A DNA stretch of 64,000 nucleotides. Source: Persicobacter sp. CCB-QB2 (GTDB lineage: Bacteria; Bacteroidota; Bacteroidia; Cytophagales; Cyclobacteriaceae). Within the stretch, counting starts at the first letter, position 1, and the number at the start of each line of letters is the position of its first letter. The stretch lies in the NCBI RefSeq assembly GCF_001274635.1, contig NZ_LBGV01000001.1:434001-498000 (forward strand). Direction: 5' to 3'. Position numbers and translations under genes: made by a program. The notes under the pieces are model-generated. The model ran no database searches. It saw only the letters and a list, made by a program, of their open reading frames with translations, and was not told the origin of the DNA. This document shows positions 1 to 64,000 of this stretch, piece after piece.

Positions 1-51
1 AGTAATTCATCTCCCCAAGACGGGAATGAACTGGAACAATTGTTTGGCTAA
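1..51 (+). CDS. C-terminal end of an upstream gene, probably ExbB/TolQ proton channel (partial)
   Basis: Frame 1 is open from base 1 to a TAA at 49-51 and encodes a short polar tail ending ELEQLFG. Only 16 residues are visible, so no domain can be seen. The assignment to an ExbB/TolQ/MotA-type proton channel is inferred from what follows: a small membrane protein and two ExbD proteins, the usual Bacteroidota order. Another gene is possible. Confidence 0.5.
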   Translation, partial: SNSSPQDGNELEQLFG

Positions 52-66
52 TTTAACGTAAATAAA

Positions 67-390
67 ATGGATACTATTGATATCGTCCTTTACGTTGCTT
101 ACGTTTTGGTAATGATTGCTGCCGCTGCAGCGATTGTATTGCCATTAATCAATGCGTTGAGCAATCCTAAAGGTCTTATGAGATCGTTGGTTGGCGTAGG
201 TGTATTTGCAGTAGTTTTCGGTGGGGCTTATGCCATGGCCGGTAATGAAGTAACTGCAGCTTATGCTAAATTTAACGTAACTCCTGAAATCTCTCAAATG
301 GTAGGTGCTTTCTTGAAGACTTCATACGTTTTCCTTGTAGGTGCTTTCGTTTTAGCAGTGATCACTGAGTTTACAAAAGTTTTTAAATAA
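67..390 (+). CDS. Small membrane protein of the ExbB-ExbD cluster
   Basis: A 107-residue protein of unknown biochemical role with three hydrophobic stretches, roughly residues 7-29, 39-58 and 83-103, so probably three inner-membrane helices. It starts 15 bases after the preceding stop and ends 6 bases before the first exbD, which indicates one operon. Bacteroidota proton-channel operons commonly carry such a protein between ExbB and ExbD. An accessory role in the energy-transducing complex is inferred from position only. Confidence 0.75.
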   Translation: MDTIDIVLYVAYVLVMIAAAAAIVLPLINALSNPKGLMRSLVGVGVFAVVFGGAYAMAGNEVTAAYAKFNVTPEISQMVGAFLKTSYVFLVGAFVLAVITEFTKVFK

Positions 391-396
391 AAAATT

Positions 397-978
397 ATGG
401 CAAGAGGAAATAGATCAACCCCGGAAATTAACTCGGGATCTATGGCGGATATCGCGTTCTTGCTGCTGATCTTCTTCTTGGTGACGACAACCATCGCTTC
501 TGATAAAGGGGTATCGTTGCGTCTTCCTCCTAAGGCCGATCCTAATGCGCCGCAGGATGAAATCAAGAAGAATGATCGTAACATCTTTAAGGTATTGGTG
601 AACTCTTCCGACCGTGTGTTGGTAAATGGTGAACCTTTGACTGATTTGGATCAGATTCGTCCCATGGTAAAAGACTTTGTCATGAACTATGGACGTGATC
701 CTAAAATGTCCGATAACCCTAAAGAGGCGGTAGTGTCTTTCAAGGCCGACCGTGGTACAAGTTACGCGACTTACATCGGGATTTTGGATAACCTGAAAGG
801 GGCTTATAACGAAATCTATGCAGCTAACGTGGGGATTACCCTGGATCGTTATTTGTCATTGGATCGTAAAAAGCCAGCCGAGAAGAAGATGTACGAGGAT
901 TCTCGTATAGGTCCTGACGGCGAAAAAATTCCAATGAATATCTCTATTGCGGAACCAACAAAAACAGGAGGTAACTAA
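397..978 (+). CDS. exbD: Biopolymer transport protein ExbD/TolR family (first copy)
   Basis: ExbD proteins form the proton-conducting rotor partner of ExbB and energise TonB-dependent outer-membrane transport or related functions. This 193-residue protein has a short basic cytoplasmic N-terminus, one membrane helix at about residues 17-36 with the expected acidic residue Asp18 in the MADIAF motif, and a long periplasmic domain. At 193 residues it is longer than the usual 130-150. Its stop codon overlaps the ATG of the second exbD (TAATG), so translation is probably coupled. The family is clear; the substrate system is not. Confidence 0.9.
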   Translation: MARGNRSTPEINSGSMADIAFLLLIFFLVTTTIASDKGVSLRLPPKADPNAPQDEIKKNDRNIFKVLVNSSDRVLVNGEPLTDLDQIRPMVKDFVMNYGRDPKMSDNPKEAVVSFKADRGTSYATYIGILDNLKGAYNEIYAANVGITLDRYLSLDRKKPAEKKMYEDSRIGPDGEKIPMNISIAEPTKTGGN

Positions 979-1445
979 TGTCAAAGTTTAAAAAGAAGTC
1001 GAAAGCTAGTCAGGATATCCCTACTTCGGCACTTCCTGACATTATCTTCATGTTGTTGTTCTTTTTCATGACGACGACAACCATGCGTACGGATGATATT
1101 AAAGTGCAACAGCGTTTTCCGCAAGCTTCGCAGCTGAGTAAGATCGAGAAGAAGTCTTTGGTTTCCTACATTTATGTAGGTGCACCTAAAGAAACGGATC
1201 GTTTCGGTACTGAGCCGGTAATTCAGATCAATGACGTGTTCGCTGAACCGGAAGATTTGATCCTTTACGTAGCGAAGGAAAAAGATAAGTTGCCTGATTA
1301 CGAACGTGATCAGATCAACATGGCAATGAAAGTAGATAAAGAAGCTAAAATGGGTATCGTAACAGATGTTCAGGAAGCATTGAAAGAAGCAAATGCTTTG
1401 AAAGTTCTTTACACTTCTTTGCAGAAAACAGACAAAATGCCTTAA
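978..1445 (+). CDS. exbD: Biopolymer transport protein ExbD/TolR family (second copy)
   Basis: A 155-residue ExbD paralogue: basic N-terminus, Asp21 at the start of the single membrane helix (LPDIIF, helix about 20-38), then a periplasmic domain. The ATG lies inside the stop of the preceding exbD. Two different ExbD proteins in series are common in Bacteroidota and probably form a heteromeric complex, although that is inferred. An intrinsic terminator follows at 1464-1493, making this the last gene of the operon. Confidence 0.9.
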   Translation: MSKFKKKSKASQDIPTSALPDIIFMLLFFFMTTTTMRTDDIKVQQRFPQASQLSKIEKKSLVSYIYVGAPKETDRFGTEPVIQINDVFAEPEDLILYVAKEKDKLPDYERDQINMAMKVDKEAKMGIVTDVQEALKEANALKVLYTSLQKTDKMP

Positions 1446-1463
1446 TCAAAGGCCTTATACATA

Positions 1464-1493
1464 AAAAGCCGGTTCTCAGAGCCGGCTTTTTTT
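1464..1493 (+). terminator. Rho-independent terminator of the exbD operon
   Basis: AAAAAGCCGG and GCCGGCTTTTTTT arms enclose a short TTCTCA-type loop, followed by a T run. It lies 18 bases after the second exbD stop. Confidence 0.85.
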
Positions 1494-1749
1494 ATGCTTT
1501 TTTTTGGTATTGCGGCTTTTTTACAAATGCTAGGGTTTAGCTATTTTGATTATTGATAGGAGCTTTCATCAAAAGCCAATCTAAAATTAGCCCCATTTCT
1601 TAACGCTATTGGCCGTTTCAATATCCCCTCTCATTCATTTTCAGGAAAAAGCTGCCCATAACTCGTTTAGGGCTGAGAAAATTTTATATTTTTGCTCAAC
1701 TCAATTGGTTTGAGCTTAGAAATCCTTTTTAGTAAGACCCCATTCGTTA
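1494..1749. other. Intergenic region between exbD and the acyltransferase
   Basis: After the exbD terminator about 255 bases carry no convincing gene. The only recognisable signal is a TATTTTTG -7-type box at 1687-1694. I see no clear copy of the dispersed repeat here. Confidence 0.5.
1687..1694 (+). promoter_or_regulatory. Candidate Bacteroidota -7 box upstream of plsC-like gene
   Basis: TATTTTTG matches the Bacteroidota primary-sigma -7 consensus TAnnTTTG. It lies 55 bases before the ATG. The -33 element is not convincing; a TTTA lies at 1666-1669. Confidence 0.4.
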
Positions 1750-2484
1750 ATGAAAAATCTGGTGGCGACCGTCAGTGGTTTTTTTACCTTCACTTTGGTG
1801 ATGCTTTTGTTATTCCCTCTTTTCGCCTTACTCTCCCTTAAAGAAAGTTGGCAGTTGACGGGACTGAGGTTATACCGTTTTTGGGGACGGATTTCATTAA
1901 ATATGGCAGCTTTGCCTACCCGGGTTATTTGGAAAGGAAACCCCTTACCTTCCGGTCAGCAATGTGTAATAGCCGCAAATCATGGTTCTTATCTAGATAT
2001 TCCCGTGATTGGAAGTGGTCCTATTTTAACCACCTTTTTGGGAAAACACGAACTGACGAAAATTCCCGTATTCGGTTTTATCTACCGTAAGTTCAGTATA
2101 GTAGTAAAGCGTGGTAATCGATCCAGCGCTAAACAGGCCATTGAACTGTGCAAAAAAGCTTTGGATAATGGGCTGAATGTGGCTATTTTTCCGGAAGGAA
2201 CCATTACCAAAACTCCTCCGCATATGGGGAATTTCAAGGATGGCGCATTTATCATAGCAGTTGATAAGCAGGTGCCCATAGTTCCGGTGAGTATGCCTTA
2301 TTCCTGGAAAATTCTTCCCAGGGATGACAGGCGTCCACAGGTACATGTACATCCTTCAATAATGATTATTCACGAGGCAATCCCTACCATAGGATTAAGC
2401 CATGATGATATTCCGAGGCTAAAAGAACAGGTTAAAACTATTATCGAACAAGAAATTAAAGCCTACAATAAGGATGAATATTAA
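1750..2484 (+). CDS. plsC: 1-acyl-sn-glycerol-3-phosphate acyltransferase (PlsC family)
   Basis: PlsC-type enzymes transfer an acyl group to lysophosphatidic acid to make phosphatidic acid at the inner membrane. The 244-residue protein has an N-terminal hydrophobic segment (about residues 8-30), the catalytic HX4D motif (His78 to Asp83 in NHGSYLD) and the substrate-binding FPEGT motif at 147-151. Length is normal for the family. Its end overlaps gatC by 11 bases, so the two are probably co-transcribed. Acyl-donor and acceptor specificity cannot be read from the sequence. Confidence 0.88.
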   Translation: MKNLVATVSGFFTFTLVMLLLFPLFALLSLKESWQLTGLRLYRFWGRISLNMAALPTRVIWKGNPLPSGQQCVIAANHGSYLDIPVIGSGPILTTFLGKHELTKIPVFGFIYRKFSIVVKRGNRSSAKQAIELCKKALDNGLNVAIFPEGTITKTPPHMGNFKDGAFIIAVDKQVPIVPVSMPYSWKILPRDDRRPQVHVHPSIMIIHEAIPTIGLSHDDIPRLKEQVKTIIEQEIKAYNKDEY

Positions 2485-2761
2485 TGAAGAAAGCCTGAAA
2501 AAGTTGGCGCATTTAGCCAGACTGGATTTTGATGCATCTGCCTCTGAGAAGATGGCGAAAGACCTGAGTGGTATTTTGGACTGGGTGGAGCAGTTAAATG
2601 AAGTGGATACAGAAGGGGTGAAGCCGCTTACCAATATGTCTCAGGAAATAAATGCCTATCGAGAAGATGTGGTGGGTAATCACCTGGAGCGGGAAAAGGG
2701 TTTAAAAAATGCCCCCGATCAGGATGGGGAATTCTTTCGTGTTCCCAAAGTATTGGACTAA
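2474..2761 (+). CDS. gatC: Aspartyl/glutamyl-tRNA amidotransferase subunit C
   Basis: A 95-residue GatC, the small scaffold subunit of the GatCAB amidotransferase that converts misacylated Glu-tRNA(Gln) or Asp-tRNA(Asn) to the amidated form. Family features are the N-terminal LKKLAHLARLDF segment, a central helix with KDLSGILDWVEQLNEVDT, and the C-terminal FFRVPKVLD tail. The start overlaps the end of the acyltransferase. GatA and GatB are not in this window; in Bacteroidota gatC often stands apart from them. Confidence 0.92.
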   Translation: MNINEESLKKLAHLARLDFDASASEKMAKDLSGILDWVEQLNEVDTEGVKPLTNMSQEINAYREDVVGNHLEREKGLKNAPDQDGEFFRVPKVLD

Positions 2762-2768
2762 AAGTGCT

Positions 2769-2991
2769 CCTTTTGCTAAATATTCACCCGATTTCGCGGG
2801 TTTAAATTGTTTAGCTTCAAGGCAGGAAAAAGGAAAGGATAGCACCCTATTTCATTTTTTTCAAAAGCAGCAGCAGAATAAGGAGCATGCAAGCTCGCCC
2901 AAATCAGGGCTATTAATAAATAAAGGAAACCCTATAAAAAGCACCTAGCAGGAATAATGCTATAAATCCAACGGTGCATTATTTGACTAAA
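2769..2991 (+). repeat. Dispersed intergenic repeat, copy 1 (forward, divergent)
   Basis: First of nine related non-coding elements. It shares the core motifs TTTAGCT-CAAGGC (near 2810), GCAGCAG..GAGCA-GCAAGCTCGCCCAAAT (2868-2912) and the right-end motif CGGTG-ATTATTTG (near 2972). The ends are more decayed than in other copies. It lies between the gatC stop and a terminator at 2991-3015. A 79-codon open frame across this stretch (2709-2948) has no counterpart in the other copies and is not called. Confidence 0.65.
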
Positions 2992-3015
2992 GGTACTGTA
3001 TGGCAGTGCCTTTTT
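2991..3015 (+). terminator. Rho-independent terminator downstream of gatC
   Basis: An 8-bp stem (AGGTACTG / CAGTGCCT, one G-T pair) with a short loop is followed by TTTTTG. It is separated from the gatC stop by repeat copy 1, suggesting the repeat inserted between gene and terminator. Confidence 0.7.
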
Positions 3016-3057
3016 GTTTTCAAAGGTTTTTCAAGGCAGAAGACTCACACCATGCCT

Positions 3058-3275
3058 GAACCCGGCTTATTCATGCTTAAATCCTTGTTCAGTTGCAGGT
3101 AGGGGGGAAGGGATTCTTCCTGTTTCAATTTTTTGCAACGAAGCAGATGAATGAGGAGCAAGCAAGCTCGCGTAAATGTAGGCTTTTTATAAGTCAATAA
3201 ACAACACCTTATCTAATCGGAAATAGGCCATTTAAGGCGAGCTACTGAATTTAGCGGTGAATAATTCGGCTTAAA
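3058..3275 (+). repeat. Dispersed intergenic repeat, copy 2 (forward)
   Basis: A well preserved copy. Left end CCCGGCTTATTCATGCTTAA at 3061, then ATCCTTGTTCAGTTGCAGG, a TTTTTTGCAACGAAGCAGATGA stretch at 3129-3150, GAGCAAGCAAGCTCGC near 3155, and right end AGCGGTGAATAATTCGGC near 3253. It ends a few bases before the TATTTTTG box of the next gene. Together with copy 1 and the terminator it fills most of the 545-base gap 2762-3306. Confidence 0.85.
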
Positions 3276-3279
3276 TCCT

Positions 3280-3287
3280 TATTTTTG
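3280..3287 (+). promoter_or_regulatory. Candidate -7 box for the membrane-TPR gene
   Basis: TATTTTTG lies 19 bases before the ATG at 3307 and just after the right end of repeat copy 2. No good -33 box is seen; the repeat end occupies that position. Confidence 0.45.
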
Positions 3288-3306
3288 CAGGATATAATTA
3301 GTATTC

Positions 3307-6237
3307 ATGAGCGATTCGATAAATTTTTGGAAACAGTGGCCAAAGCAATGGTCCTTTTTATTGGCTGGGCTGGGGTTTTTAGTGCTCTTCGCCATCTTAA
3401 CTTTTTTCTATTTTTATTTTGGCGGAACCGGTTTGGCCATTCACTGGAATTTGGTGAGTCAAACTACTGATTTTCCAATCGCACTACGCATGGTGGAAGT
3501 CGGAGCCATGGAAGCTCCCCTGGAAATGAACTTCCTGCTTTTACATCAATACTTTGAAGGCAGCCCTATTCAATATTCTTTCACTGGGCAACTGGTCTTT
3601 TGGCTGGCCTGTTTAGGGGCTTTTAATATGCTTTGGGCGGTGGTGAGTGGTTTGAATCGTTTTTGGTATACAGTAGGGCTTTGTGGTTTATTTGCCATAT
3701 TGGTGTATTTCAAACTGGAAGTGCTTATTCCATTCGGTCAGTTCTATAACTGGGGTTTATTATTAGCAGTGGTGCTTTATGGAGGGCTGTCCTTTTTGTT
3801 TCAGGCTATTCTTAGTCAAACGCCGCTTTGGTTAAGGTGGCTGGCTTTTGTGATTTTAAACGCGCTGCTTGTTTATGGATTTCACCTGATGGCAGAGGAA
3901 AATTTTGCCCTGGAGCGGGTGATGACCTATGGTGCCTTGCCCTGGGTAGTGCTTACCGTGGTATTTATTTTCATGGTCGGTATAGATAACCTTTGGTTGT
4001 TGTTTGATATGGTGAGTCGCAGGCAGGTCGTTGGAAATAACTTTTTCCACTTTATTGCGATATCTTTGTGCTATTTGGCATTGGTCGGCTTAGGTTTTTA
4101 TCAGCAGAATATTCGTTTGGAGGAGGATGCCCTCTTTTACAGTCCTTTTATACTGTTAGCGGCTTCCACATTGATTGGCTTCTGGGCCATGAAAGGCAAG
4201 GATATGAACTGGGGCCGGTTTATTCCTTTTCAGCCTTTGGGTGCTTTGTTATACTTGTCTCTAGCATTAATTTGCTGGAGTACCATTGCGCATTATTTCA
4301 TCACTGATAGCGACGTGATGCTGGATATGCTGGGGAAGATGGTTTACATTTTTCACTTTTCGCTTTCGTTGGTATTCTTTATTTATCTGTTCGTCAATTT
4401 TTCGGATATCATTCAGGCCGGTGCAGCTGCCCATAAAGTGGTTTTTAACGGGCGCAAATTTGGTTTAGGCACCGTTTATTTAATAGGATTTGGAATTGCA
4501 TTTTTGTTTCTGCTGAAAGACAGTATGGTTCAAAACAACCAGGTGCTGGCGGCTTATAATAATGCCATTGGAGATATGCATTATGCCCATGGGGAAATAT
4601 TAGAGGCAAAAGGATATTATGAAAAAGGGAGCAGGCTCGGTTGGAAAAATCACCATTCTTACTATGCCCTGGCCATGATAGCCAGTGAGGAAGGGAGAAA
4701 TGCTCAGGCTTTGGATTATTATAAGGCTGCAAATAAAAAACACCCCAGCCCCTTTGCCTTCGTGAATAGCAGTAATATTTATTTGCAGCAGGAAAAGTGG
4801 TTTGATGCCATATTTAGCCTAGAAAAAGGATTAGAACATTTTCCAAATCATCCGGAGATACGCACCAATCTTGCGCGTTTATACGAGAAAACGAACCAGG
4901 CTCAGGCTCAGGAACTTTATAAGGCCTTGATGGGTGATCCCGCGGTTGCGGTAGTGAATGCGGCCAATTGGTTAAGTTGGCATAAACGTTCTCAGGGGGC
5001 GCTAACTGCTGATATGATTCATTCTTTTGCGCAAAAAGAGGAGGTGGCTATTAATGCTAACTTACTTCCATTTGTGGAAGTAGGGAGTGAGATCAAAGAT
5101 TTTCAGTTGAATGAATTGGAAAGTAATTCACTTCCGGAAATTGCCCAGATTCACAATAGAAGTATCCACCAAATCTTTTTAGAGGATTCCGGCTGGGAAT
5201 CAACGCTTCAAGAATGGAAGGAAGAGGCACAATATGAAAGCTATCAGGCATTATTGGATTATGATTTAGCGATTTATCAATATGAAAAGGGCAAGGTGAG
5301 CTCTGCTATAGATGCGCTAAAAGATCTTTCTTTTAATAATTTTTTCAGCAAGTCTTTCTATGAAAAAACGCTGGCCCTTTGGATGTGGGAACTGGGAGAG
5401 CCTCAGGTCGGTCTGAAGCATATTCAGGAATGTCTGCGCTTCCCGGATCAGGACACCCGAAAATTAGCCTTTAATGCTTTTGTGGAAGCGGGTAGAGGAG
5501 AGGAAGCGCTTCGTTTGGCGGCTGATGAAAGTGATAGTTTGTTGGTAGCTCAATTACAATCGCCTGATATGCAGCAAATGGATAATGCGTCTAAGTTTTT
5601 ACTCATGCGTTATAATATGGTGAACTGGAACTTTGATCAGCAATTCAAAGTAGCACAGGCGATGGATGTGAATGCATGGAAAGTGAAAGCACTTCGTTGG
5701 TTATGGGCAGTGACCATGAAGTTTGACCAGTGGCAATATGTCGATCAGTTGGCAGTTGCAGTAGAGCAGGCGGACGGTATTGCATCAGATATTCGTCTTT
5801 CCAATGCTATTTATCAAGGTAATATCAGTGAAATCAAGCAGTATCGGGAAATGTTAGTTGGAGACTGGGCCCTGCTTTCTGATGCCGTTTTGGCAGAAAA
5901 TGCATCAGTACAGGAAGGACTTTCCGCTTATACAGAATTGTTAGAACGAAACCCATTCTTTGTGCCTGGTGTTGTTGCTGCCTCCCGGTTTTTGAATCAA
6001 TTACCGCAAAAAGAGGAAAGTTATGAGCTATTCCTTACCTACCTCAATAAATATGAGTATTCCATTCCATTGACAAAAGGGTATGCCGTTCAAAGTATTG
6101 CTATGGGATTGGACGGTTATGCTTTTAGTGCATTGGAGGAGATTAGTGCTTATGCTTCGCCACAAGCTTTTGAACAACTGAGCGCTAATATTGAGGGGAA
6201 AATAGTGGAATCAACTGAGGAAGAGCTTAGTTGGTAA
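3307..6237 (+). CDS. Large multi-pass membrane protein with C-terminal TPR-like repeats
   Basis: I do not recognise a named function. The 976-residue protein has about eleven hydrophobic segments between residues 17 and 406. A long soluble part follows with helical repeats of TPR type, for example around residues 420-560 (ILEAKGYYEKGSRLGWKNHH, then repeated A..Y...A spacing). The architecture of membrane domain then tetratricopeptide repeats suggests a scaffold in the envelope, but no partner is evident. The start at ATG 3307 fits the -7 box 19 bases upstream. It is flanked by a repeat-filled gap and a GC-rich inverted repeat at 6262-6287. Confidence 0.8.
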   Translation: MSDSINFWKQWPKQWSFLLAGLGFLVLFAILTFFYFYFGGTGLAIHWNLVSQTTDFPIALRMVEVGAMEAPLEMNFLLLHQYFEGSPIQYSFTGQLVFWLACLGAFNMLWAVVSGLNRFWYTVGLCGLFAILVYFKLEVLIPFGQFYNWGLLLAVVLYGGLSFLFQAILSQTPLWLRWLAFVILNALLVYGFHLMAEENFALERVMTYGALPWVVLTVVFIFMVGIDNLWLLFDMVSRRQVVGNNFFHFIAISLCYLALVGLGFYQQNIRLEEDALFYSPFILLAASTLIGFWAMKGKDMNWGRFIPFQPLGALLYLSLALICWSTIAHYFITDSDVMLDMLGKMVYIFHFSLSLVFFIYLFVNFSDIIQAGAAAHKVVFNGRKFGLGTVYLIGFGIAFLFLLKDSMVQNNQVLAAYNNAIGDMHYAHGEILEAKGYYEKGSRLGWKNHHSYYALAMIASEEGRNAQALDYYKAANKKHPSPFAFVNSSNIYLQQEKWFDAIFSLEKGLEHFPNHPEIRTNLARLYEKTNQAQAQELYKALMGDPAVAVVNAANWLSWHKRSQGALTADMIHSFAQKEEVAINANLLPFVEVGSEIKDFQLNELESNSLPEIAQIHNRSIHQIFLEDSGWESTLQEWKEEAQYESYQALLDYDLAIYQYEKGKVSSAIDALKDLSFNNFFSKSFYEKTLALWMWELGEPQVGLKHIQECLRFPDQDTRKLAFNAFVEAGRGEEALRLAADESDSLLVAQLQSPDMQQMDNASKFLLMRYNMVNWNFDQQFKVAQAMDVNAWKVKALRWLWAVTMKFDQWQYVDQLAVAVEQADGIASDIRLSNAIYQGNISEIKQYREMLVGDWALLSDAVLAENASVQEGLSAYTELLERNPFFVPGVVAASRFLNQLPQKEESYELFLTYLNKYEYSIPLTKGYAVQSIAMGLDGYAFSALEEISAYASPQAFEQLSANIEGKIVESTEEELSW

Positions 6238-6249
6238 GCGCATAATGGC

Positions 6250-6287
6250 TTGGTGAGTTTTGGCCGGTTTTTGTATTTTTGCCGGCC
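6250..6287 (+). promoter_or_regulatory. GC-rich inverted repeat enclosing a -7 box
   Basis: GGCCGG (6262-6267) and CCGGCC (6282-6287) form a perfect inverted repeat around a 14-base AT-rich centre. The centre contains TATTTTTG (6274-6281), and a TTGG at 6250-6253 sits 20 bases upstream of that box, normal Bacteroidota spacing. It could be a promoter with an operator, or a terminator for the TPR gene, since T residues follow the second arm. Confidence 0.45.
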
Positions 6288-6394
6288 TTTATCGTGATCT
6301 GGCTCAAAATATTACACCGGTCTTTTTTTTATCAGATTGAAACATTGAAGGCTTTGTCGTACTTACCAATAGGAAGTATCATTAAGTTAATTCA

Positions 6395-6637
6395 ATGAAA
6401 TACACGCATTTAAAAGGGCTTAGTTTTGAGCGGCAGGCCTCTATCATCATGGATGAGGGGACCTGCATTTCCAGGGTGAATGCTGCGGATCTGGAAATTT
6501 CCCTCTATCGTTTGGAAGCAGATTATATTGAGGTCTGGTCCTGCCGCAAAAGTGGGAAGGTAAACCGTGTGATTGAAACCGCCTTTGAATTGATTGATCC
6601 CTGCCTGAAGCATTTCCTCAAAATCCACTCCAATTAG
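6395..6637 (+). CDS. Small hypothetical protein
   Basis: An 80-residue soluble protein starting ATG 6395, with no signal peptide and two cysteines (Cys25 and Cys50). Its composition is balanced and looks coding, better than the antisense frame over the same bases. I recognise no family. It sits between the TPR protein and an ABC ATPase, with about 85 bases before the latter. Confidence 0.55.
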   Translation: MKYTHLKGLSFERQASIIMDEGTCISRVNAADLEISLYRLEADYIEVWSCRKSGKVNRVIETAFELIDPCLKHFLKIHSN

Positions 6638-6722
6638 CCGTTAAAATAATTCTTCCTCCAACAGTCCTGATTACCTCGCTTTTTTCGGTTTAATTGTTCA
6701 TATTTTAGAAAATATCTACATT

Positions 6723-7454
6723 ATGAAGCCAATCATCAAGACCGAAAATATTTCCCGCCTGTATAAAATGGGGACAGAAATTATTTCAGCCCTGAAAAGC
6801 GTGTCCATTGAAATTAATAAAGGGGAGTATGTTGCTTTTATGGGACCTTCAGGTTCGGGGAAATCTACTTTAATGAACATTGTGGGCTGCCTTGATACGC
6901 CAACCGGAGGCAGTTATGAATTAAAAGGGCAGGATGTTTCCCATATGAATGAGTCAGCATTGGCAGAAGTTCGGAATAAAGAAATTGGCTTTGTCTTTCA
7001 GACTTTTAATTTGCTTCCTCGTGCGAGTTCTTTGGACAACGTAGCGCTTCCTTTGGTCTATGCCGGAATAGGTAAGAAAGAACGGGAGGCGAAGGCTTTA
7101 AAAGCCCTAGAAAGTGTGGGTTTAGGCTCCCGGGCTAATCATAAACCTAATGAGCTTTCCGGTGGGCAGCGGCAGCGTGTCGCTATTGCAAGGGCTTTGG
7201 TGAATGATCCCAGTATTATATTAGCTGATGAGCCTACCGGTAATCTGGATACCCGTACCTCCTACGATATCATGTCCATTTTTAAGGAATTGCATGATCA
7301 GGGAAATACCATTATTATGGTCACGCATGAGGATGATATTGCCCATTACAGCCACCGTATCGTGCGCCTGAGAGATGGCTTGATTGAAAGCGATATTGTG
7401 AATGATGATATCCGCGATCCGGCTTATGAAAAGTCTTTGTTGCCAGCAGAATAA
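6723..7454 (+). CDS. ABC transporter ATP-binding protein, LolD/MacB type
   Basis: A 243-residue stand-alone ATPase. Walker [10 protein letters not shown] is at residues 41-49, followed by the Q-loop region [11 protein letters not shown], signature [15 protein letters not shown], Walker [13 protein letters not shown] and switch histidine in VTHEDD. The [17 protein letters not shown] segment is typical of the LolD/MacB/FtsE group, which powers lipoprotein release or substrate extrusion with a FtsX-like permease. No permease is adjacent, so the substrate is unknown. A bidirectional terminator follows at 7473-7506. Confidence 0.88.
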
Positions 7455-7472
7455 TCATTTTTATTCTATATA

Positions 7473-7506
7473 AAAAAACCTATCCCGATTTGGAATAGGT
7501 TTTTTT
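7473..7506. terminator. Bidirectional terminator between convergent genes
   Basis: AAAAAACCTATTCC-like arms (AAAAACCTAT / ATAGGTTTTTT) flank a short loop. A-tract and T-tract on either side let it serve both the ABC gene (+) and the secreted-protein gene (-). Confidence 0.85.
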
Positions 7507-7524
7507 AGTTCCTTATGGTTTTTA

Positions 7525-7953
7525 TTATCTACTGAAACCTAATACAGATCCTCCGCAATAGTTCTCAGAATCCTTGAAAGTAAAGGTAATGTAATAAATA
7601 CCGGTGGCATTACAAGGGTAAGTGATGCCCGGGTAAAACTTGCCGTTGGCATGGTTTGTCGCCACAAGTTTACGGTTGGAATCATACATGGTCACAATAA
7701 TACCATCAACACCATTCTGTCCACAAACGTTGATGTAATACTTGGTGTCTTTACTGAATACATAGCTGTACTCTACTTTTTGTTTTGCACCACCCTGTCC
7801 ATCAATTTTAAAGCTTTTTAGGAAAGTGAAGCCATCTTTCAGGGATCCTAAGCAGGTGTCCGTAAAACCATCACTGTTGCACTGAGCCTGGGCAGGAGAA
7901 ACTGCGACTAAACCAAATGCTAAAAATAGAAATACAAATAATAGATTTTTCAT
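7525..7953 (-). CDS. Secreted hypothetical protein
   Basis: A 142-residue protein starting at the ATG at 7953, giving MKNLLFVFLF and a signal peptide ending AQAQ at about residue 24. A longer frame upstream would put ten non-hydrophobic residues before the signal and overlap the next gene, so the shorter start is preferred. The mature part has four cysteines (in QCNSDG, DTCLGS, INVCGQ and YPCNAT) plus YCGG near the end, and beta-rich segments such as YYINVCGQ and YYITFTF, suggesting a small disulphide-bonded beta fold. Function unknown. It follows the lipoprotein gene by 10 bases. Confidence 0.75.
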   Translation of the reverse strand: MKNLLFVFLFLAFGLVAVSPAQAQCNSDGFTDTCLGSLKDGFTFLKSFKIDGQGGAKQKVEYSYVFSKDTKYYINVCGQNGVDGIIVTMYDSNRKLVATNHANGKFYPGITYPCNATGIYYITFTFKDSENYCGGSVLGFSR

Positions 7954-7963
7954 AGGAAGGAAC

Positions 7964-8863
7964 TTATTTGGTAACGTTAGCACGGATTTTTTGAGTTTCC
8001 GAACCGATTTTCGCCAAAATTTCAGGAGTTATTTTTATTTCAGTAGTGGAGTTGTCAATAATGACCATTTCTCCATCCACCTCTTTCATTTCTGGCTCAT
8101 GGTAGGTATAAATAAACTCTACCTGATTGAAGGCCTCGATAAGTGGCTCAAAATCTTTTCTTAACTGGCCGATGTTAGGGTCCGAAGTTTTATAGAAATC
8201 CAAAAGGAGTTTTACCTGATCCAAAATGATTTTTTGCTCACCAATTTTATCGATAAGTCCCTGATTAGAAACGTCTGACTCAGCAACTTTCGTGGTAATA
8301 TGAAGAGCCTCAAGCCAACCACCAGTCAATAGTAAAACACTTAAATTTGCTCTCTTCTTCTGTTGAAGATACGCATTAATACTATTGAAGTTTTTAGTAG
8401 TAGTTAAAAGTAAAGAATCTAAATTACTACTATTAGTGGCTAATCTTTTGATTTCTTTAAAGTTAAAGAATTGCCCAATATTTAATCCTTCGGAAAGCTT
8501 CTGAATGGACTGTAAATAGTAAATCGCATCCTGATTCTGTTCGTAGATGTTGGTATAACCTAGATCAGTACCGTAAATCCCTAAGTTAATCGCTTTTTGA
8601 AAGTCACTGTTATAGTTAGAAGTGGCTTTTGGATCATTTAAGAATTCATTGTTATACTTAACTCCCTGGTCTTTTAATAAGAAAGAAATTTCCAAGGGAG
8701 AAGGGATTTGCTGGATAATACCTTCAATCACGTCCTGAGATACTTCAGGAGCACTAGTTTCCTGTTGAGCTTCAAATTCAGCATCCAGGTTTTCTGTGTT
8801 AGGTTTTTTATCAGAGCACGCCCAAAACATGAAAGGCAAGAGTCCTAATATTAGTTTTCTCAT
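7964..8863 (-). CDS. Conserved hypothetical lipoprotein
   Basis: A 299-residue protein beginning MRKLILGLLPFMFWACSDKK. This is a signal peptide with a lipobox-type cysteine at residue 16, so it is probably lipid-anchored in the envelope. The rest is mostly helical and hydrophilic, with a conserved-looking IPSPLEISFLLKDQGVKYN segment. No enzymatic motif is recognised. A frame extension of three residues upstream is less likely. A TAAATTTG box at 8870-8877 lies very close to this start, so transcription may begin nearly at the ATG. Confidence 0.78.
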   Translation of the reverse strand: MRKLILGLLPFMFWACSDKKPNTENLDAEFEAQQETSAPEVSQDVIEGIIQQIPSPLEISFLLKDQGVKYNNEFLNDPKATSNYNSDFQKAINLGIYGTDLGYTNIYEQNQDAIYYLQSIQKLSEGLNIGQFFNFKEIKRLATNSSNLDSLLLTTTKNFNSINAYLQQKKRANLSVLLLTGGWLEALHITTKVAESDVSNQGLIDKIGEQKIILDQVKLLLDFYKTSDPNIGQLRKDFEPLIEAFNQVEFIYTYHEPEMKEVDGEMVIIDNSTTEIKITPEILAKIGSETQKIRANVTK

Positions 8864-8953
8864 TACAAACAAATTTATTGTTAAAGGTAATAAAAAAAAG
8901 TCAATTTGAAATATTTGGTGAAAAGGTTAATCAATACTACTGTGTCTGCTTGA

Positions 8954-11900
8954 TTATCCTTCCGATTTCTTATTAAACTTTAGCTTGCCAAAACTATCAA
9001 TTAATTTTAGCAATAATTCTTTATACAAGGTAAAATATAAACAAGCTGTCATCAGCCAGATAATCGTAATATTGAACCAGAAGGTGTCAAAATAAACGCC
9101 AAATAAATGCTTTTGCGGGGCAAAGAAATGGGTACGATAATCCAACGCATGCTTCGGGTTCTCCGGGATTTGGAAGATAGGGTCCAGCTGCTGAAGCAAA
9201 TTTCCGTCATACTGTAAAATTCTATCCTGAACCGATAAGTTTCTTACCAAATCAGTAAGGCTTTCATTAGCGTACTCGTTTTTGAATTGATTCAAATCGT
9301 AGTTGGAGCCTTCAGCATTTTGAAGTTTATGCATATAGAACTCTTTCTTGGCTACTGCCTTATTAAAAAGTTCCAGATAGTGTCCCTCTAAATGTTCGAG
9401 ATAGTTTAAAATGATATCCTCAGTGCCTTGATTGAAGTTCTCCCGTTTCAGTAAAAGGTCTAAATCAATGTCCTCTAAGCCTTTTTGAAATTCTTCCCTG
9501 GCTAAGGCGTTTTTGATGGTGAGCAGATTATGATCTACCTGAGCAATCTCGTCCGGTTTTTCACTGTTGATATTGTTTTTGATATACAATAATTCTGCTT
9601 TGATTTCCTTGATGAAATAGCTGGCCTTAAAATCAGCCTGTCGTTCCTGTTGTTCCATCGGGAAATATACTGCCTCATAGGCATTGTCCCGGAACTGTTT
9701 TACGGCCAGGGCTTCATAGGACCATCTGGAAACCATTACATCTGCAATCACGGGTACCTTTCCTTTGGTGGAAATCATTTCATTCATTTTTTCAAATGGG
9801 AAAAGTAGTCCACTTAATACCATTTGCGGAATGATCACCAATGGGATTAGGATGTAAACGGTTACGGCTGAATTAAATGCAGAGGAAATATTAAGTCCCA
9901 GAATATTAGCAAAACAGGCAACAGAAAACATCACCAGCCAATAGGGGAACAGCATTCCTTTTATTTCGAGAATCATATTACTCACTAATACAAAACCCAA
10001 GGCTTGTATAGCGGATAATGTGAATAGGATTCCGATTTTGGACATCAGGTAACTGTTCCAACTCAGGTTCAGGAAGGATTCGCGTTTTCGGATCTTCTTA
10101 TCCCGGATGATTTCTTCCGCACTGACCGTGAGCCCCATAAACAAGGAAACGATTACCGCCATCATAATGAAGATGGGGATGTTCTCATTAAATCGATAAA
10201 TATAGCCGGACAAATCCGGGGCTGATTTATATCGAATGATAAAGGCTAACACGAGTGCTAAAACCGGCGCTTCCAACAAATTGATAATCATATACTGTTT
10301 GTTGGAAATCTTGGCCAGCACATCCCTTTTGAGGAAAATGGCCGCCTGTTTCAGGTAGTTGGGGATTTTTAAGCTTTTTTGAGGTTTTTCCTTTACGTCC
10401 GCAATGCGGGCATGGTCGAAATTTTCCTCGTATTTATTTTTCCACTGAGTGGGGGTGATTTTTCTTTTCTTGGTGAATTCCCCATATTCGTCCACTACCC
10501 TCGCTTCAACGATATTGAATATCTGTTCCGGGTTCACATTCCCACAGGAAGGGCACTGCCCACGTTCAGCATCTACCTGATTGGTTTCCCTTTTGAAATA
10601 GTTAACCGCTTCCACAGGATGTCCGTAGAAAATCTGATATCCACCCGTATCTAAAATGATCATTTTATCGAACATCTTATAGATGTCCGAGGAAGGTTGG
10701 TGAATCACTACAAAAATGAGCTTTCCTCTTAAAGACAGCTCCTTCAAAAGGTCAATCACATTTTCCGAATCTCGGGAAGACAAGCCTGAGGTCGGTTCAT
10801 CCACAAATAAGACGGCCGGCTCCCGGATAAGTTCCAACGCAATATTTAATCTCTTTCTTTGTCCACCAGAAATGGTTTTATCCAGGACGCTACCCACGCG
10901 CAAATCCTTTCTTGCCTCCAGTCCCAGGCTGGACAGAACATCCATAACGCGCTGATGAAGTTCCTCTTCGGGCATATCATCAAAGCAAAGCTTGGCATTA
11001 TAGTAAAGGTTTTCGTAAACGGTAAGCTCTTCAATCAACAGGTCGTCCTGCGCAATATAGCCGATCACCCCTTTAAGCTCTTCTTTGTCAAGGGGGTGGT
11101 TGAGATCGAGATTATTGATGGAGATTTTTCCGGCGGATGGGGCGTTGAGACCAGCCAATACATTGAGTAGGGTAGTCTTGCCCGCTCCCGATGCTCCCAT
11201 GATACCAATTAACTTGCCGGGGCCTTCCGAGATATTGATGTTTCTCAGACCAATATCACCATTAGGAAAGCGGAATTCCAGTTCATCCGCATTAAAAGAA
11301 AGAGCGGTCAGTTTATCTTCATGGAAAAAATTGCGGATTAAATCACTGTAGTACAGTGCAGCTCCTTTGGGCGTTTTAATGGTGCTTCCATTGGAAAACA
11401 AATATACTCCCCGGCCTTTCAATATGAAGCCATTGAGAATGATATCCTCATTGCCCACATATTTCACAAAGTACATCTCAACGCTTGGAATGCGAAGGAA
11501 ATGCAAATAGCCACGGATATCCCCCTTGATGTGTTTGCTTTCTTCACGCTTGGCTGCTTTCGACATGGTCAGAATAGTGTCTATTTCTGAATTGTCGTCC
11601 TCTTCCAAAAGGATAAAAGCTTCACAGGCTTTGTATTCGTCAGCGGTTAGTTTAAAAACAGAGGAAACTGTATTGATAATTTCCATTCGCTGAGGGGATA
11701 AGTTACGGTCTGACGCAACCAATTCCAACAGCTTCATCAACACCACCACCTTTTGCTTTTGGGTGAGGGTTTTGTTAATTTTTTTGCAGATGCCAAGCGT
11801 CCTGACAGAATCCTTCATAAGAGTTCTGCGGGGTTTCTTTTTGACCTCTGTCTGCTCACTGGCAGTATCCTCTTCTTCCTCTTCTTTTTTACCATAGCCC

Positions 11901-12064
11901 ACCAACTCATCATACATGGCGAGATAGTTGACTACCGTATCCTGATCTAATTCCTGTTTAAAAAAGCTGAGAACGTGTTGACGCTCTTTCTCTGTAACCC
12001 CGCCGTCTTGCTTGGTGATAATTGCAAAAAGCTGGGTGAGGGCTCTTAGTATCTCCTCACTCAT
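8954..12064 (-). CDS. TerB-like / ABC ATPase / ABC-2 permease fusion protein
   Basis: A 1036-residue single-chain ABC transporter. Residues 1 to about 160 resemble a TerB-type helical domain. A linker follows that looks like a small beta domain (about 185-255). The ATPase then has Walker A MGASGAGKTT near residue 290, signature ISGGQRKRLNIALEL and Walker B VLFVDEPTSGLSSRDS, as in the ABCG/white group. A CPSCG element near residue 510 may bind metal with other residues. The C-terminal third has about six membrane helices interrupted by a long hydrophilic loop. Substrate unknown. It lies downstream of siaC after a terminator-like hairpin. Confidence 0.85.
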   Translation of the reverse strand: MSEEILRALTQLFAIITKQDGGVTEKERQHVLSFFKQELDQDTVVNYLAMYDELVGYGKKEEEEEDTASEQTEVKKKPRRTLMKDSVRTLGICKKINKTLTQKQKVVVLMKLLELVASDRNLSPQRMEIINTVSSVFKLTADEYKACEAFILLEEDDNSEIDTILTMSKAAKREESKHIKGDIRGYLHFLRIPSVEMYFVKYVGNEDIILNGFILKGRGVYLFSNGSTIKTPKGAALYYSDLIRNFFHEDKLTALSFNADELEFRFPNGDIGLRNINISEGPGKLIGIMGASGAGKTTLLNVLAGLNAPSAGKISINNLDLNHPLDKEELKGVIGYIAQDDLLIEELTVYENLYYNAKLCFDDMPEEELHQRVMDVLSSLGLEARKDLRVGSVLDKTISGGQRKRLNIALELIREPAVLFVDEPTSGLSSRDSENVIDLLKELSLRGKLIFVVIHQPSSDIYKMFDKMIILDTGGYQIFYGHPVEAVNYFKRETNQVDAERGQCPSCGNVNPEQIFNIVEARVVDEYGEFTKKRKITPTQWKNKYEENFDHARIADVKEKPQKSLKIPNYLKQAAIFLKRDVLAKISNKQYMIINLLEAPVLALVLAFIIRYKSAPDLSGYIYRFNENIPIFIMMAVIVSLFMGLTVSAEEIIRDKKIRKRESFLNLSWNSYLMSKIGILFTLSAIQALGFVLVSNMILEIKGMLFPYWLVMFSVACFANILGLNISSAFNSAVTVYILIPLVIIPQMVLSGLLFPFEKMNEMISTKGKVPVIADVMVSRWSYEALAVKQFRDNAYEAVYFPMEQQERQADFKASYFIKEIKAELLYIKNNINSEKPDEIAQVDHNLLTIKNALAREEFQKGLEDIDLDLLLKRENFNQGTEDIILNYLEHLEGHYLELFNKAVAKKEFYMHKLQNAEGSNYDLNQFKNEYANESLTDLVRNLSVQDRILQYDGNLLQQLDPIFQIPENPKHALDYRTHFFAPQKHLFGVYFDTFWFNITIIWLMTACLYFTLYKELLLKLIDSFGKLKFNKKSEG

Positions 12065-12090
12065 AGGATTTGGTGTGTTGGGTTGATGTT

Positions 12091-12119
12091 AAAAATGCAG
12101 GATAAAGCTACCCTGCATT
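12091..12119 (-). terminator. Terminator or attenuator between siaC and the ABC fusion gene
   Basis: On the minus strand AATGCAGG and CCTGCATT form a perfect 8-bp stem with a loop of about ten bases, followed by TTTTTAAC. It lies in the 76-base gap, so it probably ends or weakens the upstream operon before the transporter gene. Confidence 0.65.
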
Positions 12120-12140
12120 CTTGTTTCAAGCTAGTGTATA

Positions 12141-12503
12141 TTAATACTCTTTGAATTCAAATTCCAGGTCCACCAATTCAGAGAATTCTTCCCCGGCCTC
12201 CTGCATATCTTCATCATCCTCCAGATAATACCAGTGGATTACCGTTCCCTCAATTTCCTCCAATGCCGACAGAACATCCAAAATTAATTTTGAAGAAGCC
12301 GTATTAAAATACTCCAACTTAAAAACAAACTCGGTCTTTGGGTTGGCGGCATTTTCATATTCACCGATCCAGTCCAAAATAGGTTGATAGAAACCCTGAG
12401 AATCTTCAGGAAGCGAGCGCCCTGAAATCTCAAAAATACCATTGTCCTTGTCTAGCAAGATTTTTGGGGTATCCTCTGTGCCTTCTAGGTTGATAATATT
12501 CAT
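12141..12503 (-). CDS. siaC: SiaC family regulatory phosphoprotein (DUF1987)
   Basis: A 120-residue protein with the DUF1987/SiaC pattern: N-terminal two-strand segment with TPKILLD and GIFEISGRSLPED, central YFNTASSKLILDVL, and an acidic C-terminus. In Pseudomonas SiaC is phosphorylated on a threonine by SiaB and dephosphorylated by SiaA. The Thr/Ser residues of YFNTASS are the likely equivalent here, by family knowledge rather than proof. It is directly downstream of a SiaB-like kinase and a SiaA-like phosphatase, which strongly supports the call. No SiaD diguanylate cyclase is present in this window. Confidence 0.85.
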   Translation of the reverse strand: MNIINLEGTEDTPKILLDKDNGIFEISGRSLPEDSQGFYQPILDWIGEYENAANPKTEFVFKLEYFNTASSKLILDVLSALEEIEGTVIHWYYLEDDEDMQEAGEEFSELVDLEFEFKEY

Positions 12504-12531
12504 TTTTTTGAAATTAGTTTTCTTAAATTTT

Positions 12532-13059
12532 TTAAGCGCGTCTGATGCAGGTTTTTAGAGAGAAAAAAGAATAAGCATCATCCAAAGGTTTGAAGTCATA
12601 AGCTAATTCTTGACCGGATTTACGAGCCATATCCACAAAACCTAGTCCTGCGCCTCCTTTATCGGAGATAGAAGTGTTTTTAATAATCTCTTTATAAAGG
12701 CTTTTTAAACCTTCTTTATCTAGAGAGTTGATCTCTTCCAATTTGGATTTCAGGCCTTCCACAAATTCGTTTCGGATAGGGTTGCCGGAAGTGATCACGT
12801 ATTGCTCATTTTCTTTTCCAATCATGAAAATGGCTTGTTTATTGGCCTCGTCCTCACCATGCTTTACAATGTTTTGCAAGCACTCGACCATTACGTTAAA
12901 AACTTTTCTTTTTGTACTCGATTCTTCTCCGATCGAATCCATATTCCTCTCAGCCATGGCAAGAACGGACTTTGTTATTTCCTGGGTAAATTCCCCCTCA
13001 TAAACCAAAATCAGATTGTTCTCCAACATGGTCTTGTGTAGATCAAAAATGAATTTCAT
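12532..13059 (-). CDS. siaB: SiaB family protein kinase
   Basis: A 175-residue single-domain GHKL-type kinase. The N-box-like segment MVECLQNIVKHGED and a glycine-rich KGGAGLGFVDMARKSG stretch support ATP binding. SiaB kinases phosphorylate SiaC. The gene lies 28 bases upstream of siaC and about 125 bases downstream of the PP2C sensor gene. That gap holds a TAAATTTG box (13092-13099), so a secondary promoter is possible. Confidence 0.83.
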   Translation of the reverse strand: MKFIFDLHKTMLENNLILVYEGEFTQEITKSVLAMAERNMDSIGEESSTKRKVFNVMVECLQNIVKHGEDEANKQAIFMIGKENEQYVITSGNPIRNEFVEGLKSKLEEINSLDKEGLKSLYKEIIKNTSISDKGGAGLGFVDMARKSGQELAYDFKPLDDAYSFFSLKTCIRRA

Positions 13060-13091
13060 AGGATGAACGGTTTGAAAACAAGATGTATTAA

Positions 13092-13099
13092 CAAATTTA
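13092..13099 (-). promoter_or_regulatory. Candidate -7 box upstream of siaB
   Basis: TAAATTTG on the minus strand matches TAnnTTTG, 32 bases before the siaB ATG in an AT-rich 125-base gap. No convincing -33 box. Confidence 0.3.
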
Positions 13100-13184
13100 T
13101 TGATTAACAGTATTAATTTATAATCTTACCTAAAGTTTAAGACTTTGTCTTGAAATATTAAACTTTGAAGTAACTTTTATCCCA

Positions 13185-16100
13185 TTAAAAGCGAATCGCC
13201 ATTAACAAGACATCATCAGTCTGCTTATAGTCAGCCTTCCAGTCAACCCATGCACCCTCAAAGACTTTCTGCATTTCCTTCATCGGTAAGTTATGGTTAG
13301 TTTGAATAAGTTCACGTAGCCTTTTCGGACCGAATTTTCGGTTCAAAGGACCACCAAACTGATCAGGGAATCCATCAGAACAGAACACAATCAAATCGTC
13401 TTTCTGCATTTCTAATTCATGCGTGGTGAAGTCGGTCTGATTACGATAACGTCCTCCGCCAATAGCGAATTTGTTACCTTTGATTTCTTCCAATGTACCT
13501 TGGTTCACAAAATAAAGCGATCGATGCGCTCCCGCAAATGATACTTTATTTGTTTTTTTATTAATTTTTACAAGTGCCAAGTCCATTCCATCTTTACTCA
13601 TGGAATCTCCTCTTTCCTGTTTTAAAGTCTCTGTAACTCCCGCATCTAACATGTCGAGGATTTTTCCCGGATCTGATATTTTCTGAGATTTTACAATATC
13701 ATTCAGTAAGAAGTATCCGATCAGGGAGATCAACGCGCCCGGAACACCGTGGCCAGTACAATCAACGGCTGCTAAATAAACATCATCTCCAACCTCTGCA
13801 TACCAAGGGAAGTCACCACTGACCACGTCCTTGGCTTTGTAAAAGATCATGGAGTCCGGCAAATGTTTTTCAATGACCTGTTCGTCCGGAACAATGGCCC
13901 ACTGGATACGCTTGGCATAGTTGATGGATTCCGTAATTTTCTTATTCTGATTTTTAACCTCCAGCTCAATTAATTTGCGTTCGGTAATATCATGAGAAAC
14001 CACCAATACCGATTCGATATTTTCTTCTTCGTCAAATTCCGGAATACCCCTAAGCTGCATAATCCGCTCTCCCATTTTATCAGAAGGGAAGTTAATCTCC
14101 ACTGCTTTTTGAGCGCCTATTTCCATTACATCTGCAATGATTTCATTGTATTTTGATGTAATGTTTTCAGGGATTTCGGCTTCTTCAAAGGACTTTTCCG
14201 TAAAGTCTTCCGGCGTTTTATCCGTGTATTGCTCAATGGTCGGGTTAATATAGAACACCTTGCCATCCTGATTGAATCGGGTGATAAGGTCAGGAGAGTT
14301 TTCTGAAAGAGATTGCATTTTCGATCTCATACGCTCCTCTTGCTCCGCTCTTTTTCTTTCGGTGATATCACGGTAATTGAATAGAAGTCCCGCAATAGCC
14401 GGGTCGTTCAGGTGATTATTACCGGTGGCCTCTAGCCAAATGGCTTCTCCATCTTTTTTGCGATACTCAAATTGCAGGTTGACCGCTTCGTTGGCATTAT
14501 TAATCAGGTTAGTGAATTCCTGCTGTAATGCTGCGCGGTAATGCTCCAGTACTTTTCCGGAATCATTAGTGCCCTCCAGTTCTTCTGGTTTATAGCCAAA
14601 AATTTTGGTAACCGATGGAGAAACGTATTTGATATTTCCGTTGCGATCATAAATCGTAATGACCTCGGATGCATTTTCAAGTAAAAGCTGCATTTGTCGC
14701 TGCCCACGATTCACTTCGTCAATCTGCTCTTCCAACTGTTGGTTGGTGCGTTGCAGCTCTTCCTGGGTAGCCTGCATTTCTTCTGCATTTTGCTGAAGAA
14801 TTTCCTGCTTTTCCTGTAATTCGTTGGACATCTTTCTGGATTCATCCAGTAAGCGTCTTGTGGTGGCGTTGACCTTGATGTTGGAAATAGTTCGGGCAAT
14901 AATCACCGATATTTCCTGAACAAATTTTACGTCAGATGGAGAGAATCGCTCAAAACCGGCAAATTCGACTACGCCATAAACCTCTTCCTCTGTAATTAAA
15001 GGCACCACCAAAATACAGGTTGGTCTTTGATCCCCAAGTAGTCCGGAGGTTACGGTAACATAGTCATAGGGAATCTCCGTCCTTAAGACAATGTCTTTCT
15101 CTGCCGCGGCCTGTCCCACTAAACCTTCCGCAAATTTGAAGGTACTTTTCAGGTATTTCTTTCTGTTGTAGGCATAACTGGCACGCATAGCGATCGTGCT
15201 TTTTCGAATATCGTCCTGATCGTCCTCTTTTTCAATGGTATAGAAGGCGCCCTGGATGGCGTTGATTTTAGCGCAAACAAACTGCACTATTTCATCTCCC
15301 AGTACATCAAGTTCATCATGAGAACGAAGGATTTCAGAAATTTCCGCCAGGCCATGGACAATGCGGTTTCGCTCTTTATCTCTGGCTTCCGCTTCCTGAA
15401 TATTGTCCCGCATGTTGATCAGTGAATTTCCTAAAGAATCTTTATCACTGAGCGGTTCATAATCTACATCAAACTGTCCTTTTCCAATTTTATGGGCAAA
15501 CTGAGCGGTTCTCTTTAGTCCGGAAACCAAATGAGAGACATCCTCGGCCATTAAACCAATTTCATCTTTGCCCTCCTGATCAATTTTTTCAGGCAACACG
15601 CCACTTCCTACCAGCTGCAGGGTTACTCTCAATCGGTGAAGGGCTTGCGTTAGGAATTTGGAGAAGATGGTCGTAATGATAAGTGCAATAATGATTACTG
15701 CAATGCCTGCGGCAATAAATTGCCAAATCAGCCTGGTGGAATTGTTGTAAACCTCAGATTCATCAATCTTGGTGATAATCCCCATCCCCAGGTTGGGGAT
15801 TTCTGCCCAGCTGGCCAATACGCGATCCCCGGCATAGTCTGTTTGGTAGCCCGTCGCCTGTTGTCCTTTAATGGCCCACATATAATAGGCATGAGTGAGG
15901 TCTTCCGCATATATATCCTGCTGCTGTTGTTTTTTCAAAGGAGAGGCCAGGATGATTTTTTCCTTTTGGGCGTAAACGATAAACGATTCGCCGGTTTCAC
16001 CGAGTTGATCCGAACGCTGAATGATGTTGAATAACGATGTCGCATCTGCTTCAGCCAAAAGGGTGTAACGCTTTTCTCCTGCCTGAATCTGTTTTCCTAG

Positions 16101-16565
16101 CGTATAAACAGTCACTTTTCCTTTCTTATATGCAGGGCTGATCAGGCTTGGGGCGTCGATATTTGATAAAATAACACCGGTAGGATCCTCAATGAATTGA
16201 TTGACTGCCGCTGCTTCATCTGAGGCCAAAACGATCCCCTCCGCGTCTACTAAATAAAGGTGAGTGAAAGTATATTTTGGGAGAATCTGTTGAATTTTAC
16301 CCATGGACGGCAGGGAGTCCGTCTCATTTAATTTGTTTTGGACACTATTAGCGATGGTAGTGAGCCAGTTTTTTTGGTTGTTGACCAGCGCATTGATCTG
16401 TTCCGCTTTTAACTCGTTGTGCGTCTCAATCGTGCGGCTGAACTGCTCCTGGGTAGTTTTCTTGGATAGGCGATACCCTAAAAATCCCATTAAGCTCACA
16501 GCCAACAGCATCATGAAAAATATGATGACCGAGATTTTAGCGCCAAATTTTAAATCTTTTAACAT
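13185..16565 (-). CDS. SiaA-like membrane sensor with PP2C (SpoIIE) phosphatase domain
   Basis: An 1126-residue sensor phosphatase. Order: membrane helix (about 12-30), extracytoplasmic Cache-like region to about 270, second helix (about 275-300), HAMP-like linker, GAF domain (about 400-560), a coiled coil rich in Glu/Gln (about 570-630), two PAS domains (about 635-750 and 760-880), and a C-terminal SpoIIE/PP2C domain with metal-binding DVVSGDFPW and AAVDCTGHGVPGA. It probably senses an external signal and dephosphorylates SiaC. It is much larger than SiaA of Pseudomonas. It follows the GAF protein gene by 20 bases. Confidence 0.85.
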   Translation of the reverse strand: MLKDLKFGAKISVIIFFMMLLAVSLMGFLGYRLSKKTTQEQFSRTIETHNELKAEQINALVNNQKNWLTTIANSVQNKLNETDSLPSMGKIQQILPKYTFTHLYLVDAEGIVLASDEAAAVNQFIEDPTGVILSNIDAPSLISPAYKKGKVTVYTLGKQIQAGEKRYTLLAEADATSLFNIIQRSDQLGETGESFIVYAQKEKIILASPLKKQQQQDIYAEDLTHAYYMWAIKGQQATGYQTDYAGDRVLASWAEIPNLGMGIITKIDESEVYNNSTRLIWQFIAAGIAVIIIALIITTIFSKFLTQALHRLRVTLQLVGSGVLPEKIDQEGKDEIGLMAEDVSHLVSGLKRTAQFAHKIGKGQFDVDYEPLSDKDSLGNSLINMRDNIQEAEARDKERNRIVHGLAEISEILRSHDELDVLGDEIVQFVCAKINAIQGAFYTIEKEDDQDDIRKSTIAMRASYAYNRKKYLKSTFKFAEGLVGQAAAEKDIVLRTEIPYDYVTVTSGLLGDQRPTCILVVPLITEEEVYGVVEFAGFERFSPSDVKFVQEISVIIARTISNIKVNATTRRLLDESRKMSNELQEKQEILQQNAEEMQATQEELQRTNQQLEEQIDEVNRGQRQMQLLLENASEVITIYDRNGNIKYVSPSVTKIFGYKPEELEGTNDSGKVLEHYRAALQQEFTNLINNANEAVNLQFEYRKKDGEAIWLEATGNNHLNDPAIAGLLFNYRDITERKRAEQEERMRSKMQSLSENSPDLITRFNQDGKVFYINPTIEQYTDKTPEDFTEKSFEEAEIPENITSKYNEIIADVMEIGAQKAVEINFPSDKMGERIMQLRGIPEFDEEENIESVLVVSHDITERKLIELEVKNQNKKITESINYAKRIQWAIVPDEQVIEKHLPDSMIFYKAKDVVSGDFPWYAEVGDDVYLAAVDCTGHGVPGALISLIGYFLLNDIVKSQKISDPGKILDMLDAGVTETLKQERGDSMSKDGMDLALVKINKKTNKVSFAGAHRSLYFVNQGTLEEIKGNKFAIGGGRYRNQTDFTTHELEMQKDDLIVFCSDGFPDQFGGPLNRKFGPKRLRELIQTNHNLPMKEMQKVFEGAWVDWKADYKQTDDVLLMAIRF

Positions 16566-16585
16566 GGTTGACTAGGGATTTTAAA

Positions 16586-17404
16586 TTAACTTTTGGCTAA
16601 AGCAGCAGGCTTTGGCAATTGCTCTACCAGCTGATTTAATACATGATTGATGAAATCGATATCCTGAGAGGTGAAAGCAGTAAAGGATGCAATTTCCACC
16701 ACTCCAAGCACCTGTCCCTCCGACAGAATAGGAAGTACTGCCAGTGCGGTAGGGTTAGACTCTCCCAGGCCTGAGAGAATTCTAATGTATCCTTCAGGAA
16801 TTTTATTCAAATTGTAAGCCTGACCCTCCTTAATACATTGTCCAATAATACCATCTCCCTGCTCAATTTCGAATTTGGAAGATTCTCCCACAGAGAAGGC
16901 ATAGCCAGCCTGAAAAATCGCTTTTTTGATTTCTTCCTGCTCTTCGATCAGGTAAAGTGCACCTTGGCCCGCTTCTAATTCCTTACATAATTTATGCAGT
17001 ACCTTTTCAAGCCCCTCTTTTAATTGGTTGCTTTCATTGAATATTCGTTCCACTAATCCGCTGTCCCAATAGGTACGGTGTTGTTCTTCAGAGGCGATTA
17101 TTTCTTCGCTGTTGTCTTCATCCGAGTGGCGGTCAATGTAAATTACCTGAGATTCCCCCGCATTTCTAATCGCACTGACATAAAAAAGCAAGGCGACTAT
17201 GGTCAGGATCAGGTTGCCAACAATAATAAGTTGAAGGGGTAAAACTTCGGATTGAATTTGCGGTAGCTGATCCAATTGAAGGGTTTCCAGATTATTCATT
17301 AACTGGTCCGGAAGTAAATATCCGGTAACCGCCGCCACCAGCGAAATGACGATGGTGATGGAAGCCAGGGCTAATCCAAAGATGTTCCTTTTTTGCTGTT
17401 TCAT
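16586..17404 (-). CDS. Membrane-anchored GAF domain protein
   Basis: A 272-residue protein with two N-terminal membrane helices (about 9-31 and 56-80) and a GAF domain over about residues 120-260 (GQGALYLIEEQEE, then VLGVVEIASFTAF). The GAF part resembles that of the neighbouring PP2C sensor, so the two may arise from a shared module. It lacks any output domain and may be a co-sensor or adaptor. Its start overlaps the end of cheB by four bases (ATGA), indicating coupling. Confidence 0.8.
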   Translation of the reverse strand: MKQQKRNIFGLALASITIVISLVAAVTGYLLPDQLMNNLETLQLDQLPQIQSEVLPLQLIIVGNLILTIVALLFYVSAIRNAGESQVIYIDRHSDEDNSEEIIASEEQHRTYWDSGLVERIFNESNQLKEGLEKVLHKLCKELEAGQGALYLIEEQEEIKKAIFQAGYAFSVGESSKFEIEQGDGIIGQCIKEGQAYNLNKIPEGYIRILSGLGESNPTALAVLPILSEGQVLGVVEIASFTAFTSQDIDFINHVLNQLVEQLPKPAALAKS

Positions 17405-17997
17405 GAGTTAAGCTTTTTGTGCAATTGGTTAAGGAAATCTATTATTTCATTTAATTTCAGTTCGTAATCCATGGGGGCAAGATCCAAGGCTGCTTGTGGC
17501 ATGGTAGAAATCATGCATTCTTCCCGGTCCTGGACGATGGTCAGGCCACCCTTTTGTTGAATCCTGGCCATTCCTATTCCTCCATCGCGATTAGCGCCGG
17601 AAAGTAAAATGCCCACCAGGCGATGCCGATAGGCATAGGCGGCAGTCCCCAGGGTGATGTCAATGGCCGGACGAGAATTATTAAACATTTCCTCTGTTGA
17701 CAAGGAAAAGTAATTGCCTAATTCAATGGAAAGATGATAATTTGCCGGAGCCAGGTAAACCTGTCCCCGCCGAATACTTTCCTTATCCACCGGCTCCACA
17801 ATGTCCTTGGTGCTTTTGAGCTTTAAAGCTTCCACGAAGCCATTCCGGACGTGTTTTAGCCGGTGTAGGCACATAATGATAGGCAGGGGGAAATCTTCAG
17901 GAATCTGGCTAAGAATTTTGGTGATTCCCTGAAAGCTTCCGGCGGATCCCCCGATCACTACGGCTTTATAGTCAGAATTAATTTTGAAATTTCTCAT
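17401..17997 (-). CDS. CheB-type protein-glutamate methylesterase domain protein
   Basis: A 198-residue stand-alone CheB catalytic domain without the receiver domain. The expected Ser-His-Asp residues appear as Ser18 in IGGSAGS, His in CLHR and Asp in GANRDGGIG. CheB removes methyl groups from chemoreceptor glutamates. No methyl-accepting chemoreceptor is in this window, so here it may act on the coiled coil of the sensor encoded downstream; that is inference. It lies between cheR and the GAF gene. Confidence 0.85.
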   Translation of the reverse strand: MRNFKINSDYKAVVIGGSAGSFQGITKILSQIPEDFPLPIIMCLHRLKHVRNGFVEALKLKSTKDIVEPVDKESIRRGQVYLAPANYHLSIELGNYFSLSTEEMFNNSRPAIDITLGTAAYAYRHRLVGILLSGANRDGGIGMARIQQKGGLTIVQDREECMISTMPQAALDLAPMDYELKLNEIIDFLNQLHKKLNS

Positions 17998-18015
17998 GCA
18001 AAAAGATCCTTAGCC

Positions 18016-18843
18016 TTATTCTTTAATCTTTTTGTAGATCTTTTCCTCATTGTTGACTACAATGAATTTGTTGGCGCTATCACACCAAATCAGGGATTCT
18101 TTGGAGCCCACACATAAATAACCGTAGTTGAAAAGGCTTTCATGTAATTTGTTCAGCACAGAATTCTGAAGAGACTGATTAAAATAAATCATCACATTTC
18201 GGCAAAGCGCCAAATCAAATTTATTGAAAACGGGTCCCTGAACTAAATCGTGAACGCGGAAGGTTACATTTTCTACCAAGGATGGATCCATGACCGCAAA
18301 GCCATCCTCCTCCTTAAAGTATTTGCTCAACTCAAATTTCCCCTGGAAGCGGATATAGTTTTTTTGATTGAGCTCCATGTTTTTGAGGGTATACTTCCCT
18401 TTTTTGGCTTTCTGAATAATCTCTTTATCCAGATCCGTGGCGAAAATACGCACTCTATCCAGGAGATTGGCCTCTTTTAGTAAGATGGCCATAGAAAACA
18501 CTTCCTCCCCGGAAGAGCAGCCCGCATGCCAAATATTGATCGACTTGTGGTTAAGCAATAAGTTGGGTAAGACCTCATCCCGCAGTTGCCTCCAAAAGGA
18601 AGGGTCACGGAACATTTCGGTGACATTGACGGTAATTTCGCAAATGAATACTTCCAGAAAAGTAGGTTCACTTTCAATTTTTTCAATGAGCGCATCTACC
18701 GATGGCAAGCGATACAATTCCAGTATGCGTAAGATTCTTCTTTTAAAAGAAGACATCGCATAATTGGTGAAATCATAGTTGCCTTTAGTCTTTATATATT
18801 CGGTTAATTTCCTTAGATCAGAAATTTCAATATCTAGTATCAT
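18016..18843 (-). CDS. CheR-type protein-glutamate O-methyltransferase
   Basis: A 275-residue methyltransferase. The N-terminal helical domain carries RRILRILELYR, and the SAM-binding motif is IWHAGCSSGEEVFSMAILL, with a later ATDLD and DLALCRNVMIYF. CheR methylates glutamates using S-adenosylmethionine. An in-frame TTG at 18882 would add 13 residues, but the ATG at 18843 starts the family-typical ILDIEISDL segment and is preferred. It is the first gene of the che-sia operon. A TATTTTTG box lies on the minus strand at 18880-18887. Confidence 0.88.
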   Translation of the reverse strand: MILDIEISDLRKLTEYIKTKGNYDFTNYAMSSFKRRILRILELYRLPSVDALIEKIESEPTFLEVFICEITVNVTEMFRDPSFWRQLRDEVLPNLLLNHKSINIWHAGCSSGEEVFSMAILLKEANLLDRVRIFATDLDKEIIQKAKKGKYTLKNMELNQKNYIRFQGKFELSKYFKEEDGFAVMDPSLVENVTFRVHDLVQGPVFNKFDLALCRNVMIYFNQSLQNSVLNKLHESLFNYGYLCVGSKESLIWCDSANKFIVVNNEEKIYKKIKE

Positions 18844-18879
18844 AAAAAACGTTGGGTCGAGACAGATATTAATTTTGGT

Positions 18880-18887
18880 CAAAAATA
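18880..18887 (-). promoter_or_regulatory. Candidate -7 box for the che-sia operon
   Basis: TATTTTTG on the minus strand, 36 bases before the cheR ATG. If used, it excludes the upstream TTG start. No clear -33 box. The rest of the gap (18888-19115) shows no gene or repeat copy. Confidence 0.4.
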
Positions 18888-19115
18888 TTTTAAATTCATC
18901 CTATATAACGGATGGTAAAACAATTTTCTTCCAGTAAGTAATTAATCTTTATAAAATAGGTTGTTCAACCCCTGAATATAGGAGGACTTTTTAAAAAGTA
19001 TTCTAAAAAATGAGTGAGAATATGCTGAGTTCAATAAAATCTCGATAATGTTAAAAATATAATTCGAATAGTTTAATTAAGAATCTGTTTTCCAGACGTA
19101 ATGTAATGGTGGAAA

Positions 19116-19598
19116 TTACAACTGATCTCCCGAAAAGGTAAAGGGTAAAAGATCCCTGACGTTATTGATTTTTATAAATGTACCATTTCCATTTTCCAAA
19201 ATCACCGCATATGGCTGTTGTTGCTTATCCTGATATTCGGACATCACCTGTCGGCAGGCCCCACAGGGTGTGACTGCCTGAAAGGCGGATTCCCCCGCTT
19301 TGATGGCGGTGATCATGATCGTTTTTATTTTGAGGTCAGGGTGATTGGCAGAAGTGGAGAAAAGGACGGTTCTTTCCGCACATAAGCCCGATGGATAGGC
19401 GGAGTTTTCTTGATTATTCCCACTGAAAATTTGTCCATCCTCCATTAATAAGGCCGCTCCCACATGGAATTTGCTATATGGGGCATATGCGGACTCGGTC
19501 GCTTTTTGGGCGGCAGCAACCAGTTTTTGTTCTTCTGTTGGAAGTTCTTCAATACTGTTGAATACTTGATATTCAATAATCTGTTTTTCCTTCTGCAT
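19116..19598 (-). CDS. cdd: Cytidine deaminase
   Basis: A 160-residue zinc enzyme that hydrolytically deaminates cytidine and deoxycytidine in pyrimidine salvage. It shows the substrate-binding FHVGAALL segment, the catalytic CAERTVLFS with the proton-shuttling Glu, and the zinc ligands in PCGACRQVMSE. Length matches homotetrameric Cdd with an extra N-terminal stretch of about 20 residues. It is transcribed divergently from the saccharopine dehydrogenase across 93 bases. Confidence 0.92.
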   Translation of the reverse strand: MQKEKQIIEYQVFNSIEELPTEEQKLVAAAQKATESAYAPYSKFHVGAALLMEDGQIFSGNNQENSAYPSGLCAERTVLFSTSANHPDLKIKTIMITAIKAGESAFQAVTPCGACRQVMSEYQDKQQQPYAVILENGNGTFIKINNVRDLLPFTFSGDQL

Positions 19599-19691
19599 GT
19601 CTTAAAATTAATGGAAAAATTTAAGTATTATAAGGGTCAAGCGGACCGTAAAGCTATTAACAATAGGACAAAACCCAAAATACTATAATCT

Positions 19692-21023
19692 ATGAATACG
19701 ATTCTTTGCATTGGTGCGGGTAGATCTACCAGGGCCTTAATTTCATATTTATGTCAATTTAATAAAGCGGATGAGTTTCGCCTTATTATCGCCGATAAAA
19801 ACCTGCAGATGGCGCAGGAGAAAATTACCCTTGGGGGTAAAGCGGAAGCAGTAGCATTGGATATTTTTGAGGAGGAGGCATTGGATCAGTTGGTTGGGGA
19901 GGCCAGCCTGGTCATTTCCATGGTGCCGGCCCACCTGCACCACCGGGTGTTGGAGAGCTGCATTCGCCAACGGAAGGATTTCGTTTCCGCCTCATATGTG
20001 ACCGAGGAGCTTTTGCAATATCAGGAGGCGATTGAAGAAGCGGGGATTTTGGTGATGAAGGAATGTGGGTTGGATCCGGGGATTGACCATATGTCCGCTA
20101 TGCAGGAATTGGACGCGATTCGAAATAAAGCTGGTAGGATCAATACCTTTGAGACCTTTACGGGTGGTTTGCTGGCGCCAAGCAAGGTGGAGAATCCGTG
20201 GGAGTATAAATTCACCTGGAACCCCAGGAATGTGGTATTGGCCGGGCAGGGCGTGGTGAAATTTCTACAAGAGGGGCGGTACAAATATATACCTTATAAT
20301 AAGTTATTCAATCGTACTGAAATCATCTACATCCCGCAGTACGGTTATTTTGAGGGATATGCCAATCGGGATTCTTTGAAGTACCGGGAGGTATATGGCT
20401 TGCAGGACATCCAAACGCTTTACCGCGGAACCTTGCGCAGAGTAGGCTATTGCAAGGCCTGGAATGTTTTTGTGCAAATTGGGGCCACTGATGATTCCTA
20501 TCAGATGGAAGGAGTTGCACATATGTCGCACCGTCAGTTCATTAATTCCTTTCTGTCCTATAATCCGGATGATTCCGTGGAGCTTAAGTTAGCCCATTAC
20601 CTGAATATCGGTCTGGATTCGGATATCATGTATAAATTGAAATGGCTGGGATTATTTGAGGACACCCTGGTGGGACTAGAAAAAGGGAGTCCTGCTCAAA
20701 TACTGGAACATATTCTCCGAAAGAAATGGACGCTGAATACGGAGGAAAAGGACATGGTGGTCATGTGGCACCGTTTTGTTTATGAGTTGGAAGGAAAGCT
20801 TTCAGAATACCATACACATATGGTGGTGAAAGGGAAAAATGCCAACGAAACCGCGATGGCAGATACTGTTGGCCTTCCTTTGGGAATTGTGGCCATTAAT
20901 GTTTTGAATGGGAAAATAAAGACCAAAGGAATCCAGCGTCCTATTTCTGCTGAGGTTTATGAACCCGTGCTGAGGGCGCTGAAAGGTTATGGGATTACCT
21001 TTGAGAAGTCTTTGATTCATTGA
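19692..21023 (+). CDS. Saccharopine dehydrogenase / reductase family protein
   Basis: A 443-residue NAD(P)-dependent oxidoreductase. The N-terminal Rossmann motif is ILCIGAGRSTRALISYL, and further family segments are VISMVPAHLHHRV, KECGLDPGIDHMSA and GGLLAPSKVENPWEYKFTW. The family interconverts saccharopine and alpha-aminoadipate semialdehyde or lysine in lysine metabolism. Which direction or exact substrate applies here cannot be decided. The gene stands alone, followed by about 240 bases before ligA. Confidence 0.85.
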   Translation: MNTILCIGAGRSTRALISYLCQFNKADEFRLIIADKNLQMAQEKITLGGKAEAVALDIFEEEALDQLVGEASLVISMVPAHLHHRVLESCIRQRKDFVSASYVTEELLQYQEAIEEAGILVMKECGLDPGIDHMSAMQELDAIRNKAGRINTFETFTGGLLAPSKVENPWEYKFTWNPRNVVLAGQGVVKFLQEGRYKYIPYNKLFNRTEIIYIPQYGYFEGYANRDSLKYREVYGLQDIQTLYRGTLRRVGYCKAWNVFVQIGATDDSYQMEGVAHMSHRQFINSFLSYNPDDSVELKLAHYLNIGLDSDIMYKLKWLGLFEDTLVGLEKGSPAQILEHILRKKWTLNTEEKDMVVMWHRFVYELEGKLSEYHTHMVVKGKNANETAMADTVGLPLGIVAINVLNGKIKTKGIQRPISAEVYEPVLRALKGYGITFEKSLIH

Positions 21024-21243
21024 GCAGGATTGGGGAGGGAAAAAAATTAGTTATAAATTCACGCAGGAATGGGGTAGATGTTCAATTTCTAACTCCTTTC
21101 GTTTGTTTTGGGTCAATTGAATGTTCTCCTAATGAATGAAAAGCCCTCTGATTGCATGTGAGGGCGGATTTCTCCTAAAGGGAGGTTTCTTTAAGAAGAG
21201 AATGTCCCAAAGCAAGCCGTTTTTAATCAGCCGCAAAAAAGGA

Positions 21244-21251
21244 TATTTTTG
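21244..21251 (+). promoter_or_regulatory. Candidate -7 box for ligA
   Basis: TATTTTTG lies 15 bases before the ligA ATG at 21267. A TTTT at 21220-21223 is at 20-base spacing, a weak match to the -33 element TTTG. Confidence 0.45.
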
Positions 21252-21266
21252 TACAAGCAATAAGCT

Positions 21267-23266
<2,000 letters not shown>

Positions 23267-23269
23267 ACT

Positions 23270-23791
23270 ATGCTTGGTTTAAAGGAGAAATTTATAAATC
23301 AGAAAACCAAAAACTTAATTTCAAAAAGTAAGGTAGATCGTGGAGGGATGAATTTCGAAAATGCGGAATTCGTTGCCATATTTTACACACAGACAAGTGA
23401 AAATAAAGATGGTGAAATCCAAAAATTCTGCGATCAGCTTCAAAGGGAAGGTAAAACGGTGGAATTGATCACCTACATTCCCAAGCGTAAAGAGGAACAT
23501 GCCGTAAAGATAGCATCTTTTTATGGCGATGAGTTCAGCTTTACCGGAGAGGTGAAGTCCGATGCTTTAAGAGATTTTCTCAAGAAAAAATATGATCTGC
23601 TGATTCATTGTGACCTGGAAAAGGATGCTGTTACTAAATTTGTGATGGCGAAATCCAAAGCGGTGATGAGGGTAGGCCGATATTTTGAAGAAGAGGCTAA
23701 ACTATACGAGTTGATGTTTGTGCTCCAGGATGATGAAAAGCCGAGGCAAATGTGCGCGCTTTTTCATCAGTATTTGAAAGCCATACATTAA
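23270..23791 (+). CDS. DUF6913-like hypothetical protein
   Basis: A 173-residue soluble protein starting at ATG 23270, three bases after the ligA stop and six bases before dapA, so part of one transcription unit. It resembles the Bacteroidota DUF6913 family often found near dapA, including segments YDLLIHCDLEKD and an ALFHQYLKAI tail. Its role is unknown and no catalytic motif is visible. Confidence 0.75.
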   Translation: MLGLKEKFINQKTKNLISKSKVDRGGMNFENAEFVAIFYTQTSENKDGEIQKFCDQLQREGKTVELITYIPKRKEEHAVKIASFYGDEFSFTGEVKSDALRDFLKKKYDLLIHCDLEKDAVTKFVMAKSKAVMRVGRYFEEEAKLYELMFVLQDDEKPRQMCALFHQYLKAIH

Positions 23792-23797
23792 TTAAAG

Positions 23798-24688
23798 ATG
23801 ATGAGGGATTTTAGTGGTACGGGTGTTGCTTTAGTAACGCCATTTGATGCCCAAGGCAATGTAGATTTCGAAGCACTAGGCCGATTGTTAGATCATACGG
23901 CAAAAGGAGGTGTGGATTATTGGGTGGTTCAGGGAACTACCGGTGAGTCTGTGACACTTACTCAAAAAGAGAAGCACGAGGTATTGGCTTTTATTAAGGC
24001 GAATAATCCTAAGAATTTACCTATTGTATTAGGTATAGGAGGAAATAATACCCATGTGGTTTTGGAGCAACTTCAGGAAATGGATTTGGAGGGAGTTGAT
24101 GCCATTTTGAGTGTGAGTCCGGCTTATAATAAACCTACCCAGGAGGGAATTTACCAGCATTATAAAATGGTGGCAGATGCTTCTCCGGTACCGGTGATTT
24201 TATATAATGTTCCGGGGAGAACTGCCTCTAAAATCAAGGTGAAGACTACTTTGCGTCTTGCTGCTCATCCGAATATTATCGGGACCAAAGAAGCTACTGG
24301 TGATATTGGGGATGCTATCGAAATTGCCCGTAAGGCTCCTGCAGATTTCTTATTAATCTCAGGTGATGACTTACTGACTTTGCCGCTGATTTCGGTTGGT
24401 TGTAAAGGGGTGATCTCTGTTTTGGCGAATGCACTGCCGGAGGCTATGCAGGCCATCGTGAAACCTGCCCTGGCGAATGATATGCAGGAAGCGGGAAAAG
24501 CAGTCCACCAGATTGCCGAAATTAACCCTTTGATGTATGCGGAAGCCAATCCTGTTGGGGTGAAGCAATTATTGAAGGAAATGCATATTTGTGAAAACCA
24601 TGTGCGTTTGCCATTATTACCGGCGACTGCACCATTGCAGGAAAAAATTAAAAATGCCTATTCCTCTTTTTTAGTCGTTGAGCATTAA
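23798..24688 (+). CDS. dapA: 4-hydroxy-tetrahydrodipicolinate synthase
   Basis: A 296-residue enzyme condensing pyruvate with aspartate semialdehyde, the first committed step to diaminopimelate and lysine. Visible are GTGVALVTPF, the TTGES motif, the tyrosine in VILYNVPGRT and the Schiff-base lysine in IIGTKEATGD. Two adjacent ATGs (23798, 23801) make the start ambiguous by one residue. It ends the ligA-DUF6913-dapA unit, with a terminator at 24720-24751. Confidence 0.94.
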   Translation: MMRDFSGTGVALVTPFDAQGNVDFEALGRLLDHTAKGGVDYWVVQGTTGESVTLTQKEKHEVLAFIKANNPKNLPIVLGIGGNNTHVVLEQLQEMDLEGVDAILSVSPAYNKPTQEGIYQHYKMVADASPVPVILYNVPGRTASKIKVKTTLRLAAHPNIIGTKEATGDIGDAIEIARKAPADFLLISGDDLLTLPLISVGCKGVISVLANALPEAMQAIVKPALANDMQEAGKAVHQIAEINPLMYAEANPVGVKQLLKEMHICENHVRLPLLPATAPLQEKIKNAYSSFLVVEH

Positions 24689-24719
24689 GTCTATAGGTTT
24701 AATGCGAAAAATATTGACA

Positions 24720-24751
24720 AGAGCCTGCCCCTTTGGGGTGGGCTTTTTTTT
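24720..24751 (+). terminator. Rho-independent terminator of dapA
   Basis: GCCTGCCCC and GGGGTGGGC arms around TTT, followed by eight T residues. It overlaps the stop codon of the convergent radical-SAM gene. Confidence 0.8.
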
Positions 24752-25847
24752 ATGGTTTGCTCCTCTCGCCCTCCTGTATTTTTTGCAGGTGGCAAATCGA
24801 TAATTCTCCGCTCTGTTCATCGCGCAGGTGCATGCCATTCCCCTGGCAATAGCGGTGAAACTCACAATCTGAGCAAATGCCCTTTTTCGTCCAGCTTCGG
24901 TCTCTGAATATCTGATAGCGATTTTCCCAAACTTCTTTTAAATTGTCCTGATAGATATTGCCCTGAATAAAATTTCCTCTGAGATTCGGGCAGGCAGCAA
25001 TGCTCCCGTCCACCAGAATGGAGGCAATATTGACCCCGGCCTTACAGTTAAAGAATTGGTCGCGTACTTTTCCCTCATAGCTTCCCAAAAATCCCTCGCA
25101 GCCATATTCCACCTGAATACGGCCCTCTTCTCTGAAGCGGACAATCTGATCAAATAAGGCTTTGAACTGAACAGGAGAGAGTTGCAAGGCTTCATTGTCT
25201 TTAGCTCTGCCGATGGGATAAATAGTGAAAATTCGCCATTTTTTGACCCCTTTGGCTACTAAGAGGTCTTTGAGTTCTTCCAGCTGTTGGACATTGTTTT
25301 GGTGCACACAGGTTGCCACATCAAAAAGAAGGTCTTCGGTTTTTGCTAGTATTTCAATGGCCTTCACCGCCTTTTCAAAGCTTTTGGAGGAGCCCCTCAG
25401 CCAGTTGTGTCCCTGTTCCAGCCCATCCAGACTTATGGTTACTGCCCGAAGACCTGAATCCAGAAGGCTTTCCAGTTTTTTTTGAGTCAATAGTGCGCCA
25501 TTGGTTACGATTCCCCATGGAAACTCTCTTTGGTAAAGTTGTTTTCCTATGTTGGGTAAATCTTTTCGCATGAGGGCTTCTCCGCCGGTAAGCACAATCA
25601 TGGTTTTGTGAGCATTAATGGTGCCTTTTAATTGATCCAGAGCCCGGAAGAAATCCGCCGAGGGCATGTCTGCCTGTTTGCTATTTTTAGTACAATCACT
25701 CCCACAGTGAATACAGGCCAGATTGCAGCGGAGGGTGCATTCCCAAAACAGGTAATTGAGGGTGTGAATCTGACTGGCATTTTGTTTCATTTTTTGGAAA
25801 ACCTTTAATGCCAGTTTTTTTCGAAATCCTAGTGAGCGGACGGTCAT
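24750..25847 (-). CDS. Radical SAM/SPASM enzyme (TIGR04133-like)
   Basis: A 365-residue radical SAM protein. The iron-sulphur motif CNLACIHC lies near residue 40 (Cys-x3-Cys-x2-Cys), and GGEALMR follows. The C-terminal SPASM region has several cysteines: FNCKAG, AACPNLRGN, GICSDCEFHRYC, SICHL. SPASM enzymes usually modify peptides or proteins. This gene overlaps the lipoprotein gene by four bases. A TIGR04133-like enzyme with a partner lipoprotein is a recurring Bacteroidota pair of unknown product. Modification of the partner is inferred. Confidence 0.85.
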   Translation of the reverse strand: MTVRSLGFRKKLALKVFQKMKQNASQIHTLNYLFWECTLRCNLACIHCGSDCTKNSKQADMPSADFFRALDQLKGTINAHKTMIVLTGGEALMRKDLPNIGKQLYQREFPWGIVTNGALLTQKKLESLLDSGLRAVTISLDGLEQGHNWLRGSSKSFEKAVKAIEILAKTEDLLFDVATCVHQNNVQQLEELKDLLVAKGVKKWRIFTIYPIGRAKDNEALQLSPVQFKALFDQIVRFREEGRIQVEYGCEGFLGSYEGKVRDQFFNCKAGVNIASILVDGSIAACPNLRGNFIQGNIYQDNLKEVWENRYQIFRDRSWTKKGICSDCEFHRYCQGNGMHLRDEQSGELSICHLQKIQEGERSKP

Positions 25848-26290
25848 TCAGCAGCTTCCTCCTTTTTCTTAAGCGGAATATTGATTTCTTTCTCTATTTT
25901 CCCCAAATACCAATTTCCATCTCCGTTCTTAAACTCTTCATCGGTTAGGGAAATCAGCGTGTCCAGCTTTTGGTACTGGCCTGTTTGCTTGGGGTTAAAT
26001 TCTTCAAAGCGAAGCAATACTGCCGTGGCGGGGAGATCCCGGTAATTCATGACATAATCGCCATTATCCTCATTTTCCACATAAACATAACCATTGTTAG
26101 TGCTTACCTTAATGCCGGAGACGCTTTCGCCAGTTGCTGCATCAGTGATTTTACCGCTAAACTTAAAGTCGGCAGTAGGTGTCCCGTATTCAGCGACCGT
26201 ACTGCTTTCACATCCCATTATACCGAAGCCGAGCAAGCCAATGAGTAAGGAGTATAGCCGGTTAAAAAGTTGAATTGACTTTGTTTTCAT
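25844..26290 (-). CDS. Radical-SAM-associated putative lipoprotein
   Basis: A 148-residue protein with an N-terminal signal and lipobox FGIMGC at about residue 27, then a carboxypeptidase-regulatory-like beta segment (FSGKITDAATGESVSGIKVS) and a charged tail. It matches the known lipoprotein partner of TIGR04133-type radical SAM enzymes. Its ATG region opens the unit, and its stop overlaps the enzyme's start. It may be the substrate or a carrier of the modified product, which is inference. Confidence 0.78.
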   Translation of the reverse strand: MKTKSIQLFNRLYSLLIGLLGFGIMGCESSTVAEYGTPTADFKFSGKITDAATGESVSGIKVSTNNGYVYVENEDNGDYVMNYRDLPATAVLLRFEEFNPKQTGQYQKLDTLISLTDEEFKNGDGNWYLGKIEKEINIPLKKKEEAAE

Positions 26291-26386
26291 TTTTCAAAGG
26301 TATTTTTGTAAATATAGGAGTTGTTTCTGGTTAATTATTTGATTATTATCAGCTTGTGGATTGATTTTTAGGCTGAATGCCCCATG

Positions 26387-26611
26387 TTTAAGCCGGATTA
26401 TTCACACTAAAATCTTCGTTTAGCGGTTAGGCGGAAAAAAGGAAGGAATTTTCCCTATTTCAAGCTTTTTCGAACGAATCAGATGAAGGAGGAGACAGCC
26501 AGCTAGCCCCAATTTGGGCTATTAAAAAATCAGTCGACACGAATGTACTACAGTGATAATTAGTTAATTAAAGCAAGTTCCTGAATCTGGCGGTGAATAA
26601 TTCGGGTTAGT
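26387..26611 (+). repeat. Dispersed intergenic repeat, copy 3 (forward)
   Basis: Left end TTTAAGCCGGATTATTCAC, then TTCGTTTAGCGGTTAGGCGG, ATTTCAAGCTTTTTCGAACG, a CAGATGAAGGAGGAG stretch and the internal palindrome-like AGCCCCAATTTGGGCT at 26505-26520. The right end is GGCGGTGAATAATTCGGGTTA. A second left-end-like motif (TTAGGCTGAAT) lies just upstream at 26369. It sits in the divergent gap between the lipoprotein and nadE (26291-26848), where I see no gene. Confidence 0.85.
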
Positions 26612-26653
26612 TTATAAGGTTGAAAATAAACCACTTAATCCGATTCTCTACTT

Positions 26654-26678
26654 TTAGCGGGGGATAATTCGGGTTAAA
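26654..26678 (+). repeat. Solo right end of the dispersed repeat
   Basis: TTAGCGGGGGATAATTCGGG followed by TTAAA repeats the right terminus of copy 3 about 65 bases downstream, without a body. It may be a remnant of a deleted copy. Confidence 0.6.
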
Positions 26679-26848
26679 ATAGCAGTGAGGGTGCTTGGAA
26701 TGGCTTATTAATGAGCTTGTTGGTGGGCTAGGTGGAGCCAGTTGATGCATCATTTAGCTATTAGAGGTCTTGTTGCGTGTAACAGCATGTGGTTTTATTT
26801 CATGAGCGAAAAGTTTTCTCTTTCCTAATAGTCCGTTTACTTTGTAAT

Positions 26849-28726
26849 ATGAGAGAAATGATAGTTGCTGGTGCAGCATTAAATCAGACTCCAATGCAAT
26901 GGGAGGAAAATGTTGCCAACATTAAGCGCGCGATTCGGGAAGCTAAGGATGCCAATGTGAAAATATTGTGTTTGCCGGAGCTTTGCATCACAGGTTATGG
27001 ATGTGAAGATTGGTTTTTGAGCGATTGGCTGGCCGATAAGGCATTGTCCTTTTTGCCGGAAATTGCAGCAGAAACGGAGGGTATTGCTGTTTGTGTTGGT
27101 TTACCCATGTGGAAAAAGGGGAAGCTTTATAATGTGGCGGCACTGATTAATGAGCAAGAAGTGGTGGGCTTTTATGCCAAGCAGCATCTGGCCAATGAGG
27201 GAGTGCATTATGAGCCTCGTTGGTTTACAGCCTGGCCGGAAGGCAAGCAATCTTCCATTGAATGGAATGGCCGGCACTATCATTTCGGGGATGATTTCTT
27301 TGAGGTTCAAGGCCTGAAAGTGGGCTTCGAAATCTGCGAAGATGCCTGGGTGGAAGACCGTCCGGCGAAGCACTATTTTGAGCGTGGTTGGGAATTGGAT
27401 GTCGTATTGAACCCTTCTGCCAGTCATTTTGCCTTTGGGAAGAGTTTGATTCGGGAAGATCTCATTGTGCCGGCTTCCAAGCAGTATGGCTTCACTTATA
27501 TTTATGCCAACCTGTTAGGGAATGAAGCCGGTCGAATGATTTATGATGGGGATATTTTCATTGCCCAGCAGGGGAAATTATTGCAGCGTTCTTCCCGCAT
27601 GTCTTTTAAAAATGTGGATTTAATTACCGCCAAAGTGAATTTTGACGGGGAGTCCGAGCAGCCGGAATTAAATCCGGATCCCAAGGATAAGAATACAGAA
27701 TTCATCAAAGCGTCCTCCTTGGCGATGTTCGATTATTTGCGCAAAACATGGAGCAAATGTTTCGTACTATCTCTGAGTGGAGGGGCGGACTCTTCTACCT
27801 GTGCGGTTTTGGTAGGAGAATTGGTACAAAGAGGTTTGCGGGAGTTAGGGCTGAAGCGCTTTTTAGAAAAAATCCATCGGGAAGATTTATTCTCGGCATT
27901 ATCTCAATTAAAGGGAGAGGATTTACGCAAAGCCTTAGGCAAAGAGGTGTTGGTGACGGCTTATCAGGGTACGGTCAACAGTTCTGATGATACCTTCAAT
28001 TCTGCTAAGGCCCTGGCCGAAGAAATCGGCGCCAACTTTCATCATTGGTTGATTGATGAGGAGGTGAACTCCTATACTGATAAGGTGGAGAAAGCTTTGG
28101 GGAGAAAGTTAAGCTGGGAGCAGGACGACATTGCGCTGCAGAATATTCAGGCCAGATCACGAGCTCCTATCATCTGGATGCTTACTAACGTGACCGGTGG
28201 ATTGCTGTTGACCACTTCCAATCGCTCCGAAGGTGATGTGGGCTATGCGACTATGGACGGAGATACCTCCGGTTCCATTGCACCGATTGCCGGCGTGGAC
28301 AAGTATTTCGTGTTGAACTGGTTGCAATGGGCGGAGGATACATTGGGCTACCAATCCCTGAACCATGTCAATAACCTGAATCCTTCTGCGGAATTACGTC
28401 CGCTGGAAAGGGTGCAGACTGATGAGGATGATCTGATGCCTTACTTCGTGATACAAGCCATTGAACGCTTGGCGATTAAAGAGCGAAAATCGCCACAGCA
28501 GGTATATCAGGAATTATCTGAAGAAGCATTGGAGCCGGCAGATTTGCTGAAGCTGCATATTACTAAATTCTTTCGTTTATGGTCTCGTAATCAGTGGAAA
28601 AGAGAGCGGATTGCTCCTTCCTTTCATTTGGATGATTTTAATGTAGACTCGCGTACCTGGTGCAGATTTCCCATAATCTCGGGCAGTTTCCAACAGGAGC
28701 TTAAAGCATTGGAAAATTTACCTTAA
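26849..28726 (+). CDS. nadE: Glutamine-dependent NAD+ synthetase
   Basis: A 625-residue two-domain enzyme making NAD+ from deamido-NAD+, ATP and glutamine. The N-terminal nitrilase-like glutaminase has its Glu in CLPELCITGYGCEDW, Lys in FYAKQHLANEG and catalytic Cys in GFEICEDAWVED. The C-terminal synthetase has the ATP-binding SLSGGADSSTCAVL. An upstream in-frame start at 26789 would add 20 atypical residues; ATG 26849 fits family starts. The stop codon TAA is the start of repeat copy 4. Confidence 0.93.
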   Translation: MREMIVAGAALNQTPMQWEENVANIKRAIREAKDANVKILCLPELCITGYGCEDWFLSDWLADKALSFLPEIAAETEGIAVCVGLPMWKKGKLYNVAALINEQEVVGFYAKQHLANEGVHYEPRWFTAWPEGKQSSIEWNGRHYHFGDDFFEVQGLKVGFEICEDAWVEDRPAKHYFERGWELDVVLNPSASHFAFGKSLIREDLIVPASKQYGFTYIYANLLGNEAGRMIYDGDIFIAQQGKLLQRSSRMSFKNVDLITAKVNFDGESEQPELNPDPKDKNTEFIKASSLAMFDYLRKTWSKCFVLSLSGGADSSTCAVLVGELVQRGLRELGLKRFLEKIHREDLFSALSQLKGEDLRKALGKEVLVTAYQGTVNSSDDTFNSAKALAEEIGANFHHWLIDEEVNSYTDKVEKALGRKLSWEQDDIALQNIQARSRAPIIWMLTNVTGGLLLTTSNRSEGDVGYATMDGDTSGSIAPIAGVDKYFVLNWLQWAEDTLGYQSLNHVNNLNPSAELRPLERVQTDEDDLMPYFVIQAIERLAIKERKSPQQVYQELSEEALEPADLLKLHITKFFRLWSRNQWKRERIAPSFHLDDFNVDSRTWCRFPIISGSFQQELKALENLP

Positions 28727-28945
28727 GGCAAATTATTCTCCGCTAGAATTAGGAGATCGCACAAAAGCCCTAAATATCAGTGTTTTTTGGTGGTTTCCTG
28801 ATTTTGTAATAGGCCGGATGGGGGCAAGTTTGTTTGCTCCTGATTCCTATGCTCCTTTGGAAAAAACTTGTATTAAAAGACTATCTCTTCATTTTTTCCG
28901 ACTTGCAGCTAAGTAAGGATTGAAGCATGAATAATTCGGCTTAAA
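28723..28945 (-). repeat. Dispersed intergenic repeat, copy 4 (reverse)
   Basis: On the plus strand it begins TTAAGGCAAATTATTCTCCG, whose TAA is the nadE stop, and ends AGCATGAATAATTCGGCTTA. Inside are TTCATTTTTTCCGACTTGCA and GCTAAGTAAGGATT, the reverse complement of the other copies' left half; the central part is decayed. It fills most of the 306-base gap before lgt. Confidence 0.8.
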
Positions 28946-29001
28946 GTGGAATAGTTGCCATTGTTTTTTACTTTTACCGAACCGAAGTCTTTTACGATTA
29001 T

Positions 29002-29009
29002 TATTTTTG
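29002..29009 (+). promoter_or_regulatory. Candidate -7 box for lgt
   Basis: TATTTTTG 23 bases before the ATG at 29033. No clear -33 element. Confidence 0.4.
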
Positions 29010-29032
29010 AATAATACTTAACGCTTTTTTAT

Positions 29033-30151
29033 ATGTTATCAAATTTGATGGGTTACATCTTATGGTATCCCTCACCGGAAATTTTTCCAGGATTATCTGA
29101 TGTGCCGGTTTTAGGGCATATTCGCTGGTACGGATTATTATTTGCTTTAGGCTTTGTGGTAATGCAGCAGGTAATGATTTACATTTTTAAGATGGAGAAA
29201 CGTCCGCTTAAAGATATTGAATCCCTGACCGTACATGCCGTATTGGGAACCATTATTGGTGCCCGCCTGGGACATGTGCTTTTCTATGAGCCGCAAAATT
29301 ATCTGCCACAGCCCTGGAAAATATTCATGATCTGGGAAGGTGGACTGGCTTCTCACGGGGCCACGATCGGTATTTTGGTAGCTATCTGGATCTATGCCCG
29401 CAAGCGAAAGGATCAGCCATTTTTCTGGGTGATTGACCGCATTGCTTTAGTGGTAGGAATTGGGGCCTTTTGTATTCGCACAGGTAATTTGATGAACTCT
29501 GAGATCATTGGTTTGCCCACAGATTCCCAGCAGGGTGTCGTATTTGCCCATGATCCGCAGCGTGCTTTGGAAAGATATCAGGGCATAGAGGAGGTGAGCT
29601 TTTCTAAAGGAAGTTCGGAGGAAATGGCGGCAGCACCTCAGGATAAAGTGCCGGTCGATATGCATATTACCTTTGCCAAGGGGCTGGATGAGCAGGCAGT
29701 GCGTAAGTTTACGGAAAAAGACCTCAAGTACATGCTGACAAAATACGATTATGTGGCGGAGCACATGTATCAGGATCCTGCAGCACCAATGCAATACCGA
29801 CTGAAACAAGAAGGAGGCCTTTGGACTGCTGATGTGAAGGTATTGGGTATTCCACGCCATGCCGGTCAGGAATATGAGGGAATTTCATCCTTATTACTAT
29901 TCTTTGGGCTATTCTTCTATTGGAAGAAGCGCAATGTCAATATCCCCAACGGGCAGATTTTGGGTATTTTCCTTACCATTTTGTTTTCCCTTCGATTCAT
30001 TTACGAATTTTTCAAAGAGAATCAGGTGCCATTTGAGGATACGCTGCCTTTGAATATGGGACAGTGGTTGTCAGTGCCCTTTATTTTGATGGGATTAGCG
30101 ATTTGGCTCTTGGCCAATAAGAAAAAAGGATTGAGGTTACCAGGAGAATAA
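29033..30151 (+). CDS. lgt: Prolipoprotein diacylglyceryl transferase
   Basis: Lgt attaches diacylglycerol to the lipobox cysteine of prolipoproteins at the inner membrane. The 372-residue protein has about seven membrane segments and family motifs HIRWYGLLFALGF, GGLASHGATIG, the signature RTGNLMNSEIIG, and PRHAGQEYEG near the end. It is about 90 residues longer than typical Lgt because of a hydrophilic insert at about 175-270, before the PRHAGQEYEG motif. Such long forms occur in Bacteroidota. The terminator at 30173-30206 closes the gene. Confidence 0.93.
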   Translation: MLSNLMGYILWYPSPEIFPGLSDVPVLGHIRWYGLLFALGFVVMQQVMIYIFKMEKRPLKDIESLTVHAVLGTIIGARLGHVLFYEPQNYLPQPWKIFMIWEGGLASHGATIGILVAIWIYARKRKDQPFFWVIDRIALVVGIGAFCIRTGNLMNSEIIGLPTDSQQGVVFAHDPQRALERYQGIEEVSFSKGSSEEMAAAPQDKVPVDMHITFAKGLDEQAVRKFTEKDLKYMLTKYDYVAEHMYQDPAAPMQYRLKQEGGLWTADVKVLGIPRHAGQEYEGISSLLLFFGLFFYWKKRNVNIPNGQILGIFLTILFSLRFIYEFFKENQVPFEDTLPLNMGQWLSVPFILMGLAIWLLANKKKGLRLPGE

Positions 30152-30172
30152 TCGCTCCGATTTTATGATATT

Positions 30173-30206
30173 GCGGACTGGTGAATTTCATCAGTCCGCT
30201 TTTTTG
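30173..30206 (+). terminator. Rho-independent terminator of lgt
   Basis: GCGGACTGGTGAA and TTCATCAGTCCGC arms form a 13-bp stem with one G-T pair, followed by TTTTTTG. It ends only 18 bases before the next start codon. Confidence 0.8.
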
Positions 30207-30224
30207 TACGCAAAACATTAACTC

Positions 30225-31625
30225 TTGAAAAGTAGGTTATTCTTTTTCATTTTATGCTTTACCGGGCTTCCTCTGATCGTGCTTGCGCAGGAGGATAAAG
30301 TGGTGCGGGTGGACCGTATACTGATTTTGGGGAATCGCAAAACGCAGGCAGAAATCATTTTAAGGGAATTGGATTTTGCAGAAGGGCAGGAGGTCAATTA
30401 TCAATGGCTGATAAACAACCTGAAGCAAAATGAAGACAAATTGATGAATACCTCTCTTTTCATCACCACCAAAGTGGAGGTTATCGAAGGAAATGCCTCC
30501 TCAGTAAATGTAGTGGTGAGGGTGAAAGAACGCTGGTATACCTGGCCATTGCCGGTATTTTCATTGGCGGACCGGAATTTAAATGACTGGGTAGAAAACC
30601 ATGGTGCTGATGTCAGTCGGTTGAACTATGGTATTCAGTTTCGGCAGGAAAATATCAGAGGTCGGGGAGAGGAATTGGGAATGGTGGCACAATTGGGCTA
30701 TACCCGCAGGTTCGGCATTTATTACAAGATTCCTTATTTGAATGAAAAGCAGAATCTGGGGACTAAATTAAAGTTCAACTATCGTCTGAATCAAAATTTA
30801 CCGGTTAAAACAGAAGACCATAAACGGGTATTTCTGGATGCACAAACCCCCATTCAGGAATGGTATGAGGTGGACTGGATGTTTACGGTGCGAAATGGTT
30901 TTTATGTTCGCCATGAAATGGGTGTAAATTATAACCACCGATGGGCGGCGGATACCATTCTGCAGGAGAATCCGCACTATTTTGCCAATGATCGAAAGGA
31001 TCAAAGGGTGTTTGGTTTATACTATACCCTGCGGGTGGATCATCGTGATTTTCAAAATTATGCCACCGAAGGAGATTTTTTCTATTTTAATGTGCAGAAA
31101 AACGGATTGGGCATTTTCGGGGATGTGGATCAGTGGGAATTTCTGGGGAGGTATTCCAAATACTGGAAATTACCCAAACAGTTCTATATCTCCACTTTAG
31201 CGGCGGCAAGTCTGTCTTTTCCCGCGGAGAATCAGCCCTACACGCATTTAAATGGCCTGGGTTTTCGTCCCTATGATATTCGGGGCTATGAGCTCAATGT
31301 GATTGAGGGGCAGCACTATTTTCTTAACAAATGGGATTTTAAGAAACGGTTATTGGCAGGTACGTATGATTTTTATCCCATCACCCAGATGAGTCAGTTT
31401 AACGGTTTGCCATATGCCTTTTATCTGAAATTTTTTGGCGATTATGGGTATGTGAAGAATTATCCTCAGTATCAGCAGAATAGTAGGCTGACCGATGAGA
31501 TTATTTACTCTTTCGGCCTTGGGCTGGATATGGTGGCCGCCTATGACTTTGTCTTTCGTCTGGAAGTTTCCTATAACTCCATGCAGCAAACTAATTTTGG
31601 CTTTGCCTTTTTATCGGCCATTTAA
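30225..31625 (+). CDS. POTRA-domain outer-membrane protein (BamA/TamA-like)
   Basis: A 466-residue protein. The TTG start at 30225 gives a signal peptide (KSRLFFFILCFTGLPLIVLAQ, cleaved near residue 22); no ATG start gives one. A POTRA-like domain follows (VDRILILGNRKTQAEIILRE, about 28-105), then an Omp85-like barrel ending in alternating aromatic strands. It is shorter than BamA and has only one POTRA, like other Bacteroidota surface-antigen proteins. A role in outer-membrane protein or lipid handling is inferred. Confidence 0.82.
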   Translation: MKSRLFFFILCFTGLPLIVLAQEDKVVRVDRILILGNRKTQAEIILRELDFAEGQEVNYQWLINNLKQNEDKLMNTSLFITTKVEVIEGNASSVNVVVRVKERWYTWPLPVFSLADRNLNDWVENHGADVSRLNYGIQFRQENIRGRGEELGMVAQLGYTRRFGIYYKIPYLNEKQNLGTKLKFNYRLNQNLPVKTEDHKRVFLDAQTPIQEWYEVDWMFTVRNGFYVRHEMGVNYNHRWAADTILQENPHYFANDRKDQRVFGLYYTLRVDHRDFQNYATEGDFFYFNVQKNGLGIFGDVDQWEFLGRYSKYWKLPKQFYISTLAAASLSFPAENQPYTHLNGLGFRPYDIRGYELNVIEGQHYFLNKWDFKKRLLAGTYDFYPITQMSQFNGLPYAFYLKFFGDYGYVKNYPQYQQNSRLTDEIIYSFGLGLDMVAAYDFVFRLEVSYNSMQQTNFGFAFLSAI

Positions 31626-31740
31626 ACCATTATTAACAAAATTTCACCACTGGTAAAGAGCACTTTCCTGATTTGAAGAATAATTGATTTCTTTGAAGTA
31701 AATTCATGTAAAATTCATACATAAACCAAAATATATAACG

Positions 31741-33968
31741 ATGAAACGGATACTAGTTGCCGTATTGATGGTCGCGATGAGCTTCCCTGCTTTGGCAGAT
31801 GAAGGGATGTGGCTGCCTATGCTAATCAAGCGCCTTAATTATGAGGATATGCAGAAGGAAGGCTTGAAGTTGACTCCTGAAGAAATTTATAGCGTGAACC
31901 AAGCCAGTTTGAAAGATGCCATCGTATCTTTTGGTGGTTTCTGTACCGGTGAGGTTATTTCTAAGGAAGGATTGTTATTGACCAACCACCACTGTGGATA
32001 CGGTGCCATACAGGATCACTCCACGGTAGAGCATGATTACCTGACGGATGGCTTCTGGGCCATGAACAAGTCAGAGGAATTGCCTAACCCCAAATTATTC
32101 GTTCGCTTTTTGGTGCGCATGGAAGATGTGACAGAGCAGGTGAAAGGGGCTGCAACGGCTGAAATGACGGATGAAGAGCGTAGCCAGGCCATTGGCAAAG
32201 CGATGAAAGAAGTTGCTAAAGCGGCAGAAGAGGGCAATGAATATACGGCGGAAGTGAAGCCATTATTCAAAGGCAATGCCTACTATATGTTTGTTTACGA
32301 AACTTACCGCGATGTGCGTTTAGTGGGTACTCCTCCATCTTCTATCGGTAAATATGGTGGGGATACCGATAACTGGATGTGGCCTCGTCATACGGGTGAT
32401 TTCTCTTTGTTCCGCATCTATATGTCACCGGATGGTAAGCCAGCGCCTTATGCAGAAGAGAATGTGCCATTCCAACCTAAGCATTATTTGCCGGTTTCTA
32501 TGGACGGCGTTCAGGAAGGTGATTTTGCCATGATTATGGGATTCCCGGGCAGCACCAAGCGTTATTTGTCTTCTTATGGCGTGAAAGAAGCCCTGGATGT
32601 GTCCTACGCTTTGCGTATCAAATTGATGCAAACCAAATTGGAGTTGTTGAAAAAAGATATGAATGCTGATGATAAAATCCGTATTCAGTATGCTTCTAAA
32701 TATGCTTCTACCGCAAACTACTGGAAGTATTTGATTGGGCAGACCAAAGGCTTGAAGCGTCTTCATGTTTATGAGAAAAAACAAAAAGAGGAAGGTGATT
32801 TTGCCAATTGGGTAGCCACGGACAGTAACCGTAAAGCAGAATTCGGTGCGACTTTGAATGATTTGGAAAGTGGCTTTGCCACCATGACGGATTATTCTGC
32901 GCCGGTGCAGTATTCCATCTTTGTGCCTTACCTGACCGAGTTTATCTACTTCACCCGCAACTTTGAGGCGATGAAAGGCATGATGGGCGAGGAAGAAAAA
33001 TCAGAAGCCCTGGCAGATTTCAGCAAATCTATGGAGGAGCCGGTGAAGGAGCACTTCAAAGATTACAACCCGGCAGTGGACCAAAAAGTATTCCGTGCCT
33101 TGATTGAAATGTACTACAATGAAGTGGATTCTGCCTACCGTCCAAAGGTATTTGAAGCAGCCAATAATGTGGCATTGACAGAAGAAGGTGAAAAGACTTC
33201 CGCTGATTTCGACGAATTGGTGAATTATATTTTCGAAAAGTCTGTTTTTGTAAATCAGGAGCGTTTAGAAGCATTCCTGGCAGATCCAAAAGCGGAAGTG
33301 TTGGAGAACGATCCGGGGATGTTGGTAGCAGATGCTTTCATGGCAAATAGTGGAAAAGTGCGTGCTTTGGTAGGAGAGGCAGCAGCTGCTATTAACCGCG
33401 GTGAACGTATGTATTTGAAAGGAATGATGGAAATGTTGCCAGAGCGTGCATTCTATCCTGATGCCAATTCTACCATGCGTGTGACCTACGGACAGGCATT
33501 AAGCTATGATCCGGCAGATGCGGTGCATTATGACCTTTATACCACTTTAGATGGGGTCATGGAAAAGGAAGATCCAACGAATCCCGAGTTTGTGGTACCA
33601 GCGAAGCTGAAGCAGCTTTGGGAAGCAAAAGATTACGGGCAGTATGCCAATGAAAAAGGAGAATTGGTGACTTGTTTCTTGTCCAATAATGATATTACTG
33701 GGGTAACTCAGGTTCTCCGGTAATCAATGGTAAGGGAGAGTTAATCGGTACTGCTTTTGATGGCAACTGGGAAGCGATGAGTGGTGATATCGCCTTTGAA
33801 CCAAACGTACAACGCACAATTTCTGTAGATGTACGGTATACCTTGTTTATCATCGATAAATTCGCAGGTGCCGGCCATCTGGTAGAGGAAATGACTTTGG
33901 TGAAAACCCCCAAAGAAGTGAAGCCTGCAGGTAAGAAGAAAAAGAAAAAGAAATCAAAAAAGGCTTAA
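31741..33968 (+). CDS. S46 family dipeptidyl-peptidase, interrupted by a one-base frameshift
   Basis: An S46 serine peptidase (DPP7/DPP11 type), periplasmic or outer-membrane associated, removing dipeptides from N-termini. A signal peptide (about residues 1-19) is followed by the catalytic His in LTNHHCGYG and the Asp region [17 protein letters not shown]. The frame then runs to TAA at 33723 because the G run at 33700-33703 is one base short. One extra G restores the catalytic serine motif GNSGSP and the C-terminus to 33968 (742 residues, normal). The C-terminal tail is a lysine-rich stretch. A sequencing error is more likely than inactivation. Confidence 0.9.
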
Positions 33969-33996
33969 TTTAGGCTAAATTGGTTCTTCAGCATAA

Positions 33997-34031
33997 AAGG
34001 AATCTCTCCGCTTTGGGGGGATTCCTTTTTT
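33997..34031 (+). terminator. Rho-independent terminator of the S46 peptidase gene
   Basis: AGGAATC and GATTCCT arms with internal CTCC/GGGG pairing, followed by TTTTTTATT. Confidence 0.75.
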
Positions 34032-34107
34032 ATTGGGCGTAAGGTTCTTTCGATAATTCCTAATTCTTGAAATGTTTTGCGTACAATGACAAAATTCTGA
34101 CGGGATT

Positions 34108-34734
34108 TTATTCCTTTTCCTCCATACGTCGCCTATGGCCCTTTTTATCAATAGAGTACCAGGCAGTATCTTGATCTATATGATAAAAACCTACAAATTC
34201 TGGCTTTCCATTACGTTTGTAATAAATCCACTCTCCTTCACGTTTTCCTTCCAGAAATTCCCCTTTTTCAATTTTTTTTCCTTTGTCGGAATAGAAAATC
34301 CATAAGCCTTCGGGTATTCCAAAAGTATAATTCCCCTCTCGTTTTAAAGAATTATTATTGTGATAAAAAATCCACCTTCCGTCATAGAATCCGTCCTTGT
34401 ATTTTCCCCTCTTTTCAAGGTTTCCATTTTCATAATAATAGACGCTTTCCCCCTCTAGTAGGCCATTTTTCCATATTTCTCTCCCTGCTACCTGCCCATT
34501 GGGATAATAGGTGATCAGGCTGCCATTTAATTGGCCGTCTATATAATTTTCAATTGCACTAAGCTGACCATTAGGGAACTTATACCGCCATTCACCCTCT
34601 TTTTGTCCATTATTATTCCGCTTTCCTTCTCCGGTGGAGGGAGTATTTTCGATGTAATTTTGTGAATGTGCTTCAAAACAAAATAGTGTAAAAAATAGTA
34701 GAAAGTACCGTAAAGCATTGTAAATGAGGTTCAT
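34108..34734 (-). CDS. MORN-like / YwqK-type repeat protein, secreted
   Basis: A 208-residue protein with a signal peptide (about 1-24) and at least six repeats of the form G...G.W.YY..G....G.Y (for example GEWRYKFPNGQL, GRWIFYHNNNSLKREG, GEWIYYKRNGKPEF). Such repeats are called MORN-like or YwqK-family; YwqK members are annotated as antitoxins, but no toxin is next to it. The function is unknown, probably in the envelope. Confidence 0.82.
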   Translation of the reverse strand: MNLIYNALRYFLLFFTLFCFEAHSQNYIENTPSTGEGKRNNNGQKEGEWRYKFPNGQLSAIENYIDGQLNGSLITYYPNGQVAGREIWKNGLLEGESVYYYENGNLEKRGKYKDGFYDGRWIFYHNNNSLKREGNYTFGIPEGLWIFYSDKGKKIEKGEFLEGKREGEWIYYKRNGKPEFVGFYHIDQDTAWYSIDKKGHRRRMEEKE

Positions 34735-34865
34735 TTCTTACTTAATCAATTTTAGTCTTTAAAATCTTCGTATTATTGAACTACCACTTGGTTGGAATCT
34801 AGAAGCGGTCGAATTCATGCTTACAAATTAGCCAATTATTACATTAAGTCTAATTTTAGTAAATT

Positions 34866-35099
34866 ATGCATCACAGGAGATTACATAAGTTTTACCTCTC
34901 TTTCAAAGTGGAACGTGAGGTTCGGACAGTTTGGGTTGAGGGTCTTAATCTTCGTCATGCGAAAGATCGTCTGGCCATGACGGAGCCTGAGGCAATAGAC
35001 ATCATTGACTGGACGTCAGAAAGTCCTGAAAAATTGGAGAATTATCTCTCAAAAATCGGAAATTACTTTGAATATACCCAAGGAGCGATTGCGCAATAA
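34866..35099 (+). CDS. Small hypothetical protein
   Basis: A 77-residue frame from ATG 34866. The composition looks coding, with a basic N-terminus and acidic C-terminal half (EAIDIIDWTSESPEKLENYL). I recognise no family, and no signal peptide is present. A TAATTTTA box, one base off the -7 consensus, lies about ten bases upstream. A strong hairpin follows at 35126. An alternative is a remnant of a longer gene. Confidence 0.5.
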   Translation: MHHRRLHKFYLSFKVEREVRTVWVEGLNLRHAKDRLAMTEPEAIDIIDWTSESPEKLENYLSKIGNYFEYTQGAIAQ

Positions 35100-35125
35100 G
35101 ACATTGCGCTGAACATAAAATACCT

Positions 35126-35167
35126 AAATGAGTCATAGGGATATCTGCCTATGACTCATTTTTTTCC
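35126..35167 (+). terminator. Strong hairpin with T tract overlapping a start codon
   Basis: A perfect 14-bp stem (35126-35139 with 35148-35161) and an 8-base loop, followed by further T residues: a textbook intrinsic terminator for the small gene upstream. Its right arm contains the ATG (35151) of the next gene, and its left arm contains that gene's possible ribosome-binding AGGG (35137-35140). Confidence 0.8.
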
Positions 35168-35942
35168 CACCCTGCTTTTTTTCCTCCTTGGCTTGTCGCT
35201 GACCCCCTCCATGGGTCAGGGGACTTTATTTAATCAGGTATCGGATCCTGAGATGAGGACTATTGATGCTAATCCGGCCTCCGCTACTTCCAGGCCAGAT
35301 CATTTTCATTTATTACTTCAGCATCAGCTATTTTACGGTAAGTTTAATTTACCCCGAACAGGGATTCTCCTGGGCATGCCTTCCCGCTTTGGAAATACCC
35401 AATTTGCCTATTCCTATTTTGGAGATCAACTGCTGTCTGAGCGAGGGGCATCCTTGGCTTGGGCTCACCATTTGGGGCAATTTAAGCTCGGATTACGGTT
35501 TGCCTATACTTATATCCAAAGTGCTTACAAAATTGAGGGAAGGCAGTTTGCAGTGGATTTAGGGATGCAATGGCAACCGATAACCGAACTGATTATTGGA
35601 TTTGATGTTCAGGAAATCCAAAAACCATCACCAGCTGAAGTTGTCGCATTGCCGGCAGCTTTAAAAAGCAGATTAGGTATACAATATGAGCTTTCCTCGG
35701 ATTTGAGGGTTTATTTGCAGTGGCAGCAGGACTATTTTACAGGACCTCTGCTCACCACCTCCTTTCAGTATTTTTTTAAGCCCACATTTTATGTAGTGGG
35801 AGAAGTAGAGCTGATGCACTTATCCCAATGTTTTGGATTCGGCTGGGAAAAGGGAGCTGTTGCTTTACAATATTTGGGCGCCTTGCAATACCCTCTGGGT
35901 TTTAGCCATCAGTTAAACCTACATTATTTCTTCGGGCAATGA
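35151..35942 (+). CDS. Outer-membrane beta-barrel-like protein
   Basis: A 263-residue protein with a signal peptide (MTHFFPTLLFFLLGLSLTP, cleaved near residue 23) and then many alternating hydrophobic/aromatic strands such as FGNTQFAYSYFG and FKLGLRFAYTYIQ, typical of an outer-membrane barrel. It loosely resembles PorP/SprF-type or PorV-type proteins, but I cannot assign it. The ATG lies inside a terminator-like hairpin. It overlaps the next gene by four bases (ATGA), so the two are coupled. Confidence 0.72.
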   Translation: MTHFFPTLLFFLLGLSLTPSMGQGTLFNQVSDPEMRTIDANPASATSRPDHFHLLLQHQLFYGKFNLPRTGILLGMPSRFGNTQFAYSYFGDQLLSERGASLAWAHHLGQFKLGLRFAYTYIQSAYKIEGRQFAVDLGMQWQPITELIIGFDVQEIQKPSPAEVVALPAALKSRLGIQYELSSDLRVYLQWQQDYFTGPLLTTSFQYFFKPTFYVVGEVELMHLSQCFGFGWEKGAVALQYLGALQYPLGFSHQLNLHYFFGQ

Positions 35943-37866
35943 GGTATTGGTTTATCATCGGTTTTTGCATTATCAGCCATTGGTCCCGAGCACAGTTGGA
36001 TCCCATCGCTGCCGTTTTGAATCATTTGCAACAGCAGGAGGTTCAAGCCATGGATGTGGATCGATTGGAAATGGATTTGGAGGCTTTACTTCATGAGCCC
36101 TTAATGGTGAATCAGCAGCCGGTAGATTTATCAGGATTGTTTTGGTTAGATGATTTTCAGCAAAGGGCCTTGGCGAATTATCTAGAACATTTTTCACCGG
36201 TTTTTGAACCTTATGAACTTCAATATCTACAAGGCTGGGACCAATCCCTTGCCAAGCTCACGGCCCCTTTTTTGGATTTTAGCTTTCGTAAAAAATCAAA
36301 GCCCAAAGGGAGAAGGCAACAGTACCTGTTGTTGGGCTTTCATCGGGCGTTTTTATGGCCATCTGCTCAACGGGAAGATTATTTGGGAGCCAATGCCTGG
36401 CGTAATTTGAGGTTTAGAGAAAGTCGTGGTCGGGTCCAAATGGGATTTAACGCTCGATTACAAGCTGGGGAGGCCTGGGTATTTAATCCCCGGAGTAATC
36501 AGTATGGGGCCGATTTTTACAGTGGTTATTTGAAGTATGCATGGGGCTCAGGGCAACTGATTGTAGGAGATTTTCAATTGCAAGCTGGCCTGGGGCTGGT
36601 TTACCATCAGGGATTTTTCTCAGGCAAGGGGACAGATCCTTTATTGGCCTTCAACCGAATGAATACAAGGTTGAAGGCTATTTCGGGCAGTTTTTCTGCT
36701 CAGTTTTTTCGAGGGTTTGCCCTGGCACAACGAAAGGGGCCGCATCAGTGGAAGGCCTTTTACTCTCAACGATATCAGGACTTTCGACTGAAGGATGGCC
36801 AAATCTCTACGGCCTATGCAAGCGGATATCATCGTAATGAGGCAGAATTGCTATGGCGGCATAATGTGCTTGATCGCAATGCCGGTATACTATACACCTA
36901 TGCGAATAAAGAAAATGGTTTGTATGCCGGAGCCAATGGTTTGTGGAAGCTGCCCTACCAGCTGCGGGAAAGCGGAAGGATGGTAGGAGGGCATCAGGTG
37001 GTTTTTGGGGCTATGTTGATTATACCAGGGGAATTCACCGAATGGCCATCGCTTCTTCCATGAATAGCTTAGATGGGCTTGGGCTGAACGCTCTGTGGAT
37101 GGCCGCCCTGAGCAAAAGGTATAGAACGGGGCTCTATTATCGGCATTATGGATCCTCCTATCAAGAAGGAACAGGGCAGGGCTTTTCAGAGACAGGCGCC
37201 AGAAGGGGCGAGAAAGGGCTGTATTGGGCTAATCGGCTTTACCTTACGGATAAGTGGCGGTTAGATTTTTACTTTGATCAGTTTTTTATTCGTGCGGGGC
37301 AATACCGCATTTCAAAAAGCTTTAAGGGTTATGAGCATTTGGCGGGACTAAGCTATCGATCCAATCGGCAGCAACAATGGAGTTTTAGGTTTAAAATGGA
37401 ATCCAAAGCACAGGATTTAAGGGAGGAGGATGTGCGATATTTGTCGTTGCAGGAAGTGAAAAAGTTGAATATGGCCGTGATCCATAATGCAAGCTGGAAT
37501 GAGAAGTGGTCTACTCAAAGCAGGCTGCATTGCTCTAATGCCGGTCAGGAATGGGGCATTTTATGGGTGCAGGATGTCAAGTATCGCTTGGAGAAATGGC
37601 GGTTTTTTGGTCGCCTGGCGATTTTTGATATTGAAGATTGGAATAGCCGCCAGTATGTGTATGAGCAAAATGTAAGGTTTCAGTTTTCAAGCCCGCTGTT
37701 TTACCGCAGCGGTTTCAGAACTGTTGGCATGGTACAGTGGGTACCCCATCCTAATTTTACTTTTTGGTTACATCAGGTGTGGGAACACTATCCTTTGGAA
37801 AAGGTGGAGGAGCAATTGGGATTAAACCGATGGCAATGGCGACTTCAGGCCATGATTCACTGGTAG
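35939..37866 (+). CDS. Helix-hairpin-helix-like / beta-barrel outer-membrane protein, interrupted by a one-base frameshift
   Basis: After a signal peptide (about 1-18) an N-terminal helical part (residues 25-110, LSGLFWLDDFQQRALANYLE and YELQYLQGWD) resembles the degenerate ComEA-type helix-hairpin-helix region of a common Bacteroidota family. The remainder is barrel-like with many aromatic strands. The first frame breaks at the GGGG at 37007-37010; one extra G joins it to the frame ending at 37866, giving 642 residues. It is coupled to the preceding barrel protein and converges on the S8 protease, whose stop it overlaps by ten bases. Function unknown. Confidence 0.75.
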
Positions 37867-39338
37867 GAAAGCCAAATTAATTCAATAACTTTTTCTTTGG
37901 TAACAACGGTGCTCCTTTTAATGCCTTTGGGCCTCTTGAGCGAAATGCCTTTCTTCTTCCCTTTTTTTATCACTTGCTGTTCTACTATCCGATCATCTGA
38001 TTTATGAAAAATCAACACCTCCTCAGCAATGGTGGGTACCTTAGCCAAATCTCCATTGGCTCCCAGTGATTCAAAAGGAAACTCTGCCTGTTCTCCCTGA
38101 CATAATGCTAAAATTCTTCGGCAATTGGGAATGCCCACGCCTACATAGTTATTAGGGGCCTTGTACAGATTGGCCGAAGCTTTTATGATGTTTTTGATCT
38201 CCTCATGACTCAAATCCGGTTGATATTGCATGATGCAGGCGACCAGTCCGGTGATAATTGGAGCTGAAAAGGAAGTGCCCGAAGAGGCATAACAAACTAC
38301 GTCAGGCTTGATGTAGGGCAGTATTTTTGGTCCCTGCGCAGAATATTCATATTTGCGGGGGAGGTGATAATGACTGGCGCCTACGCTAAAAACGCTACGC
38401 GCATCTGCCGGGGCAGAGACTACTCTCCAGTCTAATTCATTCCCCTCATTTCCGGCCGAAATAACCAAAAACATCCCTTTTTGATTCGCCGCAATTTCGG
38501 CCGCCCGGGAAATGATGGTCGTTTTTCCATCCATATCGCTTGGCCGATAATTTTCCTCCGCCCGGTCATAGCCTCTGGCATAGCCTAAGGAGGAGTTAAC
38601 CAGTTTCACTCCCAGACTATCCATCCATTCCAGTGCGGCAATCCAGTAATCTTCCTCTCCCCGGAATTCCCGGTCTCCATGGTCGGTACGCGCCAGATAA
38701 TAATCAGCTCCGGGCGCAAAACCTTTTGGCTGACTCCCTTTTTCAAAAATGCCTGCGGTGCATTCAAAAACCTCCGTGCCGTGCCAGTCCTGGAAGGTTT
38801 CAGGGGATTGGTACAAGTCTTTTTTCCATTTATTGATAAAGTCCCGACCCATTATGACCTGATTGTTGTCAAATACATGTTTCAGGCTGGGCTTAACATT
38901 GGCGTCAATATAGCCGGCATCAATCAGGCCTATCTTCACGCCCCGTCCATCCAAACCTTTATCGGTAAAAGCTTGTCCTTCCATTTGGTTAAAGGCATAT
39001 TGAGCCTTTTCCCGGGCAAGATTCCGCTCACCGGAGGCGATGACTATTCCGGGGCTGACCGGCACAATTTCTTTGATAAAGTCCTCTTGCTGCAAGGAAG
39101 AGATTTGGCTGGAATCCAAAATTGCGGTAATACCATTTAGCCATTTGGATCGACAAATTTCCTGTACTTCCCATTTCTTTAGCGCCTGTAAATACTGCTC
39201 GGAAAGGGGATGGTCCAGGTAGGAGGAGGAGTCTTGAAAGGAGATGTTTTTATCCTGAAAAAAGACCCAGTATTTGAGTTCCTGAGCCTGACAGGGAATT
39301 GTAAATAATAGAAAAAGAAAAAAAGAAAAAAGTCGCAT
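37857..39338 (-). CDS. S8 family serine peptidase (subtilisin-like), secreted
   Basis: A 493-residue subtilase with a signal peptide (residues 1-18). A prodomain-like stretch is followed by the catalytic Asp in KIGLIDAGYID, His in DWHGTEVFECTAG, the oxyanion-hole Asn in ISAGNEGNE and Ser in SSGTSFSAPIITG. A basic C-terminal extension (KKGKKKGISLKRPKG) ends the protein. It probably acts on extracellular or periplasmic proteins. It is divergent from aminopeptidase P, separated by 115 bases. Confidence 0.92.
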   Translation of the reverse strand: MRLFSFFLFLLFTIPCQAQELKYWVFFQDKNISFQDSSSYLDHPLSEQYLQALKKWEVQEICRSKWLNGITAILDSSQISSLQQEDFIKEIVPVSPGIVIASGERNLAREKAQYAFNQMEGQAFTDKGLDGRGVKIGLIDAGYIDANVKPSLKHVFDNNQVIMGRDFINKWKKDLYQSPETFQDWHGTEVFECTAGIFEKGSQPKGFAPGADYYLARTDHGDREFRGEEDYWIAALEWMDSLGVKLVNSSLGYARGYDRAEENYRPSDMDGKTTIISRAAEIAANQKGMFLVISAGNEGNELDWRVVSAPADARSVFSVGASHYHLPRKYEYSAQGPKILPYIKPDVVCYASSGTSFSAPIITGLVACIMQYQPDLSHEEIKNIIKASANLYKAPNNYVGVGIPNCRRILALCQGEQAEFPFESLGANGDLAKVPTIAEEVLIFHKSDDRIVEQQVIKKGKKKGISLKRPKGIKRSTVVTKEKVIELIWLSYQ

Positions 39339-39453
39339 GCTGAAAAGTGGGCTCTTTTTTATGGCCGAAAGGCAAATTAAGCAAATATTATTTAACCGTT
39401 GAATTTTTTGGTAAATTGAAGCGCTTATTAATTATTGAATCCGGAAACTTAAT

Positions 39454-40743
39454 ATGAAATACGAAACTATCGATCCTTCGTTATTTGTGGCGAACAGAAA
39501 GCGTCTGGCGAAGATGATGAAGCCTAACTCTCTGGCTGTTTTTAATGCTGCGGACATCATGCCTACTTCGGCGGATGGCACTATGAAGTTTAAGCAACAA
39601 TCCGATCTTTTTTATTTGTCGGGCATTGATCAGGAGCAAACCATCCTGGTGGTGTATCCGGATGCCATCAATGAAGAGTGGCGTGAAGTCCTTTTCTTGA
39701 GAGAAACGAATGAGCATATCGCCATTTGGGAAGGACATAAATATACGAAAGAAGAGGCGACCAAAGCCTCCGGAATTCAACAGGTGAAGTGGTTGGACGA
39801 TTTCGAGACCATTTTCCAGATGATGATGGCGGAGGTAGACCATGTTTATCTGAATACTAATGAGCATTGGAGAGCCGAGGTCTTGGTGCAGACCCGTGAT
39901 GCCCGTTTTATTAAAGATTGCAAGGAGCGTTACCCTTTACATCAGTATGAGCGTGCGCAGCCTTTGTTACACCACCTCAGAGCGGTGAAATCGCAACAAG
40001 AAATTGATTTGATCGCTCATGCCTGTGAAATTACCAATAAAGGATTCCGACGTCTGCTGGGTTTTGTGAAGCCGGGGGTAATGGAATATGAGGTGGAGGC
40101 CGAACTGATCCACGAATTTGTAAAGAATCGTTCCGCTGGTTTCGCTTATGAACCCATCATCGCTTCCGGTTTTAACGCCTGCGTTTTGCATTATTTGGAA
40201 AATAACCGCGAGTGTAAGGACGGGGATTTGTTATTGATGGATATTGGTGCAGAGTATGGGAATTATGCTTCGGACATGACCCGTACCATTCCGGTAAATG
40301 GCAGGTTTTCTGACCGTCAGCGTGCGGTTTATGATGCGGTATTGCGCGTATTTAAAGGGGCAAATGAAATCCTGCAGCCGGGCACTAACATTCCGGCTTA
40401 CCATAAAGAAGTAGGGAAAATGATGGAATCGGAATTGTTAGCCTTAGGTTTGATTGATAGGACCGATATCAAAAATCAGGATCCGGCATGGCCAGCCTAC
40501 AAAAAGTATTTCATGCACGGCACTTCCCATCATTTGGGCTTAGATGTGCATGATTATGGAAAGGTCAATCGGGAAATTGCCGAAAATATGGTCTTTACCA
40601 TTGAACCGGGAATCTATATTCCGGAAGAAAATATGGGCGTGCGCCTGGAGAATGATTTTGTCGTGAAAGCAGGAGGTAATCTGGACTTGATGCGACAGAT
40701 ACCTATTGAGGCTGAGGAAATTGAAAGTTTGATGAATGCCTAA
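39454..40743 (+). CDS. Aminopeptidase P (Xaa-Pro aminopeptidase, M24B)
   Basis: A 429-residue metallopeptidase releasing N-terminal residues before proline. It has the N-terminal creatinase-like domain (FYLSGIDQEQTIL). The catalytic domain has metal ligands Asp/Asp in LMDIGAEYGNYASDMTRT, His in HGTSHHLGLDVHD, Glu in FTIEPGIYIP and Glu in RLENDF. No signal peptide, so it is cytoplasmic. A terminator follows at 40759-40794. Confidence 0.92.
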   Translation: MKYETIDPSLFVANRKRLAKMMKPNSLAVFNAADIMPTSADGTMKFKQQSDLFYLSGIDQEQTILVVYPDAINEEWREVLFLRETNEHIAIWEGHKYTKEEATKASGIQQVKWLDDFETIFQMMMAEVDHVYLNTNEHWRAEVLVQTRDARFIKDCKERYPLHQYERAQPLLHHLRAVKSQQEIDLIAHACEITNKGFRRLLGFVKPGVMEYEVEAELIHEFVKNRSAGFAYEPIIASGFNACVLHYLENNRECKDGDLLLMDIGAEYGNYASDMTRTIPVNGRFSDRQRAVYDAVLRVFKGANEILQPGTNIPAYHKEVGKMMESELLALGLIDRTDIKNQDPAWPAYKKYFMHGTSHHLGLDVHDYGKVNREIAENMVFTIEPGIYIPEENMGVRLENDFVVKAGGNLDLMRQIPIEAEEIESLMNA

Positions 40744-40758
40744 GCGTATATTGATCAT

Positions 40759-40794
40759 AAAAAAAGCCTCCTTGTCTAGCAGGGAGGCTTTTTA
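40759..40794 (+). terminator. Rho-independent terminator of aminopeptidase P
   Basis: AAAAAGCCTCC and GGAGGCTTTTT arms with a loop of about ten bases, then T-rich sequence. Confidence 0.85.
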
Positions 40795-40862
40795 TTTATT
40801 CAGGTAAAATAAATTCATCTTCTGATGCCGATGGAAAGTTAATAGAGGTAAAACCCATCGAC

Positions 40863-41282
40863 ATGAAAAGATTTTACCTAATACTATTAATCATTCCTTT
40901 GCTTTACGCCTGTAAAGACGATGAGGACCCCTCTCCAGCCGATCCCGCTGAAGGCACTTATGAGCTTACTTCTGTGTCCATCTTTTCAGATGGTTTTTCT
41001 CAGGTTTTTGAAGGCGAGCTACTGGAAGCATTAATTGAAGAAAATGAAGGCGTATTCACCCAAATGACGCTGGAAGGGAAGGAACAGCTGGTGATTGACG
41101 GGCAGCCTGTGGCTGAGAAATGGATTCGTGATGGAGAGACGGTTCGGATAATATTCGGAGGTAATCAGGCTGATCTGGTCTTTACCTGGGATGGGGCCAA
41201 TGAGCTGGTCTGGCAGGCTTCGGAGGAATTTGAAGAGGAGGTGTATATTAGTCAGATGGTATTTACCCGCATAAATCAATAG
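40863..41282 (+). CDS. Hypothetical lipoprotein
   Basis: A 139-residue protein with a lipoprotein signal (MKRFYLILLIIPLLYAC, Cys17) followed by an acidic DDEDPSP linker. The rest is beta-rich (GTYELTSVSIFSDG, LVFTWDGANELVW) and resembles lipocalin-like small lipoproteins of Bacteroidota, although the match is loose. It converges on rnc across a shared terminator. Confidence 0.75.
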   Translation: MKRFYLILLIIPLLYACKDDEDPSPADPAEGTYELTSVSIFSDGFSQVFEGELLEALIEENEGVFTQMTLEGKEQLVIDGQPVAEKWIRDGETVRIIFGGNQADLVFTWDGANELVWQASEEFEEEVYISQMVFTRINQ

Positions 41283-41289
41283 ATAAAAT

Positions 41290-41322
41290 AAAAGCGAACC
41301 GGTGACCGATTCGCTTTTTATT
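41290..41322. terminator. Bidirectional terminator between lipoprotein gene and rnc
   Basis: AAAGCGAA and TTCGCTTT arms with an inner CGGT/ACCG pair, flanked by A and T tracts; it serves both converging genes. Confidence 0.8.
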
Positions 41323-42061
41323 TTTGAACGAGCTTTTCCAGCGACTTTTCTGCGGCAGATTGTTCTGCTTTTTTCTTTGAAAGTCCTGTGCCCCGCCCGC
41401 AAGGTTCCTCATCAACGAATACCTGGGCAACAAATTCTTTGAAGTGCTTATTGTTCTTAACTTCTTCCACCTCGAAGCGGACTTCTTTCTTTTGTTGATG
41501 TGCCCACTCGATTAACTGGCTTTTATGATTGGGGTTCACCTGAATGATCTTCTCTAAATCATAATGAGGGATCAACAGTTTCTTCACCACAAATCGGTGG
41601 CAGCGTGCATATCCATGATCTAAATATACTGCTCCAACCAATGCTTCCAGAGCATCTCCATATATGGATTTAAAAGCCAGACCGTGTTTATTCCCCTGAT
41701 TATATTCCACCAGGTTGTTCAGGCCTATCTTTACCGCAATTTGGTTCAGGGTTTCCCTGTTAACCATTCTTGACCGAATCTCTGTTAAAAATCCTTCATT
41801 CTTGAAGGGGTATTTTTTGAATAGAAATTCCGCCACAATGGTGCCCAATACGGCATCTCCAAGGTATTCTAAGCGCTCGTAGGATTCTTTTAAACCGTTC
41901 TTATTTTCCTTTGCGACACTGGTGTGCTGGGTCACTAAACGGTATAAGTAAAGATTTAAAGGCTTAAGCCCTACAATCTGACCGATTGAAGACATAAGCC
42001 TTTTATCTTTTTTGCTCATTCGAGCACTTAATGTAAAAATCCTTCTTAGAATTCGAATCAC
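41318..42061 (-). CDS. rnc: Ribonuclease III
   Basis: A 247-residue double-stranded RNA endonuclease acting in rRNA and mRNA processing. The RNase III signature is ERLEYLGDAVLG, the second acidic cluster GDALEALVGAVYLD, and the C-terminal double-stranded RNA-binding domain spans about residues 178-245 (KSQLIEWAHQ, then KKKAEQSAAEKSLE). It lies ten bases downstream of fabF in the conserved Bacteroidota order acpP-fabF-rnc. Confidence 0.95.
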   Translation of the reverse strand: MIRILRRIFTLSARMSKKDKRLMSSIGQIVGLKPLNLYLYRLVTQHTSVAKENKNGLKESYERLEYLGDAVLGTIVAEFLFKKYPFKNEGFLTEIRSRMVNRETLNQIAVKIGLNNLVEYNQGNKHGLAFKSIYGDALEALVGAVYLDHGYARCHRFVVKKLLIPHYDLEKIIQVNPNHKSQLIEWAHQQKKEVRFEVEEVKNNKHFKEFVAQVFVDEEPCGRGTGLSKKKAEQSAAEKSLEKLVQK

Positions 42062-42070
42062 AATGAAATC

Positions 42071-43324
42071 TTAATCCTCTAATTTTTTGAAAATTACTGA
42101 GAAATTATGACCACCGAATCCAAAAGTATTGGACAATGCTGCTCTGATTTCACGCTTCTCTGCTTTGTTCAGCGTAAGTTTGAATCGCTTGTCAATATTT
42201 TCATCTAATTCCGAATTATTGATGGTCGGAGGTACGACGCCCATTTCCATCGCCTTAATGGAAGCAATGGCTTCAATTGCCCCTGCAGCACCCAATAAGT
42301 GGCCGGTCATAGATTTTGTAGAGCTCACGTTCAAATCATAAGCGTGTTCTCCAAATGTTTTCTCAATAGCTTTAAGCTCGGCAACATCTCCTAATGGAGT
42401 GGAAGTACCGTGAACGTTGACATAATCAATGTCTTCCGGCTTTAAGCCAGAAACCTGAAGTGCCATTTCCATAACCCTGGCTGCGCCGGTTCCTTCCGGA
42501 TGTGGGGCAGTCATATGGTGAGCATCTGCAGTAGCGCCACCACCGGTTAATTCACAATAAATCTTTGCACCGCGCGCTTTAGCGTGCTCATATTCCTCTA
42601 AAACGATCGCACCGGCACCTTCTCCCAATACAAAACCGTCACGATTTTGATCGAATGGGCGGGAAGCCGAAGCAGGATCATCGTTTCTGGTAGATAATGC
42701 TTTCAATGCTCCAAATCCACCAACACCTGCTTCCGTTACGGCTGCTTCAGAACCACCGGCAATGATAACATCAGACATTCCACTCTTGATATAGTGGAAA
42801 GCATCCAACAAAGCGTTGGTCGCTGATGCACATGCCGAAACTGTACAGAAGTTAGGGCCGCGGAAACCGTATTTGATAGAGATATGACCCGCTGCGATAT
42901 CAGCGATCATTTTTGGAATAAAAAATGGATTGAATCTTGGCGTGCCATCACCTTGTGCAAAAGATGTGACTTCCTCTTGGAAGGAACGAAGTCCTCCAAT
43001 TCCGGATGCCCAAATTACTCCTACACGATCCAAATCTAACTTATCAGAAATTAGGTTTGCATCGTTCACTGCCTCATCTGTAGAGATCATGGCATACTGA
43101 GCGAAGAGGTCCATTTTACGAGCATCCTTTCGAGGGATAAAATCCTCTACCTTTAGTCCTTTAACCTCACACGCAAATTGCGTTTTGAATTTTGAGGCGT
43201 CGAACTTCGTGATGGGTGCAGCGCCACTGACACCCTCGGTAAGACCGTTCCAGAAATCCTGAACGTTATTTCCTAAGGGAGTCAGCGCACCTAAACCCGT
43301 GACAACAACTTTTCTTGAAGACAT
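42071..43324 (-). CDS. fabF: Beta-ketoacyl-ACP synthase II
   Basis: A 417-residue condensing enzyme elongating fatty acids with malonyl-ACP. The thiolase-fold catalytic triad is visible: Cys in TVSACASATN, His in VNVHGTSTPLGD and His in SMTGHLLGAAGA. Length is normal. It lies 21 bases after acpP, so the carrier protein and the condensing enzyme are co-expressed. Confidence 0.96.
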   Translation of the reverse strand: MSSRKVVVTGLGALTPLGNNVQDFWNGLTEGVSGAAPITKFDASKFKTQFACEVKGLKVEDFIPRKDARKMDLFAQYAMISTDEAVNDANLISDKLDLDRVGVIWASGIGGLRSFQEEVTSFAQGDGTPRFNPFFIPKMIADIAAGHISIKYGFRGPNFCTVSACASATNALLDAFHYIKSGMSDVIIAGGSEAAVTEAGVGGFGALKALSTRNDDPASASRPFDQNRDGFVLGEGAGAIVLEEYEHAKARGAKIYCELTGGGATADAHHMTAPHPEGTGAARVMEMALQVSGLKPEDIDYVNVHGTSTPLGDVAELKAIEKTFGEHAYDLNVSSTKSMTGHLLGAAGAIEAIASIKAMEMGVVPPTINNSELDENIDKRFKLTLNKAEKREIRAALSNTFGFGGHNFSVIFKKLED

Positions 43325-43345
43325 AAAAATCTTTAAAAATGCTTA

Positions 43346-43579
43346 TTACTTGTTCTCCTCTAGGTAAGACACCGCTTGACCTACAGTAGAAATGTTTTCA
43401 GCTTGATCATCTGGAATAGAAACATTGAATTCTTTTTCGAATTCCATGATCAATTCTACAGTATCCAATGAGTCAGCTCCTAGATCGTTAGTGAAGCTAG
43501 CTTCCAATGTAACTTCCGATTCTTCCACACCGAGTTTCTCTACGATGATCGCTTTTACTTTCTCTGCGATTTCAGACAT
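43346..43579 (-). CDS. acpP: Acyl carrier protein
   Basis: A 77-residue acidic acyl carrier protein. The serine carrying the phosphopantetheine arm is in [17 protein letters not shown]. It shuttles acyl chains for fatty-acid synthesis and is the first gene of acpP-fabF-rnc. A promoter candidate lies upstream at 43612-43643. Confidence 0.97.
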
Positions 43580-43611
43580 TGTTATAAAAGTTTTGTTGTT
43601 TAACTACGGTG

Positions 43612-43643
43612 CAAAGAAATACAATTCGCCCAATAATGTCAAA
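43612..43643 (-). promoter_or_regulatory. Candidate promoter of acpP-fabF-rnc
   Basis: On the minus strand, TTTG (43640-43643) as -33 element and TTTCTTTG (43612-43619) as -7 element are separated by 20 bases, the Bacteroidota spacing. The first two bases of the -7 box are atypical. A TATCTTTG also occurs slightly upstream. Confidence 0.5.
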
Positions 43644-43869
43644 CGATTTATCACAAAGATATTTTCGGCTATTATGCCCTATAAAACGGTTTGCGTGTCC
43701 TGTTTTTGTTTGTATGTGACTAAAATTCAGTGAATTATGATTCTTTCTTGTTGAAAAAAAGTCTCGAGAGTTTCCTTTGCGGAAAATAAATATATATCAA
43801 AAGCAATTAGTAGAAGGTTAAAAATGGATGATGAATTGGTGAAAAAAGGGGGATTGCGTAAAAATTATT
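43644..43869. other. Divergent intergenic region acpP / IPExxxDY gene
   Basis: An AT-rich region between divergent genes. Apart from the promoter candidates on each side I see no gene, hairpin or repeat copy here. Confidence 0.5.
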
Positions 43870-43877
43870 TAGTTTTG
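43870..43877 (+). promoter_or_regulatory. Candidate -7 box for the IPExxxDY gene
   Basis: TAGTTTTG matches TAnnTTTG, 40 bases before the TTG start at 43918; -33 element not clear. Confidence 0.35.
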
Positions 43878-43917
43878 TAGCAAAGAAATCTTTGGAGCGA
43901 TCAATTTTTTTGAAGCA

Positions 43918-44346
43918 TTGAAAAAGCGCAGACTTTTAGTAGAGAATAATTACGACTTCCAGTTGATGGGTATTGTGGCACCCATGCGAGCATACAAAAT
44001 GGTGTGGTATATCAATCAGGCGATGCGTATCGCTTTTGCTAAGCAAAAGGAATGTACGGTGCATCCTTTCGGACGGGAACCCATTGATATTTCCTTCTAT
44101 ACCTATGAGGCACCATACGGTAATTATCGATTTATTGAAAATCGTGCAGTGAAAAGTCCAAAGGGGGAAATTCATTATCTGATTCCGGAGTTAAAGGAAT
44201 TTGACTTCCTATTATATGTGCAGGGAGAAATGCACAAAGATTACTTTGAACGGCTGAAGAATGGGCTGGAGCAGTTATCCATTGTTCATTATTTTAAAAT
44301 ATTTGAAGTAGACCGGATTAAGGCGAAGGAAAACCTGATCTTTTAG
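43918..44346 (+). CDS. IPExxxDY family protein
   Basis: A 142-residue protein containing the family motif, here IPELKEFDF near residue 92. The TTG start gives KKRRLLVENNYDFQLMGI, the usual N-terminus of the family, and no ATG fits, so the TTG is accepted. Family members are found beside acpP in Bacteroidota, as here, but the function is unknown. A terminator follows. Confidence 0.85.
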   Translation: MKKRRLLVENNYDFQLMGIVAPMRAYKMVWYINQAMRIAFAKQKECTVHPFGREPIDISFYTYEAPYGNYRFIENRAVKSPKGEIHYLIPELKEFDFLLYVQGEMHKDYFERLKNGLEQLSIVHYFKIFEVDRIKAKENLIF

Positions 44347-44351
44347 AAGTA

Positions 44352-44386
44352 AAAAAAGCGAATCGGTGGGAGATTCGCTTTTTTTT
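44352..44386 (+). terminator. Rho-independent terminator of the IPExxxDY gene
   Basis: AAGCGAATC and GATTCGCTT arms around GGTGGGA, with A tract before and eight T residues after. Confidence 0.85.
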
Positions 44387-44392
44387 GAGGGC

Positions 44393-44615
44393 TTTTATGC
44401 CGAATGATTCAAGGTAAAATTCATTGATGTAACCCAAGAGCCTACTGTCAGTCCACTATGGTTATTTTCCTTGATTATTAATAGCCGGAATTTGGGTAAT
44501 CTTGCGTTCTCCTCCTCATCTGCTTTCTTGGAAAAAAATGAAATAGGAAAAATCTTACCATTTCTAATGCTTTGCCTCTCTACGTGCATTGAGGTATGTA
44601 GTGATTTGGCTTAAA
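44393..44615 (-). repeat. Dispersed intergenic repeat, copy 5 (reverse)
   Basis: On the plus strand it starts TTTATGCCGAATGATTCAAGG directly after the terminator, with TTGATTATTAATAGCC then GGAATTTGGG, TTCTCCTCCTCATCTGC and TTTCTTGGAAAAAAATGAAA inside, and ends GTGATTTGGCTTAAA. It occupies the convergent gap before the Rqc2-like gene. Confidence 0.8.
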
Positions 44616-44622
44616 CATTCAC

Positions 44623-46188
44623 TTATGGTTTTTGGGGAGGAACGAGTACTACCTCCTCGCGATCGATGATCACTTTCCCGGCTTCCAGATCCTTTGTTTT
44701 ACGGATATACTTTCTTGGCGTCACGGATACCGGGCAAAGGCTATCCGTTTTTCTTTTGGAGAAAAAGGCGGCCCATCCGGCTACTTTTTCGATCACGTCT
44801 TTTGGGAATGGCTTTCCCGCCTGATGCTTGATCAAAAGGTGAGAGCCTGGAACATCTTTGGCGTGCAGCCATAAATCCTCTTTAAAGGCGTATTGACCGA
44901 TTAGCTTATCATTGGCCTTGGGGTTTTTGCCCACCCAAACATCGAAGCCCATGCACTCATAACTGTTGTAGGGAAGAATGACTTGTTTTTTGTTCTGCTT
45001 CTGGGCATTGTTCTCCAGCTGGTGGTCTTTCAGAATTTTTCTGATTTCCTTAATAGATTCCGCATCCTGAATTTCCCCTACTGCCAATTCCAGGTTTTCC
45101 AGCTCTTCCATTTTTGCGGCAATGTTTCCTTCAATATTTTCAATCTCCAGTCTTTGATTCTTCGCTTTTCGATAATATTGCTCGGCATTGCGCTGTGGGC
45201 TCAGGTCTTTTTTGAGCTTTATCTTAAGGTCCTTATTGGTGTAGAAGTTAAACAGGCTGACTTCCGTCGCTCTTTTGGGTACCTGATGCAGATTGGCCAT
45301 TAAAATATCCCCAATATGCTGATAGCTGATGCCTCCTTTTAGTCCCTCTAGCTTTTCTTCATTATTGGTGATATAGGCATAGCCCTTATCAATGTCTTGC
45401 TTGAGTTTTTTTAGGTTGCGCCCTCTTTCTTTTTCCAGCCAGTGGGTGCGGGAAAATTGATAGTAATAGGCATTAATGGCTGCTATTGGATCATGTCCTT
45501 CGTAGATCAGTTCTCCGACTTCAGTGTCAAACAGGGTGAGCTGCACTTTTTGTTCCTCCTGTCGAACATAAATAGGGCCGTTGTTTAACTGTTCAATGAT
45601 AAGCTGAAGCAATTTCCATTGTTTTGCACGCTCCAATCCCGGATAACCTTCTTTCTCCAATAAATTTTTCACCTGCTTTCCAAAGGTAGGGTAGAGCTTA
45701 AAGTAATCCCCTTCCGCTGCTTCAAGGGCTTCGAAACTTTGATCAATATCGCGTTGCAGGTCGGAAATGCTTAAATCCTGATCTTTGGACAGGTTGTTTC
45801 TGAAAAGTTCACGCCGCTCCTCATTTTGAAAAAGGAGGATATTGGACTGAGAGCCATGCAGCTTGAATAACAGTTGGAAGCCTCCGTCAAAAAATATGAT
45901 AAAGGAACGTTCGTTGGGCAGGCATTTGATTTCCAGAATCTGTTTCTCCAGAATTTCGGAAAAAAGCGTGACCGTATTTTTTTTGGAACGCGCAAAATCT
46001 TCCGGAAAAGAAAGCGTGGAGACGTCCGGTGCCAGATTTGCCCGGAAGTAAAACTCCTTTCTTTCCGAATAAAAGCCCATAATCAGCTCATCTCGTTGCT
46101 GACTGAAACAGCTGCCCAACTTCCAGCCTTTTAATTTTTCGTCCAGCTGATGCGCCAGGCGGTTGATGAAGAAATAATTATTATGCAA
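44623..46188 (-). CDS. NFACT-family Rqc2/RqcH-like protein
   Basis: A 521-residue protein of the NFACT family (once annotated fibronectin-binding). Its bacterial member RqcH recognises stalled 50S ribosomal subunits and adds C-terminal alanine tails for degradation. The N-terminal NFACT-N region includes LKGWKLGSCFSQQRDELIMGF, the middle is coiled-coil, and the C-terminal NFACT-R domain has LWLHAKDVPGSHLLIKH. It is downstream of a metallo-hydrolase gene by 11 bases. Confidence 0.88.
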   Translation of the reverse strand: MHNNYFFINRLAHQLDEKLKGWKLGSCFSQQRDELIMGFYSERKEFYFRANLAPDVSTLSFPEDFARSKKNTVTLFSEILEKQILEIKCLPNERSFIIFFDGGFQLLFKLHGSQSNILLFQNEERRELFRNNLSKDQDLSISDLQRDIDQSFEALEAAEGDYFKLYPTFGKQVKNLLEKEGYPGLERAKQWKLLQLIIEQLNNGPIYVRQEEQKVQLTLFDTEVGELIYEGHDPIAAINAYYYQFSRTHWLEKERGRNLKKLKQDIDKGYAYITNNEEKLEGLKGGISYQHIGDILMANLHQVPKRATEVSLFNFYTNKDLKIKLKKDLSPQRNAEQYYRKAKNQRLEIENIEGNIAAKMEELENLELAVGEIQDAESIKEIRKILKDHQLENNAQKQNKKQVILPYNSYECMGFDVWVGKNPKANDKLIGQYAFKEDLWLHAKDVPGSHLLIKHQAGKPFPKDVIEKVAGWAAFFSKRKTDSLCPVSVTPRKYIRKTKDLEAGKVIIDREEVVLVPPQKP

Positions 46189-46199
46189 AGCGTCTTTGT

Positions 46200-46958
46200 T
46201 TAAATCTCAATTTTGAGGCCATCGTAAGCCAGGTGAATGCCCATGGGAAGTCCACTATCTACCTGCCCATGCAGCCCCATGTGATGGCTCATATGTACAA
46301 AATAGGTTTTGGGGATCGATAGTTTTTTGGCCAGATCCAATGCTTCCTTTAAAGTGAAGTGGGAGTAGTGGTCTTTGTGATGCAGGGCATTGAGGACCAA
46401 AACCTTACTGCCGGCAATTTTGTCCCACTCCTTTTCCGGCAATACATTCATATCGGTAATATAAGTAAAATCCTCAATTCGGAATCCAAAACAAGGCATT
46501 CCCCCATGCATGCCATCAATGGGAACGATTTCCAGGTCCTCGAAAAGAAAAGCCTGATTACTGATGGGAATGGTGTCAATACGTGGTCGGCCGGCATAGT
46601 CCTCGGCAAAGGCATAAGGGAATTCTACTTTTAGTCGGTCTATCACCCGCTGCCGGGCGTAAATCGGGATATTTTTATTTAATGAAAAATTATATCCCCG
46701 GACATCATCCAGGCCCGCAATATGGTCTTTATGTTCATGGGTTAGGAGAATAGCGTCCAGCTGATGAATGCTTTCTCGCAATACCTGCTGGCGAAAATCC
46801 GGCCCGGTATCGATAACGATGCTTTTTCCATTAACCTCAATATGCACCGAACACCGCAGCCTTTTGTCCCGGAAATCGAGGGATTTGCAAACGGGGCAGT
46901 CGCAATTGATAATCGGGACGCCTTGTGAAGTTCCCGTTCCTAAAAAAGTGATTTTCAT
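46200..46958 (-). CDS. MBL-fold metallo-hydrolase (PhnP-like)
   Basis: A 252-residue metallo-beta-lactamase-fold enzyme. The N-terminal GTGTSQGVP and CDCPVC segments and metal-ligand motif LTHEHKDHIAGLDD are PhnP-like, with further histidines in NALHHKDHYSHFT and VHMSHHMG. PhnP is a cyclic phosphodiesterase, but the substrate here is unknown. It is one base from the preceding gene, indicating a three-gene unit with the Rqc2-like gene. Confidence 0.88.
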   Translation of the reverse strand: MKITFLGTGTSQGVPIINCDCPVCKSLDFRDKRLRCSVHIEVNGKSIVIDTGPDFRQQVLRESIHQLDAILLTHEHKDHIAGLDDVRGYNFSLNKNIPIYARQRVIDRLKVEFPYAFAEDYAGRPRIDTIPISNQAFLFEDLEIVPIDGMHGGMPCFGFRIEDFTYITDMNVLPEKEWDKIAGSKVLVLNALHHKDHYSHFTLKEALDLAKKLSIPKTYFVHMSHHMGLHGQVDSGLPMGIHLAYDGLKIEI

Positions 46959-46959
46959 G

Positions 46960-47241
46960 TTATTGAGCTTCCGTGTTTACAGCCTCCTGAATTTGCTGGT
47001 ATAAGGCCAAAGATTTTTCACTTAAGCCCTCGGCGCCAATGGGCAGTTGTTGCAAAATTTGTATCAGGCAGCTGATGCGGCCTTCCAGTGGGTAAAATTT
47101 ATTGACCACCACTACGCCTTTTTGATTCAGCAGGCACCAGCCAGACTTGAATTGTCCCTTTTCATAGCGCAAGGTATAATCAGATTCGGCGAAGATGTCC
47201 TCTAGTTTGCTTAGGAAATTTTTCGTGTACTTTATCGTCAT
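46960..47241 (-). CDS. Small hypothetical protein
   Basis: A 93-residue protein starting MTIKYTKNFLSKLEDIF; an upstream start at 47262 would add seven residues and is less likely. No family recognised. It has YRYE-like and VVVVNKFYPLEGR strand segments and a helical tail. It is followed at one base by the metallo-hydrolase gene, and both seem co-transcribed with the Rqc2-like gene. The gap upstream (47242-47590) contains repeat copy 6. Confidence 0.7.
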   Translation of the reverse strand: MTIKYTKNFLSKLEDIFAESDYTLRYEKGQFKSGWCLLNQKGVVVVNKFYPLEGRISCLIQILQQLPIGAEGLSEKSLALYQQIQEAVNTEAQ

Positions 47242-47308
47242 GGCCTTCAAATAAGGCCACAATATCGGAAAAGATGAAGAAAAAAGAGGGCTTAAGCTGA
47301 ATTATGCA

Positions 47309-47525
47309 TTTTAAAGCCGATTTATTTCTGCTTAAATCCTCGTTTAGCTGCAAGGCGGCAAAAATGAAGGGGTTCAAGTTTTTTACAACGAAGTAGATGA
47401 AGGAGGAGAAATTAAGCCTGCCCAGATTGGGGCGATTAAAAAATTCACAAGATTGCTTAAAAAGCACTGAGAATAAGCCGAAATGTCCGGTGCCCTGAAT
47501 GTAGCGGTGAACATTTCGGGTTAAA
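47309..47525 (+). repeat. Dispersed intergenic repeat, copy 6 (forward)
   Basis: Left end TTTAAAGCCGATTTATTTCTG, then GCTTAAATCCTCGTTTAGCT, GCAAGGCGGCAAAAATGAAG, TTTTTTACAACGAAGTAGAT, GAAGGAGGAG and CTGCCCAGATTGGGGCG, with right end AGCGGTGAACATTTCGGG at 47503. A further left-end-like TTAAGCTGAATTATGCA lies at 47293. It lies upstream of the small hypothetical gene and beyond the response-regulator terminator. Confidence 0.85.
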
Positions 47526-47540
47526 ATACGCTCTAAAACA

Positions 47541-47569
47541 AAAAAGCGGTCACCTTTCAGGTAACCGCT
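47541..47569 (-). terminator. Rho-independent terminator of the response-regulator gene
   Basis: On the minus strand AGCGGTTACCT and AGGTGACCGCT arms (one mismatch) around GAA are followed by TTTTTTG. Confidence 0.8.
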
Positions 47570-47590
47570 CCTTTGCCGAAGATGGTTTAA

Positions 47591-47962
47591 TTAATTCACC
47601 AAGGTGTATTTTTTTACTGTTTCCACTAACACATCAAAATCCAGTGGTTTAGGTAAAAATTCATTGATACCTACGGCTTTAAAGTCTTCCATAGAATAGT
47701 TTCTTGCATTTCCGGTGATGGCCACTATCGGCACATCATTTCCCTGATCACGTATCGCTTTGGCACATTGCATACCATCCATTTGTGGCATATTAATGTC
47801 CATAAGAATGACATCGTAATTTTTCTTGGCCACCTTGTCCATTACTTGTTTACCATTCTTGGCAGAATCGATGTCATAGTTTTGAATCAAAAGGATTTTT
47901 TTGGTAAGTGTCTGAATAACAGAGCTGTCCTCGGCAATCAAAACTTTCTTTTTATCGGCCAT
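47591..47962 (-). CDS. Single-domain response regulator (CheY-like)
   Basis: A 123-residue receiver domain only. The phosphoacceptor Asp is in DVILMDINMPQMDG, with acidic pair in IAEDSS, the conserved Thr in AITGNA and Lys in LPKPLDF. It begins just after the stop of the hybrid kinase gene, so it is a likely phosphorelay partner of that kinase and its HPt domain. Confidence 0.93.
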   Translation of the reverse strand: MADKKKVLIAEDSSVIQTLTKKILLIQNYDIDSAKNGKQVMDKVAKKNYDVILMDINMPQMDGMQCAKAIRDQGNDVPIVAITGNARNYSMEDFKAVGINEFLPKPLDFDVLVETVKKYTLVN

Positions 47963-47964
47963 TT

Positions 47965-50900
47965 CTATCTTAGTTTATAGGTCTTTAAGAAATTCTTATA
48001 TTCTGTTTTAAAGATATCAAATAGCTTGCCGATTTTGTCTAAATCGTTTTCCAAATTGTCATACGGTGCAATTTTTAATTCTTGTTCCGTAGCTTTTACT
48101 TTTTCTGCAAGCTGTTCAATTCCCAGTGTAGCGGCATTACCTTTAAGTGTATGCAAATTACGTAAAATATTTTCGTAATCTTTTTTTAATGCAAAATTTT
48201 TCGCTTCCTGGATAAGATCCGAGGACTCTAAATCAAAATTTTGATAAACTTCATCAATAAGATCACAACCGCCTATGTCATAAAGTTGATCCACTATGGC
48301 TTTGTTTATAACTGGGGTGCTGTTTGTTTCCTTTTTTGTTTCAACAGTTTCTTTTTGGGCTAAACTGTGGGTGTGCTCTTGGACTTTTTTGATAATTTCT
48401 TGCGCTCTAATCGGCTTAGCTAAATAATCATCCAGGCCTTCCTCCAGGAATCTTTTTTTATCGTCTGACATGGCATAGGCGGTCATGGCAACAATCGGCG
48501 GACAAAATTCCAGTCCCAAAGCTTTAATTTCCTTGGTGGTTTGTATTCCGTCTTTACCCGGCATTTGGATGTCCATGAAGACCAAATCGAAGGGCATCTG
48601 TTGCACCTTGCTAATAGCCTCTTCTCCACTGTTCGCTGTGGTGACCGCACAGCCTGCTTTCGATAATATTTCTCCGGCTACTTTTCGGTTGATAAAGTTG
48701 TCATCTACCAGTAATATTTTAGGCTGTTCTTTAGGGCTGAAAGTGTTCCGAATAAGTTTTGGTTTGGATTCCTTCACGATCGGGATTTGGTCTTCGTCGG
48801 GTAATTCGGCCTCAAAAGTAAACCAAAAGGTGCTTCCCAGCCCCAGGGTGGAGTTCAGGTGAATTTCTCCATTCATTAGTCGGCATAATTTCTGACAAAT
48901 AGCCAGTCCCAGACCTGCTCCTGAAAAAGGTTTTGAGGTTGAATGGTCACCCTGTTCAAAGGCATTGAAAAGGGTTTGTTGAGAGGCAGGGGAAATGCCA
49001 ATGCCAGAGTCTTTAACCTCTGTCCGGAATAGAAAAACATCGTCCGTTTGTTTTTCCACCTTAAGGTAGATGTTGATAAAGCCCTTGGGTTCTGTGAATT
49101 TTATAGCATTGGAAGTAAGGTTGGAAAGCACCTGCAAAAGGCGGGTTTCATCAAGCATCACCACCTCCGGAACATTATTGTCCACCAGTAGGTCAAAGGA
49201 AATGTCATGATTATCCGTCTGAGGTTTGAAAAGGTTATGAAGCTTTTCCAGAGTTTCACGAATTTTAATAGGAGTCTTTCTTAGACGCATTTTTCCCGCC
49301 TGAATTTTGGATAGGTCCAGGATGTCATTCAGGATTTCCATCAGGGTTTCGGAAGATTTTCTTAGGGCATCTACATAATCTGCCTGTTCCTCCAATAAGG
49401 GGGTATGTCCCAAAAGGTCAATCATCCCAATGATTCCATTCATCGGTGTCCTTATTTCATGACTCATATTAGCCAAAAAGGAATCCTTGGCCTTAATGGT
49501 CTTTTTTAATTCCTTTTGGGTGTGTTCTAATTCCGTCATGTCCCGAATAAAACCCTCCAGCTCTAATGGCCCTTTTTTATTATCCGCATGACGAAGGTGA
49601 AGGAAACAAGGGACGGTTTTTCCGGATTTATGGATGATATGTACCTGTACGTTGGACAGCCGCTTGGACTGGGCCAGGGCTTCGGAGAATTTCCGGGCCG
49701 CCCCTTTATACAGGTAATAATCCCCAATATTTTTCCCTATGATTTCCTCGGGATTGTAGCCCATAATATCCAGTGCACTGGGGCTGATCATGGTGATTTT
49801 ACCCATGATATTACACCTGAAATACAAGTCAGGGGATCGCTCATATATTTTTCGATATTTGCTTTCATTTGCTTCCAGCATAAACAGCTGATGGGTCTCC
49901 ACGCTGATGTCCTGAATGCTCATGATGATTTTTTCCGCTTGCTCATTTTCCACGCAAGGCAGGAAGGCTATTCGGAACCAGCGCATTTTATTTCCTTTTT
50001 TCTGTGCATGGCGAAACTCAAAAGCCATGGGTTTACCTGCGGTGACTTCCTGCCAGTGTTGTGTGAAAATGTCGCGTGTGGCTTCATGATCGGCTTCCGG
50101 GCATTTTTCGCCAATCTGGAATGCATTTCCCATCAATTCCGCATAGGCCTCATAATTACCATTTACCGAAATTATTTCAGCTTTTGGATTCAGGTTGGCC
50201 AGGCAGATAATGCTCTGTTCCCTATTTTTTTCCTGATGCTGTTGGCCTTTTAAGCGCTGGCCTGAAATGGCCTCCGAAATGGCCGGTGCAACTATGTCGA
50301 TTAACAGGGTTTCCTGAAATCCATAGTTTGTTCGTGGATTTCGGTGAAGGAAGATCCACTGCCCAATCAGTTCTCCATTCCAAAATAAGGGCATATAAAG
50401 GAGGTCTTTTACCGTAGGGTCGGATACGGAGAAATTTTGGAGGCTTTGCTCATTAATAATGGAAGGGCTTGCCAGGGTCGATAATTTTTCAAAAACCTCC
50501 TCCTGAAGCTGTACGGGGCTATATAATTGGTCTTCCTGCCATTCATGATAGGCCTCCTGATTGGCTTTAGGCTGTAAGATTTTCAGGGCGCAAAAGTCGT
50601 AAAATACGATGGTCTTCAGGGCTTCATTGATCCTGCTGAACCATTTTGGGGAAGATTGCAGGTAGCTGACCCAAGAGGGGAGGCCGGAATATATTTCCTG
50701 GGTTTTATTTAATAAATAAGAAGAGTCAAAGCTGTTGATGATCAGTTGAATGGCAGTGACCTCATCCTTTTCCTTGATGGCGATAAAGGTACCTTTTAAG
50801 ACTTCACTTGAATTATCCCCTTTAATAAATTCCAAAGGAAGGTCCATCTCAGGAATGCCTAATACCAGAAATTGCTCCAAATGGTGTTTGAGCTCTGTAA

Positions 50901-52209
50901 GTTGATCCTGCGCAATCACTTCCAAAAGAGTGGCCTCCAGAATTTCCTTTTCCGACATTCTCATGCGCTTGCAGAAGGTCTCATTGACATAAGAAAATTC
51001 TCCATCAATCTTCATGAAAGCCACCATTTCTGAGATCTTGTCAAAAGACTGATAGTGGAGCAACTGCCCTTTTCGGTCAGTCTTTTCCTCTTCCGGATCT
51101 ACTCCTCCTACCAGGGTGATCAGGTTAGAACGATTGGTGATTTTACCGGGTACCCGATAAAAATTTAACTCCAGCGGGTTGAAATCTTTATTTTTGGTCA
51201 GGCATTTTACGGCATCAAACTCCTCCAAATCCTTTGGGAAGAAGTTATCCTTAAAAGAACTCTTGGGGTTTCCCTTTTTAGGATTGAGGAAATTGGAAAT
51301 CTTTCTGCCAAACAGTTGCTGGGGCAGAAGGTGGAAAAGCTCCGCAAAAGATTGGTTGCAACTCAGAATGAAACCGTCCAGGGTGACGGTCACAATAAAG
51401 GGGGCTCCGGTGCGAGCCGGGTTAATTTTGGAGGTATTGTCACTGGTGAGCTTGATGGGGACCGTTGCGACAATAAAGCCATTAAAGGAGGTTTTATGAG
51501 GGTACCTGGGGATGCCGGTTTCCTGTACGGTAATATATTTTCCTTCCTGATTTTTTAGTCGATATTCAATGCGATAGCTTATTTTCCGACGATGGGCATT
51601 CTGAATTTTGCTAAAGACGAAGCTGTAATCATCCGGGTGAATCAAATCAATCCATTCGTCGATCAGTTTATTCTCCGGAATGCCGGAAAAGGCCCGCCAA
51701 TTTTCATCGAAATAATAAAGGTTGTGGTATTCATTGGTCATCCGGGTCATGACTGCCGAAATAGGCAAGTCAAGACTGTCCTTTTTTGTTTCCCTGCTCA
51801 GCTTCAGGAAAATCATTTTGGTCTGGCTGATGCGAACAATGGATAAGCTCGCCAGCACGGAGATTTCTTCCCCTGTGGTGGGTTGGAAAGGGATTTGTAG
51901 AGTGAGTCCACCGGATAATCCCTGCGCCTCAATATTTTGAAATATAGGTGCTCCTTCTACCTCCTGGGCTAATATGTGTAGAAAAAGAGGGTTTTCAGCA
52001 ATTTGCTCCTGAGAGTCCAGGCCAAAGAAGTTCAGGCAGGGGGTGTTGGCTGCAATCAAGTCTCCTTCCATACTGATAATCATCGCTGCTTTGGGAGATT
52101 CCTTTACCAACAGGCGTGCCTGCGAGGAGGAATCTTTTTGCATGCGTAAAATCTCTTCTATCAGTTCTTCCTTGCTCTTTTGTAGCAAATCGTTTCGATT
52201 TCCAAGCAT
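47965..52209 (-). CDS. Hybrid sensor histidine kinase with multiple PAS, REC and HPt domains
   Basis: A 1414-residue soluble kinase without membrane helices. PAS-like domains fill the first 920 residues, with a GAF-like region around 520-670. The phosphoacceptor His is in NMSHEIRTPMNGIIGM, the ATPase domain contains NLTSNAIKFTE and GAGLGLAI, and the receiver has Asp in DLVFMDIQMPGKDG. A C-terminal HPt domain has His in LHTLKGNAATLG. All four relay modules are thus in one chain, with a separate regulator downstream. The signal is unknown. Confidence 0.9.
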   Translation of the reverse strand: MLGNRNDLLQKSKEELIEEILRMQKDSSSQARLLVKESPKAAMIISMEGDLIAANTPCLNFFGLDSQEQIAENPLFLHILAQEVEGAPIFQNIEAQGLSGGLTLQIPFQPTTGEEISVLASLSIVRISQTKMIFLKLSRETKKDSLDLPISAVMTRMTNEYHNLYYFDENWRAFSGIPENKLIDEWIDLIHPDDYSFVFSKIQNAHRRKISYRIEYRLKNQEGKYITVQETGIPRYPHKTSFNGFIVATVPIKLTSDNTSKINPARTGAPFIVTVTLDGFILSCNQSFAELFHLLPQQLFGRKISNFLNPKKGNPKSSFKDNFFPKDLEEFDAVKCLTKNKDFNPLELNFYRVPGKITNRSNLITLVGGVDPEEEKTDRKGQLLHYQSFDKISEMVAFMKIDGEFSYVNETFCKRMRMSEKEILEATLLEVIAQDQLTELKHHLEQFLVLGIPEMDLPLEFIKGDNSSEVLKGTFIAIKEKDEVTAIQLIINSFDSSYLLNKTQEIYSGLPSWVSYLQSSPKWFSRINEALKTIVFYDFCALKILQPKANQEAYHEWQEDQLYSPVQLQEEVFEKLSTLASPSIINEQSLQNFSVSDPTVKDLLYMPLFWNGELIGQWIFLHRNPRTNYGFQETLLIDIVAPAISEAISGQRLKGQQHQEKNREQSIICLANLNPKAEIISVNGNYEAYAELMGNAFQIGEKCPEADHEATRDIFTQHWQEVTAGKPMAFEFRHAQKKGNKMRWFRIAFLPCVENEQAEKIIMSIQDISVETHQLFMLEANESKYRKIYERSPDLYFRCNIMGKITMISPSALDIMGYNPEEIIGKNIGDYYLYKGAARKFSEALAQSKRLSNVQVHIIHKSGKTVPCFLHLRHADNKKGPLELEGFIRDMTELEHTQKELKKTIKAKDSFLANMSHEIRTPMNGIIGMIDLLGHTPLLEEQADYVDALRKSSETLMEILNDILDLSKIQAGKMRLRKTPIKIRETLEKLHNLFKPQTDNHDISFDLLVDNNVPEVVMLDETRLLQVLSNLTSNAIKFTEPKGFINIYLKVEKQTDDVFLFRTEVKDSGIGISPASQQTLFNAFEQGDHSTSKPFSGAGLGLAICQKLCRLMNGEIHLNSTLGLGSTFWFTFEAELPDEDQIPIVKESKPKLIRNTFSPKEQPKILLVDDNFINRKVAGEILSKAGCAVTTANSGEEAISKVQQMPFDLVFMDIQMPGKDGIQTTKEIKALGLEFCPPIVAMTAYAMSDDKKRFLEEGLDDYLAKPIRAQEIIKKVQEHTHSLAQKETVETKKETNSTPVINKAIVDQLYDIGGCDLIDEVYQNFDLESSDLIQEAKNFALKKDYENILRNLHTLKGNAATLGIEQLAEKVKATEQELKIAPYDNLENDLDKIGKLFDIFKTEYKNFLKTYKLR

Positions 52210-52352
52210 ATTTTCCTAAAAGTCTGTATCAAATAAAACATAAAAATAAAGAAATTTATCGGTGTGCCCCTATGGATTGCTCTTCATTTAAAAAATCTAC
52301 TTTTTGAATTCCTGCGGGAATATTTCGAAATTGGCTCCATAATTAGATAGGA

Positions 52353-53257
52353 ATGGAAGATAAATTACTGGTGGTCATTGTAGGGCCAACGGCGGTAGGG
52401 AAAACAGCTCTTTGTGTGGAGTTGGCTAAATTGCTTGAGACAGAGATCATTTCGGCGGATTCCAGGCAGTTCTTTAAGGAAATGGCCATCGGCACGGCCA
52501 AACCTACGAAAGAAGAAATGGATGGTGTGCCGCACCATTTTGTAGACTGCATGTCTATAGAGCAGGAATACAGTGCGGGTCATTTTGAAATTGATGCTTT
52601 GGCGAAAACCAGGGAATTATTCCAGGATCATGAGGTGGTGATCGCCACCGGAGGGAGTACGCTATATGTTTCAGGGCTGTGTGAAGGCTTTGACGATATG
52701 CCCGAACGCCGGAGGAGCTGCGGCAGCAGGTCATTGCAGATTATGAAAATAAGGGATTGGCTTTTTTGGTGGAGGAGCTACAGGCCAATGATCCCGAATA
52801 TGCTTCGGAGGTAGATTTGAATAATCCGCAAAGAGTCATGCGAGGAGTAGAGATCTTCCGGGTGAGTGGCAAGCCGATGTCCTCTTTTCGTAAAAATAAA
52901 ATGGATCAGCGGCCGTTTAAGATTTTGAAAATTGGCCTGGAGCGGGATAGAGAAGAGTTGTATGACCGTATTAATCAGCGGATGGACATCATGATTGATC
53001 AGGGGCTATTTGAGGAAGCGGAGCGTTTGTTGCCGCATAAGTCTGCTAATGCCCTGCAAACGGTGGGTTACAAAGAAATATATGACTATATGGAGGGTCA
53101 GTATGATCGGGAGGAATGCATCCGGTTATTAAAAAGAAATTCTCGCCGGTATGCTAAGCGGCAGTTGACTTATTTCAAAAAAGATGAGGCTTTTCATTGG
53201 TTTCATCCAGAGCAAAAAGCAGAAATTTTAGGGTTGATCAAATCCCAAATGAAATAA
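52353..53257 (+). CDS. miaA: tRNA dimethylallyltransferase, interrupted by a one-base frameshift
   Basis: MiaA adds dimethylallyl to A37 of tRNAs reading UNN codons. The first frame has the P-loop VGPTAVGKTALCVELAKLL, ISADSRQFFKEMAIGTAKP and GGSTLYVSGLCEG. It breaks after DDMPE (52701-52712), and the second frame continues EELQANDPEYASEVDLNNPQ, RVMRGVEIFRVSG and the C-terminus to 53257. One added base gives 301 residues, normal length. The exact site in the CCC/GCCGG stretch cannot be fixed. A sequencing error is the likeliest cause. Confidence 0.88.
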
Positions 53258-53294
53258 AAAAAGCCTTCTCTGTGGTGTCAGGGAAGGCTTTTTT
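53257..53294 (+). terminator. Rho-independent terminator of miaA
   Basis: AAAAAAGCCTTC and GAAGGCTTTTTT arms with a loop of about 14 bases, immediately after the miaA stop. Confidence 0.85.
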
Positions 53295-53307
53295 GGGCGG
53301 TGATGAT

Positions 53308-53532
53308 TTTAACCCGAATGCTTCACCGTTAAATTTATCAAATCATCATAAGTAGCTTTTTTTGCTCATTATGAATTGTTTTCTTTGATTTATAGTAGCC
53401 CGAATTTGGGCGTACTTGCTTTCTCCTCATTCCACTGCTTCCCTGGGAAAAACTTAAAATAGGGGACTATTCCTTCATTTTTTCCGCCTTGCAGTTAAAC
53501 AAGGATTTGAGCAGGAATAATCCGGCTTTAAA
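53308..53532 (-). repeat. Dispersed intergenic repeat, copy 7 (reverse)
   Basis: Among the best preserved copies. On the plus strand it starts TTTAACCCGAATGCTTCACCG. Inside are TAGCCCGAATTTGGGC at 53397, TTTCTCCTCATTCCACTGCT and TTCCTTCATTTTTTCCGCCT, then TGCAGTTAAACAAGGATTTG, and it ends GCAGGAATAATCCGGCTTTA. It lies just beyond the miaA terminator and reaches to the 3' end of pfkA. Confidence 0.88.
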
Positions 53533-53537
53533 CACGC

Positions 53538-54509
53538 TTAGCTATTCAGGATTTCTACCATTCTGACCAGTTCGTCATTCAGTGGTTTTGGGGTATTCAC
53601 CGCGATGTCCAGCGGAGTGTAGACCACCTCATCCTTGATTATCCCGATCATGACCCCCTTTTTGCCGGACCTTAAGGCTTCTACCGCATTTAGTCCCAGG
53701 CGAGAAGATAAAATTCGGTCAAAAGCGGAAGGAGATCCCCCTCTTTGGATATGTCCCAAAGTAGTAATCTTGATGTCCTTATTATTAATATGACTTTTTA
53801 CTTTTTGTGCAATGTCAATGGCGGAGCCTTCGGCATTTCCTTCTGCGGTTACGACTATGGAAGCGCTTTTGGCACGATCCCAACCCGCCTGTAGGGTGGA
53901 GATCACATCCTGAATGGAGGTCTCGGTTTCTGGAACCATGACCAGTTCAGCCCCACCGCCAATGCCGGTCTGAATGGCGATATAACCGGCATCACGACCC
54001 ATTACTTCCACAAAAAATATCCTATCGTGCGAATTGGCCGTATCACGGATTTTGTCAATGGCGTCCAGCGCGGTGTTGACCGCCGTGTCGAAGCCAATCG
54101 TAAAGTCCGTTCCGTAAAGGTCGTTATTGATCGTGCCCGGAATTCCAATGATAGGGAAATCATAAGCTTTGGAAAACCGATCCGATGCCATCATGGAGCC
54201 ATCCCCGCCAATGACAATTAAGCCTTCAATGCCCCGGCTTTGCAATTGCTCATAGGCCTTATCACGGCCTTCTTGTGCGTGAAAGTCCACGCTTCTGGCG
54301 GTTTTTAAGATGGTGCCGCCCAGAGAAATTATATTACTGACGGAATAGGATTTCATCTTATAGATATCACCCTGTATTAGTCCGTCAAACCCACGTTTGG
54401 CGCCATAAACCTCCATGCCATAATAGGTGGCTGTACGTACCACTGCTCTTAAGGCTGCATTCATTCCCGGCGCATCACCACCAGAGGTTAAAACCGCTAT
54501 TTTTTTCAT
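53538..54509 (-). CDS. pfkA: ATP-dependent 6-phosphofructokinase (variant catalytic motif)
   Basis: A 323-residue bacterial PfkA phosphorylating fructose 6-phosphate in glycolysis. ATP-site GGDAPGMNAALR and GGDGS (101-105), Arg72 and the EVMGRDAGYIA segment are normal. However the catalytic TIDND motif reads TINND (126-130), so the catalytic base equivalent to Asp127 of the E. coli enzyme is Asn128. The codon is AAT at 54126-54128 (minus strand). Such a change would be expected to lower activity unless compensated, or may be a lineage variant. It is the only pfkA in the window. Confidence 0.9.
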   Translation of the reverse strand: MKKIAVLTSGGDAPGMNAALRAVVRTATYYGMEVYGAKRGFDGLIQGDIYKMKSYSVSNIISLGGTILKTARSVDFHAQEGRDKAYEQLQSRGIEGLIVIGGDGSMMASDRFSKAYDFPIIGIPGTINNDLYGTDFTIGFDTAVNTALDAIDKIRDTANSHDRIFFVEVMGRDAGYIAIQTGIGGGAELVMVPETETSIQDVISTLQAGWDRAKSASIVVTAEGNAEGSAIDIAQKVKSHINNKDIKITTLGHIQRGGSPSAFDRILSSRLGLNAVEALRSGKKGVMIGIIKDEVVYTPLDIAVNTPKPLNDELVRMVEILNS

Positions 54510-54595
54510 TTTGAAAAATGCTCTTTTGTTCTCTGTTTCTGCGAAACGCTAAAAAAATGATGGTGTTTACATCGATATTTTGCAGAAACCTTATC

Positions 54596-54603
54596 CAAAG
54601 GTA
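54596..54603 (-). promoter_or_regulatory. Candidate -7 box for pfkA
   Basis: TACCTTTG on the minus strand matches TAnnTTTG, 86 bases before the pfkA ATG. The rest of the 288-base divergent gap to the YfhO gene shows no gene and no repeat copy. Confidence 0.3.
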
Positions 54604-54797
54604 TCTGAATTATGTGGTTTATTAGCTGATTTTAGTCAGTATTGCACCATAAGATGGCGCAATAGTTGACGGCTTTTTGAATTAATTGAAGATCTGTTCC
54701 ACATTTCTCATCAAGCTATTTATCTTTAAGCTGAATAGGGAAATTCTTTAGCCTTATTTGAACAGCATTAGAAATCAATCATTTTTATTACGATTCG

Positions 54798-57224
54798 ATG
54801 AATTTTAAACAATACCTGCCGCATATTTATGCAGTTGTGGCATTTTTAATCATTACTCTGGGATATTTTGGTGCCTCGCTCAGTGGAAAAGAACTGCTGC
54901 AAAGTGATGTCATCCAGTTCCGGGGAACTAATCAGGAAGCGGAAATTTATTCTGAAAAAGGAGAACGTATTTTATGGACGAATTCTTCTTTTGGAGGAAT
55001 GCCAACTTTCCGGAGCACGGAAAAGAATATCTTTCAGCAAGTACATGCTTTCACCAAAGCTGTTTTTCCGGATTCCGCGCTTTTAGTGTTTTTGGGCTTT
55101 GTCGGATTCTATATTTTGTTGGTCAGTTTCGGGGTGAATCCCTGGTTGTCTTTCGCGGGATCTGCTGCCTATGCATTTTCCACTTTCACCCTGATCAGTA
55201 TTGAAGCCGGCCATATCAACAAGGTGTATGATATGGTGTATATGGCGCCTACCCTGGCTGGTGTGTTTTTAGCTTTTAGGGGGAAATATTGGTCTGGTGC
55301 TGCGATAACAGCTTTCTTCCTGGGGATGGAAGTTTATTATGGTCATATTCAGATCAATTATTATTTATTATACATGATTGTCGGGGTGGGCATCATGGAA
55401 TTGGTAAAGGCGTTTCGCAGCAACGACTGGCCTGCATTTATTAAACCTTCTGCCTTTTTACTGGTAGCGGCTGTTTTGGCGATTGGAGCGAATGTGGTGA
55501 GATTATGGTCCACCGCAGAATTGGCTCCTTCCACTACGCGTGGGGCATCTGAATTAACAGCCAAACAGCATGAAGGAGGCGGTTTGGATTATGATTATGC
55601 TTTTGCCTGGAGTAATGGCCTGATAGAGCCGATGACCACATTGGTGCCTTACTTTTATGGTGGAAGTTCGCATGAAGGATTGAGCAAAAATTCGGAAACG
55701 TATAAAACTTTACTGAAAAACCAGGTGCCTAAGCCACAGGCGGATCAGTTGGTTTCGGCTTTGCCCATGTATTGGGGAGATCAGCCCTTTACTGCCGGTC
55801 CGGTTTATTTCGGAGCCATCGTTATTTTCCTTTTTGTATTGGGGATGATCAGCCTGAAAGGGCCTCTGAAATGGTGGGCACTAACTTTAGTATTGCTATC
55901 ATTTTTACTTTCTATGGGTAAAAATTTACCCTTGGTTAGTGATTTCTTTTTCTACTATGTGCCGCTGTATAATAAGTTCAGGTCGGTCACGATGATCCTT
56001 GCCATTGCGCAGTTGATTATGCCTTTTATTGGGATTTTGGCCATTCAGCGCTGGTTGGATGGTACTACAGATAAGGCCACTTTTGATAAGGCACTTAAAT
56101 GGGCCACCCTTTCTGTTGGCGGCTTATGTTTGATGCTGGTTTTGGGAAGTTTTATGATGAGTTTTCGGGCTCCCAAAGATGCTGGTTTAGGCTTACCCGA
56201 GTGGTTGATTAGTGCTATCCGGGAGGACAGAGCCGGTATGATGAGGGGTGATGCTTTCCGTTCTTTGGTTCTGGTGGTGCTCTCTGCTGCAGGACTGTGG
56301 GCTTTGTCTGTTAAAAAACTGAAATTCCAATATGCGATGGCTGGCCTTTGTGTGTTGATGACATTTGATTTAGTCGGAGTAGGGCTTCGTTATTTGAACG
56401 GAGAAGATTTCAAGGATGTAAAAGGTTATGAGAAGCAGGTGTTTGCTGCTACAGCAGTGGATGCAGAAATTAATAAAGATACTGATCCCAACTTCCGCGT
56501 ACTGAATGTGGCCGCCAATACTTTTAACGATGGGGTTACTTCCTTCCATCATAAATCTATCGGGGGCTATAGTGCCATTAAGTTAGGGCGCTATCAGGAA
56601 CTGATCGAGGGGCAAATTTCCCAAAACAATCAGGCGGTATTGGATATGCTGAATACCAAATATGTAATCTTCCCTGATCAGCAAAGCAGACAGCCGCGCT
56701 TACAGCAAAATCCGGGGGCTTTAGGGCATGCCTGGTTTGTGCCGATGGTTAAAATGGTGGCCAATGCCGATGAAGAAATGGCCGCTTTGGGTGGGGATTT
56801 CAATGCCCGCCAAACCGCTTTGGTGGATCAGCGCTTTGCCGGTTTAGTGACGGAAAAGTATAAATTTGATCCCGCCTCTACCATTAAGCTGAAAGAGTAT
56901 AGCCCTATGAAAATGGTGTATGAGTCCAACAGTGCCAGTGAGGCTTTTGGGGTATTTTCGGAAATTTACTACCAGCCGGGCTGGACGGCCACTATTGACG
57001 GTCAACAGGCGGAGCATATTCGGACGAATTATGTTTTGAGAGGAATGATGATTCCGGCAGGGAAGCATACCATTGAGTTTACCTTTAATCCGCCAAGTTA
57101 CGCCAAAGGAGAACCGATTGGTTTAATATGTTCTTTATTGATCGTCCTGATGATCGGATTTGCCATTTTCAAGCACTTTCGCTCTGAGCCGGATCACGCC
57201 ACGGTAGAAGCGGAAACTGTATAA
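54798..57224 (+). CDS. YfhO family membrane protein
   Basis: An 808-residue protein with about a dozen membrane segments from residue 8 to about 530, then a periplasmic domain (FRVLNVAANTFNDGVTSFHH, YYQPGWTATIDGQQAEHIRT) and a final membrane helix near the C-terminus. YfhO-family proteins resemble GT-C glycosyltransferases and have been linked to glycosylation of wall polymers in Gram-positives. The substrate here is unknown. A terminator follows. Confidence 0.87.
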   Translation: MNFKQYLPHIYAVVAFLIITLGYFGASLSGKELLQSDVIQFRGTNQEAEIYSEKGERILWTNSSFGGMPTFRSTEKNIFQQVHAFTKAVFPDSALLVFLGFVGFYILLVSFGVNPWLSFAGSAAYAFSTFTLISIEAGHINKVYDMVYMAPTLAGVFLAFRGKYWSGAAITAFFLGMEVYYGHIQINYYLLYMIVGVGIMELVKAFRSNDWPAFIKPSAFLLVAAVLAIGANVVRLWSTAELAPSTTRGASELTAKQHEGGGLDYDYAFAWSNGLIEPMTTLVPYFYGGSSHEGLSKNSETYKTLLKNQVPKPQADQLVSALPMYWGDQPFTAGPVYFGAIVIFLFVLGMISLKGPLKWWALTLVLLSFLLSMGKNLPLVSDFFFYYVPLYNKFRSVTMILAIAQLIMPFIGILAIQRWLDGTTDKATFDKALKWATLSVGGLCLMLVLGSFMMSFRAPKDAGLGLPEWLISAIREDRAGMMRGDAFRSLVLVVLSAAGLWALSVKKLKFQYAMAGLCVLMTFDLVGVGLRYLNGEDFKDVKGYEKQVFAATAVDAEINKDTDPNFRVLNVAANTFNDGVTSFHHKSIGGYSAIKLGRYQELIEGQISQNNQAVLDMLNTKYVIFPDQQSRQPRLQQNPGALGHAWFVPMVKMVANADEEMAALGGDFNARQTALVDQRFAGLVTEKYKFDPASTIKLKEYSPMKMVYESNSASEAFGVFSEIYYQPGWTATIDGQQAEHIRTNYVLRGMMIPAGKHTIEFTFNPPSYAKGEPIGLICSLLIVLMIGFAIFKHFRSEPDHATVEAETV

Positions 57225-57244
57225 TTCAAATATAGAATAATAAT

Positions 57245-57277
57245 CAAGGGAAGTACATTTACGTATTTCCCTTTTTT
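57245..57277 (+). terminator. Rho-independent terminator of the YfhO gene
   Basis: AAGGGAA and TTCCCTT arms extended by GTAC/GTA pairing, followed by TTTTTTATT. Confidence 0.75.
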
Positions 57278-57434
57278 ATTGTATTTCTTAAGTGAATTTT
57301 AGCCTTAGGGTTTTCACTTAAAGGGATTTAAAGTTAATTTTAATTCTTTGATACAGAGTTAACCTATTTCCACTGTGTATCATGATTAATTTTTGGAACC
57401 TATTGTTCCGGTGAGCTATTAAAACCGATATGCT

Positions 57435-58019
57435 ATGTCGAATGAGCAAACAAAAGAAGTTACTCAGCTATTAAATCTTGCCAAAGATGGGTCTGAGGAT
57501 TTTGATGCTGGCCGTTTGTATGAAATGGTTTTCAGTCAAATGCATCAGATTGCTGAAAATTTATACCGCCGCGAAAGAACTGACCACACCCTGCAGCCGA
57601 CAATATTGGTAAATGAAGCCTTTATGAGCCTGATTGGTCAGGATCATATTGACTGGAAAAGTCGTGCTCATTTTTTTGCCGTGGGCGCCCAGGCGATCCG
57701 CCGTATTTTAATTCAACATGCCCGTAAAAAGCATGCCCTCAAAAGAGGAGGGGATTATACGAAAGTGGAGCTGGATAAGGCCGTCAACCTGACCGAGGAT
57801 GAGGGAGATCAACTGCTGGCGATAGAAGAATCTTTGAAGGAGTTGGAAAAAGTGCATGAACGTCAGGCCAAAGTGGTAGAAATGAAGTTTTTTGCCGATA
57901 TGAAAATGGAAGAAATTGCCCATGCTTTAGGGGTGTCAAAGAGAACAGTGGAAGTGGACTGGACGGTGGCACGTGCCTGGCTGAAGCGCTATATGGCGGA
58001 GCAATTGATGAATGATTAA
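57435..58019 (+). CDS. ECF-type RNA polymerase sigma factor (TIGR02999-like)
   Basis: A 194-residue sigma factor with the ECF_sigma pattern. Region 2 contains YRRERTDHTLQPTILVNEAF and FFAVGAQAIRRILIQHARKK, and region 4 contains KVVEMKFFADMKMEEIAHAL and GVSKRTVEVDWTVARAWLKR. In other phyla this group is often tied to a Ser/Thr kinase, but none is nearby. The next gene, 12 bases downstream, encodes a small membrane PH-domain protein that might act as its partner; that is inference. A GGAAC/GTTCC hairpin lies at 57395-57409 upstream. Confidence 0.88.
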   Translation: MSNEQTKEVTQLLNLAKDGSEDFDAGRLYEMVFSQMHQIAENLYRRERTDHTLQPTILVNEAFMSLIGQDHIDWKSRAHFFAVGAQAIRRILIQHARKKHALKRGGDYTKVELDKAVNLTEDEGDQLLAIEESLKELEKVHERQAKVVEMKFFADMKMEEIAHALGVSKRTVEVDWTVARAWLKRYMAEQLMND

Positions 58020-58031
58020 TAGCCTTCGCTT

Positions 58032-58451
58032 ATGGGAAAGGCAAAGATTTACCATTCAGCGATTTCTTGGGGATTGGTGATTTTCCTACTTTTTCCCTTG
58101 TTGGGCGTTATGATAGCGGACATTTACTTTCAAACTTGGATGGCCTCCGCTATTATCCTGCTCTCCTTACTTTTTATATTTTATCTGTATCAAACAACAG
58201 TCTATTGGCTGGAGGAGGATACGCGGGTATTGAGAATAAAATCGGGATTTTTGATTAATCAGCGTATTTCGATCGATGAAATATACAAAATTGAGGCCAG
58301 CAATAGTATGCTTTCTGCACCGGCCTGGTCTTTAAACCGGATCGCTATTTATTTTGGAAACAAGCAGTCGGTTTTGATTTCGCCCAAGCATCAGGAGGCT
58401 TTTTTGGAAGACTTGAAACGGTTAAATTCCGAAATAAAAATATCAGTATAA
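58032..58451 (+). CDS. Membrane protein with bacterial PH-like domain
   Basis: A 139-residue protein with two N-terminal membrane helices (about 10-32 and 36-56). A cytoplasmic PH-like beta domain follows (EDTRVLRIKSGFLINQ, ISIDEIYKIEAS, SVLISPKHQEAFLEDLKRL). Bacterial PH-domain membrane proteins are common but mostly of unknown function. It follows the sigma factor by 12 bases, so they are probably co-transcribed. Repeat copy 8 begins about six bases past its stop. Confidence 0.78.
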   Translation: MGKAKIYHSAISWGLVIFLLFPLLGVMIADIYFQTWMASAIILLSLLFIFYLYQTTVYWLEEDTRVLRIKSGFLINQRISIDEIYKIEASNSMLSAPAWSLNRIAIYFGNKQSVLISPKHQEAFLEDLKRLNSEIKISV

Positions 58452-58456
58452 TACGA

Positions 58457-58674
58457 TTAAGCCTAATAATTCATCTTTAGCAGGTAGGGTTAAGGGGTTA
58501 TATGTCAGACTCTTATCGGTGAGTTTGCTGATTTTTTTATAGTCCAAATTGGGGAAAGCAGCTTTCTCCCATATTCCTCTGCTTCCTTGGAAAAGAGATG
58601 AAATAAGCCACTATTCTTACATTTTCCTTGCCTTGCAGCTAAAGGAAGGTGCAAGCATAAATAATTCGACTTAG
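58457..58674 (-). repeat. Dispersed intergenic repeat, copy 8 (reverse)
   Basis: On the plus strand it starts ATTAAGCCTAATAATTCATC. Inside are TTTATAGTCCAAATTGGGG, CTTTCTCCCATATTCCTCTG, CTTCCTTGGAAAAGAGATGA and CCTTGCAGCTAAAGGAAGG; it ends AGCATAAATAATTCGACTTA. It separates the PH-domain gene from the terminator at 58676. The remaining gap to 58806 holds no gene. Confidence 0.83.
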
Positions 58675-58675
58675 G

Positions 58676-58699
58676 CGGACCAGCAGGTCCGTTTTTTTT
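58676..58699 (+). terminator. Rho-independent terminator downstream of repeat copy 8
   Basis: CGGACC and GGTCCG arms around AGCA, followed by eight T residues. It is probably the terminator of the sigma-PH operon, displaced by the repeat. Confidence 0.8.
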
Positions 58700-58806
58700 G
58701 TTGGTAAAAAAATAATGCTATATCGCTGACCTTTAGGGTGCTATTTCGTTTATAATTATTGATAAATTTCAATTTTTATTGAATTAACGGTCAAGCCCCA
58801 CTCTTT

Positions 58807-59007
58807 ATGGTCAACCTTTTCAATTTTCTTTTTGGGATTTTAGGTGTATATGTTATGCTCAGTTTATGCCTGTCGATGTATTTGATATTTAGATGGTTGC
58901 CCAAAAGGGATAAGACGTTTCGAAATTCTTCCTGGCAATTTAAATTGATTATCCTGCCAGGGATGGTTGCCTTCTGGCCAGTCGTATTATATACTAAAAT
59001 CAAATAG
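58807..59007 (+). CDS. Small integral membrane protein, first gene of redox-like cluster
   Basis: A 66-residue protein with two predicted membrane helices (about 6-28 and 46-62) joined by a basic loop (FRWLPKRDKTFRNSSW). No family name is recognised. Its start at ATG 58807 fits the amino-acid composition, whereas the antisense frame does not. It begins the cluster leading to a ferric-reductase/Rieske protein four bases or fewer from the next small frame. Confidence 0.65.
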   Translation: MVNLFNFLFGILGVYVMLSLCLSMYLIFRWLPKRDKTFRNSSWQFKLIILPGMVAFWPVVLYTKIK

Positions 59008-59011
59008 CTTA

Positions 59012-59107
59012 ATGGATCCCCTCCAACGAAGATACCATGCCAGTATATGGCCCCTATTATTCTTGATTACCCTCTTGCTCTTAATCTTTAGTCTGCCATG
59101 GGTCTAA
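59012..59107 (+). CDS. 31-residue single-helix membrane peptide
   Basis: ATG 59012 opens a short frame encoding a basic N-terminus (MDPLQRRYHAS) and one membrane helix (IWPLLFLITLLLLIFSLPWV), with a stop at 59105-59107. It begins four bases after the preceding gene and overlaps the next start by ten bases (ATG at 59098), which is operon-like spacing. Positive residues before the helix fit an N-in topology. It could be chance, so confidence is moderate. Confidence 0.5.
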   Translation: MDPLQRRYHASIWPLLFLITLLLLIFSLPWV

Positions 59108-60126
59108 ATTATCAAGCGGTGAGCTGGAACCGACAAAAGAAACGGTACGACCTTGTTATTTTATTGGCGGTCTTGGTCAGTTTAATATCCATTTGCCTTT
59201 TCCAATGGTGGTTGCATCCGGATATCACCCTGGAAACTTTGTTGCTCAGGGCGACGAGTGTAACCGCCTTTTTGATGTTGCATTTTATACTGAGCATAGG
59301 GCCCTTGGCCCGGCTGGATAGCAGATTCTTGCCTTTATTATATAATCGAAGGCACCTGGGTGTTGCCATGTTCATTATTGCAGCTACCCATGGCCTATTG
59401 GCGCTGATTCAATTTCATTCGCTGGGAGATCAACCTATTCTCACCAGTATGTTTTTGGCTAATCCTGATTACGGTAGTCTGAAAGAATTTCCTTTTCAGG
59501 TGCTCGGCTTTTTTGCCTTGATCATTTTATTTCTAATGGCGGCCAGCAGTCATGACTTTTGGCTCAAGGTCTTGAGTCCACGCCTTTGGAAAGCCCTTCA
59601 TATGTCCGTTTATATGGCATATGTACTAATAGTGGCTCATGTCGCCTTAGGAGCCTTGCAGTATGAAAGTCAGGAGTTGCTCCGCTATCTCTTGCTCTTC
59701 GGCTTTGTATTCATCGCTGGTTTGCATTTTGCCGCTGCCCGTGCAAGTAGCAGAGAGGCCCTTACTTCCTCTGAATGGGTAAAGGCAGTTGCTGTGGCGG
59801 ACTTGGAAGAGGGTTGCGCGAAGGTGGTTCTGGTGGGGGAGGAGGAGATAGCGATTTTCCTAAATAGGGGTAAAGTTTCTGCCGTAAATAACCAATGCAA
59901 ACATCAGCAAGGGCCAATAGGCGAGGGGCAAATTATCAATGGCTGTATTACCTGCCCCTGGCATGGATACCAATATTTGCCTGAAAACGGGCAATCCCCA
60001 CCTCCCTTTAAGGAGCAGCTGAAAACTTACTATTTGAAATTGGAGCAGGAAGAAATTTGGGTAAATCCCCATTCTCCCGGAGAGGGAGTACTTATTGAGC
60101 CTATAAACCTTTCAAAAGATGGATAA
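59098..60126 (+). CDS. Ferric-reductase-like transmembrane protein with C-terminal Rieske [2Fe-2S] domain
   Basis: A 342-residue protein with about six membrane helices (roughly residues 18-215), with histidines suitable for heme binding (MLHFIL, AATHGLLA, AHVALGA). A Rieske domain follows over about residues 230-325 with ligands Cys/His in NNQCKHQQGP and CPWHGY. This suggests membrane electron transfer from a cytoplasmic donor to the heme domain. The partner acceptor is unknown. It overlaps the next gene by eight bases. Confidence 0.85.
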   Translation: MGLNYQAVSWNRQKKRYDLVILLAVLVSLISICLFQWWLHPDITLETLLLRATSVTAFLMLHFILSIGPLARLDSRFLPLLYNRRHLGVAMFIIAATHGLLALIQFHSLGDQPILTSMFLANPDYGSLKEFPFQVLGFFALIILFLMAASSHDFWLKVLSPRLWKALHMSVYMAYVLIVAHVALGALQYESQELLRYLLLFGFVFIAGLHFAAARASSREALTSSEWVKAVAVADLEEGCAKVVLVGEEEIAIFLNRGKVSAVNNQCKHQQGPIGEGQIINGCITCPWHGYQYLPENGQSPPPFKEQLKTYYLKLEQEEIWVNPHSPGEGVLIEPINLSKDG

Positions 60127-60894
60127 AAAACCTTTTTATATCGGATGGGAAAAGAAAATGCCCGCATTTCATAAAAAAGGCATTTTTCCGCTTTTGCTGG
60201 TGGTTTTTTTACTTTTGCCCGTTCTGGCCTTCCTGTTGGTGTATACTCAAAAAGGATTTAATGATCACCAGTTTGAGCTTGGACAAATTCGAACTTTCCA
60301 GGGAGATTATTATGCTTATCCCGTACCCAGATTGGTGGTAACCGCGGACCAGGTGCCGGAAGGTTATTCCCCGGATATGCTTTTGGTGGGTTATGGGAAA
60401 TTTGGCGCAGAAGGCATTATGAATAAAGCTGCTGAGCAGATTGGTGTTCCGCTAAATGGTCGGAAAATAAAGGTGGAAGGCAGCCTTATTTATGGAGATG
60501 GAAAAGTATTGTTGGAGCTTAGCCCAAAACAAGCAGGTATCATTGAAATAATAGAGGGAAAGGTGGAGGCCATGGCCCTTTCCAGTAAGCAACGAGAAAT
60601 TCTGACCGGAGAAATTTTGGATCCGAAATGTTATTTCGGGGTGATGAAACCCGGAGAGGGTAAAATTCATAAGAGTTGTGCCGTTCGTTGTATTAGCGGA
60701 GGTATTCCGCCGGTTTTTCGATCAGGAAAGCCGGGGACTATCAATATTTTGTTTTGTTGGGGACGGCCGGCGAAAAAATCAATGCGGAAATATTAGATTG
60801 GGTTGGAGAAAAGGTGGAAATTGTGGCGGAAGTAAGTCAGTCCGGCGGGTGGCAAATTTGTGCTGTTAATCCCGAGGATATCAACCCCATTTAA
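60119..60894 (+). CDS. Hypothetical membrane-anchored protein, interrupted by a one-base frameshift
   Basis: A protein with one N-terminal membrane helix (about residues 22-43) and an extracytoplasmic domain. A motif-rich stretch reads GEILDPKCYFGVMKPGEGK, then HKSCAVRCISGGIPP, whose cysteines could bind metal or form disulphides. The G run at 60733-60736 is one base short; adding one G continues the frame to TAA at 60894, giving 258 residues. Function unknown; the position between the Rieske protein and PAP2 suggests a role in the same envelope system. Confidence 0.75.
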
Positions 60895-60906
60895 TCAACC
60901 CCTGAT

Positions 60907-61757
60907 ATGATTCGTGTGCTGCTAAGCATTAGTCTTTTCTTTTTACTTTTTGCAGATTCTTTCGCCCAGTCAAATGCTCGCATGGCTTCAGAGGCTATAG
61001 CGCCAGTTTATAAAGTGAATCGGTGGACTACCGGAGGTACCGTTGTGGTGGGCTATGTTACCAGCCAAATTGGATTCAATTTGCTGGGAATAAGCCCCGA
61101 ATTCCGGAAGATGTGGTCCTCGGGCTCAAGCGGGCTAATGTGAATGCCTTTGATCGGTGGGTGTTTAATTTTGATCCTAATGATCGTAAGCAGGCACAGG
61201 ATATTTCGGATCTGGGGCTTCGGGCCTCTGTTTTGTTGCCTATCGCCTTATTTATCGATAAAGAAATTAGAAAAGACTGGTTGGATGTTTCTTTAATGTA
61301 CCTGCAGTCCCAGGTCTTAGCACTGAATATTTATACCTACCTTGGAGCTGGTGCATTTGATCGTTACCGTCCGGTGACTTATGTGGAAGAGCTTTCTGTG
61401 GAATATCGAAGCGAAAGTAATAATGCCCGATCGTTTTTTAGTGGGCATACCTCCAATACAGCGGTGGCGACTTTTTTTGCTGCTCAGGTGTTAAATGATT
61501 ATCACCCTCATTGGTCGACCGGAAAGAAGGCTTTGATGTATGGCCTGGCAGCAGTGCCTCCGGCTTTTGTGGGCTATTATAGAATGAAGGGCTATAAACA
61601 TTTCCCAACAGATGTGATGACCGGCTTCGCGGTGGGAGCTGCCTCCGGAATTTTGATTCCTTATTTGCATAAGCGTAGCCAAAGAAGAAGTAATTTGGTG
61701 TACTTCCCCTTGATTAATCAGGATGCGATGGGTTTGTATCTGGAGGCGCGGTTTTAG
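60907..61757 (+). CDS. PAP2 family phosphatase, interrupted by a one-base frameshift
   Basis: A phosphatidic-acid-phosphatase-type protein with a signal peptide (about 1-21). The first frame breaks at the C run at 61095-61098; one added C joins it to the frame ending at 61757, giving 283 residues. The catalytic motifs are FDRYRP, RSFFSGHTSN and YRMKGYKHFPTDV. The substrate could be a lipid phosphate such as undecaprenyl pyrophosphate, but this is not decided. Its TAG stop codon lies in the terminal repeat of copy 9. Confidence 0.82.
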
Positions 61758-61958
61758 GCCGAATTATTCCCTTTAAGATTTAGTAGTTCAGGTTAAAGGC
61801 CTAATTGTTAATATGTCTTGGGGTGTATGCTGGGTTTGGGGAGACTTGCATTCCCCGCATTTATCTGCTTTATTGGAATATAGGGAATAGGATACAATCC
61901 TATATCTTTCCCGGCTTGCAGCTAAACGAGGATTTAGATAGGTATTATTCGGGATAAG
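61752..61958 (-). repeat. Dispersed intergenic repeat, copy 9 (reverse)
   Basis: On the plus strand it starts TTTTAGGCCGAATTATTCCC, whose TAG is the PAP2 stop. Inside are ATTCCCCGCATTTATCTGC, TTATTGGAATATAGGGAATA and CCGGCTTGCAGCTAAACGAG; it ends GGTATTATTCGGGATAA. It fills most of the convergent gap between PAP2 and thioredoxin. Confidence 0.8.
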
Positions 61959-61978
61959 CAGGAATACTCCCGCTTAAC

Positions 61979-62010
61979 AAAAAAATCCCCTCAATTAATG
62001 AGGGGATTCA
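61979..62010 (-). terminator. Rho-independent terminator of thioredoxin
   Basis: AATCCCCTCA and TGAGGGGATT arms around ATTAA, with T-rich sequence on the minus-strand side. Confidence 0.85.
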
Positions 62011-62039
62011 AAATGGTTATGATTGTTTAGGAATTGCTT

Positions 62040-62336
62040 TTATACATTCGAAGTTATAGCCTGCAGAAGTTGAGGCTTTTGTGCTACTCCAACATTGCGC
62101 CAAACGACTTCTCCATTCTTAAATAATAATAGTGTAGGAATGCTCTGGACACCATATTGGGCGGCAGCGGCCTGATTTTTATCCACATCTATTTTGATGA
62201 TTTTGGCCTTTCCTTCTACCGCTTTGGCTACTTCGGAAAGAATAGGTGTCTGGGCTTTACACGGGCCGCACCAATCCGCATAGAAATCTACCAATACCGG
62301 CTGGTCGCCGTTAATTAATTCTTTAAATTTTGACAT
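62040..62336 (-). CDS. trxA: Thioredoxin
   Basis: A 98-residue thioredoxin with the active-site WCGPC in FYADWCGPCKAQ and the cis-proline segment SIPTLLLF. The ATG at 62336 gives a standard N-terminus (SKFKELING); a start at 62420 would add 28 atypical residues. It lacks a signal peptide, so it is cytoplasmic. It reduces protein disulphides. It is divergent from valS across 233 bases. Confidence 0.92.
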   Translation of the reverse strand: MSKFKELINGDQPVLVDFYADWCGPCKAQTPILSEVAKAVEGKAKIIKIDVDKNQAAAAQYGVQSIPTLLLFKNGEVVWRNVGVAQKPQLLQAITSNV

Positions 62337-62512
62337 TTTTATTCCTTTCTTTTCAGTGCAACATTTCGGCAAACGAAAAGCTACCCCCATTTTGTTTCGA
62401 ATTGTAGTGTTTTTTTTCAACTATAAAGATAAAATGTACAGTAATGCCGTTCAGTGCCATATATCACAAAGGAATTTTAAGGGAAAAATGGAGTGCCGAA
62501 AGGAAATTTTCG

Positions 62513-62520
62513 TAATTTTG
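62513..62520 (+). promoter_or_regulatory. Candidate -7 box for valS
   Basis: TAATTTTG matches TAnnTTTG, 49 bases before the ATG at 62570. No clear -33 element. Confidence 0.4.
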
Positions 62521-62569
62521 CCGACTGCGAAATAATTATTTTCGGATTGAAGATAAAAAACAGTTTACC

Positions 62570-64000
62570 ATGACTTTATCAACAAAGTATAATCCTGCTG
62601 AAGTAGAGGATAAGTGGTATCAGTATTGGTTGGAGAATAAATTCTTCGCCTCCAAGCCTGATCCAGAGAAAGAACCCTATACCATTGTAATCCCACCGCC
62701 AAACGTAACGGGGGTATTGCACATGGGCCACATGTTGAATAATACCATTCAGGATGTCTTGATCCGTAAGAAGAGAATGGAAGGTAAAAACGCATGTTGG
62801 GTACCGGGTACTGACCACGCTTCTATTGCAACGGAAGCCAAAGTAGTAAAGCTTTTGGCAGAGCAGGGCATTAAGAAATCCGACATTACACGTGAGGACT
62901 TCTTGAAACACGCCTTCGAATGGAAGGAAAAATACGGTGGAATCATCCTGAAGCAGCTGGAGAAATTAGGCGCTTCTTGTGACTGGGACCGTACACGTTT
63001 TACAATGGAAGATGATTTGTCAGCGGCCGTGATTGAGGTCTTTGTCAAATTGTACAATAAAGGATTGATCTATCGCGGAATTCGCATGGTAAACTGGGAT
63101 CCCGTCGGTAAGACAGCATTGTCTGACGATGAGGTGATTCACCGTGAAGTTCAGTCCAAATTATATTATGTCAATTATCCTGTAGAAGGAGAAGAGGGGC
63201 AGTTCGTGACCATCGCCACTACACGTCCGGAGACCATTTTGGGTGACTCTGCGGTGTGTATTAACCCGAATGATGAGCGTTTCCAGCATTTGAAAGGAAA
63301 GCGTGTAATCGTTCCAATGGTGAACCGTTCTATTCCGATTATCGAGGATGAATATGTGGACATTGAATTTGGTACGGGTTGTTTGAAAGTAACCCCGGCG
63401 CACGATGTGAATGACTACGAATTGGGCATGAAGCACAATTTGGAGACCATCGATGTGATCAATGAAGATGGAACGATGAGCGAGGCGGCGCAATTCTTTG
63501 TAGGAGAAGATCGCTTTATCACGCGTAAGAAAATTGCCAAAGAACTGGATGCCCTTGGCCTTTTGACGAAGGAGGAAGATTATAAGAATAAAGTAGGATT
63601 CTCGGAGCGTACCGATGCGGTAATTGAGCCAAGAATTTCTACGCAGTGGTTCTTGAAAATGGCCGATTTGGCCAAGCCTGCTTTGGATGCGGTAATGTCT
63701 GATGAAATTCAGTTGCACCCACCAAAATTCAAGAATACTTACCGTCACTGGATGGAGAATGTACACGATTGGTGTATCTCCCGTCAGCTTTGGTGGGGAC
63801 AGCAGATTCCGGCTTACTATTTACCAAACAACCAAATCGTAGTTGCGCAAACTGCGGAAGAGGCTTTGGTCAAAGCACAGGAAATTGATCCTTCCTACAC
63901 TGCTGCTGATCTGAAGCAGGATGAAGATGTATTGGATACCTGGTTCAGCTCCTGGTTGTGGCCGATTTCTGTATTTGACGGATTCAAAGATCCTGAAAAT
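62570..64000 (+). CDS. valS: Valyl-tRNA synthetase, N-terminal part (runs off the window)
   Basis: A class I aminoacyl-tRNA synthetase charging tRNA(Val). The 477 codons visible include the HIGH-type motif (HMGHML), the NWDP segment, the editing domain with [11 protein letters not shown] and [12 protein letters not shown], and the C-terminal region of the catalytic core ([13 protein letters not shown]). The KMSKS motif and anticodon-binding domain lie beyond the window. The start at ATG 62570 matches the family N-terminus. Confidence 0.95.

Follow-up and report, generated by a model that had tools for sequence, protein, structure and literature searches.

In the 64,000-nucleotide stretch of Persicobacter sp. 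CCB-QB2 DNA that we analysed (the window), a conserved cassette of four tightly packed genes occupies positions 58807–60894. It encodes two small membrane proteins (s66 and s31), a fusion of a ferric reductase domain with a Rieske domain (FRDR) and an anchored cysteine-motif protein (Cys protein); a PAP2 gene follows (Table 1). The initial annotation had described five tightly packed frames here, one of them such a fusion, and Pfam bears this out: FRDR scores 43.9 bits for Ferric_reduct and 54.9 bits for Rieske, against gathering scores of 28 and 20.3. No match to the Bacteroidota-type promoter pattern is present in positions 58452–58806. Relatives were taken from a scan of genome contigs: we used the best 80 of 126 loci, which together with the window make up 81 loci.

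Table 1 Features of the locus, in window coordinates
Feature	Position	Strand	Description
s66	58807..59007	+	66-aa two-helix membrane protein, cassette gene 1
s31	59012..59107	+	31-aa anchor peptide with a single helix; the third-gene family in its short form
FRDR	59098..60126	+	342 aa; six-helix ferric reductase domain and C-terminal Rieske [2Fe-2S] domain
Cys protein	60119..60894	+	N-terminal membrane anchor and two OB-like domains (predicted); two frames, frameshifted
PAP2-family phosphatase	60907..61757	+	Frameshifted; adjoins the conserved unit, outside of it

The membrane part of FRDR contains six hydropathic regions. Its heme histidines H86, H98, H168 and H181, placed as pairs in TM3 and TM5, are kept in 80/80 FRDR sequences, as are the Rieske ligands C267, H269, C286 and H289 (C-x-H ... 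C-x2-H). With transmembrane segments set manually from hydropathy, the mean K+R content over the 80 sequences is 3.42, 3.95, 2.64 and 4.09 in the inside segments versus 0.10, 0.12 and 0.06 outside; by the positive-inside rule, the Rieske domain is most likely cytosolic. Judged by its sequence, FRDR belongs to the ferric reductase domain (FRD) superfamily. Pfam finds Ferric_reduct and Rieske-type domains only, with no FAD- or NAD-binding domain. The MsrQ model is absent among the 11 profile matches of the window FRDR, and one Rhizobium FRDR reaches 30.7 bits to the NCBIfam MsrQ model, far under its cut-off of 130.

In one relative, L052, FRDR and the Cys protein are fused in a single 635-aa frame. 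We modelled this fusion from an alignment of the fused row, 24 read-through rows and 25 FRDR rows (A4; pTM 0.73). The model matches Rieske ferredoxins (E 9e-6) and the membrane domain of NOX5 (5o0t, E 6.8e-4), and weakly STEAP4 (E 2.4e-3) and STEAP2 (E 2.7e-3). The Rieske domain is ferredoxin-like and the membrane fold, as predicted, NOX/STEAP/MsrQ-like; with the Rieske domain most likely in the cytosol, the parallel initially drawn between the tiny proteins and small subunits of respiratory complexes is a loose one. Rieske proteins of cytochrome bc1/b6f are extracytoplasmic and carry extra disulfide cysteines; we rejected this reading for FRDR, whose CKHQ...CPWHG motif comes without extra cysteines and whose Rieske domain is predicted to be cytosolic. 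A Tat-exported Rieske domain (compare the dual Sec-Tat route, PMC5449189) was rejected as well: by eye, the window sequence has no twin arginine ahead of the last helix.

The Cys protein carries a C-H-C-C motif (C171, H184, C187 and C191) that is invariant in 81/81 Cys proteins and also kept in three Rhizobium rows. Its first frame in the window, 60119–60796, ends in a stop at 60796, and the second-frame stop lies at 60894. Residues 5–204 of a relative's protein align with 60128–60727 and residues 207–260 with 60730–60891 in a different frame; the frameshift is placed between about 60727 and 60735. Frames of relatives measure 257–348 aa (median 265, the longest including upstream extensions) versus 225 aa for the broken frame of the window. 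Because of the frameshift, the product may be non-functional in this genome. The frame first described is broken near its end.

The profile search suggested at the outset gave no credible match: Pfam, NCBIfam and PDB sequences returned no match or chance-level rows only, and the profile of the family found none among PDB sequences at E up to 1. In viral contigs, 22 pattern matches included no relative. The structure of the L002 homologue was predicted (pLDDT 89.6, pTM 0.83) from alignment A3, which holds 64 of 81 rows; the 17 omitted by hand are the frameshifted row of the window, the fused L052, L009 and mostly close relatives. The model shows two OB-like domains and places the C-H-C-C residues in helices. 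For either domain, OB-type barrels make up most of the top structural matches, which are weak: Z is at most 6.6 (NlpE, 83 residues, rmsd 3.8) and the best Foldseek E is 0.044. We therefore draw no function from them. The predicted Cys3-His site of the extracytoplasmic OB-like domain probably binds a metal or cofactor.

Homologues of s66 were found in 76 of the 80 relative loci (best 80 of 126), and three of the four loci without it begin shortly upstream of FRDR. Columns D35 and W57 are conserved in 77/77 sequences, Y15, P51 and G52 in 76/77. The third-gene family shares the start LRKRHxxxW, RRYHASIW in the window, followed by one helix. Its length varies: the gene is short (about 28–36 aa) in 16/81 loci (the window, L002–L015 and L020), about 80 aa in L025, and long (118–171 aa) in 61/81, namely 60 confirmed between s66 and FRDR, plus L052. 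In 80 of the 81 loci (L021 left out), only L028 and L079 gave no third gene. On sequence grounds, s31 corresponds to the short version of an anchored protein whose length in most relatives is 118–171 aa. Rhizobium has a 53-aa counterpart of this gene and a 71-aa positional counterpart of s66, the likeness of the latter judged by eye only.

The cassette is common to scattered Bacteroidota and Rhizobium, and its four genes stay together. FRDR is present in 79/80 relative loci (best 80 of 126); the remaining one, L021, has a Cys protein without FRDR in 16.6 kb and is omitted from the pair distances. In 76 of the 79 relatives carrying both, the two genes overlap or are separated by at most 109 nt; in L033 and L045 the spacing is 1181 and 236 nt, respectively. 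FRDR and the full Cys protein share exactly the same genomes, 13/395 in the phylum and 22/196 in the family. The Cys protein matches 16/395 phylum genomes in all, but three (G004, G078 and G228) hold its last domain only, in open frames of 136–164 aa, and were not counted as full. Five plasmid records, all from Rhizobium, contain full-length FRDR, and these five are also the ones with the Cys protein. This linkage and the invariant heme and Rieske ligands support well, at the level of sequence, the initial suggestion that tiny membrane subunits and a heme/Rieske protein form a new system for electron transfer in the envelope. We found no paper on such a cassette in the open-licence literature.

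Two enzymes that themselves carry Rieske domains recur on the strand of the cassette: a Rieske-glutamate synthase (an FMN glutamate-synthase-like oxidoreductase) in at least 40/80 and a Rieske-TPP enzyme (pyruvate-oxidase-like) in at least 39/80 relative loci (best 80 of 126), both counts being lower bounds because many contigs are short. The full Rieske-glutamate synthase is found in 12/13 FRDR genomes versus 36/382 others (Fisher p 3e-11, shared ancestry ignored), where "full" means E below 1e-190, a cut picked after viewing the list that retains 48 genomes out of 87 matched at 1e-40. Its presence in 36/382 genomes without FRDR means that it has another use. Within the family, the Rieske-TPP enzyme occurs in 13/22 carriers versus 12/174 others (Fisher p 2e-8, shared ancestry ignored); the other 9/22 carriers, that of the window included, gave no match at the threshold used. 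The genome of the window (91.5% complete) has no Rieske-TPP enzyme; its Rieske-glutamate synthase is present, at 70% identity. On three Rhizobium plasmids an annotated TPP enzyme is placed divergently, and the one scanned is without a Rieske domain.

We now propose a pathway for the cassette. From the computed linkage, ligands, topology and predicted folds we infer, with somewhat better than even confidence, a transmembrane electron-transfer complex leading from the Rieske port of FRDR over two hemes to the Cys protein, electrons most likely flowing outward. FRDR would be a membrane cytochrome of the NOX/MsrQ type in which two b hemes are stacked, the inner one bound by H86/H168 and the outer one by H98/H181. 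Its cytosolic electron port would be the Rieske [2Fe-2S] domain, where such proteins usually have an FAD/NAD(P)H module, and its outer heme would exchange electrons with the anchored Cys protein; s66 and s31 would act as small subunits. On the cytosolic side, FRDR would likely work with Rieske-carrying enzymes. This genome offers the FMN glutamate-synthase-like oxidoreductase; in many relatives the TPP-dependent pyruvate-oxidase-like enzyme would be a second one. The route would then run from substrate to flavin/Rieske enzyme, FRDR Rieske domain, two hemes, Cys protein and an envelope acceptor. A bolder version, which we offer tentatively, makes the cassette a novel type of transmembrane electron exporter, the common outlet of a "Rieske network": several Rieske-tagged cytosolic enzymes, the TPP and the FMN enzyme among them, would dock Rieske to Rieske on FRDR. 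Electrons would pass via the two hemes to envelope metalloproteins of a new class (C-H-C-C, OB-like), and the 28–36-aa peptide would be a true subunit.

FRDR could instead serve metal handling by reducing ferric or cupric ions at the cell surface, as STEAP does, with the Cys protein, joined in some genomes by secreted YHS proteins, receiving or delivering the reduced metal. YHS domains bind copper. In 14/80 relative loci (best 80 of 126), the next gene downstream, co-oriented and no more than 467 nt away, encodes a protein that seems to have a signal peptide and that we named YHS-domain-like by eye. The C-H-C-C motif and the weak STEAP4 and STEAP2 matches fit this reading, and some MsrQ-like clusters include an iron transporter (in the parts of PMC8238504 covered). 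However, inspection by eye of the 30 most frequent neighbour clusters showed no metal transporter or TonB receptor, and the Rieske-tagged enzymes are commoner neighbours; we hold this role to be unlikely.

Electrons might also flow inward, from quinol or an envelope donor through the hemes to the cytosolic Rieske domain and on to Rieske-tagged cytosolic enzymes or oxygenases. This direction would suit a Rieske domain resembling the ferredoxins that feed dioxygenases, and a glutamate-synthase-like enzyme that could use electrons reductively; MsrQ is, moreover, termed a quinone-binding subunit in the parts of PMC8238504 covered. Yet no gene here is a candidate for the envelope electron source. 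Known pyruvate-oxidase-type TPP enzymes are electron donors, which also argues against inward flow, and we give it rather little credence.

The PAP2 domain is genuine (Pfam, 59.7 bits), its gene being split over two frames, 60907–61143 and 61023–61757; the GTG at 61023 is therefore probably not the true start. That all five genes form one envelope or lipid-modifying pathway, as first suggested, is highly improbable: the PAP2 frame starts 12 nt past the second-frame stop of the Cys gene, but PAP2 is found in 0/80 relative loci (best 80 of 126) and, among 128 loci, only in stretches of the window's own genome, so that we rejected it as a cassette member. Co-occurrence across genomes, the check proposed with the first description, thus holds for four of the five genes.

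If true, the outward electron-transfer reading would extend the NOX/MsrQ superfamily by a branch driven by Rieske domains and define an unnamed family of extracytoplasmic, metal-site-like domains. It would also give a role to a 31-residue peptide of a size that gene finders may miss, and predict that, in environmental Bacteroidota and in rhizobia, Rieske-tagged enzymes of the cytosol are linked to redox chemistry in the envelope.

A bacterial FRD architecture including a Rieske domain, model M4, was listed in 2013 (PMC3591440). Its legend names FMN besides Rieske, and we set it beside FRDR by description only; the parts of that paper covered give no operon, partner proteins or function for it. 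MsrQ (YedZ) of MsrPQ is likewise a six-helix FRD membrane heme protein with an extracytoplasmic partner. FRDR differs by its fused Rieske domain, by all four heme histidines and by a score far below the MsrQ cut-off, and its extracytoplasmic partner would be the OB-like Cys protein. MsrP is not annotated in three Rhizobium regions, and visual inspection of the 30 commonest neighbour clusters across the 81 loci showed none. NOX/FRE flavocytochromes (SpNOX, NOX5) have the same four canonical histidines in helices 3 and 5, and their fold matches the predicted one, but they are driven by NAD(P)H, whereas FRDR, without FAD- or NAD-binding domain, would have Rieske as its cytosolic port. The modular layout is shared by flavinylated MsrQ-like systems, which, in the parts of PMC8238504 covered, combine an FRD conduit with a cytosolic donor module and an extracytoplasmic carrier. 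Those systems use an ApbE-flavinylated FMN-binding protein as carrier and, often, a donor module that binds NAD; in the cassette, the OB-like Cys protein with its C-H-C-C motif would replace the former and the Rieske domain the latter.

The best 80 of 126 genome-contig relatives recovered with the membrane-anchored C-H-C-C motif (Cys) protein as query were kept as loci; by record title they come from Bacteroidota groups plus five Balneolaceae or Balneolales. Among them the ferric-reductase-domain/Rieske fusion (FRDR) is present in 79 and the two-helix protein s66 in 76: three of the four s66-less loci (L009, L028 and L079) start close upstream of FRDR, and the last, L021, lacks FRDR too. In 76 of the 79 loci having both, FRDR and the Cys gene overlap or are separated by no more than 109 nt (the gap is 1181 nt in L033 and 236 nt in L045), and in L052 the two make up a natural fusion, a single open frame of 635 aa. 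Pairwise sequence distances of the two proteins are correlated (Spearman 0.60, 3081 pairs), the pairs being non-independent and shared descent alone giving some correlation. The cassette of s66, a third small gene, FRDR and the Cys protein is real, conserved and apparently uncharacterised. The initial annotation had included a PAP2 phosphatase and envisaged a new envelope electron-transfer or lipid-modifying system; four of its five genes belong to the cassette, whereas PAP2 occurs in none of the 80 relative loci.

Features of the window locus and of selected relatives
Feature	Position	Strand	Description
s66	58807-59007	+	open frame
s31 (31-aa anchor peptide, third gene)	59012-59107	+	open frame
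FRDR	59098-60126	+	open frame; Ferric_reduct 43.9 bits, Rieske 54.9 bits (Pfam)
Cys protein	60119-60796	+	open frame, broken by frameshift
PAP2	60907-61143 and 61023-61757	+	two frames; PAP2 domain 59.7 bits (Pfam)
Upstream pair	57435-58451		ECF sigma factor and bacterial PH-domain protein
Single-domain Cys/His relatives	L098:1318-1803; L099:1456-1836 (-); L100:1423-1830		motif and apparent signal peptide
Dokdonia pacifica fusions	L055:1570-3177 and L055:4371-6320		Rieske + glutamate-synthase FMN domain; Rieske + pyruvate-oxidase-like TPP enzyme
Rhizobium plasmid genes	L102:4000-7557	-	TPP enzyme, 160-aa hypothetical protein, TPR protein

No credible Pfam family was found for s66, s31 or the Cys protein, and the window Cys protein has zero NCBIfam matches; PDB sequences gave no credible match to it alone or to a 64-sequence profile of its family. 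Residues 5-204 of an intact relative (L002) match window positions 60128-60727, and for residues 207-260 the match, at 60730-60891, lies in a different frame, so the 225-aa length of the window protein is due to a frameshift. Two apparent frameshifts, at about 60727-60735 and about 61085-61100, fall in neighbouring genes within 1 kb; both may be assembly errors or decay. A sigma factor (Sig-70_X6, 186 bits against a cut-off of 126) and a PH-domain protein lie 355 nt upstream of the cassette.

Members of the s66 family all carry D35 and W57 (77/77), and Y15, P51 and G52 are kept in 76/77. The third gene retains its N-terminus, commonly LRKRHxxxW, and one helix. Across 81 loci its product measures about 28-36 aa in 16 (the window, L002-L015 and L020), about 80 aa in L025 and 118-171 aa in 61, namely L052 and a cluster of 60 whose genes all lie between s66 and FRDR; it was not found in L028 and L079, L021 being outside this tally. 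The 31-aa peptide therefore represents a conserved gene in its anchor-only version.

The association holds across whole genomes: FRDR and the full Cys protein occur in the same 13 of 395 genomes of a phylum sample (three more have only the last Cys-protein domain) and in the same 22 of 196 of a family sample. Two further genomes from the window's genus have neither; the distribution is patchy, suggestive of loss or transfer. In a set of 72,556 plasmid records, five, all from Rhizobium, carry the Cys protein, and the same five carry FRDR at a coverage of at least 97%. Four of these regions were fetched; the three annotated ones share the order SDR, 71-aa protein, 53-54-aa protein, FRDR, Cys protein, 69-70-aa protein, and a divergent TPP enzyme gene lies upstream. 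On all three plasmids the stretch divergent from the cassette holds that enzyme, a hypothetical protein of 160 aa and a TPR protein in a common order.

In all 80 FRDR sequences, the heme-type histidines H86, H98, H168 and H181 and the Rieske ligands C267, H269, C286 and H289 (window numbering) are invariant. According to PMC3591440, canonical ferric reductase domains (FRDs) hold an inner and an outer heme through two histidines in TM3 and two in TM5, and most short bacterial forms keep just two or three of these; FRDR has all four. Mean K+R counts are 3.42, 3.95, 2.64 and 4.09 in segments assigned inside against 0.10, 0.12 and 0.06 outside, so that both termini and the Rieske domain are predicted to be cytosolic. 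The predicted structure of the L052 fusion (pLDDT 78.8, pTM 0.73) best matches Rieske ferredoxins (E 9e-6); the membrane domain of NOX5 (5o0t) comes next, at E 6.8e-4 and a target-normalised TM-score of 0.60, and STEAP4 is a weaker match (E 2.4e-3).

The L002 Cys protein is modelled (pLDDT 89.6, pTM 0.83) with a single membrane helix (17-44) and a pair of mostly beta domains, both aligned by VIA-align mostly to OB-type proteins (NlpE, potempin, SSB) with middling Z-scores of up to 6.6. All 81 sequences keep C171, H184, C187 and C191 (window numbering), as do three Rhizobium rows. In the model these residues sit on two short helices spanning 170-176 and 183-194 (L002 numbering), one of which bears H, C and C at spacings of +3 and +7; the four are presumed to point towards each other and to bind a metal. 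Three genomes that lack FRDR encode single-domain relatives bearing this motif and an apparent signal peptide; these relatives represent an unnamed domain family existing apart from the cassette.

On the cassette's strand, 40 of the 80 loci encode a Rieske protein with a glutamate-synthase (FMN) domain and 39 a Rieske-TPP enzyme (48 either, 31 both). The Dokdonia pacifica locus carries unusual fusions of both kinds, its TPP enzyme best matching NCBIfam pyruvate oxidase at 392 bits, below the cut-off of 742; on haloarchaeal plasmids, too, Rieske matches fall under annotated TPP-binding proteins. With phylogeny ignored, full Rieske-glutamate synthase (E below 1e-190, a cut chosen after the listing was seen) occurs in 12/13 FRDR genomes of the phylum sample versus 36/382 others (p 3e-11), and Rieske-TPP in 13/22 of the family sample versus 12/174 (p 2e-8). 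The window's genome has the former (70% identity) about 78 kb from the cassette; no Rieske-TPP enzyme was found there, only a TPP enzyme that matches at 31% in the region other than Rieske. An SDR enzyme occurs in 12 loci, with a Rhizobium counterpart at 37% identity (one pair).

Sequences and models show linkage, ligands, topology and predicted folds; the cassette is most likely a transmembrane electron conduit. A cytosolic flavin or TPP enzyme with a Rieske tag would dock, Rieske to Rieske, onto FRDR and deliver electrons, which would pass through the presumably bound inner and then outer heme to the Cys protein in the envelope, its putative metal and a final acceptor. Alternatively, FRDR could be a metal reductase working with a metal carrier: in 14 loci a gene directly downstream, in the same orientation and no more than 467 nt away, encodes a YHS-like protein (named by eye) with an apparent signal peptide, an arrangement in favour of a metal link. 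Electrons might also flow inward instead of outward.

A search limited to open-licence papers turned up none devoted to this operon, to the Cys protein or to the small subunits. As early as 2013, PMC3591440 listed an FRD architecture that includes a Rieske domain. FRDR falls within the wider FRD superfamily. The conduit would work in a way resembling MsrQ and NOX, but FRDR belongs to neither, because it does not reach the MsrQ cut-off and no flavin or NAD-binding domain was found in it with Pfam. With the MsrQ-like flavinylated systems, as PMC8238504 presents them, the cassette shares a modular logic, while the modules differ.
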